Part shown: piece by piece, positions 1 through 36,721 of the stretch
How positions within the stretch are numbered: the first letter of the stretch is position 1
Layout: each line of letters opens with the position of its first letter
Source of the DNA: an uncultured Aureispira sp.
Lineage (GTDB): Bacteria > Bacteroidota > Bacteroidia > Chitinophagales > Saprospiraceae
Assembly (NCBI GenBank): GCA_937942475.1
Contig: CALDEP010000130.1
Coordinates: 1-36,721, forward strand
Direction of reading: 5' to 3'
DNA: 36,721 nucleotides
Made by a program: the position numbers and the translations under genes
The notes under the pieces: generated by a model
The model's database searches: none
Told to the model about the DNA's origin: nothing
Seen by the model: only the letters and a program-made list of their open reading frames with translations

Positions 1-102
1 CCTTTAAGTATATCCCAATTCGTCAAACGATCAGGAGGAGTTACAAAACTAAAAAAAAAGGAAATTGCAAGGCTTATAAAGAATAATTTATACATCGTTT
101 AG
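1..102 (+). CDS. C-terminal fragment of an unidentified protein (truncated by window edge)
   Basis: Frame 1 is open from the first base to a TAG at 100-102 and encodes about 33 residues ending in a lysine-rich helix-like tail (KLKKKEIARLIKNN). It is followed directly by a strong rho-independent terminator at 138-188, which supports a real gene end. The fragment is too short to name; the basic, helical composition would fit many nucleic-acid-binding proteins, but that is only a guess. Confidence 0.45.
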   Translation, partial: PLSISQFVKRSGGVTKLKKKEIARLIKNNLYIV

Positions 103-137
103 TTAGGGTGGTTTTTTATCTCAAAGCATTAATCCAT

Positions 138-188
138 AAAAAAACCGTAAATTTTGCTTTGAAAACGGGCAATATTTACGGTTTTTTG
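138..188. terminator. Bidirectional rho-independent terminator
   Basis: A 14-bp perfect stem (AAAAAACCGTAAAT paired with ATTTACGGTTTTTT) closes a loop of about 20 nt and has A and T runs on both sides. It can serve the + strand gene ending at 102 and the - strand PLP enzyme ending at 223. Confidence 0.8.
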
Positions 189-222
189 GCAAAAGAAAAA
201 ATCAAGGACATCTTGATTCGCA

Positions 223-2052
223 TCAAATATTTTCAACAAAATCTAAAAACACTTTTTTATGAAGATCAAGATCCATGTTAGGAGAAAGTGCAACACGAGC
301 AATATAATCTTTGTCCCCTTCTTTGGTCGTCCCTTGTGTAGATGTAGCAGGAATCGTCCAGTAGCAACCTTTTAGCTGACCATAACTGACACAATACTTG
401 CTTTCATTGGGGATTTCTGTAATCATTAAATGAATTAATTTATGATTTAAAGCTCTTTTATAAGCTTCTTTTTCTTCGTCTGTATTTCCTTTTGTAGGAA
501 GGTCTAAGGAGAACACGGAAGGTGTAAATCCTTGTTCTGCTAATTCTTCGGAAACAAAATTGATTTTTGCCGTTGGCAAGGTCTCCTGAATGAAGTTTAC
601 AAATGCACGAGTATTCTTGTACGCATCGTGAATTCTTTGTTTCATGGAAGGCAATTGTTTGGCTAAGATGTCCATTTGCAGCTCAGTTGCCTCATTATCA
701 CAAAGCCTTAAATGCAGTGCTATTTTTTGCATCAAAGCATCCGTTTTTTTATTACCAACACAATAACCCGCAGTACACAGCCCACCACTTGGAAACTTTG
801 ATCCACTGGCAAAAGAAATCGTTCTAACGGTTGAGAGTATTTCCCCTTCGCCTAAGAAATGTACATTAGGACAGAAGGTTTGATCTAAAATAAAAACAGG
901 ATCAATCGCAAGTGCCCCTTTGCTTGTTTTACGTTCTTTACTTAAAACAGCTTTTAACTGTATAAGATCTGGAACTTCCACTCTAGGATTGGTTGGAATT
1001 TCAGCGATGATATAAGGAATCGCATCTTCACTAGCAATTTGATCTAAAACGATATCAATACTTTGAACCATATCATTACCGCCATCTACTGGTAAATCCA
1101 TTATTTCAACATTCTCAATACAAGCCGCAACTCGTCTTGCTTGGTCATTTGTGCCACCATAACAATTGGGAGGAACAACAAATTTAATCGCCTTTCCTGG
1201 ATGTTTTTCTAGTGCATTGTGAACCAGCCCCATCATAATCGCATATTGAATGGATAGACCACTAGAACCAACTAGTGCTGCTGTACTTGTACCTGTAACC
1301 GTGGCAATGGAATCTAAAACAAGTGTTTTATTTGCGGCTAAATTAGCGTCCTTATCACCCAAAGAAGCTTGTTTTGTTAAGACCTTTAGGGCAAGAAGCG
1401 AATTGGCTGGAGTCATCGCAATTGTCTCTCTTCTTCGGACATGCTGAATGTCTGAAATGTAGGTTTCGTTTTGCTCTCCATTGATTAATAAAATACTTCC
1501 TAAATGCCCATAAAGATGGACAAAAAAGTCAATATTTGATTGTAGATCAAGTGTAGAAATGTCCTCTTGTTGTGCAATAAAAACGGTACTACCCTTAAAA
1601 TCAGAAACGGCAGCAGCTTGCTCAACTTGCTTTAATTCAAAATTATAGCCATAAACACTCCTTAATACTTCCGCATCAAAGAAAGTCGGTAATTCACCCG
1701 TATAAACGATTTGAGTAGCTTTGTTTTCTAATAAATTCTTTCTTAGAATGGCTAAAATAGGAACGGTCTTGGATGAAAAACTAATTACATTTTCTGGTTT
1801 TAGATGATTCAAATTCGCAATGCCCCATTCCAATAAACAAGATAATGGATGCCCTAATCGAATGTAGTCGTAGGCCGTAGGTAATTCATTTAGTGCCGAG
1901 GTTTCCGAGTTATTGGCATTAAATAAAATTTCAAACTGTTCTAAGAATTGAGTTTTTGCCAGTTTTTCATTATAAATATCTAGTCGATGTGTTGTCAAAC
2001 TCAACCAACTTGCTGGCATATTTTCTAAGACCTCTTTAATGTAGTGTAGCAT
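223..2052 (-). CDS. PLP-dependent Cys/Met metabolism family enzyme, long form
   Basis: A 609-residue fold-type I PLP enzyme related to cystathionine gamma-synthase/lyase. The C-terminal ~390 residues carry the family marks: YGGTNDQARR, EIPTNP, an Asp near 384 (AIDPVF) likely contacting the pyridine nitrogen, and the Schiff-base lysine at about 419 in SGSKFPSGG. Usual members are about 380-400 residues, so the N-terminal ~200 residues are an extension; they look like a soluble Rossmann-like domain and contain no signal peptide. The family cleaves or forms C-S bonds of homocysteine, cysteine or methionine precursors; the exact substrate cannot be read here. The gene lies 43 bp after the 73-residue gene and may be co-transcribed with it. 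Family is confident, reaction is not. Confidence 0.85.
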   Translation of the reverse strand: MLHYIKEVLENMPASWLSLTTHRLDIYNEKLAKTQFLEQFEILFNANNSETSALNELPTAYDYIRLGHPLSCLLEWGIANLNHLKPENVISFSSKTVPILAILRKNLLENKATQIVYTGELPTFFDAEVLRSVYGYNFELKQVEQAAAVSDFKGSTVFIAQQEDISTLDLQSNIDFFVHLYGHLGSILLINGEQNETYISDIQHVRRRETIAMTPANSLLALKVLTKQASLGDKDANLAANKTLVLDSIATVTGTSTAALVGSSGLSIQYAIMMGLVHNALEKHPGKAIKFVVPPNCYGGTNDQARRVAACIENVEIMDLPVDGGNDMVQSIDIVLDQIASEDAIPYIIAEIPTNPRVEVPDLIQLKAVLSKERKTSKGALAIDPVFILDQTFCPNVHFLGEGEILSTVRTISFASGSKFPSGGLCTAGYCVGNKKTDALMQKIALHLRLCDNEATELQMDILAKQLPSMKQRIHDAYKNTRAFVNFIQETLPTAKINFVSEELAEQGFTPSVFSLDLPTKGNTDEEKEAYKRALNHKLIHLMITEIPNESKYCVSYGQLKGCYWTIPATSTQGTTKEGDKDYIARVALSPNMDLDLHKKVFLDFVENI

Positions 2053-2095
2053 TTTATTGTTTTTTATGATTTTGCCTTTAGAAGTTGATTAGAGC

Positions 2096-2317
2096 TTACT
2101 CTACAATTTCGTAATCAATACTTAATTTTCGCAAGGCTCTTAAAGGAGCGTTAGAATTTGGATCAACCTCAATTTCTACGGTATCTCCTTCTAATAAAAT
2201 ATCGGTAAGTTCATTCGACAAAGATGGATCTATACTAGGCGAAATTTCTGTTAAACATTTAGAGATCGCTCTTTTATCTGGTCGGTCAGCGTCACAAGAC
2301 AATAAATTTAATTTCAT
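2096..2317 (-). CDS. Small protein resembling the L7/L12 C-terminal domain
   Basis: A 73-residue acidic, soluble protein. Its order of elements (an N-terminal strand, a helix around KRAISKCLTEI, a second helix, an acidic loop, a helix PLRALRKL and a final strand SIDYEIVE) can be laid on the C-terminal domain of ribosomal protein L7/L12, but the glycine-rich signature of that domain is not kept, so the match is remote. It may be a stand-alone domain of unknown role. The start ATG lies just after an A/T run. It is upstream of the PLP enzyme on the same strand with a 43-bp gap, suggesting one transcript. Confidence 0.6.
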   Translation of the reverse strand: MKLNLLSCDADRPDKRAISKCLTEISPSIDPSLSNELTDILLEGDTVEIEVDPNSNAPLRALRKLSIDYEIVE

Positions 2318-2453
2318 GTTTTTTTTTAATAAAGATAAGATACTTAATTTGATATTAGAAGCTATTTTGGAATATTCTTATAGCATTCTTTCTTGCTTAA
2401 AGATAAGCTTTGCAGCTATGTTGTGCAAGGTATCAAAATCTAAACCACAAACA

Positions 2454-2487
2454 AAAAAAAGCCATTTAGAATGATCTAAATGACTTT
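2454..2487 (-). terminator. Terminator of tRNA-Arg
   Basis: The stem CATTTAGA / TCTAAATG with extra A-T pairs and a 4-nt loop is followed on the - strand by a run of nine T. It starts a few bases after the 3' end of the tRNA gene. Confidence 0.7.
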
Positions 2488-2491
2488 TGGG

Positions 2492-2565
2492 TGACTCGAA
2501 CAGGATTCGAACCTGTGACCGTCTGCTTAGAAGGCAGATGCTCTATCCAGCTGAGCTATCGAGCC
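2492..2565 (-). tRNA. tRNA-Arg (anticodon TCT)
   Basis: Read on the - strand, a 7-bp acceptor stem (GGCTCGA with TCGAGTC, one G-U pair) encloses a D arm, an anticodon stem TCTGC/GCAGA with loop CTTCTAA giving anticodon TCT, and a T arm with GGTTCGAATCC. The discriminator base is A. The following bases are CCCA, so the CCA tail is not encoded in register and must be added after transcription, as is common in Bacteroidota. Confidence 0.95.
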
Positions 2566-2598
2566 GATTTTGTTATTGTTGCTTGTGCTAAGCGATTG

Positions 2599-2606
2599 CA
2601 AATATA
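2599..2606 (-). promoter_or_regulatory. -7 promoter element of tRNA-Arg
   Basis: TATATTTG on the - strand matches the Bacteroidota -7 consensus TAnnTTTG and lies about 34 nt before the tRNA 5' end, leaving a short leader for RNase P removal. The -33 element is weak: only T-rich sequence is seen at the expected distance. Confidence 0.55.
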
Positions 2607-2807
2607 CAAGCTTTTGACAAAAAAAAGAAAAAGAATCGCTTTATTTTTTGTTTAGAAGAAAAAAAAAAGACAAAATTTCTTTTAGGCTTTGATTGACAAG
2701 TTGATAGTTAAACCATTGCCTATGAAAAAAGATTCCCTAAAGGATATTTTTTTTATTTTTTTCTGTTCTCCTCAATGGAAATCGTATATTTAGAGGAGTA
2801 GAATCAT

Positions 2808-3335
2808 ATGACACAAAAAATAAGCACTATGAATATTACATCTGTTATGTTTGCTACCCCTGAATATGATGAGTTAGTAGCCATGCGTATTGCTACGCTT
2901 TATGAACCTTTAAATGCTGAAATTACGATTGAAGACTTTGCACAAGAATACAAAGACGTGCATTTGATGGTTCAGAATGATCAAAATGTCTTGATTGGTG
3001 CTGTGGTGGCAAAAGTTTGTGAAGAGGAAGATGAGTTTATGAACAAACGGAAAATTTGCCTGCTTCGCCAAGTGGTTGTTCGCAAAGATTTGCAAGGCAT
3101 TGGCGTGGGAAGAGACGTTTTGGAATCTCTTGAACAATTGTTGATTGAGAAAGGATATAAAGAAATTCGTTTGTATGCACATGTTGGGGCTTTAGATTTT
3201 TATACCAAATTTGGCTACGCCAAGCATGGAAAAGAATTTACAGGCAATGGAATTAAACAGCATATTATGAAGAAAAAAATTCAGAAAAAATCTGAAAAAC
3301 TAGATAAATTAGAAGCTGAAGGAACGGCTTTTTAA
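2808..3335 (+). CDS. GNAT-family N-acetyltransferase
   Basis: A 175-residue cytoplasmic protein with the Gcn5-related acetyltransferase fold. Motif A is visible as VVVRKDLQGIGVG, with the acetyl-CoA pyrophosphate-binding loop QGIGVG at about 96-101, followed by the motif B region ALDFYTKFGY near residue 145. The family moves an acetyl group from acetyl-CoA to an amine of a small molecule or protein; the substrate is not readable. The C-terminus is a lysine/glutamate-rich tail outside the usual domain. A second in-frame ATG at 2829 (residue 8) is an alternative start. It stands alone between the tRNA and rlmD and ends in its own terminator. Confidence 0.85.
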   Translation: MTQKISTMNITSVMFATPEYDELVAMRIATLYEPLNAEITIEDFAQEYKDVHLMVQNDQNVLIGAVVAKVCEEEDEFMNKRKICLLRQVVVRKDLQGIGVGRDVLESLEQLLIEKGYKEIRLYAHVGALDFYTKFGYAKHGKEFTGNGIKQHIMKKKIQKKSEKLDKLEAEGTAF

Positions 3336-3366
3336 GATTTGTAAAATAATTTGTCTTAAAATTAAG

Positions 3367-3420
3367 GTAGAAAGTAGTCTGTCAATTAGAATATCAAAGG
3401 ACTACTTTCTACTTTTGTTT
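3367..3420 (+). terminator. Terminator after the GNAT gene
   Basis: A 13-bp perfect stem (GTAGAAAGTAGTC with GACTACTTTCTAC) spans a 20-nt loop and is followed by TTTTGTTTTTT. It lies 32 bp after the GNAT stop codon. Confidence 0.8.
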
Positions 3421-3448
3421 TTTATTAGAAGTTCATTGATTACTTTTG
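3414..3448 (+). promoter_or_regulatory. Probable rlmD promoter
   Basis: TACTTTTG at 3441-3448 matches the -7 consensus TAnnTTTG. A TTTG at 3414-3417 could be the -33 element with a 23-nt spacer, at the long end of what is accepted. The T run of the upstream terminator overlaps this box. Confidence 0.5.
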
Positions 3449-3502
3449 ACTCCTTATTTAAGAAAGAGGAAGCATTAGAAACATTAATACCATAGAAAAG
3501 AA

Positions 3503-4960
3503 GTGGATACAAATACAGTAAAAATAAAGAAAGGAGCCGTTTTAGAGCATGTTCTTATTGAAGATGTTGCTTTTGGTGGAGAAGGTTTGGCAAAATTGAA
3601 AACAGAACAAGGGGATTATGTTTTGTTTATCAAAAATAGTTTGCCCGGTCAAATTGTGAATGCAAAAATTATAAAGAAGAAAAAACGCTTTGCAAAATGT
3701 AAATTGGTAAAGGTGATTCAGCCATCTGAAGATGAAATTGATTTGCCTTATCAGCCAATTCCTGGAGCGCCTTTCGCTCGCTTGCCAATAAAAAAACAAG
3801 AACAGTATAAAGAATCTTCGACCTTGGAAATGTTCAAGCGTTTGAGTGGGGTAGAAGGGATCAAAGATTTGTTCGAAACCTATATTAGCTCTCCTTTGGT
3901 TTGGCATTATAGAAATAAGATGGAATACTCTTTTTCTACCTTGATTTCTGAAATAGGAACAGGAGAAGAATCGGAGGGCTTTGCTTTAGGCTTTAAACGT
4001 AGAGGTCAATGGTGGGCGGTTGAAAATTTAGAGGCAGATTCAGGTTTGTTTGATGCTCAGTTTGAAGGCGCTATGCTTAAAATTCGCCAATACTGTGAGC
4101 AAACGAATTTACCGCCTTGGAATCCTGCCAAGAGCCAAGGCTTTTTCCGCTTTTTGGTGGTTCGCAAAAGCTATGTACACGACGAGTTGTTGTTCAATTT
4201 AGTGACGACTAGTACAGACATTGATCAATTTGACAAGATGGCTTTTGTTGATTTGCTAAAAGAAATTTTAGGAACGCGTTTAGCAGGAGTGATTCACACT
4301 ATTAATGACGAAGTTGGAGATGTTGCCAAGCAACCTGCCGAGCAATCTACCTTGTTATTTGGAAAGTCAAAAATCGTAGAAAATATTCTAGGCTTGGATT
4401 TTGAAATTAGTATGCAAAGCTTCTTTCAAACGAATCCTAAATGTGCCGAGCAATTATATTCTAAGGTAATTGAATATGTACGTGTTGGAATGGAGAGTTC
4501 TGGAACGACAAATGGCGTTGCAATGGACTTATTCTGTGGTACAGGAACAATTGCTCAGTTGTTGGCGAACGATCCTAATGTGGACAAAGTTATTGGAGTG
4601 GATATTGTGGCAGAAGCGATTGAAGATGCCAAAGAGAATGCCAAGCGAAATGGGATTGACGGCATTCAGTTTTATGCAGCAGATGTGCGTAAATTCTTGT
4701 ACGATTATCCTCAGTACAAAGGAAAGATTGGAACGATTGTATTAGATCCACCAAGAGGAGGAATTGTACCTAAAGCCTTGTTGAGAATCATCGAATTAGA
4801 CGCAAAGTCGATCGTTTATGTTTCTTGTAATCCTTCTACACAAGCTAGAGATACCATGACTTTGATGGAAGCTGGCTATGTGATGAAACGTTTTTGCCTA
4901 GCAGATCAGTTTCCACATACGGCACATATTGAGAGTATTGCTTTGTTTGAGAAGGCTTAG
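3503..4960 (+). CDS. rlmD: 23S rRNA (uracil-C5)-methyltransferase, RlmD/TrmA family, without Fe-S cluster
   Basis: A 485-residue SAM-dependent RNA m5U methyltransferase. Residues about 8-68 form a TRAM RNA-binding domain. The catalytic domain shows SAM motif I MDLFCGTGTIAQLL, the FFQTNP motif, the DPPRGG motif, and the nucleophilic cysteine at about 442 in SCNPST; a C-terminal HIES glutamate is the likely base. RlmD of E. coli binds a [4Fe-4S] cluster through a CX5CGGC-type cluster just after the TRAM domain; here that segment reads GAPFARLPIKKQEQ with no cysteines, so the cluster is absent. The gene starts with GTG; there is no better upstream start. The family is certain; which uridine is methylated (1939, 747 or a tRNA site) is inferred only from family annotation. 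Confidence 0.88.
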   Translation: MDTNTVKIKKGAVLEHVLIEDVAFGGEGLAKLKTEQGDYVLFIKNSLPGQIVNAKIIKKKKRFAKCKLVKVIQPSEDEIDLPYQPIPGAPFARLPIKKQEQYKESSTLEMFKRLSGVEGIKDLFETYISSPLVWHYRNKMEYSFSTLISEIGTGEESEGFALGFKRRGQWWAVENLEADSGLFDAQFEGAMLKIRQYCEQTNLPPWNPAKSQGFFRFLVVRKSYVHDELLFNLVTTSTDIDQFDKMAFVDLLKEILGTRLAGVIHTINDEVGDVAKQPAEQSTLLFGKSKIVENILGLDFEISMQSFFQTNPKCAEQLYSKVIEYVRVGMESSGTTNGVAMDLFCGTGTIAQLLANDPNVDKVIGVDIVAEAIEDAKENAKRNGIDGIQFYAADVRKFLYDYPQYKGKIGTIVLDPPRGGIVPKALLRIIELDAKSIVYVSCNPSTQARDTMTLMEAGYVMKRFCLADQFPHTAHIESIALFEKA

Positions 4961-5003
4961 AGTAAAACTTTAGTTGTTTCTTAAACCTTATTTTTTAAAT
5001 GAA

Positions 5004-5038
5004 AATAGCTCTTTCTACTAGATGTAGAAAGAGCTATT
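5004..5038. terminator. Bidirectional terminator between rlmD and the FKBP gene
   Basis: A 15-bp perfect stem, AATAGCTCTTTCTAC with its complement, encloses a 5-nt loop with A-rich sequence before and T-rich sequence after it. It sits midway between the two convergent genes. Confidence 0.85.
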
Positions 5039-5060
5039 CTTTTATTATACTTAAAACGTC

Positions 5061-5519
5061 TTAGTTCTGAGCGTCAATCAATTCAATTTCAAATATAAGC
5101 GGTTCATTCGCACCAATTGAGCCAGAGCCACTAGCCCCATAAGCCAGGTGAGAAGGAATTAATAATGTTCCTTTTCCTCCGACTTTGAAGTAAGGAACAC
5201 CATATTGCCAACCTTTGATCACGTTTGCTAATGAACTAGTAAAAGGAGTTCCTCCAACAGAAGTCTCAAAAGTAGTTCCATCAAAAAGTTTACCCGTATA
5301 ATGAATGGTCACCGTACTATACACACCAGAAGGTTGTGCACCAGTTCCTACAACATCCATCGTGTAATACAAGCCATCCTGCGCTTCGATAGCCGTTAGG
5401 TTATTGTCTTCGATGTATTGTAGGATCGTTTCTTCATCCTTTGTCCGAAAATCTTCGCTACAACTACTAAAAGAGTAACTTAAACTAAGTAATATAACTA
5501 GTGAAAATAATGTTTTCAT
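5061..5519 (-). CDS. FKBP-type peptidyl-prolyl cis-trans isomerase, lipoprotein
   Basis: A 152-residue protein with a lipoprotein signal peptide (Cys20 in SFSSC) followed by SED, an acidic stretch of the kind that directs Bacteroidota lipoproteins to the outer surface. Residues about 55-150 are one FKBP domain with VTIHYTGKLFDGTTFE, VIKGWQYG and LLIPSHLAYG, which build the proline-binding pocket. The family speeds prolyl bond isomerisation during folding of exported proteins. It lies 38 bp downstream of the RluD-type gene on the same strand and is probably transcribed with it. Confidence 0.92.
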   Translation of the reverse strand: MKTLFSLVILLSLSYSFSSCSEDFRTKDEETILQYIEDNNLTAIEAQDGLYYTMDVVGTGAQPSGVYSTVTIHYTGKLFDGTTFETSVGGTPFTSSLANVIKGWQYGVPYFKVGGKGTLLIPSHLAYGASGSGSIGANEPLIFEIELIDAQN

Positions 5520-5557
5520 AATACTATTATTCGTTTATTTTATTGAAAATTTATGAA

Positions 5558-6589
5558 TTATCTCAATACTAATCGTCCTTGGGTGTAAGCTCTCCAACGT
5601 TCTAATACAGCATCTATATCATCTGGTAAATCCGAATCTTGACTCAAAAATTCACCTGTAGTAGGATGGATCAAACCAATTGTTTTTGCATGCAGGGCTT
5701 GTCTAGGTAGTAATTTAAAGCAATTTAAGACAAAGTGCTTGTATTTACTAAAGACCGTTCCTTTTACAATTCGATTTCCACCATATTCCACATCACCAAA
5801 AAGAGGATGACCAATATGCTTAAAATGTACCCGAATTTGATGCGTACGTCCTGTTTCCAATTGACACTCTACTAAAGTAACATAGCCAAAACGTTCCAAC
5901 ACCTTATAATGTGTTACGGCATGTTTGCCACGTTCTCCTTCAGGATAAACCTGTCTTAGTTTACGATGTCTTGGATGGCGATCAATATGCCCAGTAATCG
6001 TTCCTTCATCTTCATCTAGGTCTCCCCAAACTAAAGCTTGGTAACGACGGACAATACTATGGTCAAAGAATTGTTTGGCAATATCAGACATAGCTTCTTC
6101 TGTTTTTGCAACAATCATTAAGCCAGTTGTATTTTTATCAATTCTATGCACAATACCAGGACGTTCACTGTCTTGTTGCATAATGTCCAAGGAATTCAGG
6201 TAATGAACCAGACCATTTACTAAAGTGCCATCGTGATTTCCAATACCAGGATGAACCACCAAGCCCGCAGGTTTGTGCAGGATTAGAAAGGCATCGTCTT
6301 CGTAACGAATGTCTAAATCCATTTCTTGAGGAATTGGACCACCTTCTGTTTTTTGTTTTTTCCAGCGAACATTAATTACATGTCCAGGTTTTACCCTGTG
6401 ATTGCTCTTGACATTTTTATCGTTAACCATGATCCAGCCTTCATCAATAGCCTTTTGTACACGGTTTCTAGTAACGTTTTCGAGTCTACCCATTAAGAAC
6501 TTATCTAGGCGCATTGGTTCTTGCCCAGGGTCCGCTACAATAGTTTGTAGTAGGTAAACTTCGTTGTTGATTGTTTTTTCTTCTTTCAT
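5558..6589 (-). CDS. rluD: RluA-family (RluD-type) pseudouridine synthase
   Basis: A 343-residue enzyme that converts uridine to pseudouridine in rRNA. An S4 RNA-binding domain spans about 25-85 (MRLDKFLMGR, DEGWIMVN). The catalytic domain holds the invariant aspartate at about 151 in HRIDKNTTG and the C-terminal RQALHAKTIGLIHP block. This layout matches RluD, which modifies helix 69 of 23S rRNA, though RluC-type specificity cannot be excluded. A promoter sits directly at the start codon, leaving almost no 5' leader. FKBP follows 38 bp downstream. Confidence 0.9.
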   Translation of the reverse strand: MKEEKTINNEVYLLQTIVADPGQEPMRLDKFLMGRLENVTRNRVQKAIDEGWIMVNDKNVKSNHRVKPGHVINVRWKKQKTEGGPIPQEMDLDIRYEDDAFLILHKPAGLVVHPGIGNHDGTLVNGLVHYLNSLDIMQQDSERPGIVHRIDKNTTGLMIVAKTEEAMSDIAKQFFDHSIVRRYQALVWGDLDEDEGTITGHIDRHPRHRKLRQVYPEGERGKHAVTHYKVLERFGYVTLVECQLETGRTHQIRVHFKHIGHPLFGDVEYGGNRIVKGTVFSKYKHFVLNCFKLLPRQALHAKTIGLIHPTTGEFLSQDSDLPDDIDAVLERWRAYTQGRLVLR

Positions 6590-6596
6590 AATCTTG

Positions 6597-6626
6597 CAAA
6601 GATACGTAATTTGACGGACTAGTAAA
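6597..6626 (-). promoter_or_regulatory. rluD promoter giving a near-leaderless mRNA
   Basis: On the - strand TATCTTTG (6597-6604) matches TAnnTTTG. TTTA at 6623-6626 is one base from TTTG, with an 18-nt spacer. Only seven bases separate the -7 box from the ATG, so the transcript should begin within a few bases of the start codon. Confidence 0.6.
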
Positions 6627-6734
6627 CCTAGAAAGGGCTTTTTATTTCTTTATTTAATAATTGGATGCTTTTAAGGCATTTTTGTTCTTCGATTTTGCCC
6701 CTTTTATGGCTGTTTTCTGGTAGAAAGGTTAAGA

Positions 6735-7586
6735 TTAGGAATTGAAACGACTGAAGGCGATTTCGTTTTTTAAATGAAGCTCCTGCCAAAACGAGTCTAA
6801 AACTTCGCTAGGAAAGCTATCTAGCTTATTTTGAATGGCTGTAGGATTGGAGTACTCTATTAAAGAGTTCAAAGGCTGTAGTGTTTCTAAATCAGCACTG
6901 CAAGTGACTCGTAAATAACTTCCTTGAGTTTGTTTGCCAACTTTTTTTAAGGTTTTTTCATCTATTTCAACAGCCATTTGACCAAAAACAAAGGTATTGT
7001 CAGGTCTTTTGGCAACAGGACTAAGCGCTGTTCCATTGCAACCAATACCAAAGGCGTGAATTTGAATGTGTTGCTGATTTGCAATTTGGGCAGCAAAATC
7101 AGGGCTATATTCCCCAGAGTTATTCACCCCATCAGTCAATATCAGAATATCTTTTTTTAGACTATTGCTTTTTGATAACTCATAAAGCCCAGCCATTATT
7201 CCTGAACCGATGGCTGTTCCACCTTCCATTTTATTGGCTTCAATAAGATGCACTTGTTTCATTAACTCACTAGAATCTTTAGTTAAAGGGCAAAGCACGA
7301 AGGCTTCCCCTTCAAATAAAACAATAGCCATTTGCTGTTGAGGTTCTCTTTCTGCAATCATCTTTTTCAGCATACTTTTAACCGCTTCTAATCGATTGGG
7401 GACAAAATCTTGAGCGAGCATAGAAGTAGAAACATCTAATACAAAAACAACATCTTCTGAAGGTTTTAAAACTTCTTTAGGAACGGGCAGTATTTCTTGC
7501 GTAACGGCTTTGTTTTCTGATTTACAAGCAATTGTTAATACAGAAGTAACAACTAATAATGTAATAAATAGGAGGGCTGTTTTCAT
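6735..7586 (-). CDS. VWA-domain lipoprotein (BatB-like)
   Basis: A von Willebrand factor A domain protein of 283 residues from the ATG chosen here. That start gives a clean lipoprotein signal peptide with Cys21 in LTIAC; an upstream in-frame ATG at 7640 would add 18 basic residues and would lie inside the palindromic repeat, so it is less likely. The metal-ion-dependent adhesion site is complete: DVSTS at about 51-55, a Thr in GGTAIGSG and an Asp in LTDGVNNSG. The fold resembles BatA/BatB proteins of Bacteroidota, but no bat operon partners (MoxR ATPase, BatC/D/E) are near. It probably binds another envelope protein through Mg2+; its role is not known. Confidence 0.82.
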   Translation of the reverse strand: MKTALLFITLLVVTSVLTIACKSENKAVTQEILPVPKEVLKPSEDVVFVLDVSTSMLAQDFVPNRLEAVKSMLKKMIAEREPQQQMAIVLFEGEAFVLCPLTKDSSELMKQVHLIEANKMEGGTAIGSGIMAGLYELSKSNSLKKDILILTDGVNNSGEYSPDFAAQIANQQHIQIHAFGIGCNGTALSPVAKRPDNTFVFGQMAVEIDEKTLKKVGKQTQGSYLRVTCSADLETLQPLNSLIEYSNPTAIQNKLDSFPSEVLDSFWQELHLKNEIAFSRFNS

Positions 7587-7627
7587 GAGTTTTCTTTTAT
7601 AAAGAGCTTTTACTTTTCGTTCTTTGA

Positions 7628-7840
7628 CAACTCTTCTCACGCAGTAAATCGTGTGATAATACTTAAAAGTAGGCTTCGAAGTTAACGATTTTAGATCGCT
7701 GTGTTCTTAGATATTAGATTTTAGACTAAAAAATTGATTAACAGTTGTTTAGTCTAAAATCTAGTATCTAAAATCTAAAAGTTAGTTAAGAGCTACCTGT
7801 AATTAAAAACTCCACACGATTTACTGCGTGAGAAGAGTTG
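7628..7840. repeat. Nested palindromic element, 213 bp
   Basis: Outer arms of 28 bp (7628-7655 and 7813-7840, core CACGCAGTAAATCGTGTG) are perfect complements. Inside them a second pair of 24-bp arms (7707-7730 and 7748-7771, core TTAGATTTTAGACTAAA) has one mismatch and a 17-nt loop. The outer arm sequence recurs at 9479-9562 and 17100-17184; the inner core recurs at 36401-36493. It lies between two - strand genes, in the leader of the VWA gene. Confidence 0.85.
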
Positions 7841-7850
7841 CAAAAGAACC

Positions 7851-9371
7851 TTACTTTTTAAGAGGTAAACTTAATATGAACGTATTCTTGAAGCTTTCTT
7901 GCGAAAACTCTGTTGAGATGGTATTGTTAGTAACCATAATATAGTCCAAATCGATTCTATTTATGGCATGACCTGCTTGATATTCCGCATTGAATAGATC
8001 AACAAGGCGATACTGTCCTGAGACATCGTCTACGATACAAAGCGTCAGTATTTCGACCTTTTTATCTTTGTTTTTGGTATAACTATATAGCGTTTCTTCT
8101 GTTAAATGTTTGCTAGGTGGAATGGATAAACTGCCTTTGTCAATAACTTTTTTTATGCTGAAAAAATAGTGTTGATTATCAATTAATTGATACTTGAAAT
8201 TCGTGCTGTAATCAGGATCATTTTGAGGTAAGTTGGCCGTCCATTTTATATTTCTGTCCTTATCAAAACGTATGAGCAACCTGTTTTTGAAATAATCGAC
8301 AATAGCATTATAATAACCACCACCATTGGGGTATAAATTGGCATCATATTTCCGAACGGCTTTTTTATAAAACTCTTGCATAATCACCAACATACCACCA
8401 TCTTCACATGGACGAACACTAAATAGCAGCAAGTCTCTAAAATGATTTTTATTGGCAATGGAAGCATAGACATTCTTAGGCAAATCTATAACCGTAATGT
8501 TCTCAGGATCATTAAGGTCTTGAATGAAGAGTTGTTGACCTTTGTTGTAGGTACCCACTAAATTAACTTGGTCTTTAGTATTAAGGTACGTGTACACTTT
8601 GCCCCATTTTGCGTGTTCTTTAGGGCTTTTTTCTTCCACTACTTCCTTGTTTAGTTTTAATTTAAGAAATTTGTGCGCACCTGTTTCATCGTGTTTGGTG
8701 ATAATATAAGGCGTGGCATAGTTGGTCACAAAAATAAATTTAGTGCTTTCATTCATACGGTCATAGGGGAATTTAACCGTTCCTTGCTCAAAAATTTCAA
8801 AATTATCTTGATAAATAAGGCATTTTACCTTTCTTGAAGACGTCTGATTATTGTCATTCTCCAAATAATAATAAACCATCAAAAAGGAACTGTCCTCTGA
8901 GAAGCAATATTTATATTGATCTAGCTGTCTAACTTTCATTCGATCTAATTCTACCTCTTCGCTGATGTCTCCTGTTTCAAAGTCAATTAATCTATAATGG
9001 AGGCTATTAAAAACCCTTGCATCATCCTTTCGGTTGTTTCTTTTTGTGTACAAGATGGCATAATTCTCTCCAAACTTAGAAACGCTTAACACGTTAATAT
9101 CTCTTGAAGCAATTACAGGATCAGGAGGAGTCTTGTTCATTTCATTGCTCTCTGTATCAAAGCGGTAAATTTCAATTTCCCTACGAACAAGTTTTACGGT
9201 ATAAATATACCTATCATCCGTAAAAACATATTTATCTCCATAAACACGATCATAGATGTTGGAAGCCTTAATTTTATTGATGTTGATTAAAGAATCTGCC
9301 GTAGCCTTTTGACAATGGGCCTTGGAATGGTGAATGACTTGTAATAAAAGAACGAACAAAAATAGTTTCAT
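7851..9371 (-). CDS. Secreted protein of unknown function
   Basis: A 506-residue protein with a signal peptide (KLFLFVLLLQVIHH, predicted cut after AHC or soon after). I recognise no family. The mature part is rich in beta-strand-like stretches with alternating aromatic and polar residues and short motifs such as YRLIDFETGD, LIRFDKDRNIKW and LCIVDDVSG that look like blades of an irregular beta-propeller, but no strict repeat is visible. It would act in the periplasm or at the cell surface. The palindromic element follows its stop codon by 11 bp, and a -7 promoter box is found upstream. The gene calls as real because of length, signal peptide and promoter. Confidence 0.75.
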   Translation of the reverse strand: MKLFLFVLLLQVIHHSKAHCQKATADSLININKIKASNIYDRVYGDKYVFTDDRYIYTVKLVRREIEIYRFDTESNEMNKTPPDPVIASRDINVLSVSKFGENYAILYTKRNNRKDDARVFNSLHYRLIDFETGDISEEVELDRMKVRQLDQYKYCFSEDSSFLMVYYYLENDNNQTSSRKVKCLIYQDNFEIFEQGTVKFPYDRMNESTKFIFVTNYATPYIITKHDETGAHKFLKLKLNKEVVEEKSPKEHAKWGKVYTYLNTKDQVNLVGTYNKGQQLFIQDLNDPENITVIDLPKNVYASIANKNHFRDLLLFSVRPCEDGGMLVIMQEFYKKAVRKYDANLYPNGGGYYNAIVDYFKNRLLIRFDKDRNIKWTANLPQNDPDYSTNFKYQLIDNQHYFFSIKKVIDKGSLSIPPSKHLTEETLYSYTKNKDKKVEILTLCIVDDVSGQYRLVDLFNAEYQAGHAINRIDLDYIMVTNNTISTEFSQESFKNTFILSLPLKK

Positions 9372-9406
9372 GTGCTTTTGGGTTTTTATAAAATGACTGC
9401 TTGTTA

Positions 9407-9414
9407 CAAAGATA
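9407..9414 (-). promoter_or_regulatory. -7 promoter element for the 7851-9371 gene
   Basis: TATCTTTG on the - strand fits TAnnTTTG and lies 35 bp before the ATG. No good TTTG is seen at the -33 position. Confidence 0.45.
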
Positions 9415-9478
9415 GAAAAACTAGCCTTGAAATTAAGACAAGCGACAAAGCTATTTGTAGGCGTTTTACTTAAAATTT

Positions 9479-9562
9479 ATGGTTCTTTTGCAAACTTCTC
9501 ACGCAGTAAATTGTGTGGAGTTTAAAATATAGGCTATCTTTTAACAGTTATGAATTGGGATA
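9479..9562 (+). repeat. Interspersed repeat, 84-bp copy 1
   Basis: Nearly identical to 17100-17184, with about four to five mismatches. It contains the core CACGCAGTAAATTGTGTGG, the same core that forms the outer arms of the palindrome at 7628-7840, and ends with ACAGTTATGAATTGGGATAT. Confidence 0.85.
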
Positions 9563-9587
9563 TAAGTTTTAAGTAGAAAGTCGTAAG

Positions 9588-9770
9588 TACACTGTAACAA
9601 AAGTTATAAATAATAAAATACAAATGCTCTTGTAGTGTAAGCCTGCTTCGTGCCTTGCAGAGACAGCCCTAGTTTAAAGACTGGTTGTCTCTGCGAGGTA
9701 CGAAGCAGGCCTGTCCAGTATTTACTTCAAAAATTACTCTATTCTATTAAAAATTAATGTTACACTGTAA
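9588..9770. repeat. MITE-like hairpin element with terminal TACACTGTAA
   Basis: A 25-bp stem (9641-9665 with 9686-9710, GCCTGCTTCGTGCC at one end, two mismatches that can be G-U pairs) closes a 20-nt loop. The identical 10-mer TACACTGTAA lies at both ends (9589-9598 and 9761-9770). Because that 10-mer is nearly palindromic it can be read as terminal inverted repeats or as a target duplication. The stem is much more GC-rich than its surroundings. Confidence 0.7.
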
Positions 9771-10200
9771 TAAGTCTAGATTACTAAAAGAACAAAGGTA
9801 CAAAAGAATAAATAGAGCAACTGCGTTTTTGTTCAAATGAATGTAATAATTGTTGGAATAAAAGCTTGGTAGATGTTTCATATTGATAAGCTACAATTCA
9901 TGAACTCAAATCAACAGTTCGTAAATTCCCCCTTGTTTAAAAGAATTACCTGTGCTACTTTTAGTCTCTGAAAGAATTCACCGTTTTTTTTTCTGTATTT
10001 CTATAACAATAGAAAAATTTCATTCCTCAATTAATTATTAATTCGAATCAGGAGTTTGGTTTTTAAAATAGATTGACAGTCAGTAAGTTAGATTTTACAG
10101 AATTAAGAACCTTTCAAATTTTTGATTATAGTAACTTGACATTCAATGTCTATTTTAATCCCTGATTCGCATTATTATACAATCTTCACAAATTAAACTT
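9771..10200. other. Intergenic stretch with no clear gene
   Basis: AT-rich DNA upstream of the propeller gene. No open frame of credible length, no tRNA and no clear -7 box were found. The last ~150 bp probably hold the promoter of the 10201 gene. Confidence 0.5.
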
Positions 10201-11913
10201 ATGTTTTTAAGAATTAAAAATTTAATCGCCTTGTTGTGCCTAATTTCAAGTGTTCAAATGTTAGGTCAAGTGCAACTAGGAAGTGACATTTTGGGAACAG
10301 CACAAGATGCATTTGGAAAAAGGATGGCTCTTTCTGCAGACGGTAGAAGAGTGGCTAGTGCTGGTCCGAACAATAACGCAGGTGGTTCTAATGCTGGTCA
10401 TGTAAAAGTACATGAATACCAAGCGTCCTCTTCTACTTGGGTGCAAGTCGGTAGCGATATCAATGGAACAACTGCTGGGGAGCAAGCAGGTTCTGGGCTA
10501 TCACTTTCAGGGGATGGAAAACGTCTTGTAGTGCTTTCTCCTCACTATGTAAATGCTGGCTATTTGTCAGGACAGGTCAAGGTTTTTCAGGAAAACAATG
10601 GTACTTGGGCACAATTAGGCAATAGTATTACAGGGCAATCAACGGAACAACTTCATTATTCAGTGGCTATTTCTAATGATGGAAAACGAATAGCGATTGG
10701 TACAAAACATAATAAAGTAAAGGTATTTCAGGAGACGAATGGTGTTTGGATACAAGTTGGTTCTACTATTGCTGGTGGAGGAATCTTTGGCTTCAGCGTC
10801 TCTCTTTCGAGCGATGGCAAACGCCTAGCTGTTGGAGCCCCTAATCAGAATACTACTAATGGAGTTGGAACAGGGCAGGCTAAAGTTTTTGAAGAAAATA
10901 ATGGTACTTGGACGGCAATTGGTGCTGCTATTATTGGTGACGTGAATGCGGACCAGGCAGGTTCTTCGGTAGCACTTTCTGGAGATGGAAAACGTGTGGT
11001 TGTTGGTGCGCCTTACAATAGTATTTCTGTAGAGAAAGGGCAAGTACGTATTTTTGGCGAAAATGGAGGTATTTGGACTCAGGTAGGCGCAGATATTATT
11101 GGTGAAAATAACATGGATCACTTTGGACGCTTTGTTTCAATCAGTGCGAATGGAAAACGAATCATTGCAGGAGCTATTGATAATAGTGCTAATGGTTCTG
11201 ATGCAGGTCATGCTAGAGTTTATCAAGAGGCTGGAGGTACTTGGGCACAAGTTGGGAGTGATTTAGATGGCGTTGCCGCTCGAAATCATGCAGGAAATTG
11301 CGTGGGGATTTCTGCAGATGGTCATACTGTAGGATTTGGTGCTCCAGGGCATAATAATAATGTTGGACAGGTACGTATTTTTGGTATTCCAATTGCTCCA
11401 GGATGTGTGGAGTCTAAAAGTATTGTTGGTCACTATTGTAAGCGAAGAGCTAGTCTATTAGAGCCAATAAGAGTAGTCAATACAAAAGAAGTGGTACTGG
11501 AAATTGGCAGTCAAGGAACACTTCCTAGTGGAGCTTCTTGTACTGGGTCACCAGTTACTTGGACGCATTTTAATATCAAAACAGAATCTTTTGCTGCTTC
11601 TGGAGCAATGACAACGCCTGTGGCACAGCAAACCGTTAATAATACACCTGTTAGTAGTTTGTATAGTATAGCAGGTTCTACTTCCTTGTTTTATCACCTC
11701 CCTCTTTCGGCTATCGCTCCAATGATACAAAGTCTATCTGGATCAAATACTTATCGCCTAAGAGTGACGTTAACAGGAGTGAATGGAAGCGTTGTAAGTG
11801 CGCATAGTACAGAGTATGTTTTAAATGTGAGTACAGATATCGTTCATCTGTGTACTAGTGTCAATACTACTATTCAACCCCAAAAACAAGTTTCAAAAAT
11901 GAAAAGTCGCTAA
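10201..11913 (+). CDS. Secreted seven-repeat beta-propeller protein (FG-GAP-like)
   Basis: A 570-residue protein with a signal peptide (about 1-22, ending LGQ). Residues about 25-395 are seven tandem repeats of about 50 residues, each with a core such as SVSLSSDGKRLAVGAP, then GQ/GH-VK/RVF, then GTWxQVG. Seven copies predict a closed seven-bladed propeller like that of integrin-alpha FG-GAP domains; Asp and Asn in the DG/NG turns may bind Ca2+. The C-terminal ~170 residues begin with a cysteine-containing segment (PGCVESKSIVGHYCKRR) and look like a beta-sandwich. No T9SS sorting domain is visible at the end. The likely role is adhesion or binding at the surface; this is inference. Confidence 0.82.
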   Translation: MFLRIKNLIALLCLISSVQMLGQVQLGSDILGTAQDAFGKRMALSADGRRVASAGPNNNAGGSNAGHVKVHEYQASSSTWVQVGSDINGTTAGEQAGSGLSLSGDGKRLVVLSPHYVNAGYLSGQVKVFQENNGTWAQLGNSITGQSTEQLHYSVAISNDGKRIAIGTKHNKVKVFQETNGVWIQVGSTIAGGGIFGFSVSLSSDGKRLAVGAPNQNTTNGVGTGQAKVFEENNGTWTAIGAAIIGDVNADQAGSSVALSGDGKRVVVGAPYNSISVEKGQVRIFGENGGIWTQVGADIIGENNMDHFGRFVSISANGKRIIAGAIDNSANGSDAGHARVYQEAGGTWAQVGSDLDGVAARNHAGNCVGISADGHTVGFGAPGHNNNVGQVRIFGIPIAPGCVESKSIVGHYCKRRASLLEPIRVVNTKEVVLEIGSQGTLPSGASCTGSPVTWTHFNIKTESFAASGAMTTPVAQQTVNNTPVSSLYSIAGSTSLFYHLPLSAIAPMIQSLSGSNTYRLRVTLTGVNGSVVSAHSTEYVLNVSTDIVHLCTSVNTTIQPQKQVSKMKSR

Positions 11914-11985
11914 AGTGAAGTAGTTTTAAAATACAGAAAAGGCTGTTAAAAGGTGTTTATTCTTTAGCAGCATCAACTTATCTAT

Positions 11986-12027
11986 AAAAATGAGTCATCC
12001 CTTAAATCGGGGCTGGCTCATTTTTTT
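11986..12027 (+). terminator. Terminator after the propeller gene
   Basis: The imperfect stem AAATGAGTCATCCC / GGGGCTGGCTCATTT, with G-U pairs and a short loop, is followed by T7. It lies about 75 bp after the stop codon. Confidence 0.65.
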
Positions 12028-12283
12028 GCCATTTATTATGAATAACAGTATTATGAAAACAATATTAATTCTAAAAAAAATAGCAAACCTAAGCGTCTAT
12101 TTATTTGATTATTAATGCTTTATTTCTAGTTTTTGGAGTTGGCGAAGCTTTTTTGAAGATATAGAATATAACTTTATATTAAAGTATTGGAGGAGACAAT
12201 TATAAATAAAGCCGAATAACTCTTATTTTACCTCCCTAAATAAGATTGTTCCTTGATTGACAGAGAACTACAGTACCAAAATT
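12028..12283. other. Intergenic stretch upstream of the PgpH-like gene
   Basis: AT-rich DNA with no open frame and no repeat that I can see. A TTG codon at 12257 is in frame with the gene and is an alternative start. Confidence 0.4.
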
Positions 12284-14419
12284 ATGAGTTTAAAAATAAT
12301 ACAGAATTCAATTAATAGCATACCACAGATTGTGCGATTCATTTTGTTAGGAATGTTGGCTTTGTTTATTAGCCTGTTCTTTCCTACAAATTTGAATTTT
12401 GATTATGACTTTGAACAAGGCAAACGTTGGAAACACAACGATTTGAAAGCTCCTTTTGATTTTCCAATTAAGAAAACAGCAGAAGAGATTAGCCAAGAGC
12501 GTAACCAGATTGCCAAACAAATTGTTCCTTATTATCGTTGGGATAAAGACGTTGTTTTAACTCAAAAGCAAGCGTTCGAAAAGGCTTTTCAAACCACTTG
12601 GGCACTTTACGAACCCCTTAATGATGCCAAAAAGCATTTAGATTCTTTAGAATATGTTCAATTTGGCTTAGAAGTTTTAGATCAAATATATGCCAAGCGT
12701 TTGATCGAATTGCAGCCAGAACATCTTGAGCAAGAAGAAGTCTTTGTGTTTGAATTATTAGATGGAAATGTAGCTTTGGGGGAATACACCGTTCAAGATG
12801 TTTTTACAAATAAGGCTGCCATCCAATTTCTAGTAGATACCTTATACAGTGTAGAAGAAAACCTAACAGAATCCAAATTTTTGTCTGATTTGTTAGAACA
12901 AATTTTAGTGGTTCCCAATATTGTTTTTGACAGCGTCGTCACCCGAAAATCCCTAGAAAATGCTTTTAACAGCGTTTCGCCTTATAGAGGCATGGTCAAG
13001 GCAGGAGACCCTATTATCACTAGAGATCGCTTGATCGATTCGGTCGCTTATTCTAAGTTGATTTCATACAAAACAAAATATGACCAAGAGATTAATCAAC
13101 ATAAAAACAGCTGGTTAATTTATTTGGGTTATTTAGCCTTGACAGTTGCTTTAATTGCGATATTTGCTTTGTTTATGCAGTTTTATGCGCCAGAGGTTTT
13201 TAATAATTTACGGCATTTTTCCTTGATTTTGTTAATCGTAGCAGGCTATGCTTATTTAGCCTATGTGGTACACGATACCTATATATTGGATTTGTATGTC
13301 ATTCCTTTTTGTATCATTCCAATTATTATCATTAATTTCTTTAATGCTCAATTGGCTTTGTTTACCCATGTGATTATTGTTTTATTGATAAGCATGTTGT
13401 TATCCTTAGATTATCATTTTATACTAATTCAAATTTTAGTAGGAATGGTTGCGGTTGTTAATAAATTAAAAACTAGGCATTTGTCAGACTTTTTTGTCTC
13501 TTTGTTGTATATAGGAATTGCTTATGCTGCTGGGTTTATTAGTTTAGAAATCATTCATGCTGGAACTATTTTTCCAATTGTTTCTGCCAACGGAACGGTG
13601 ATAGAAGAAGGCGTGCGTTGGGATATGTTGGGTTGGGTTTTGTTTAATGTCTTTCTGACGCTATTGTCTTATCCTTTGATTCCGCTTTTTGAAAAGTTAT
13701 TTGGCTTGACCTCGGACATTACTTTAGTGGAGTTGGCAGACATGGATAATCGCTTGTTGAAAGATTTGTCCATTAAAGCTCCTGGAACCTTGCAACATTC
13801 TTTGCAAGTAGCGAATCTATCCGAAGCCGCAGCCAAAGTTATTGGAGCCAATTCTTTGTTGGTAAAAGTAGCGGCGCTCTATCACGATATTGGTAAAATG
13901 TCAGCTCCTCAATATTATATTGAAAATCAGAATGATGAGAATCCGCATTGTAAATTAACCCATTTAGAAAGCGCTCAAATGATTATTAGACATGTAACAG
14001 AGGGCGTTCGATTGGCTAAGAAAAATCGACTACCAACGGTTTTAATCGACTTTATTTTGACCCATCATGGAACAACTAGGGTGGAGTATTTTTATAGAAC
14101 CTGCCAAAAAGAAAACCCTGATTTGGACGTTGATCCTACTAATTTCACTTATCCTGGACCCAAGCCAAAAACCAAAGAACAGGCCATCATGATGATGGCA
14201 GACTCTTTGGAGGCTGCTTCAAAGAGCTTAAAATCTCCAACAGAAGAGGATATTAATCATCTAGTAGATAAGATTATTCAAGGAAAAATAACGATGGGGC
14301 AGTTGGAAAATACCAATTTGTCTTTTCGAGAATTAGAAGAGGTGAAAAAAGTCTTTAAGCAATTACTAAAAAGCATGAACCATGTTCGAATTGTTTATCC
14401 TGATGATGAAGCCGCTTAA
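12284..14419 (+). CDS. 7TM-HD family membrane phosphodiesterase (PgpH-like)
   Basis: A 711-residue membrane enzyme. An N-terminal membrane segment (about 17-33) is followed by an extracytoplasmic 7TMR-HDED domain to about residue 275, seven transmembrane helices to about 470, and a cytoplasmic HD hydrolase domain. Metal-binding residues are visible: His505 (TLQHSLQ), His534-Asp535 (YHDIGK), His594/595 (THHGTT) and Asp640 (MMADSLEA). PgpH proteins of this architecture hydrolyse cyclic di-AMP to pApA and so control potassium and osmotic balance; that activity is inferred from family. I chose the ATG at 12284; a TTG at 12257 would add nine residues. The remains of a sorting domain begin almost directly after its stop codon. 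Confidence 0.9.
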   Translation: MSLKIIQNSINSIPQIVRFILLGMLALFISLFFPTNLNFDYDFEQGKRWKHNDLKAPFDFPIKKTAEEISQERNQIAKQIVPYYRWDKDVVLTQKQAFEKAFQTTWALYEPLNDAKKHLDSLEYVQFGLEVLDQIYAKRLIELQPEHLEQEEVFVFELLDGNVALGEYTVQDVFTNKAAIQFLVDTLYSVEENLTESKFLSDLLEQILVVPNIVFDSVVTRKSLENAFNSVSPYRGMVKAGDPIITRDRLIDSVAYSKLISYKTKYDQEINQHKNSWLIYLGYLALTVALIAIFALFMQFYAPEVFNNLRHFSLILLIVAGYAYLAYVVHDTYILDLYVIPFCIIPIIIINFFNAQLALFTHVIIVLLISMLLSLDYHFILIQILVGMVAVVNKLKTRHLSDFFVSLLYIGIAYAAGFISLEIIHAGTIFPIVSANGTVIEEGVRWDMLGWVLFNVFLTLLSYPLIPLFEKLFGLTSDITLVELADMDNRLLKDLSIKAPGTLQHSLQVANLSEAAAKVIGANSLLVKVAALYHDIGKMSAPQYYIENQNDENPHCKLTHLESAQMIIRHVTEGVRLAKKNRLPTVLIDFILTHHGTTRVEYFYRTCQKENPDLDVDPTNFTYPGPKPKTKEQAIMMMADSLEAASKSLKSPTEEDINHLVDKIIQGKITMGQLENTNLSFRELEEVKKVFKQLLKSMNHVRIVYPDDEAA

Positions 14420-14430
14420 ATGCAATTGGG

Positions 14431-14601
14431 GGAACGGTTCGTTTATTTGATTTTAATGGTCGTGCATTATACCAAAAGCAATCGATTAGAAACGCTATTC
14501 ACCAAGTGAAGTTAGATTTAGTTTCGGGCATTTATTTTGTGGAAATATACTGGCACAGTATCACCATGCTCCTGGAAATAAAAGTAATCAAATCAGAATG
14601 A
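14431..14601 (+). pseudogene. Remnant of a T9SS type A C-terminal sorting domain
   Basis: An open stretch of about 56 codons with no start codon in frame, ending at TGA 14599-14601. Its translation begins GTVRLFDFNGRALYQKQS and continues with LDLVSGIYFVEI and a final EIKVIKSE. The pattern (LFDxNGR, then S-G-I-Y-F-V, then K-V-I-K) is the hallmark of the Por/T9SS C-terminal signal that exports Bacteroidota proteins to the surface. All of the cargo protein is missing. It starts 12 bp after the PgpH-like stop codon, which suggests a deletion that fused the tail of another gene to this spot. Confidence 0.72.
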
Positions 14602-14619
14602 TGAATGGGGCTGGTCTAA

Positions 14620-14778
14620 AGTGAAAAACATAAAAATCCTTATCTACGTATAGGAAAGAGATCTCCTACAGGGGAACCTAGTCACTATAAACCAAATGGA
14701 ACAAAGGTTGATAATAATTTAAATAATTATTATGAAGAAACCCATCATGTTATTAAAGAAATAAAAAAAGGATCTTAA
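14620..14778 (+). pseudogene. C-terminal remnant of an unidentified protein, possibly a secreted toxin domain
   Basis: Open frame of 52 codons after an in-frame TAA at 14617, without an ATG, ending at TAA 14776-14778. The translation includes YLRIGKRSPTGEPSHYKPNG and ends EETHHVIKEIKKGS. It has no family that I recognise. A basic, His-containing C-terminus placed 12 bp before a small gene resembles the tip of a polymorphic toxin followed by its immunity gene, but this is inference from context. Confidence 0.4.
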
Positions 14779-14790
14779 ATTAGAAGAAAA

Positions 14791-15117
14791 ATGTCATTAG
14801 ATATAACGGCTTTAAATGAGCAAAAACGAATTCTTTTTTACATGTTAGAGAATTTTAATACTGAAGTATCTCAAAATTCTTTACAAGAAACGATAATTAC
14901 TTTTTTAGTTTATTCATCTTTTTATTCAAACTCTGAAAAGAAGAAAGAAGAAAGAAGGTTAATGTTTAATAAAAAAGAATTAGAAATATTAGAAAAAATT
15001 GAGGCTCTACTATTAAGTATAAACTATGACGGTTTCATTTTAAAAGAAAAAGATAAGGAAATTTTATTGAACTATAAAAATCAAGTTTTGAAAAAAGGTA
15101 TTCCACCGAGAGAGTAG
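14791..15117 (+). CDS. Small helical protein, possible orphan immunity protein
   Basis: A 108-residue, soluble, mostly alpha-helical protein rich in Lys, Glu and Leu, without signal peptide or membrane segment. I recognise no family. It follows the 14620-14778 fragment by 12 bp on the same strand, the spacing usual for a toxin and its immunity gene, and its frame is intact whereas its neighbour is broken. Orphan immunity genes often outlive their toxin. The base composition (very AT-rich, poly-A runs) is more extreme than that of the neighbouring pgpH-like gene, which fits recent acquisition. The function is unproved. Confidence 0.6.
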   Translation: MSLDITALNEQKRILFYMLENFNTEVSQNSLQETIITFLVYSSFYSNSEKKKEERRLMFNKKELEILEKIEALLLSINYDGFILKEKDKEILLNYKNQVLKKGIPPRE

Positions 15118-15175
15118 CGATCTAGTATTGCGCCAGTAGCAAAAGGCTACCATTACACTAGTCGCTACATTCTCT
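15109..15175. repeat. Nested hairpin at the 3' end of the 14791 gene
   Basis: Outer arms 15109-15127 and 15157-15175 (AGTAGCGATCTAGT with ACTAGTCGCTACATT) pair over about 17 of 19 bases. Inside, GTAGC-AAAAG-GCTAC forms a second small hairpin. The outer left arm overlaps the last codons of the gene. It may stop transcription, though it has no T run. Confidence 0.6.
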
Positions 15176-15384
15176 TATCAATAGGCTGTTTTGCATTGGT
15201 TTGAACGTTCCTTGATTCTTTTAGCAGCAGCTAAGCAATAGACCTAAATTAACAAATTGTTAAATATAACTTTAAATTATTTTATTTTTTCAGGTTTTAA
15301 TTTTGATAATCAAGACCTTTAGGGCATTTGAAGGCAAAGGAAAAATTCACATAGAATTCATATAGAATAGGAGCTAAAAAATAG
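15176..15384. other. Intergenic stretch with no clear gene
   Basis: AT-rich spacer before the PilJ-repeat gene. No open frame or repeat is seen. Confidence 0.4.
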
Positions 15385-15416
15385 CTTGATAAGGACTTAT
15401 AAAAGTTGTAATTTTG
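15385..15416 (+). promoter_or_regulatory. Probable promoter of the PilJ-repeat gene
   Basis: TAATTTTG at 15409-15416 matches TAnnTTTG. CTTG at 15385-15388 is one base from the -33 TTTG, with a 20-nt spacer. The ATG follows about 45 bp downstream. Confidence 0.5.
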
Positions 15417-15460
15417 TACTACATAGAATCTAATAAGTACACTCTTACAATCATCTAATC

Positions 15461-17056
15461 ATGCAACAAATTACTCAGTTTGTCCTAGTCTGTAGTTTAT
15501 TTTTGCCTCAATTGATTTGTGCTAACAACAAAGGCCCTTCGATAAAAGAAGCTTTGGAAATAGCAGTCAATCAACAATTTTTATCACAAAAAATCTCAAA
15601 AATTTACTTGACTTTATGCCATGACGTTAGGAATCCAACCTTATATAAAGAGCGAAGAGTTGCTGTGGAACAGTTTGAAGAACAACTATATCAGTTAAGC
15701 CTTTTTGTTCCAAATCAGCGAGTGAAAGAATATATTCAGTCGGTTCGTTTGGCTTGGAAAAATTATAAAGGCATTGCAGATTGGACTATTAAAAAGGAAT
15801 CCATCAGTGAACTACTAAATCAGTCTTCTGCCTTATTAAAAGCTTCCAAAATGCTTCATTCTGCTTATCAAGAATATGAATATGAATACGAATACACATT
15901 GAAAGAAAATAATGATTTGATTACAATCAATCAATACATTAATCAAATTCAACATCAAAAGATTTTGATCCAACAGGTATTGACTTATTATTTGGCAAAT
16001 TTAAAAGCGAGAGAGGACTTAGATTATTCTATACAACTAGAAACAACTCAAAAATCATTTTCTCGTATTCTAGTTATCTTGGAGAATGCAAGTACTACTT
16101 CTGCGTCCATCCAAGTTACTTTAAAATTAATTAAAACACAGTGGGAATCTATCTTAAGACAATTTGAGACAGAGGGCAATGATATTCAAACCTTGTATGA
16201 GATTTTGATGAATGGGCGCAGTATAGAGGAAAATATACAAGAATTAGTAGAGACTTACGAGGTCTTGAGTAGTAACTTTTCTTTGAGTTATATTCTTAGA
16301 CAAGGAGTTGAACAGTCTTTGTTGGTTCAACAAATGACGACTGCTTATGTAACAGGGAAACATCAAGCAGCTAAGTATGCTTATCAACAAAATATACTAG
16401 ATCAAACATTGGATTTTGAAAACAATATAAGCTCTATGATGCTTGCTGCCCCAACGGTTGACATCAAAGATGCTGTTCATGTGGTTGAAGTTATGTGGAA
16501 AAATTATAAGCGCTTGCTCACCAATTTTGAAATAATAGATGCCATCACAACTTTTAAAGTACTAGAGCATGGACAGGTGCTTCTGGCAGCTTGTGATCAG
16601 GTTAATTTAAGGATTAAACGTTATGTAATAACAATGCCTAGTTATCAAACGAATCCATTAAAAGAAGAAAATACGCTCTCCTCAGCCAACGACTTTATCA
16701 CTCAAATCGAACGATTAAATAATTTAAAAATCCATGCACAACGTGCCTTACTCTATTTTATGATGAAGCAGTTAGATTGGGATGTTAATCAATCTGTAAA
16801 TCGCTTAAACAGCAGTCAAAAAAGTTTTGATGTCCTTGTTTTAGCTTTAGATAAGGATTTTAAAAAGGCGATTCCACAAAGCTTGTTAACCCAAATAAAG
16901 TTTGAATGGAAAGCCTTAAGAGAAATTTTAAATGAAGGTGCGATGGATGATTTTGTGAAATTGGCCGCTATTCATCAAGCCTTGCAACAAAAGTTGGAAA
17001 AGCTAAACGATTTGTGTAGCTATGAATTAAACCAACGACTTGCACAGAATTTGTAA
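15461..17056 (+). CDS. Secreted protein of four PilJ/NarX-like sensor repeats
   Basis: A 531-residue protein with a signal peptide (1-21, ending LICA). The whole mature part seems built from four repeats of about 130 residues. Each opens with a helix like the PilJ/NarX type IV pilus sensor N-domain: NQQFLSQKISKIYL near 37, QHQKILIQQVLTYYL near 165, VEQSLLVQQMTTAYV near 290 and NLKIHAQRALLYFM near 425. Each has a Trp-containing helix about 80-90 residues later (LAWKNYK, TQWESI, VMWKNYK, FEWKAL). In known proteins this helical domain senses ligands outside the membrane and is joined to a kinase or chemotaxis output; here there is no membrane helix and no output domain. It may be a soluble binding protein that works with a separate receptor. 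Confidence 0.75.
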   Translation: MQQITQFVLVCSLFLPQLICANNKGPSIKEALEIAVNQQFLSQKISKIYLTLCHDVRNPTLYKERRVAVEQFEEQLYQLSLFVPNQRVKEYIQSVRLAWKNYKGIADWTIKKESISELLNQSSALLKASKMLHSAYQEYEYEYEYTLKENNDLITINQYINQIQHQKILIQQVLTYYLANLKAREDLDYSIQLETTQKSFSRILVILENASTTSASIQVTLKLIKTQWESILRQFETEGNDIQTLYEILMNGRSIEENIQELVETYEVLSSNFSLSYILRQGVEQSLLVQQMTTAYVTGKHQAAKYAYQQNILDQTLDFENNISSMMLAAPTVDIKDAVHVVEVMWKNYKRLLTNFEIIDAITTFKVLEHGQVLLAACDQVNLRIKRYVITMPSYQTNPLKEENTLSSANDFITQIERLNNLKIHAQRALLYFMMKQLDWDVNQSVNRLNSSQKSFDVLVLALDKDFKKAIPQSLLTQIKFEWKALREILNEGAMDDFVKLAAIHQALQQKLEKLNDLCSYELNQRLAQNL

Positions 17057-17099
17057 ATGACCCCAATGTCTACTGTGTTAACAAGGGAATAGAATAAAA

Positions 17100-17184
17100 A
17101 TGGTTCTTTTGCAAACTTCTCACGCAGTAAATCGTGTGGAGTTTAAAACATAAGCTAACTTTTAACAGTTATGAATTGGGATAT
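17100..17184 (+). repeat. Interspersed repeat, copy 2
   Basis: About 94 percent identical to 9479-9562 over its full length and in the same orientation. It includes CACGCAGTAAATCGTGTGG, identical to the outer arms of the palindrome at 7628-7840. It starts 44 bp after the stop codon of the PilJ-repeat gene. Confidence 0.85.
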
Positions 17185-17389
17185 CTTCGCATACACAAGC
17201 CTCTTCAGAATTTTTTTGAGGGGGTTTTTATCGTGATAATCACCTTTGACAGATCTTAGTGAGTTTGTCAACGAACTTAAAAAATAAAATAAGCATAGTT
17301 TAAGTGGTTTTTTAAAAGTTTATATTTGATTTAATGCTTTATTTATTTGTAAAACAGGGTTTATTAAATTTTTAAATAGATAATGTGTC
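17185..17389. other. Intergenic stretch with no clear gene
   Basis: AT-rich spacer. A weak hairpin with CCTCTTC and GAGGGGG before a T run near 17202-17229 could end transcription on the + strand, but the stem is poor. Confidence 0.3.
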
Positions 17390-17397
17390 TAATTTTG
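17390..17397 (+). promoter_or_regulatory. Possible -7 element of the 17488 lipoprotein gene
   Basis: TAATTTTG fits TAnnTTTG about 90 bp before the ATG. No -33 box is visible, so the call is weak. Confidence 0.3.
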
Positions 17398-17487
17398 TAA
17401 TTAATGTGTTCTTTTAGGGTATAAAAGAATGTCAGACATTTGTAGGGTAAATAATAATTACCTAAACACAAATTAATACGATCATTT

Positions 17488-18423
17488 ATGACAATCAATG
17501 CTGTTAAATCCCTACTAGTTTTAGTTTTATTTTCTTCTTTCTTTTTTATTGGATGTAAAGAAGATGACGTGACAACTCCTACTGGAGAGCCCTTGCCTTA
17601 TGATAATATTAGCGAGCTTTTTGAAACGCAAGCACCGCAAACACAAAGCTTTACTATTGCAGCAAATACTACTCAAACCGTTACGGGGACAGATGGGACT
17701 AAAATCACCTTCTATGCCAATAGTTTTGTAGATGCACAAGGAAATACCGTCACAGGGCAAGTTAATTTTGAATTAAAAGAAATTTTTGCAAAAGGTGACA
17801 TGATTTGGAGCGAGCGCATGACGGTTGCTTCTAATGGACAGTTGTTAGAATCTGGAGGAGAGTTTTCATTAAAAGCAACTTCGGCAGGACAGGAAGTATT
17901 TTTGAATCAAGACTTCTTTATGGAAGTGCCAATTAGTAATGCGACTTCTAATCCTTCTGCAATGGAATTGTTTACGTCTACAGAATCTGATTCTACTTGG
18001 ACACCAGCCGATTCTACTTGGGTTGGGATCGATTCGTCGAATACGAATTATCAAGTTAATTTTGATAGTTTGACTTGGATCAACTGCGATTACTTTTATG
18101 GTGCTAATAATACAACAACAACATTTAGTGCAGAACCAGTACTTACGGCAGGAGTGAATTTGACAGATGTATCAGCCTATGTTGTTTTTACTAACATCAA
18201 TTCTGTTGCTTCTTTATATTACAATTCAGCAGCAGGAACATTCCAATGCTCTTATAATTTGCCAATTGGAGAGGCTGTAACCGTTGTTATCGTAGGAATG
18301 GATGCTACACAGCTCTATTTAGGAACCTTGAATACGACGATATCTGCGCTCACAAGTCCGCTACAAGTTCCTATGAATCCTGTGACACAGGCACAGTTGC
18401 AAACGACTATTAATAGTTTATAG
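17488..18423 (+). CDS. Surface lipoprotein of unknown function
   Basis: A 311-residue lipoprotein. The signal peptide ends with FFIGC (Cys23), and the next residues KEDD match the lysine-plus-acid export signal that sends Bacteroidota lipoproteins to the outer face of the outer membrane. Residues about 55-150 form a beta-rich domain (TGTDGTKITFYANSFVD, TGQVNFELKEI, SGGEFSLKATSAGQEV) of a type I have seen in many Bacteroidota surface proteins, resembling a carboxypeptidase-regulatory or ZU5-like sandwich. The rest is Thr/Ser/Asn-rich beta structure with no known motif. It is flanked by repeats on both sides and appears to be a single-gene unit. Confidence 0.75.
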   Translation: MTINAVKSLLVLVLFSSFFFIGCKEDDVTTPTGEPLPYDNISELFETQAPQTQSFTIAANTTQTVTGTDGTKITFYANSFVDAQGNTVTGQVNFELKEIFAKGDMIWSERMTVASNGQLLESGGEFSLKATSAGQEVFLNQDFFMEVPISNATSNPSAMELFTSTESDSTWTPADSTWVGIDSSNTNYQVNFDSLTWINCDYFYGANNTTTTFSAEPVLTAGVNLTDVSAYVVFTNINSVASLYYNSAAGTFQCSYNLPIGEAVTVVIVGMDATQLYLGTLNTTISALTSPLQVPMNPVTQAQLQTTINSL

Positions 18424-18442
18424 GATATAAATTGTTTATTTA

Positions 18443-18617
18443 TATAATACTTCGTGGGATTTTTAGTTTTTTTAGCAAAAAACATAAAAACCATTTCATA
18501 TTAGTTTGATTATCAAAAATTTAGTCATTTTGACAAAGCAAGGCTATTTTATTGATAATCAAACTAATATAATTTAGCTGCGCTGAGCCTTCGGGTTCTC
18601 CACGAAGTAATGTTATA
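18443..18617. repeat. Nested inverted repeat, 175 bp
   Basis: Outer arms TACTTCGTGG (18443-18459) and CCACGAAGTA (18599-18617) enclose a perfect 19-bp inner pair (ATATTAGTTTGATTATCAA at 18498-18516 with its complement at 18552-18570). The right part (18573-18617) matches the complement of 34470-34514 at 38 of 45 positions, so the two are members of one family. Confidence 0.8.
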
Positions 18618-18670
18618 AACAAAAAGAAATTTAAGATAGGGTGTTTTTATAGTTAAGTTAAGTTAGAGAT

Positions 18671-18712
18671 GAGGATAAGTTGAAAAACTTATCCTCTTTT
18701 TATTTTTTTTTC
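18671..18712 (+). terminator. Rho-independent terminator
   Basis: An 11-bp perfect stem GAGGATAAGTT with loop GAAA is followed by TTTTTATTTTTTTTT. It lies after the nested repeat and may end readthrough from the lipoprotein gene. Confidence 0.8.
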
Positions 18713-18758
18713 GCCTGACCAAACCCAAAAGCAATAAAATGCTCAAAAAATAAACAGA

Positions 18759-20147
18759 ATGATCAAGTACATTGCCTTATTTTCGATTCTATGTTTTGGC
18801 TATCAAACCACAATCGCTCAACGCATAAAGCCGAAAGGTTATCACAATTTGGAAGTTGGTGAAAGGACTTACATTGTTGCTTCAAAAGCGAACGTAAGAG
18901 ATAAACCTTCTGTAAAGGATGGAGCGATTATTGATTTTTTGTCTCTTGGAGCGAAGGTGGAAATTATAGAAAAGACAACAGCCTCTTATGAATCCAATAA
19001 AATTAGAGCAAATTGGTATAAAATAAGTTTTAAAGGAAGAGAAGGATATATTTGGGGAGGGCTAATTGCTGCTGGATGGAGAAGTCTAGATACTTACCCT
19101 GATACGCTGCTTTTATATGGTTTAAATTACTGTGAGATGCATTATGGTGCCCCTGGAGTGCCTCTTTATTACACAGGAAATTTAAGCTTGAAGTTATGTG
19201 TTGATCACAAGCTTGTTTCGCAAACAGATTTTGATATTGAAGACATTCATGGAAGGCATCAATTGACGTTTCGGTCGCTTGATACCATTCTTTTTTCTGC
19301 CAAGGAATTTGCCTATAGGGGAGAAGAAGCTGTTTTTAAGAACGAGTATCTATTTGCTTTTCAAGATGAAGAACTACAATTTGTAGAAAAAAAAGAGCAG
19401 GTAGCGCCCATGCCCAAACAAAACGGTTTAGTCCCCTTGCAGTATCCCGAATACCTTAGATTTCATAAGATAAAAAGATATCGAGGAGTAAGTCTTTGGA
19501 AAACTCGTAAAAGAACGATAATCCCTAGTGCAGATTATTTAGAAAGGACGATTAAAATTGGAAAGAGAAAAGGCTATGTTCTTGATAATCATAAATTTGA
19601 TGTTCGAGGAAATGTAATGGAAGATTATCACTACCTAGCTGAAGGACCACTCGTCTATAAATATGAGTATCGTTATATTAATAATCCTTCCTACCCAAAT
19701 AGAATAGATTTGATCTTAGACAAGACAGGGTCTTACCAAATAAATGTTCGTCAATTTATTTACAAAAATGCTGGCGCTCAATTGGATAGTGTACAATTTT
19801 ACACCATATATGACGAAGATTATAGCAAAAAAATGGATGTTTCAACCATCACAAAGGAGGAATATGAAAGAGAGGAGCCTTCGTCAGAGAAACGCATTTA
19901 CTTGGGGGAGCAATTGAGAATAATGCAAACAAATTATTATTGTTATGAATATTTTTATGAGGATAACTTGCTGAAAAAAGAGATTCACTTTTATGAAAAT
20001 TGCCAAAAAATATCCAGCGAAACGATTTACGAATATGACTCAAAAGGCTTACTAATGGGGGCAAAAACCTTTTCACCTAAAGGTGATCTTGTTTGGGAGT
20101 ATGTGTATTTATATGATTTTTATCCTTCGGAGAGTGAGGAAGATTAG
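18759..20147 (+). CDS. Secreted SH3b-domain protein
   Basis: A 462-residue protein with a signal peptide (1-20, ending TTIAQ). Residues about 33-105 are a bacterial SH3 domain: SKANVRDKPS, LGAKVEIIEK, NWYKISFKGREGYIWGG. Such domains bind peptidoglycan or ligands in the envelope. The remaining ~350 residues are unknown; the C-terminal part has Tyr-rich strands (YKYEYRYIN, TIYEYDSKGLL, WEYVYLYDF) recalling the YD-type or MORN-like beta hairpins. It is likely periplasmic. A second SH3b protein follows 444 bp downstream on the same strand. Confidence 0.75.
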   Translation: MIKYIALFSILCFGYQTTIAQRIKPKGYHNLEVGERTYIVASKANVRDKPSVKDGAIIDFLSLGAKVEIIEKTTASYESNKIRANWYKISFKGREGYIWGGLIAAGWRSLDTYPDTLLLYGLNYCEMHYGAPGVPLYYTGNLSLKLCVDHKLVSQTDFDIEDIHGRHQLTFRSLDTILFSAKEFAYRGEEAVFKNEYLFAFQDEELQFVEKKEQVAPMPKQNGLVPLQYPEYLRFHKIKRYRGVSLWKTRKRTIIPSADYLERTIKIGKRKGYVLDNHKFDVRGNVMEDYHYLAEGPLVYKYEYRYINNPSYPNRIDLILDKTGSYQINVRQFIYKNAGAQLDSVQFYTIYDEDYSKKMDVSTITKEEYEREEPSSEKRIYLGEQLRIMQTNYYCYEYFYEDNLLKKEIHFYENCQKISSETIYEYDSKGLLMGAKTFSPKGDLVWEYVYLYDFYPSESEED

Positions 20148-20213
20148 AAATGCATCAAGCGCTAAAATTAGGTCTGATAAATAAAAAAGGGGAATAAAGG
20201 CGTCGCAAGAATG

Positions 20214-20280
20214 TTTAATGTTGAATTTTTAATGATGAATGCTTTATAGCATCGGAAACATTAAAAATTCAACATTTAAA
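20214..20280. repeat. Inverted repeat with 18-bp core arms
   Basis: AATGTTGAATTTTTAATG (left) pairs with CATTAAAAATTCAACATT (right) across a 24-nt loop, with extra A-T pairs outside. It lies in the gap between the two SH3b genes. Confidence 0.75.
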
Positions 20281-20293
20281 AAGCAATCTAGTT

Positions 20294-20358
20294 AAAAAAA
20301 GCCCATAGCTTTGCTGAACTACGTTTCTGTCAAATTTTAAAAACGGTAGCGTAGAGTA
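20294..20358 (+). repeat. Partial copy of the right half of the 36340-36562 element
   Basis: Shares AAAAAAAGCCCAT, then CTGxCAAA, then TTTTAAAAAC and GTAGAGTA in the same order as 36514-36560, with a 20-bp insertion in the middle. No matching left half is found here. Confidence 0.55.
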
Positions 20359-20590
20359 CTAATCTTCTACACAACGGCAAGCCATCAAAGCAACCTTATC
20401 AATATCATAACTTCTTAGAACGCCATCTCTAGCATTATTTATTCTTGATAAAATTTATGCTAGATTTTGTATATTCGCTTATAGAATATTTGAAATTTTA
20501 TCTTCTATCATTATTCTGTGTACAGGATATTTTTTACTATCTAATACCTATTTTATCCTGTGCTCAATCATTATTATAAAAACAAATCAC
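20359..20590. other. Intergenic stretch upstream of the SH3b lipoprotein gene
   Basis: No open frame of note. A near-match to the -7 consensus (TAGATTTTG) around 20461 is one base too long, so no promoter is called. Confidence 0.35.
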
Positions 20591-21319
20591 ATGAACAAAT
20601 GCCTCTTCTTTTTGAGTAGTCTAATCTTATTTTTAGCATCTAGTTGTGGGAGTGACTCGAATTCTACAGAAATCAGTGATACAGATGCCTCAACAGCGAA
20701 AGTTGTGGATGCTGAAACAGCACCAACAGCTGAAGTTGAAAAAAAATTAGAACAAAAAACAGTCTATGCTTGGGTAGATAAATTGCGCATCCGAGAAAAA
20801 CCAGGCTTAAAAGCGAAAGAAATGGTTCAAGTAGCAGAAGGAACTGCGTTGACCTTTACAGGTGAAATCTCTCCTAATGAAATTGAAACAACCCTGAGAG
20901 GACGCAAAATGAAGGCGCCTTTTTATAAAGTAATAACGCCAACAGGACAAGAGGGCTGGACCTTTGCAGGAGCTTTGTCGAATCAAGCAATTGATGTTGA
21001 AAGTTATCGTATTGCCATTGCTTTTGATCAAAGAGGCTTAGATCCAGAGGAAGATTCAGGAGATTTTGGCTATTACCTCAGCGAGGCTGGTCAAATGTTG
21101 TTAGGAACAGGGATTGACCTCATCTATGTAGACGAAAAATTCCATAATGTGGAGGTCAAAAACGGCAAAGGTGAAATTATTGGGGTAGAAAATATTTCTA
21201 GTTTTATAAAGAAACATAATACAGGAATTGTTTGTATTGAGAAAGGGGGAAAGATGGGATTTGTACCTTATGATCCAGGAATGGGGAAAGGAGTAAAACG
21301 TTTTTTTGGAGTAAAATAA
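20591..21319 (+). CDS. SH3b-domain lipoprotein
   Basis: A 242-residue protein with a lipoprotein signal peptide; Cys19 lies in ASSC. A Ser/Thr/Ala/Glu-rich linker (about 20-55) precedes an SH3b domain at about 57-135 (VYAWVDKLRIREKPG, PFYKVITPTGQEGWTFAGAL). The C-terminal ~100 residues end in a segment (GEIIGVENISSFIKKHNTGIVCIEKGGKMGFVPYDP) that may be a second, degenerate SH3-like fold. It would be anchored in the envelope and bind peptidoglycan or a protein partner. It is convergent with the TPR-CHAT gene and shares a terminator with it. Confidence 0.8.
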   Translation: MNKCLFFLSSLILFLASSCGSDSNSTEISDTDASTAKVVDAETAPTAEVEKKLEQKTVYAWVDKLRIREKPGLKAKEMVQVAEGTALTFTGEISPNEIETTLRGRKMKAPFYKVITPTGQEGWTFAGALSNQAIDVESYRIAIAFDQRGLDPEEDSGDFGYYLSEAGQMLLGTGIDLIYVDEKFHNVEVKNGKGEIIGVENISSFIKKHNTGIVCIEKGGKMGFVPYDPGMGKGVKRFFGVK

Positions 21320-21340
21320 AGCAGTTTTATCGAGATATTT

Positions 21341-21396
21341 GAAGATTTGAAAATGCCAGTAATCCAGTACAGGGCATTTTCAAATCTTCTTTTTTA
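21341..21396. terminator. Strong bidirectional terminator
   Basis: A 17-bp perfect stem (GAAGATTTGAAAATGCC with GGCATTTTCAAATCTTC) and a 15-nt loop, with T6 on the right. It separates the convergent SH3b and TPR-CHAT genes. Confidence 0.9.
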
Positions 21397-21404
21397 TCCC
21401 TTAT

Positions 21405-24400
21405 TTAAGCCACTTCTTTTTTGCGTTTGAAGGCAAAACCCAAGGCACCCAAGGCTAATAAGCCAATTAGGATATAGATCCAGTTATCTTTAAAAAAGTC
21501 TTGTTCTGCAACATAAATAGGGCTATTATCACCCAAAGTAATAAAACTCGCCCAGAAGAAAGGATGTGCTGTCTTTTTGCCCGAACTTTGGAGCCAAGCT
21601 AGTTTTGCTTGACGAAGTGCTTGGTCCTTAGGAAGTCCATCTGCTAAGCCTTTGTATAGTTTCTCAATCAAAAAAGGTCCAGAGCCATCACTCAAAGGCC
21701 ACAAAGTCATGACGATACTAGGAACGCCAGCATACATAAATCCACGTCCAATACTCATCACGCCTTCTCCTCGTTCGTACTTTCCATAGCCCGTTTCACA
21801 AGCACTAAGCACGACTAAATTTGCTTCTAAATCCAAGAGGTTAATTTCGTAAGCGTATAACAAATCATCCACTAAACTATCGGTAGATGCTTTGGTCAAA
21901 GCCATACAAGAATATTCAGGATTTCGCTTGTCTACAATGCCATGCATTGCCATGTGAATAATCGAAAAATCATTGCTTTGTGCTAGGGTTTTAAAATTAG
22001 TTTCATTGGCTTCTTTATCCACTAAAAATTTTCCATGAAAGCTTTTTTCAAGCGCATCCACTTCCTGTTTTGTCCCAGGGATTGGATCTAAGCTAGACCT
22101 CAAACTACCCGCACGAGTATCTTTAACGGAAATGCTTTTAATCTCCTCCTCTGACAAATTATAGGAAGCAGCCATTGCCAATATTTTTCCATTATTGGAT
22201 AATTGAGGGTGGAAATACAACATCAAGGAAGTCGAGTATTGATAATTGATGATATAATCGTTGATTAAGTAATCTAAAGATGTAAAATCACCAGACTCTT
22301 GTTGATTAGACACGCTTTGTAAAAAGACCTCAAAGGGAAGGTTGGCAAGTTTACCACTTGGAACAATAATTAATTGCTTCTTGTTGGGTATTAAAACAGG
22401 TTCAAGGAACTGTTTATAAATTTGATGAGAACTACTACTAAATTGTTCTACCAGTGCATCATATTCTGTGTTGATCTTTCCAATATTTTTAAGAGCGCGA
22501 TAAAGTTTATTGGTTACTTTATTAAAGGAAGCTTCTTTTTTGACTTTTTTAATAGCAAAACCTTCTTTTTGAATCGCAAAGATATAAATGCTGCTATCTC
22601 CAACAAAATATTCAATCAAGAGAGTGGTATCATTGATGTAATCTTGCGTTTGTTTTACGCTGGCAATTTGTGGTTGATATTTTAGTTCATGGTACTTAGG
22701 ATATTCTTGTTCAAATAAAACTTGAAGAGCCGCCATTTGCTGACGTATTTTAAGAATTTTAGGTTGATAAGTATTGGTCAACAAAGTGTCTTTTGAGTTT
22801 TTTGCTTCAAAAAGTAACTTTTCATAAGCCACAACATTTTGAGCTAAATCTGTTTCCTTTTGAATTAAACTATCAGGGATATTCCCAAATTGTTTAGCGG
22901 CATTATTTTTCAAGGAACTGAGTAATAAAACACTTTTGCTCTGTTCTGCATAAGAAAAGGCAGCCGCTTTATCTTCTGATTTGATGGCAAGATCAATCGC
23001 TAGTTCATAAGTAGGAATCGTAACTTGTGTAATAAACAATTTAGAATCTTCCCCATTAAAACCATTTTGTAAGGCATTAATAATAAGAATAGCATGTTGG
23101 ACAGCTTGATAAGCTAACTTGGTTTTTCCTTGTTGCTCAAAGGTTTTTGATTTTAACAAGACCAATTCCCATAATTCTCTTAAAAAAGGTGTTTTTTTGT
23201 AATCGGGTAAAGCTTCAATAGATGCAATCGGGTAGTCTGGAATCAATTTTTGTATTCCTATTTGACAGTTTTGAATGACTTCTTCCCAGCGAGCTTGTAC
23301 ATAATAATGATCTGCAATGGCCTGATGGATTTTATAGAAACCGTAGGGAATATCAGAAGAAACTTCCTTCGCTTGTTCCAATGCTTTGTCAAAGGAACGT
23401 TTTGCGTTCTCAAAATCTCTTTTTTGGGTATAAATTTTTCCAAACCATAGATTTGTTGTGTAGTTGTGATAAGGATTGCCATTTGGGTAATAAAGCGAAG
23501 GGCTGTTGTGCAAAGCTTGATTTTCTTCAAGCGAAGCAAAGGCAGAATCAGGGCGATTTAGTTTATAATTAATCCGAGCAATCGAATGATTCGTATGGAT
23601 CAAACTTTGCATCTGATTTCCAGTATCATCGTTTAGATACTTTCTGTTTTTTAACGTCTTTTCATGTGACTCCTTATATAATTTCAAAGCAAGTCGCAGG
23701 TAGTTTTTTTGTTCTTGAATCCAACCTAAATCATGTGGTAAACGACCTTCTAAAACATAATTCTTAGTTTTTTGAGCTAAAATGGCTACATTATTAAAAT
23801 ATAAAGCTGCATTTTCTAAATCGTTTTTTTGTAAATAAAGCATTCCCATACCTTGGTATAGGGCTAACTCTACATTTGGATTGAGAGGAGCTTCCTCTGC
23901 TTTTTTATAAAAAATGAAAGCCTGTTCTAAATCTCCTATTTGTCGATAACAAGTTGCTAAAAGATAGTAGGTTTGACTAGCTAAATCAGCTTTGTCCTTT
24001 GGCAAGACATTTTTTTCTAAAACACTTCTAGCTTCTTCCAGTTGCTTTTGCATCGAGGAGTAATCTTGAATGGAGTAAAAGCCTTGGCTAAGCATATTAC
24101 TAGTATTAATATAATCTGCCCAACGTTTTTCTTTTTGGAGCAGTACTTTTTCATCTTGAATGAATTTTCTAGCTGCTTCAGATTTGTTGACACATTCACT
24201 TAAAAGGTAGTTGTTTATGTCGGTTCTAGTTGGATTATCGAAGTCTAAGTGTGTTCTAGCTTCGATTGCTGTTTGAATAAGTGCTTCAAATGTTTTAATC
24301 CAGCCTGTTTTTTTGTCTTTAGTCGCTCTTTTTATCTGCCTAGCAATATAAAAATCAACATCAATTTTATCTGTGTAAGAGCCAGAATGCTCGAATATAG

Positions 24401-24890
24401 CCCGTGATTGCTGCATTAATAGCAAAGCTTTTTTGTTGTCTCTTTTTACACCTTTCCCATATTTATAAGCAGATCCATTCGCAAAATAAAGCTTGCCCAT
24501 CCAGTAACTAGTATCAGGCAACAAAGGGACTAATTGAGCTAAGGCGCCCTCTACAATACTGCCATTAAATAACTTCTTACTATAATCTAAGCTTTTTAAT
24601 TTAGCGGCATAATAAACTGTTTTAGCAATTGCATTCCAATTCTCTTCTTGACTATAAAGCCCCAATGCTTGTTGAAATAAAGGTGTTGCTTTTTTGAAAT
24701 CGCCTTTATTCTGTAAACTAATACCAGCCTTGAGGTATTCTTCGGCTGTTTCTGGGCTTTTAGGAATAGAGGCACTTGTATTCGTACTGTCATCTTGAGC
24801 GTAATGAGGAAGGACAATACTAATAATTAGAAGGACAACACTGAGGCACAGAAATGCCACAGATTTTGAAAAAGGCTTTAAAATCTGCAT
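21405..24890 (-). CDS. TPR-CHAT caspase-fold protein, membrane anchored (large)
   Basis: A 1161-residue protein. It begins with a hydrophobic signal (about 12-31, ending HYAQ), followed by about 580 residues of tetratricopeptide repeats (for example AEEYLKAGISLQNKGDFKKATPLFQQAL split over helices), a coiled-coil region near 650-750, and a C-terminal CHAT domain. The catalytic dyad is complete: His983 in HMAMHG and Cys1031 in LSACETG. After the domain-closing HPFFWASF there is one membrane helix (about 1137-1155) and a positive tail KRKK. With an N-terminal signal and a C-terminal anchor, the repeats and the protease should face the periplasm. CHAT proteases are activated by partners that bind the TPRs; the substrate here is unknown. 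Confidence 0.88.
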   Translation of the reverse strand: MQILKPFSKSVAFLCLSVVLLIISIVLPHYAQDDSTNTSASIPKSPETAEEYLKAGISLQNKGDFKKATPLFQQALGLYSQEENWNAIAKTVYYAAKLKSLDYSKKLFNGSIVEGALAQLVPLLPDTSYWMGKLYFANGSAYKYGKGVKRDNKKALLLMQQSRAIFEHSGSYTDKIDVDFYIARQIKRATKDKKTGWIKTFEALIQTAIEARTHLDFDNPTRTDINNYLLSECVNKSEAARKFIQDEKVLLQKEKRWADYINTSNMLSQGFYSIQDYSSMQKQLEEARSVLEKNVLPKDKADLASQTYYLLATCYRQIGDLEQAFIFYKKAEEAPLNPNVELALYQGMGMLYLQKNDLENAALYFNNVAILAQKTKNYVLEGRLPHDLGWIQEQKNYLRLALKLYKESHEKTLKNRKYLNDDTGNQMQSLIHTNHSIARINYKLNRPDSAFASLEENQALHNSPSLYYPNGNPYHNYTTNLWFGKIYTQKRDFENAKRSFDKALEQAKEVSSDIPYGFYKIHQAIADHYYVQARWEEVIQNCQIGIQKLIPDYPIASIEALPDYKKTPFLRELWELVLLKSKTFEQQGKTKLAYQAVQHAILIINALQNGFNGEDSKLFITQVTIPTYELAIDLAIKSEDKAAAFSYAEQSKSVLLLSSLKNNAAKQFGNIPDSLIQKETDLAQNVVAYEKLLFEAKNSKDTLLTNTYQPKILKIRQQMAALQVLFEQEYPKYHELKYQPQIASVKQTQDYINDTTLLIEYFVGDSSIYIFAIQKEGFAIKKVKKEASFNKVTNKLYRALKNIGKINTEYDALVEQFSSSSHQIYKQFLEPVLIPNKKQLIIVPSGKLANLPFEVFLQSVSNQQESGDFTSLDYLINDYIINYQYSTSLMLYFHPQLSNNGKILAMAASYNLSEEEIKSISVKDTRAGSLRSSLDPIPGTKQEVDALEKSFHGKFLVDKEANETNFKTLAQSNDFSIIHMAMHGIVDKRNPEYSCMALTKASTDSLVDDLLYAYEINLLDLEANLVVLSACETGYGKYERGEGVMSIGRGFMYAGVPSIVMTLWPLSDGSGPFLIEKLYKGLADGLPKDQALRQAKLAWLQSSGKKTAHPFFWASFITLGDNSPIYVAEQDFFKDNWIYILIGLLALGALGFAFKRKKEVA

Positions 24891-25127
24891 AATAAAAATT
24901 TGATTATTTTTAATAAAAGAGTGGGGGAACCCTTTTAGTTTTGTTGCCTTTTAAAGATATAAAAATAAGTTGAGTCTTATTTCGATTGCTCTGTGAAAAG
25001 ATATATTTTATTGCTTGTTATATTACTAAGGTAGAAGCTTTTATCTTTTTTTGTTTTCTTCTAAATGGTGTCAGGGCGATGCCCTTTTTAAGCGTTTACT
25101 ATTTACTGCTAAGTAAAAATGAATTCC
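24891..25127. other. Intergenic stretch between the TPR-CHAT gene and lpdA
   Basis: It must contain the promoter of the TPR-CHAT gene; the best -7 candidate is TATCTTTA, one base from consensus. A small hairpin AGGGC-GAT-GCCCT followed by T5 lies near 25073-25090. Any open frame here runs into lpdA and its terminator and is not a gene. Confidence 0.35.
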
Positions 25128-25163
25128 AAAAAAAAAACACTAACTCTAAAAGAGTCAGCGTTT
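25128..25163 (-). terminator. lpdA terminator
   Basis: On the - strand AAACGCTGACTCT pairs with AGAGTTAGTGTTT, two of the pairs being G-U, and is followed by a run of T. It begins about 30 bp after the lpdA stop. Confidence 0.75.
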
Positions 25164-25193
25164 ATCTTATTTTAAACGATATTTTAAAGGCGA

Positions 25194-26591
25194 TTACAAG
25201 TGAATCACTTCGCCGTAAGCAGCCGCAGCAGCTTCCATAATCGCTTCACTCATTGTTGGATGAGGATGAACCGATTTCACGATTTCCATACCTGTTGTCT
25301 CTAATTTACGAGCAACAACAATTTCAGCAATCATTTCTGTTACATTAGCACCAACCATGTGACAACCTAAAAATTCGCCATATTTTTTATCAAAAATCAC
25401 TTTTACAAAACCGTGATTTGTACCTGCTGCACTAGCTTTTCCAGAAGCAGAGAACGGAAATTTACCTACTCTAAGTTCATAACCAGCTTCTTTAGCTTCC
25501 GCTTCTGTCATACCCACAGAGGCAATTTCAGGGCTACAGTAAGTACAACCAGGAATGTTTCCATAATCCATTGCTTCAGGATGATGTCCTGCGATTTTTT
25601 CTACACAAGTAATGGCTTCTGCACTAGCAACATGCGCCAAAGCTTGCGTTGCCAAAACATCACCAATAGCATAAATACCTTCTACGTTTGTTTTGTAGAA
25701 ATCATTTACTTCAATGAAACCATGTTTGTTGGTCTTAACACCCAAGCTTTCCAAGCCAATATTTTCTGTATTTGGAACCACCCCTACAGCCGAAAGAACA
25801 ACATCACATTCTAGTATTTCTTCTTTTCCTGTTTTGTTATTTTTAACGCTTACTTTACAACCTTTACCTTTTGTATCAACATTGGTCACTGCTGAACCCG
25901 TTTTTAGTTGCATCCCAGCTTTCTTAAAGATTTTTTTCATTTCTTTAGAAACATCGGCATCTTCTCTAGGCAAAATGCTATCCATGTATTCTACAATCGT
26001 CACTTCTGTTCCCAAAGTATTGTAGAAATAAGCAAACTCTACCCCAATAGCACCAGAACCCATGACAACCATTTTCTTAGGCAGTTCTTTTAGGACCATT
26101 GCTTCACGGTAACCAATGACTTTTTCTTTGTCAATATCAAGACCTGGCAATTGACGTGCACGTCCACCCGTTGCAATGATAATATGCTTAGCACCATATT
26201 GTTTTGTGTTGCCTTTGTCGTCTGTTACAGCCACTTTTTTGCCTGCAACCAACTTACCATTGCCCATCAAAACATCAATCTTGTTTTTACCCATCAAAAA
26301 CTTGATTCCTTTGCTCATTTTGTCCGCCACGCCACGAGAACGTTTAACAATAGCACCAAAATCTGCTTTAGGCTCAGAAGTTTCAATACCATAATCAGAA
26401 GCATGGTTGATGTATTCAAATACCTGTGCACTTTTCAAAAGGGCTTTTGTTGGTATACATCCCCAGTTCAAACAAATGCCACCCAACGACTCGCGTTCAA
26501 CAACAGCTGTTTTAAGTCCTAATTGAGCTGCGCGAATAGCAGCAACATAACCACCTGGTCCAGATCCAATTACAATTACATCGTAGTTCAT
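25194..26591 (-). CDS. lpdA: Dihydrolipoyl dehydrogenase (E3)
   Basis: A 465-residue flavoenzyme that reoxidises dihydrolipoamide in the pyruvate and 2-oxoglutarate dehydrogenase complexes, passing electrons to NAD+. The FAD site GSGPGGYVAAIRAA is at 9-22; the redox disulfide is Cys40-Cys45 in GGICLNWGCIPTK; the NAD site GSGAIGVEFAYF is near 182; and the C-terminal base is His444 with Glu449 in HPHPTMSEA. Length and motifs are those of the family. It stands alone with its own promoter and terminator; no E1 or E2 genes are nearby. Confidence 0.97.
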   Translation of the reverse strand: MNYDVIVIGSGPGGYVAAIRAAQLGLKTAVVERESLGGICLNWGCIPTKALLKSAQVFEYINHASDYGIETSEPKADFGAIVKRSRGVADKMSKGIKFLMGKNKIDVLMGNGKLVAGKKVAVTDDKGNTKQYGAKHIIIATGGRARQLPGLDIDKEKVIGYREAMVLKELPKKMVVMGSGAIGVEFAYFYNTLGTEVTIVEYMDSILPREDADVSKEMKKIFKKAGMQLKTGSAVTNVDTKGKGCKVSVKNNKTGKEEILECDVVLSAVGVVPNTENIGLESLGVKTNKHGFIEVNDFYKTNVEGIYAIGDVLATQALAHVASAEAITCVEKIAGHHPEAMDYGNIPGCTYCSPEIASVGMTEAEAKEAGYELRVGKFPFSASGKASAAGTNHGFVKVIFDKKYGEFLGCHMVGANVTEMIAEIVVARKLETTGMEIVKSVHPHPTMSEAIMEAAAAAYGEVIHL

Positions 26592-26723
26592 AATTTGAGT
26601 AAGTTTTATGTGTGAATAGTAGGGCAGTAGAAACCGTTTTTTACTTAAAAACTAAGTAGTGTAAAAACTGCCATCTCCATTTTTTTTGATTACTTTTATT
26701 TGAGTAATTTCTTTATCTTGGCA

Positions 26724-26753
26724 CAAAGGTACATTTTCTATTAATTAGTCAAT
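26724..26753 (-). promoter_or_regulatory. lpdA promoter
   Basis: On the - strand ATTG (26750-26753), an 18-nt spacer and TACCTTTG (26724-26731) fit the TTTG/TAnnTTTG pattern with one mismatch. The start codon is about 130 bp downstream. Confidence 0.65.
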
Positions 26754-26822
26754 TATATGTAGCCTAGTTTTTTTATAATCTATGCTTATTAGGTGAAATA
26801 TTGAGTTTAAACCGCCAATGGA

Positions 26823-28889
26823 ATGAAAGTTCGCCATACCAGTACCCATGAAATTCTAATTTTAGAAACAACTCCTTTTGCTCAAGGAGGAGAGGGGAGC
26901 CTGTATAAGGTGGTGGTGCCAATCACTTACCAGCATTTAGTCGCCAAAATTTATCATTCCAATAAGAGAACCAAACAACGCCAACATAAGTTGCGCTATT
27001 TGATTGGAAATCCACCAATTTTTGAAGATAAAGCCCAACAACAATTAATTAGTTGGCCGATTGCTTTGTTAGAACAAGGACAAAATTTTGTTGGTTTTCT
27101 GATGCCAAGAGTTGAAGGGGAATTATTAGAAGTCTTAGCGACTGCAAAATTACCAAAATATCTACCTAAAAAATGGCAACGTTTTAAATTAGGAACCGAT
27201 GGCGCTTTAAAATTGCGTCAAAAGGTTTGTTTTAATATTGCTGTTGCTTTGTACCACATCCATCAAACAGGGCATTATGTGATGGTAGATTTAAAGCCTG
27301 ATAATATTCTAATTCAAGCCAATGGACTTATTTCCTTGGTGGACATGGATTCAATTGAGATTGTAGAAGGGAATCAGATGCTTTTTCCTGCGGCAATGGC
27401 TACACCAGAATTTGCGCCACCAGAGTTTCATCTACTTCAACGAAGTTCGGAAGCATTGCCCGTAAGTTGGGATGCCTTTAGTATGGCGATTATTTTTTAT
27501 AAAATTTTGTTAGGAATTCATCCCTTTGCTGCTACCACCAAGGGGAAATACGAAACGGCAACAGGTTTAGGAGAGAAGTTGAAAAATGGTTTGTATGTTC
27601 ATAATAATAAGCAGCAAGCTTATTTTGCCATCATTCCCTCTTTGCATCAAGCCTTTTATGAATTGCCTGCGGTGCTGCAATACTTATTTAACCTTTGTTT
27701 TGTACACGGAATTCGGAAACCCAAGGCACGCCCTTCTGCGGAAGATTGGTGTTTGGTTTTTGGAGAGGAACAAAACCCCGAAAAACAAGTTAGTTATCAA
27801 CTAGAAGCGAAAGAATTAGAGGTATATCAACCCAAATTAGAAACAAAAGAACGCTATTGGCTGACGAATTCTTTTGATGATTTGTTTAAAAAAGAGATTC
27901 AAAAGAAATTACCTCATATTATTAATACCATAAAAAAAGAGCAACAGAGTGCTCTACTTTCTGTGCAAGGTCTTTGGAAACGAATGAAACAGCCTTTTCA
28001 AGCTAAATTAGAATACGCTGAAACGCTTGAGAACCTATTGTTAGAAGAAGTAATTGCTCCAAAATGGCAGCCTTTCTTTTTGCAAAAAGCTCAACTGCTT
28101 TTTGACGTGCATGCATTAAAAAGAAAGCATTATGAAGTAGAATACAGCCGTTATCAAGAAAAAGTAAGCGCAAAACAACAAGAATGGCAAGGGTATCAAA
28201 TTGCATATTTTGACAAATGCCATCAATTAAAAAAAAGCTATAGAAAAAAGTGTTTTGAAATTAATCAAAAGAGAAATGAACAGCCTTTATGGAAGGCTTT
28301 TGTAGGCAAAACGGTGGCAAGGAAACAAGCTTTCTTAAAACAAAAATACCTACCTGCACAGGCGCAAGATTTAGAAGAAACCTATCAACAAAAAACGAAG
28401 GCAATTGATACTTTTTATCAGCCAAAATGGGAAGCCTTAGAAAAAGCACATTATCAAAGATTAGATCAAATTAATAAAACAAAAGCGGCGCAGAAAGTAG
28501 TAAAAAAGCAAGAAGAGGAAACGTATTTTGTCAGTGAAAGGCAGTTTATTATTGAGGCAATTCAGACTGAAAAAGAAGCGGTAAAGTTAGAATATACAAG
28601 TCAAAAAAAACTCCTAGATTTTTCTATTAAGAATTATATAGAACAATTAGAAGCAATTGAAAGCAATGCTGCGAATCAAATTAAAGCTATTGAACAAAGC
28701 AGTATGTTGAAGTTTATGAAATTGGCAGACGAGACGCTCTTGGAAAAAAAGAAGTTGAATCAAACTTTATTGGATTTAGAAACGTCTTTTAATAAAGTCC
28801 TTAAAGAGTCGATAGATTTGGTAAAAACGGCTGCAAGTAATTTAGATGCAAGACTTGTATCTGACCGTACAGAGCATCTTAAAGATTAA
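26823..28889 (+). CDS. YegI-like protein kinase with coiled-coil C-terminus
   Basis: A 688-residue cytoplasmic protein. Residues about 15-320 are a eukaryotic-like Ser/Thr kinase domain of the YegI type: glycine loop QGGEGS at 21-26, ATP lysine 42 in VAKIY, catalytic Asp156 with Asn161 in VDLKPDN, metal Asp174 in VDMDS (in place of DFG), and a substrate-loop end TPEFAPPEF near 194-202. HRD is replaced by MVD, as in this subgroup. From about 350 on there is a long Lys/Glu/Gln-rich coiled coil with no membrane helix. YegI-type kinases often lie with a PP2C phosphatase and a VWA (TerY-like) protein; neither is adjacent here. A PNPOx-like gene follows 11 bp downstream. Confidence 0.85.
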   Translation: MKVRHTSTHEILILETTPFAQGGEGSLYKVVVPITYQHLVAKIYHSNKRTKQRQHKLRYLIGNPPIFEDKAQQQLISWPIALLEQGQNFVGFLMPRVEGELLEVLATAKLPKYLPKKWQRFKLGTDGALKLRQKVCFNIAVALYHIHQTGHYVMVDLKPDNILIQANGLISLVDMDSIEIVEGNQMLFPAAMATPEFAPPEFHLLQRSSEALPVSWDAFSMAIIFYKILLGIHPFAATTKGKYETATGLGEKLKNGLYVHNNKQQAYFAIIPSLHQAFYELPAVLQYLFNLCFVHGIRKPKARPSAEDWCLVFGEEQNPEKQVSYQLEAKELEVYQPKLETKERYWLTNSFDDLFKKEIQKKLPHIINTIKKEQQSALLSVQGLWKRMKQPFQAKLEYAETLENLLLEEVIAPKWQPFFLQKAQLLFDVHALKRKHYEVEYSRYQEKVSAKQQEWQGYQIAYFDKCHQLKKSYRKKCFEINQKRNEQPLWKAFVGKTVARKQAFLKQKYLPAQAQDLEETYQQKTKAIDTFYQPKWEALEKAHYQRLDQINKTKAAQKVVKKQEEETYFVSERQFIIEAIQTEKEAVKLEYTSQKKLLDFSIKNYIEQLEAIESNAANQIKAIEQSSMLKFMKLADETLLEKKKLNQTLLDLETSFNKVLKESIDLVKTAASNLDARLVSDRTEHLKD

Positions 28890-28900
28890 AAAACAATAAA

Positions 28901-29446
28901 ATGGCAAAGCAGTTAGAAGGTTTAAATCCAGATTTAATAGCATTTATAGAGAGCCAAAAGATGTTTTTTGTGGGAACAGCGAGAAAGGAAGGGCGAGTGA
29001 ATTTGTCCCCCAAAGGAATGGATACCTTTCGAGTCATTCATGAAAATCGAATTGTGTGGCTAAATTTGACAGGAAGTGGCAACGAAACCGCGACCCATTT
29101 ATCAGAAAATAGCCGAATGACGATCCTGTTCTGTGCTTTTGAGGGCAAGCCATTGATTTTGAGATTGTATGGAGCAGCAAAAGTGTATCACGAGCGAGAT
29201 GCCATTTTTCAAGAACATATTGATTTATTTCCTGCAAATCCTGGCGCTCGACAAATCATAGTCTTAGAAATTGATTTGGTGCAAACGTCTTGCGGTTATG
29301 CCGTGCCTTTAATGGATTTTAAAGAGGAGCGAAGTATTCTAAAGTCTTGGGCAGAAAAACAGGGAAAGGATAAAATTCGGACCTATTGGAAAGATAAAAA
29401 TTCGACGAGTTTGGATGGTTTAAATACTGGAATTATTGAAGATTAA
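28901..29446 (+). CDS. Pyridoxamine 5'-phosphate oxidase-like flavoprotein
   Basis: A 181-residue split-barrel protein of the PNPOx-like group. Visible family blocks are FIESQKMFFVGTARKEGRVN near 14-33, NLSPKGMDTFRVI near 33-46, and the strand NRIVWLNLTGSGNETATHL, which would bind the FMN phosphate. Members bind FMN or F420 and reduce small substrates; true pdxH has a longer C-terminus with an RSR-type motif that is missing here. It starts 11 bp after the kinase stop codon, so it is probably translated from the same mRNA. Confidence 0.85.
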   Translation: MAKQLEGLNPDLIAFIESQKMFFVGTARKEGRVNLSPKGMDTFRVIHENRIVWLNLTGSGNETATHLSENSRMTILFCAFEGKPLILRLYGAAKVYHERDAIFQEHIDLFPANPGARQIIVLEIDLVQTSCGYAVPLMDFKEERSILKSWAEKQGKDKIRTYWKDKNSTSLDGLNTGIIED

Positions 29447-29500
29447 TGGTAATTTATTACTACAAAAATAGAGCTAAAAAATGAGCAGAAATGGCTAACT

Positions 29501-32500
29501 TTATATCAGCTCTTTCTTGCGTCTATTCATCGAAACGCCACCAACAAGAACCAAGGCAGCGATAAGCCCACCAATCATCCAAGGCATTGTTTTATTTTTC
29601 TTCTTGATAGAAACAGGTCGTGTATTTCCTATCTGAATGAAAGAGGACCAAAAAGCGGGATGAGCCAAAACGTCTTTGGCTGATTTCATGTACTGAATTT
29701 TAGCCTGACGAAGTGCAGCATCTTTTTTCATTCCATTCGCTAAATTAGCATATAGAATGTTCATGATTTCTGAAGTGGCGTAGTCATTTACTTGCCAAAG
29801 CGAAACAATAAGAGAAGATGCTCCTGCATACATAAATGCACGAGATAGGGAGGCAATTCCATTGCCTTTTTCAAACTTTCCAAAGCCCGTTTCACAAGAA
29901 GAAAGCACAACAAGGTTAGCTTTGAGTTGAATTTTAGAAATTTCATAAGCTTGCCAGAAGTTGGATTCGAGGCTGTCATGGTCTTCCGTAAAAGCGAGGG
30001 AAGAAAGCATGGGTTTTTTATTGTCTAAAACACCGTGGGTAGCAAAGTGTAAAATTGCAAAATTAGCTGCTTTTTCTTTGACCGTTTTTTCAGAGGCAAG
30101 TGCATCAAAAGCGAAAAAGCCTTGATATTTCTTCTCTAAGGTTTCGACTTCTTTACGAGCAGAAGGAAGTGCATGTAATTTTTTGCGCAACCACTGGTCA
30201 ACAGGAAGCCTGATTTTATTTAGTACCGACGAATCCAATTCAGTTTCATAGTTCGCTGCCATGGCTAGGATTTGCCCATTGTTTTTAGGCGAAGGCGCTT
30301 CCGTATTCTCTTTCCAAAGGGCAGCTGAATAGTTGTAGGAGATGTTGTAATCATTCACCAAATAATGCAGAAGGTGATAATCGGTAAGATTTTGTGGAGC
30401 TTGCTCCATTAAAAAAGTTTCAAAGGGTAAGTGTCCTAATTCTCCATCCGTAACGAAGATTAGATTTTTGATGTTTTTCTTATCGTTTAAAACAGGTGCA
30501 AGGAGGTTCTTATAAAACCAATGTGCCTGAAAGGTATATTCTCTATAAGACCTTTTTTCATCGTCTATAATCATCTTATAATTGCTCAAGGCTTGATGAA
30601 GGCTTTTGATCTTGGTTTTTAGTATTTCCTTAGGAACAAAGGTCTTTTTCCACTGAACTTGTTTGTTATCGACATAGAAGATATGGATAATAGAATCGCT
30701 AATAACATATTCCAACAATGCAGTGCTATCTTCTAAAAGTGCCTGTATGTTTTCGGTCTTAATCGTAACTTGATGCTGTTTGAGTTTATAATATTTAGGA
30801 TAGTCTTTTTTTAATAATTGGGTAAAATCATCAATATCCTGATTGATGTGGATTAATTCATTCCGCAAACTGTCTTTCTCTAGTTTGGAGCGTTTTTCTG
30901 TTAATTTGGCTTGTAATTGATGTTGCTTTTTTAACATCTTTTTGTCCTTAGAAATCAAAGCATCTGGCAAAAGCCCTAATTTGTAGGCTTCCTCAGATTT
31001 AGTTGCTTGCAACAGCAAGACCGATTTATTTTCATCGGCTAATTGAAAGGCTTTTGAACTGTGTTCTTTCGTATTTAAGATGGTCAAGTTTTTTTCTAAC
31101 CAAGTAGTACTAGATTTTAATATTCTAAGTTTGTCTTTCTCATTAGATATTTGGTTTCGTAGTTTATGAAGCAATTGGACTACTAGATTGGCTACTATTT
31201 TTTGTTTTTCTTGACGGTTTTTACTTGCCTTTTTTTTTGATAATAGCTTATAAGTATGATCTAGAGAGACGATCATTAGTTCGAGATGAAGGTTAGAAGG
31301 GTAGGTGGCATGTAATAAGCTATCCGCCCAATTATTATGAATATGAAGGCTAATATTTAGACCAGAATTAATCTGTAAAGCTTGTTCAAGCAGTTCTCTA
31401 GCTTGCGCATAATTGCCCATTTTTAGGTGCAAAAAAGCTAGATGATTAATGGTGCTAGCAAAATAAGGATGCAGCGAACCCAAGGATTTTTCTCTAATGT
31501 TTTTGGCTTGAATAAAAAGAGGGAGCGCTAATTTAAAATTTCCCATTTCTTGATGTAATCGAGCTAGATGATTGACGGAATTAGCAAAATTAGGATGAAA
31601 AGGACCTAATAATTTTTCTCTAATATTTTTGGCTTGGATCGCAAGAGGTAGCGCTAATTCAAAATTTCCCATATCTTGATGTATTCCAGCTAGATTATCG
31701 AGGGCTAGCGCAAAGTCAGGATGCATTTGCCCAGAGGCTTTTTCCCAAATGTCTTTGGCTTGAATGAAAAGCGGGAGTGCTAATTCAAAGTTTTCCATTT
31801 CTTTGTGTAAATAGGCTAGATTATTAATGGAGACAGCGAAGTTGGGATGGAAAGGGCCTAATAGTTTTTTTCTAATGTTTTTGGCTTGAAGATAAAGCGG
31901 GAGTGCTAGCTCAAAATCTCCCATGTCATGGTGTATTCCAGCTAAATTGTTGAGAGAAGTGGCGAAGTCAGGGTGTAGGAGTCCCAAGGATTTTTCTCTG
32001 ATATTTTTGGCTTGAATAAACAGCGGAAGGGCTGATTCAAAGTCTCCTAATTCTTTATGCAATGATGCTAAATTGTTGAGAGAGATCGCAAAGTTCGGGT
32101 GGAAAGGGCCTAAGGTTTCTTTGTCAATCCTAATCACTAGTGTATAGAGTGGGAGTGCTTTGTCAAACTGTCCCGTTTGGTAATAAAAAACAGCAAGGTT
32201 GTTCGTGTATTCGGAGAAGATGGAGTCCCTCTCACCAAATTCTGCTTTTGCTTTGGTTTGCCCAGCCAACATTAAAGGAATGCATTTGCTAAAGTTGCCC
32301 TTTTGATAGTAGATCATCATCATACTATCAATTTGTGAATAGGAAAGGGGCATAAATTTCCTATAATCACTTTGAGCAAAAGCTCCAAAGGGAAGGAAGA
32401 AAAACAGAAGGTAAAGGGAATAATAACGTTTATGAGTGGGAAGGCTTTTTTGTATATAAATTAGGCTAATTAACATTAATAGAATTAACAAAAATTGCAT
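29501..32500 (-). CDS. TPR-CHAT caspase-fold protein with six 42-residue repeats
   Basis: A 999-residue protein. The most likely signal peptide is the second hydrophobic stretch (about 28-42, ending GAFAQ); the hydrophobic first 17 residues suggest that the real start may be internal. Residues about 90-380 are TPRs of the kinesin light chain type, including six copies in exact 42-residue register, each with HPxFA (His at 134, 176, 218, 260, 302 and 344). A helical linker leads to a CHAT domain with His822 (HFATHG) and Cys869 (LSSCETG). A closing HPAFWSSF, one membrane helix (about 973-992) and NRRKK end the protein. Exactly 130 residues follow the catalytic Cys, as in the other TPR-CHAT protein here, so the two are paralogues in that half. 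Confidence 0.88.
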   Translation of the reverse strand: MQFLLILLMLISLIYIQKSLPTHKRYYSLYLLFFFLPFGAFAQSDYRKFMPLSYSQIDSMMMIYYQKGNFSKCIPLMLAGQTKAKAEFGERDSIFSEYTNNLAVFYYQTGQFDKALPLYTLVIRIDKETLGPFHPNFAISLNNLASLHKELGDFESALPLFIQAKNIREKSLGLLHPDFATSLNNLAGIHHDMGDFELALPLYLQAKNIRKKLLGPFHPNFAVSINNLAYLHKEMENFELALPLFIQAKDIWEKASGQMHPDFALALDNLAGIHQDMGNFELALPLAIQAKNIREKLLGPFHPNFANSVNHLARLHQEMGNFKLALPLFIQAKNIREKSLGSLHPYFASTINHLAFLHLKMGNYAQARELLEQALQINSGLNISLHIHNNWADSLLHATYPSNLHLELMIVSLDHTYKLLSKKKASKNRQEKQKIVANLVVQLLHKLRNQISNEKDKLRILKSSTTWLEKNLTILNTKEHSSKAFQLADENKSVLLLQATKSEEAYKLGLLPDALISKDKKMLKKQHQLQAKLTEKRSKLEKDSLRNELIHINQDIDDFTQLLKKDYPKYYKLKQHQVTIKTENIQALLEDSTALLEYVISDSIIHIFYVDNKQVQWKKTFVPKEILKTKIKSLHQALSNYKMIIDDEKRSYREYTFQAHWFYKNLLAPVLNDKKNIKNLIFVTDGELGHLPFETFLMEQAPQNLTDYHLLHYLVNDYNISYNYSAALWKENTEAPSPKNNGQILAMAANYETELDSSVLNKIRLPVDQWLRKKLHALPSARKEVETLEKKYQGFFAFDALASEKTVKEKAANFAILHFATHGVLDNKKPMLSSLAFTEDHDSLESNFWQAYEISKIQLKANLVVLSSCETGFGKFEKGNGIASLSRAFMYAGASSLIVSLWQVNDYATSEIMNILYANLANGMKKDAALRQAKIQYMKSAKDVLAHPAFWSSFIQIGNTRPVSIKKKNKTMPWMIGGLIAALVLVGGVSMNRRKKELI

Positions 32501-32618
32501 AAAAAATGTGTGAATTAGTTATTTGTATTTATAAGTAACATCTTTCACAAAAAACTAATGATTAGTTCAATGCAAAATAGAGGAATCCATCATTAGTTTA
32601 GTGACAGCAAACAAATTA

Positions 32619-32741
32619 GCTGATCACTAGTTCAGTATGTAACAAAACGGATTAGTTAATCACTAATTTAGTATGTAACAAAACGGATTAGTTAATCACT
32701 AGTTTAGTATGTAACAAAAAGGATTAGTTAATCACTAATCC
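32619..32741. repeat. 36-bp tandem repeat at the 3' end of cmk
   Basis: Three full units of 36 bp (32619-32654, 32655-32690, 32691-32726) plus 15 bp of a fourth, which is coding. Units differ by two to four bases. Each holds the small palindrome ATTAGTTAATCACTAAT at a unit junction. On the - strand each unit begins with TAA, and the first TAA is the cmk stop codon. A degenerate older copy can be traced to about 32587. Confidence 0.9.
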
Positions 32742-33431
32742 TATAGCCTTTTTTTCGATTAATTCTTTTGAAAGTTGAAGTGCAAATTCCAATTGTTCTG
32801 TTGGAGTCAATAGGCTGTTGTCGATTTCTATAGCATCTTCTGCTTGGCAAAGTGGGCTATCAGCTCTAGTTGAATCAATGTGATCACGAGTAGACAAGTT
32901 CTTTTCTACTTCTTTTGCAGAAATATCTGTAATGCCTTTTCCTTCCCATTCTGCTAATCTTCTACGGGTACGTTCTTGGATAGAAGCAGTTAAGAATAGT
33001 TTGAGTTCTGCATCTTTAAAAACAACCGTTCCAATATCACGACCATCCATTGCAATGCCTCCTTTATTGCCCATTTCTTGCTGCAAATTTACCATCGTTT
33101 TGCGTACCGCAGAAATAGTGGCAACAGGGCTGACAAAATTAGAAACACGCATGCTTCGAATGGCTTCTTCTACATTTTTTCCATTTAGAAAAGTATGGTT
33201 TTGACCATCGACGTTTTCGAAATGAATGGTGATGTTTTTTAATGCTTCTTCTACCGCAGGGGCATTATCAATGCTTATATTATGATCTAAAAAATAAAGC
33301 GTAACCGCACGATACATTGCACCAGAATCAACATAAACATATCCTAATTCTTTAGCAAGTGCTTTGGCTAGTGTACTTTTGCCACAGGCTGCAAAACCGT
33401 CAACAGCAATCGTAATTTTAGAAGTTTCCAT
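32724..33431 (-). CDS. cmk: Cytidylate kinase
   Basis: A 235-residue NMP kinase that converts CMP and dCMP to the diphosphates. The P-loop GFAACGKS is at 12-19; YVDSGAMYRAVTLYFL near 32-47 and GRDIGTVVF near 130 are the CMP-specific blocks; the LID region contains RTRRRLAEW. Length is that of the family. The stop codon lies inside the 36-bp tandem repeat, and the last five residues (GLVIN) are encoded by it. A -7 promoter box lies about 75 bp upstream. Confidence 0.96.
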   Translation of the reverse strand: METSKITIAVDGFAACGKSTLAKALAKELGYVYVDSGAMYRAVTLYFLDHNISIDNAPAVEEALKNITIHFENVDGQNHTFLNGKNVEEAIRSMRVSNFVSPVATISAVRKTMVNLQQEMGNKGGIAMDGRDIGTVVFKDAELKLFLTASIQERTRRRLAEWEGKGITDISAKEVEKNLSTRDHIDSTRADSPLCQAEDAIEIDNSLLTPTEQLEFALQLSKELIEKKAIGLVIN

Positions 33432-33507
33432 GAAAGAGCTTTGTGATTTGTTGGAAATGAAGAATTACCTAAGAGACTATTCTTTAGATATGCTCTTGTA
33501 TCGGGCA

Positions 33508-33515
33508 CAAAAGTA
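33508..33515 (-). promoter_or_regulatory. -7 element of cmk
   Basis: TACTTTTG on the - strand fits TAnnTTTG and is followed by TGCCCG, much like the start region of lpdA. The -33 box is not convincing. Confidence 0.5.
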
Positions 33516-33568
33516 GCAATATTAGTTCGGTTTGTCGTGCAAGAATTAACTTTTTTTGAGATTTAGTG

Positions 33569-33958
33569 CTAAAGACCTTTTTTTTCTAATTGTTTTTCTA
33601 GCCATTTAATGGCTAATCCCTTATCTGTAAAAAGTTTAGTGGGGACTTGTCTACTATTGAAACGCAAGATGACACTTATAAAAAGATTACCAATGAGTTT
33701 TGAGGCAAAGGAGTTAACAAGCAAGGCTGTAGATATAACATAGTCTACATCACTATATCTTTTTAAAAGCTCTTTTTTGATATAAATGTTCGGCACATGG
33801 ACTAATGTAGCTGCCTTTTTATTGTTAGCTGCTTTTTTTAACATAGCCAAGTTATTTTCTACTTCATCTACACTAAAAGCATCCATTTCTCTTGGACACA
33901 TTTCGAGAATGTTCTTAGGGTGGACAGTTATCTCAAGTTCTTTAGTTTGATATTTCAT
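33569..33958 (-). CDS. STAS/SEC14-like small protein, paralogue 1
   Basis: A 129-residue cytoplasmic protein with no signal peptide. It aligns over its full length with the two genes at 34006 and 34798: a strand ELEITVHPKNILEM, a helix, a strand ATLVHVPNIYI, LLVNSFASKLIGNLFISVI, and a closing KLFTDKGLAIKWLEKQL. The alternating strands and helices and the tail phrase (P-T-K-x-F-x-D-K-x-x-A-x-x-W-L) are typical of Bacteroidota STAS/SEC14-like proteins of unknown role. It is the most diverged of the three. Confidence 0.75.
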   Translation of the reverse strand: MKYQTKELEITVHPKNILEMCPREMDAFSVDEVENNLAMLKKAANNKKAATLVHVPNIYIKKELLKRYSDVDYVISTALLVNSFASKLIGNLFISVILRFNSRQVPTKLFTDKGLAIKWLEKQLEKKGL

Positions 33959-34005
33959 AGGACAATTAGAGATTAGGGAAGATGTATTATTGTAGGCTAA
34001 CTGGG

Positions 34006-34407
34006 TTATCTTATCTTTTTAAGCTCTATTTTTAGCCATAGAATAGCTTCTTCTTTTTCGCTAAAAATTTTAGAAGGAATCTGATTTTTAGCAAAGCGTT
34101 GAATTAGCGTCAAATAGAGGTTTCCAATTAATTTTGCTGCAAAGGAGCTTGCTAAAAAAGCACGGGCTACAGTATGTTTAGGTGGCTCGGAGTATTTCTT
34201 TAAGACTTCTTTATTAACATATTTATCAGGGAAATGTAAAATAAAAGCCCTAGGTTTTGCGTCAATAACTTCATCTAATACCCGCAAGTTTTTGTCTACT
34301 TTTTCTAAAGTAAAATTTCCATCAAAATCCTTATGGGTATTAATTTCAATAATATCATCAGGACGAAGCGTATAGGTGAATTCTTTTGTATGGTAATCTA
34401 TGTTCAT
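34006..34407 (-). CDS. STAS/SEC14-like small protein, paralogue 2
   Basis: A 133-residue paralogue with the motifs YTLRPDDIIEINTHKDF, AFLASSFAAKLIGNLYL and SKIFSEKEEAILWL. It is 47 bp upstream of paralogue 1 on the same strand and probably co-transcribed with it. The sequence RPDDIIEI is shared exactly with paralogue 3. No catalytic motif is visible. Confidence 0.75.
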   Translation of the reverse strand: MNIDYHTKEFTYTLRPDDIIEINTHKDFDGNFTLEKVDKNLRVLDEVIDAKPRAFILHFPDKYVNKEVLKKYSEPPKHTVARAFLASSFAAKLIGNLYLTLIQRFAKNQIPSKIFSEKEEAILWLKIELKKIR

Positions 34408-34426
34408 AAAAGAGAGAGAGAATTTA

Positions 34427-34548
34427 TACTCTACACAACTGTATAGAGTAGTATTTTGAGACGTACATTTATATCATTACTCGGTTGAAAACCCAAAGGC
34501 TCAGCGTAGCTAAATCAACGGAGTATTATTATATGAACTCAAAATACT
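34427..34548. repeat. Nested inverted repeat between STAS-like paralogues
   Basis: A hairpin TACTCTA/TATAGAGTA starts the element (34427-34450). The 11-bp arms AGTATTTTGAG (34450-34460) and CTCAAAATACT (34538-34548) then enclose imperfect inner arms (34471-34488 with 34515-34534). 34470-34514 matches the complement of 18573-18617 at 38 of 45 bases. CAGCGTAGCTAA at 34502-34513 also occurs at 36440-36451. Confidence 0.7.
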
Positions 34549-34797
34549 TCTTTTCTAAAAAAAAGAGAACTTTTTTATGAAAAAACACCCCGATTACCTT
34601 ATCTAATTTTCTTTTATTTTACACTTCGTGTAGGTAAGAGAGTTGAAACGTATTAAATTGATTGTCAGATAGATGAACTTTGTATACTTTAAAGTTTTAA
34701 TAAGTTGATAGTCAATTTAAAGCAAATTGTAACTGTCCAACAAGGCACCAATAGAGCCAATAGAGATTTTTATAAAAAAGGATAAGTGCTTTCTACT
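34549..34797. other. Remaining intergenic stretch between paralogues 2 and 3
   Basis: AT-rich DNA. No gene, terminator with clear stem, or promoter can be supported. Confidence 0.35.
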
Positions 34798-35199
34798 TTA
34801 CTTTACTTTAGCAAGTTGTTCTAAGAGCCATTTGATAGCGGCTTCTTTATCTGTGAAAACCTTGGTAGGACGATCCTTTAGTTTTTCATTGAACCTTCCA
34901 GATAAGGATAAGAATAAATTCCCAACTAATTTGGAAGCAAAAGACTTGGCTAGCAAAGCACTAGCAACAGTATATATGTCCGAATTAGCGTATTCTTTTA
35001 ACACTTCTTTTTTTACATAAACGTCTGGAAAATAAAGTAATGTTGCTCTTTTTTTTCCTGCAATTGCTTTTTTAAGGAGCGTTAGATTTTCTTCAAGAGC
35101 GTCTAAGCTATAAGAACCTTTAAAATCGACATGGGTGCTAATTTCTATAATATCGTCAGGACGTACTGTTAGGGTTAATTCTTTGCTGTGGTAAATCAT
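34798..35199 (-). CDS. STAS/SEC14-like small protein, paralogue 3
   Basis: A 133-residue paralogue of the two genes that follow it on the - strand, sharing LTVRPDDIIEISTH, ATLLYFPDVYVKKEVLKEY, ALLAKSFASKLVGNLFL and TKVFTDKEAAIKWLLEQL. It is separated from paralogue 2 by 390 bp holding a repeat, so it is probably a separate transcript. The glycosyltransferase gene lies 98 bp upstream on the same strand. Confidence 0.75.
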   Translation of the reverse strand: MIYHSKELTLTVRPDDIIEISTHVDFKGSYSLDALEENLTLLKKAIAGKKRATLLYFPDVYVKKEVLKEYANSDIYTVASALLAKSFASKLVGNLFLSLSGRFNEKLKDRPTKVFTDKEAAIKWLLEQLAKVK

Positions 35200-35297
35200 A
35201 TTTCTATATTAAGTGGGGTTATGAGGCTCAATACAAAATAAATCTTTTTTTCAAAGAAGTTGAATTTTAAGTATAAAAAATCAAAAATTGGAAAAAC

Positions 35298-36305
35298 TTA
35301 GCAAAAAAAGAAATAATCGTTATTGGCTTCTAAAGCTTCTTTTTTAAAGCGACTTTTAATATTCACTTGAGCTTCTTGTTGTGCAATGGCTATAATTATC
35401 TGTGGTTTAGTTAAGCTATCTAAATATGTCTCAGCATAAAGTCGGTGTTCATAAATATCTTTGCCAATTTTTTGGTCATTATTACAAATCCAATGAAACG
35501 GAATATTTGCTTTTTGAAGTAATGCAGCAAGCTTTTTCCCTTTTCTTCCTGCACCCCAAAGTACTAGAGGACGTTCCTTTTGATAATCTAGTTTTAAAAG
35601 ATAATGCAGCTTAATATTTAAGAACGTATTGTCCGCATAATTAGGATCATGCCTAGACGTTCTTCCTTCAGAATCCCTCCAATGATGCAAAATGACATCT
35701 GAAGGCAAGCAAATTAAACCTTGTTCGTAAAAACGAAAACATAAATCATAATCCTCTGGATAACGATCGGCTTGGAATGCGCCAGCAGCATCTAAATCTA
35801 CTCGATGAATCATCCAGCAGGGAGATGGAATGACACATTCTTTATAAATTTCCTTAAAATTAAGCCCCTTTTTACTCAAGGTATTCAACCATTCAGCATA
35901 ACGTAAATAACCATTTCCTAAAGCTTTTGCACTAAAATATTGCACCAAACCAGTGGCCAAATGTCCTTCTTTTGCTTGGCTCAAATTAGCCTGCAAGATT
36001 TCCAATTTTTGACTAGGCATGATGTCATCAGAATCCATTCTAGTAATATAATGACCACTAGAATGCTGATAAGCCATTCTTAAAGCTTGGATGATGCCTT
36101 TTCCAGTGTTTTGAAACACCTTTATTCGACGATCTTTAGCCGCATAGTCTTGCAAAATCGTCCAGCTCTCATCTTCAGAATGATCTTCAATGGCAATCAA
36201 TTCCCAGTGGACATAGCTTTGCGCTAAAATAGAGTCTAAGCACTCTTCTAGAAAAAGCGCTGTATTTCGTACAGGCATTAAAATACTAACAAGTGCTACA
36301 TTCAT
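35298..36305 (-). CDS. Family 2 glycosyltransferase with C-terminal Rossmann-like domain
   Basis: A 335-residue protein. The N-terminal ~220 residues are a GT-A fold inverting glycosyltransferase: VSILMPVRNTALFLEECLDSIL at the start, ED near 41, the metal-binding RMDSDD near 89-94, and EDYDLCFRF near 184, where the acidic pair is the likely catalytic base. The last ~90 residues (LVLWGAGRKGKKLAALL, then HWICNNDQKIG) form a nucleotide-binding-like GAGxxG module often attached to Bacteroidota sugar transferases. It probably adds a sugar to surface polysaccharide or lipid; donor and acceptor are not readable, and no polysaccharide cluster is nearby. Confidence 0.88.
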   Translation of the reverse strand: MNVALVSILMPVRNTALFLEECLDSILAQSYVHWELIAIEDHSEDESWTILQDYAAKDRRIKVFQNTGKGIIQALRMAYQHSSGHYITRMDSDDIMPSQKLEILQANLSQAKEGHLATGLVQYFSAKALGNGYLRYAEWLNTLSKKGLNFKEIYKECVIPSPCWMIHRVDLDAAGAFQADRYPEDYDLCFRFYEQGLICLPSDVILHHWRDSEGRTSRHDPNYADNTFLNIKLHYLLKLDYQKERPLVLWGAGRKGKKLAALLQKANIPFHWICNNDQKIGKDIYEHRLYAETYLDSLTKPQIIIAIAQQEAQVNIKSRFKKEALEANNDYFFFC

Positions 36306-36339
36306 TTTTATGGATCAAATTGAAAGAAATGACTATGTG

Positions 36340-36562
36340 TTTACTCTACACGACGGTTTTTGTAAAAATTAAAATGGGGCTGGTTTTTGACTATTTTTAA
36401 ATCGCTTCGCTTTTAGATTTTAGACTCCAACTCGAAGAATCAGCGTAGCTAATTAAGCTGTGATTGGAGTCTAAGATCTAAAAGCGAAGCGATCTAAGAT
36501 CTAATATCTGTTTAAAAAAAAGCCCATTCTGCCAAACTTTAAAAACCGTCGTGTAGAGTAAA
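36340..36562. repeat. Nested palindromic element, 223 bp
   Basis: Perfect outer arms of 22 bp (TTTACTCTACACGACGG at 36340 on, complement at 36541-36562) enclose inner arms of 30 bp with one mismatch (36401-36430 and 36464-36493, core TTTTAGATTTTAGACTCC). The centre holds a small AGCT palindrome. The layout, and the core TTAGATTTTAGACT, are shared with the element at 7628-7840. Confidence 0.85.
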
Positions 36563-36609
36563 GTACGTTCTTTCTATTTTAACTCTTTTGAATCTTTATG
36601 GCAACGCAA

Positions 36610-36639
36610 AACGCCACCTCAAAAAATTGAAGTGGCGTT
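36610..36639 (-). terminator. Terminator for the gene at the right edge
   Basis: AACGCCACCTCAA pairs with TTGAAGTGGCGTT over 13 bp with one G-U, 4-nt loop, and T4 follows on the - strand. It lies about 45 bp after the stop codon of the edge gene. Confidence 0.65.
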
Positions 36640-36683
36640 GCTATATTATTTACAGTCTTAAATTCTTACTCTTAAAAATAAAC

Positions 36684-36721
36684 TTATTTAAAGTAGGAAT
36701 CTGCTACAGACATTCTTGTAA
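36684..36721 (-). CDS. C-terminal tip of a gene running in from the right
   Basis: The - strand frame is open from the window edge and ends with TRMSVADSYFK and TAA. A terminator follows, which supports a true gene end. Too little is present to name a product. Confidence 0.4.
   Translation of the reverse strand, partial: TRMSVADSYFK

Follow-up and report, generated by a model that had tools for sequence, protein, structure and literature searches.

A probable ISL3-type MITE in Aureispira whose terminal inverted repeats seem to carry a smaller dispersed repeat

What kind of sequence is the nested palindrome that lies between a gene for a VWA-domain protein and a neighboring open reading frame in an uncultured Aureispira sp.? 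The window analyzed here is the whole of contig C130 (36,721 bp), from a draft genome of 5.97 Mb in 494 contigs that is 88.5% complete. A sequence-only reading had placed the palindrome at 7628-7840 and regarded it as two opposed copies of a mobile repeat around another hairpin. The nesting itself was confirmed: the outer arms (7619-7655 and 7813-7849) are 37 nt long and 95% complementary, with a perfect 28 within, and they enclose a second pair of arms, 30 nt long and 90% complementary, of which the left (7707-7736, plus strand) is made of TTAGATTTTAGA words and the right lies at 7742-7771 (minus strand). The limits had to be moved outward, the true unit being a single 233-bp insertion at 7618-7850 (plus strand, with the A end on the left and the B end on the right) between the two copies of a perfect 8-bp target duplication TTACTTTT (7610-7617 and 7851-7858). 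The A end begins with the terminal inverted repeat core CGTTCTTTGACAA (7618-7630), followed by a 17-bp block CTCTTCTCACGCAGTAA (7631-7647) that is preceded by AA and itself closes with AA; plain ends, GACAAATCGTG, have no such block. The B end mirrors this on the minus strand, with the block at 7821-7837 and the core GGTTCTTTTGCAA at 7838-7850. Together the outer arms form the terminal inverted repeats of a single element and are not two opposed solo copies, and the idea of nesting holds at a finer scale because a second, smaller repeat sits opposed inside both ends. The predicted RNA fold of 7618-7850 (minus strand) reached -100.5 kcal/mol, whereas 200 shuffled sequences averaged -39.3 (sd 4.1; z = -15) and none of them was as good. 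Elsewhere in the window, a palindrome of TTTTAGATTTTAGACTC words at 36395-36510 has a GCGTAGC unit near its center and shares TAGATTTTAGA words with the inner palindrome of the element.

Searches with the outer arm revealed a family of elements. The arm 18-mer had 4 matches in the window with up to 3 mismatches, against 0.02 expected, and the genome-wide search that had been proposed for it returned 32 exact copies with one free base in the window's own genome (reversed control 0), confirming copies beyond the window. With one mismatch allowed, an arm 20-mer was found 42 times in the own genome, 5 times in G001, 3 times in G003 and once each in G004 and G008, and in none of the remaining 35 of the 40 genomes searched; the single matches of G004 and G008 lie at corresponding places outside any element end. 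A scan of public genome contigs, in which records from the window's own genome were possibly omitted, gave four stretches, all from the uncultured Aureispira MAG HLG_WM_MAG_10. The end word GTTCTTTGACAA has 151 copies in the own draft (reversed control 3) and 95 in the congener G003 (control 1). The supposition of a non-autonomous mobile family was borne out by many copies, both orientations and target duplications. The arm copies noted earlier at 9479 and 17100 do exist, not as bare single arms but as parts of other family members. One of these, at 17102-17277 (176 bp, minus strand), has the block in its B end on the left side, a diverged A end and a duplication ATAAAAAT / TAAAAAAT agreeing at 6 of 8 positions; the other, on the minus strand at 9481-9563, consists of a B end with the block and the adjoining part, and its right end was not found. 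A palindromic stretch at 9590-9770, ACACTGTAAC...GTTACACTGTAAT around GCCTGCTTCGTGCC...GGTACGAAGCAGGC, is seemingly inserted in the member that starts at 9481.

For a fair count, elements were paired by their ends alone, at most 420 bp apart and with the flanks ignored; an earlier round, with a 3-kb search, had let the flank enter pairing. In the own genome, 42 pairs resulted, in which the 8-bp repeats were perfect in 26, had one mismatch in 5, two in 6 and four or more in 5, and 10 ends had no partner. The 65 pairs of G003, a set built on all 95 end words, comprised 34 with perfect repeats, 14 with one mismatch, 7 with two and 10 with three or more, and 16 ends had no partner. The own sample is non-random, since 40 of its 60 loci were chosen for the arm and the remaining 20 were drawn from those of the 151 end-word copies that were listed, and the own pairs without a target duplication (L028, L195, L208, L020 and the 122-bp L025 pair) were retained among the 42. 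When the right flanks were shuffled among elements, perfect 8-bp repeats fell to 1.6% (G003) and 2.0% (own), and the duplication length is specific to 8, with agreement at 7 or 9 bp in at most 2 of 65 (G003) and 1 of 42 (own) pairs. The perfect duplications contain 7-9% G+C. Pair size ranges from 38 to 414 bp, mostly 150-310, a range that in part reflects the limit of 420 bp on pairing; with 3 kb allowed, only two longer pairs were added in G003, both doubtful. The smallest pair (L199, at about 512-550), with 38 bp, barely extends beyond its two ends and still has a perfect 8-bp duplication TTAATAAT. A second MITE type of the own genome ends in GGTTCTTTGACAATTTTTGCC (L199, L020) or GGTTCTTTGACAACTTATGCC (L193), and its interior palindrome words (TATAAGTAGAAAGTCGTAAGT etc.) are common to the first type; interiors look exchangeable between the two families. 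Terminal inverted repeats, short size, high copy number and target-site duplication, the marks of a MITE, were all found.

The family end core GGTTCTTTGACAA, frequent at MITE ends, is identical to both ends of an ISL3-transposase element, L215, from the same bacterial family, Saprospiraceae; the ends, the duplications, the family size and this identity with one ISL3 element are established for the outer element. L215 spans 1267 bp, with GGTTCTTTGACAATTTTTGCAAA at both ends and between them a 352-aa frame whose PF01610 match covers positions 1-239 of 240; a search for its target duplication found none. The A and B ends of the window copy agree with the core at 12 and 11 of 13 bases, respectively. 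In a scan of 30 ISL3 loci, L215 alone had the core at both of its ends, and L228 has it at one end with one change; the ISL3 elements L221/L239 (one element) and L237 have perfect 8-bp duplications and different end sequences. PF01610 was detected in 23 of 199 genomes of a family-wide sample and in 0 of 9 Aureispira genomes, the 88.5% complete draft of the window among them, so no autonomous partner was found in any of the nine. No candidate transposase was seen by eye among the reading frames of ten loci whose ends were unpaired or paired in part, and a transposase inside long G003 pairs (1762 and 2285 bp) was dropped, the far ends having 4 and 3 mismatches. Of the features of an ISL3-type MITE, ends matching an ISL3 element and an 8-bp duplication are present, and an autonomous partner in the genome was not found. 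We hold the element to be of ISL3 type by its ends, without a known living partner; the transposase encoded elsewhere, which the sequence-only reading had also envisaged, is inferred, with none found in the genus. On the whole that reading was partly supported.

The outer element is a MITE of an already known sort, comparable with one in Cardinium, which belongs to the Bacteroidota, and with one in Microcystis. MITECca01 of Cardinium, as described in the accessible part of its report, is likewise a MITE, of about 240 bp, but unlike in Aureispira its parent, of IS982 type, is present in its genome (PMC9769881). Microcystis aeruginosa PCC 7806 has a 187-bp ISL3-type MITE with 8-nt direct repeats, and the Aureispira element is like it in a length of about 190 bp, a stem-loop, 8-nt direct repeats and a mainly intergenic position (PMC11448079). 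According to the accessible part of that report, the Microcystis MITE is present in about 30 copies and its ends, GGCTCTTCG, match ISL3-family elements (PMC11448079). The two differ in end sequence and phylum; the ISL3 parent is in the Microcystis genome and was not found in Aureispira, and a tiny repeat at the MITE ends, as present in Aureispira, is not mentioned in that part of the report (PMC11448079).

The window palindrome is longer than the plain 199-bp form because each terminal repeat has the 17-bp block after its 13th base. A plain element starts ...TTTGACAA and continues with ATCGTG, whereas in the window element AA and ATCG are separated by the block at each end (199 + 34 = 233), and a size ladder of 199, 214-216 and 232-233 bp corresponds to the block in neither, one or both ends. 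The 42 own pairs, a census biased toward block-bearing elements, comprised 3 with the block in both ends, 10 with it in the A end only (one of them the 38-bp element, holding just part of the block), 10 with it in the B end only and 19 without it. Two further cases with both blocks, L021 and the L062/L066 site, are absent from the end-only pairing because their ends are mutated. L062 and L066 (G000 C33 and C286) share an identical insertion site at two contig ends with slightly different element sequences, and are either overlapping contig ends or a strain mixture. A tree was built from 28 of the 42 interiors, all of the first type and 185-280 bp long. On it, block state required 7 changes for the A end and 6 for the B end, against means of 8.4 and 7.2 for shuffled labellings, 21% and 20% of which needed no more changes. 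Because block states are scattered on this tree, inheritance of the block from one master copy was not seen and was rejected; the block was probably gained and lost repeatedly, or ends were exchanged. In the loci examined, the exact own-type block (CTCTT...) occurs only within MITE ends, and only its 12-base 3′ word is dispersed; seven script-flagged copies outside MITE ends proved by eye to be diverged ends. In G001, the element L300 carries an insert resembling the block at the corresponding base of a second end type, where GACAA is followed by TTTTTGCC.

The 3′ part of the block, CTCACGNAGTAA, belongs to a group of very small dispersed repeats, roughly 15-24 bp long. This 12-base core was found 74 times in the own genome, 44 in G003, 126 in G008, 125 in G004 and 57 in G001, and in four other congeners it had 0 copies; reversed controls gave 0-3 in the five repeat-bearing genomes (0-1 in own, G004 and G008) and 1-5 in the four others. 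A second word, GTAGCAGCGNAGCTAA, gave 87, 53, 250, 236 and 120 copies in the same order and 0 in the four others (controls 0-2), so that both words split the Aureispira genomes into five with and four without exact copies. In G004 and G008 the core is independent of the MITE, since the end word GTTCTTTGACAA is absent from the 600 kb and 592 kb searched, respectively; a longer form of the end word had just one 2-mismatch match in each. Alignment of G008 with G004 in three collinear runs (553 kb, 98.9% identity) revealed that kin units of the block are exact presence/absence differences between these congeners. There were 25 indels of at least 8 bp, 17 of them of 15-60 bp and 6 of exactly 22 bp, and 8 of the 9 indels of 20-26 bp carry CTCACGNAGTAA or GTAGCAGCGNAGCTAA; the indels are unpolarised, and some could be deletions. 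A 2-bp direct repeat borders 8 of the 17 indels of 15-60 bp, the others having repeats of 0-17 bp. One 20-bp unit, CCCGTAGGCTCACGAAGTAA, is a clean polymorphism between G004 and G008 at a non-MITE site, and the MITE ends of G003 contain a form of it, differing at N, at the very base where the window copy has its block. In the window itself, a tiny-repeat unit (AACCCGAAGGCTCAGCGCAGCTAA adjoining CACGAAGTA in reverse) lies at 18575-18609, past the end of ORF 17488-18423, and at 34480-34530 a short palindrome, GTTGAAAA...ATCAACGGAG, has CCCAAAGGCTCAGCGTAGCTAA in its loop.

The variation within these units has a distinct pattern. The unit CCACGNAGTAGCAGCGNAGCTAA was compared across 52 copies, chosen for the inner 8-mer GTAGCAGC (which fixes eight positions) and for similarity at positions other than N. 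Only at the two N does the commonest base fall below 60%, the next most variable position agreeing in 44 of 52; the copies came from loci not selected for that word, with orthologues in two genomes counted twice. Each free N is the middle of C-GNA-G, a GNA mini-hairpin loop. The GNA mini-hairpin of DNA is very stable and, in the accessible part of the source, is described with at least two G-C pairs (PMC4686876); GCGNAGC agrees with this description, and ACGNAGT contains a single G-C pair. Of the 17 indels of 15-60 bp, 14 include a GNA word (ACGNAGT or GCGNAGC on either strand, four flanking bases counted), as do 1.1% of random 36-mers. The other unit shows less freedom at N, with A in 16 of 23 copies after CGCTCACG. 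The pattern favors recognition as single-stranded DNA. Folding of six tiny-repeat stretches as single-stranded DNA gave energies better than shuffles for the MITE-end stretch only (z -3.3; others -0.4 to 0.9), so the suggested hairpin is drawn from the variation pattern and not from predicted energy. Small dispersed repeats are recognized by a length of about 20 bp, dispersal and presence/absence at orthologous sites, all of which was seen for the kin units in G004 and G008; the exact own block was seen inside MITE ends only. Those of cyanobacteria reportedly sit within other repeats (Elhai et al. 2008). The Aureispira repeats differ from them in sequence and phylum, and the GNA-loop pattern and the 2-bp repeat are described here from Aureispira data. 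The cyanobacterial repeats are given as about 20 bp and possibly mobile in an article cited in the accessible part of PMC2884548. Among the matches listed in the literature search, which had most subscription journals outside its coverage, nothing concerned these Aureispira repeats.

At the locus itself, the element has on one side the stop codon of ORF 7851-9371 (506 aa, minus strand, no Pfam match at E 0.001), a TAA that doubles as 7851-7853 of the duplicated target, and on the other the ATG at 7586, taken as the start of the VWA gene (6735-7586, minus strand; PF00092, E 9.5e-20, on ORF 6735-7640). Minus the element and one target copy, 23 bases would separate this stop codon from this ATG; the longer VWA ORF, from GTG at 7640, would start inside the element. 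The B-end block and the AGTTTTTAAT after it form a terminator-like hairpin at 7812-7831 (minus strand; a consensus match only), which reads on from ORF 7851-9371 and is the one such hairpin in 7400-8100 (shuffle mean 0.2, sd 0.5). Lying just after the upstream stop codon, this predicted hairpin could uncouple the VWA gene from ORF 7851-9371, and any effect of the block at this locus is likely local. Tandem repeats of 126 bp lie inside ORF 29501-32500 (31408-32211), and others of 36 bp just upstream of it (32609-32739).

Other origins of the element and its block have to be weighed. The block may be an ancient portion of the terminal repeat that small deletions remove, and it may resemble the dispersed word through chance or conversion. 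Such a history fits the restriction of the exact block to MITE ends, and counts made by eye also speak for it: AAC-TCGTG, which is what a deletion between two TC would leave, was seen at 7 of 16 clear block-free ends of single-block elements (four diverged or other-type ends excluded) against 1 of the 28 ends of 14 block-free elements (five pairs of other or doubtful type excluded). However, at the other 27 ends of the 14 block-free elements AAAT follows GAC or GC, which is a clean empty site, block states are scattered on the interior tree, and kin units are polymorphic outside MITEs; we regard loss of an old block as rather unlikely, and insertion of a tiny repeat into the MITE ends as the preferred course. 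For the MITE as a whole, an IS6/IS26-type transposase would suit the 8-bp duplications, and the B end GGTTCTTTTGCAAA presumably resembles IS6 ends. Yet in the IS6/IS26 set with 14-bp conserved ends given in the accessible part of PMC6807381, GG and G at base 7 are found in all but one IS, and base 7 here is T. PF13610 (IS6) was detected in 0 of 9 Aureispira genomes, though the same holds for PF01610, and the A-type core of the family is the end of an ISL3 element; by the absence of PF13610 and the base-7 rule, IS6/IS26 was rejected as partner type and is improbable.

A REPIN, two inverted REP palindromes moved by RAYT, a Y1 tyrosine transposase, would also be an intergenic hairpin with inverted short palindromes in many copies, and one tiny-repeat word does start with GTAG. 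REP/REPIN are short hairpin repeats too, some of them GTAG-tagged in the accessible parts of their descriptions (PMC3116915, PMC3733652), but no GTAG-tagged stem of at least 5 bp was seen in the Aureispira units, and the GTAG word lies inside a tiny repeat, away from the element ends. With 8-bp target duplications and end cores common to a DDE-type (ISL3) element, we find a REPIN very improbable. The sequence-only reading had also considered a long RNA in the leader of the VWA gene, a suggestion drawn from position only. The fold is indeed very stable, and the VWA start follows directly downstream of the element. A conserved leader RNA or regulatory structure is opposed by family members at dozens of other places, by the lack of a match at the element at the Rfam gathering score (only tRNA was matched in the window) and by the lack of a close counterpart of the VWA gene among eight congeners (at best about 40% identity), which together make such a structure hardly credible.

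We therefore favor, with a probability of about 0.8, an ISL3-kind MITE with an 8-bp AT-rich target duplication, whose terminal repeats were lengthened by 17-bp blocks. A non-autonomous DNA transposon of ISL3 kind would have been inserted between two close genes, duplicating an 8-bp AT-rich target, and would have been moved by an ISL3 transposase that is undetected in the genus today. Both ends seem to have been invaded by a smaller repeat of 17 bases, itself mobile-looking. The block may have arrived as a tiny repeat with an AA duplication, and may then have come and gone many times, or have been copied from arm to arm or between elements. As a tentative extension, Aureispira might host a class of mobile DNAs just 15-24 bp or so in length, which move via single-stranded DNA folded into GNA-triloop mini-hairpins, are recognized by an undiscovered enzyme and make a 2-bp AA/TA duplication; the ends of ISL3-type transposons would be a preferred target, so that ends grow by nested hairpin insertion. 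How such small units are moved has, to our knowledge, been a question ever since small dispersed repeats were described in cyanobacteria. What is unusual in Aureispira is this second layer, tiny repeats with clean presence/absence between near-identical genomes and at one exact base of MITE ends. The free base at the tip of the GNA loop hints at single-stranded DNA as the recognized form, and the Aureispira genomes, with exact copies of the two words in five and none in the other four, offer a direct route by which to look for the responsible gene.
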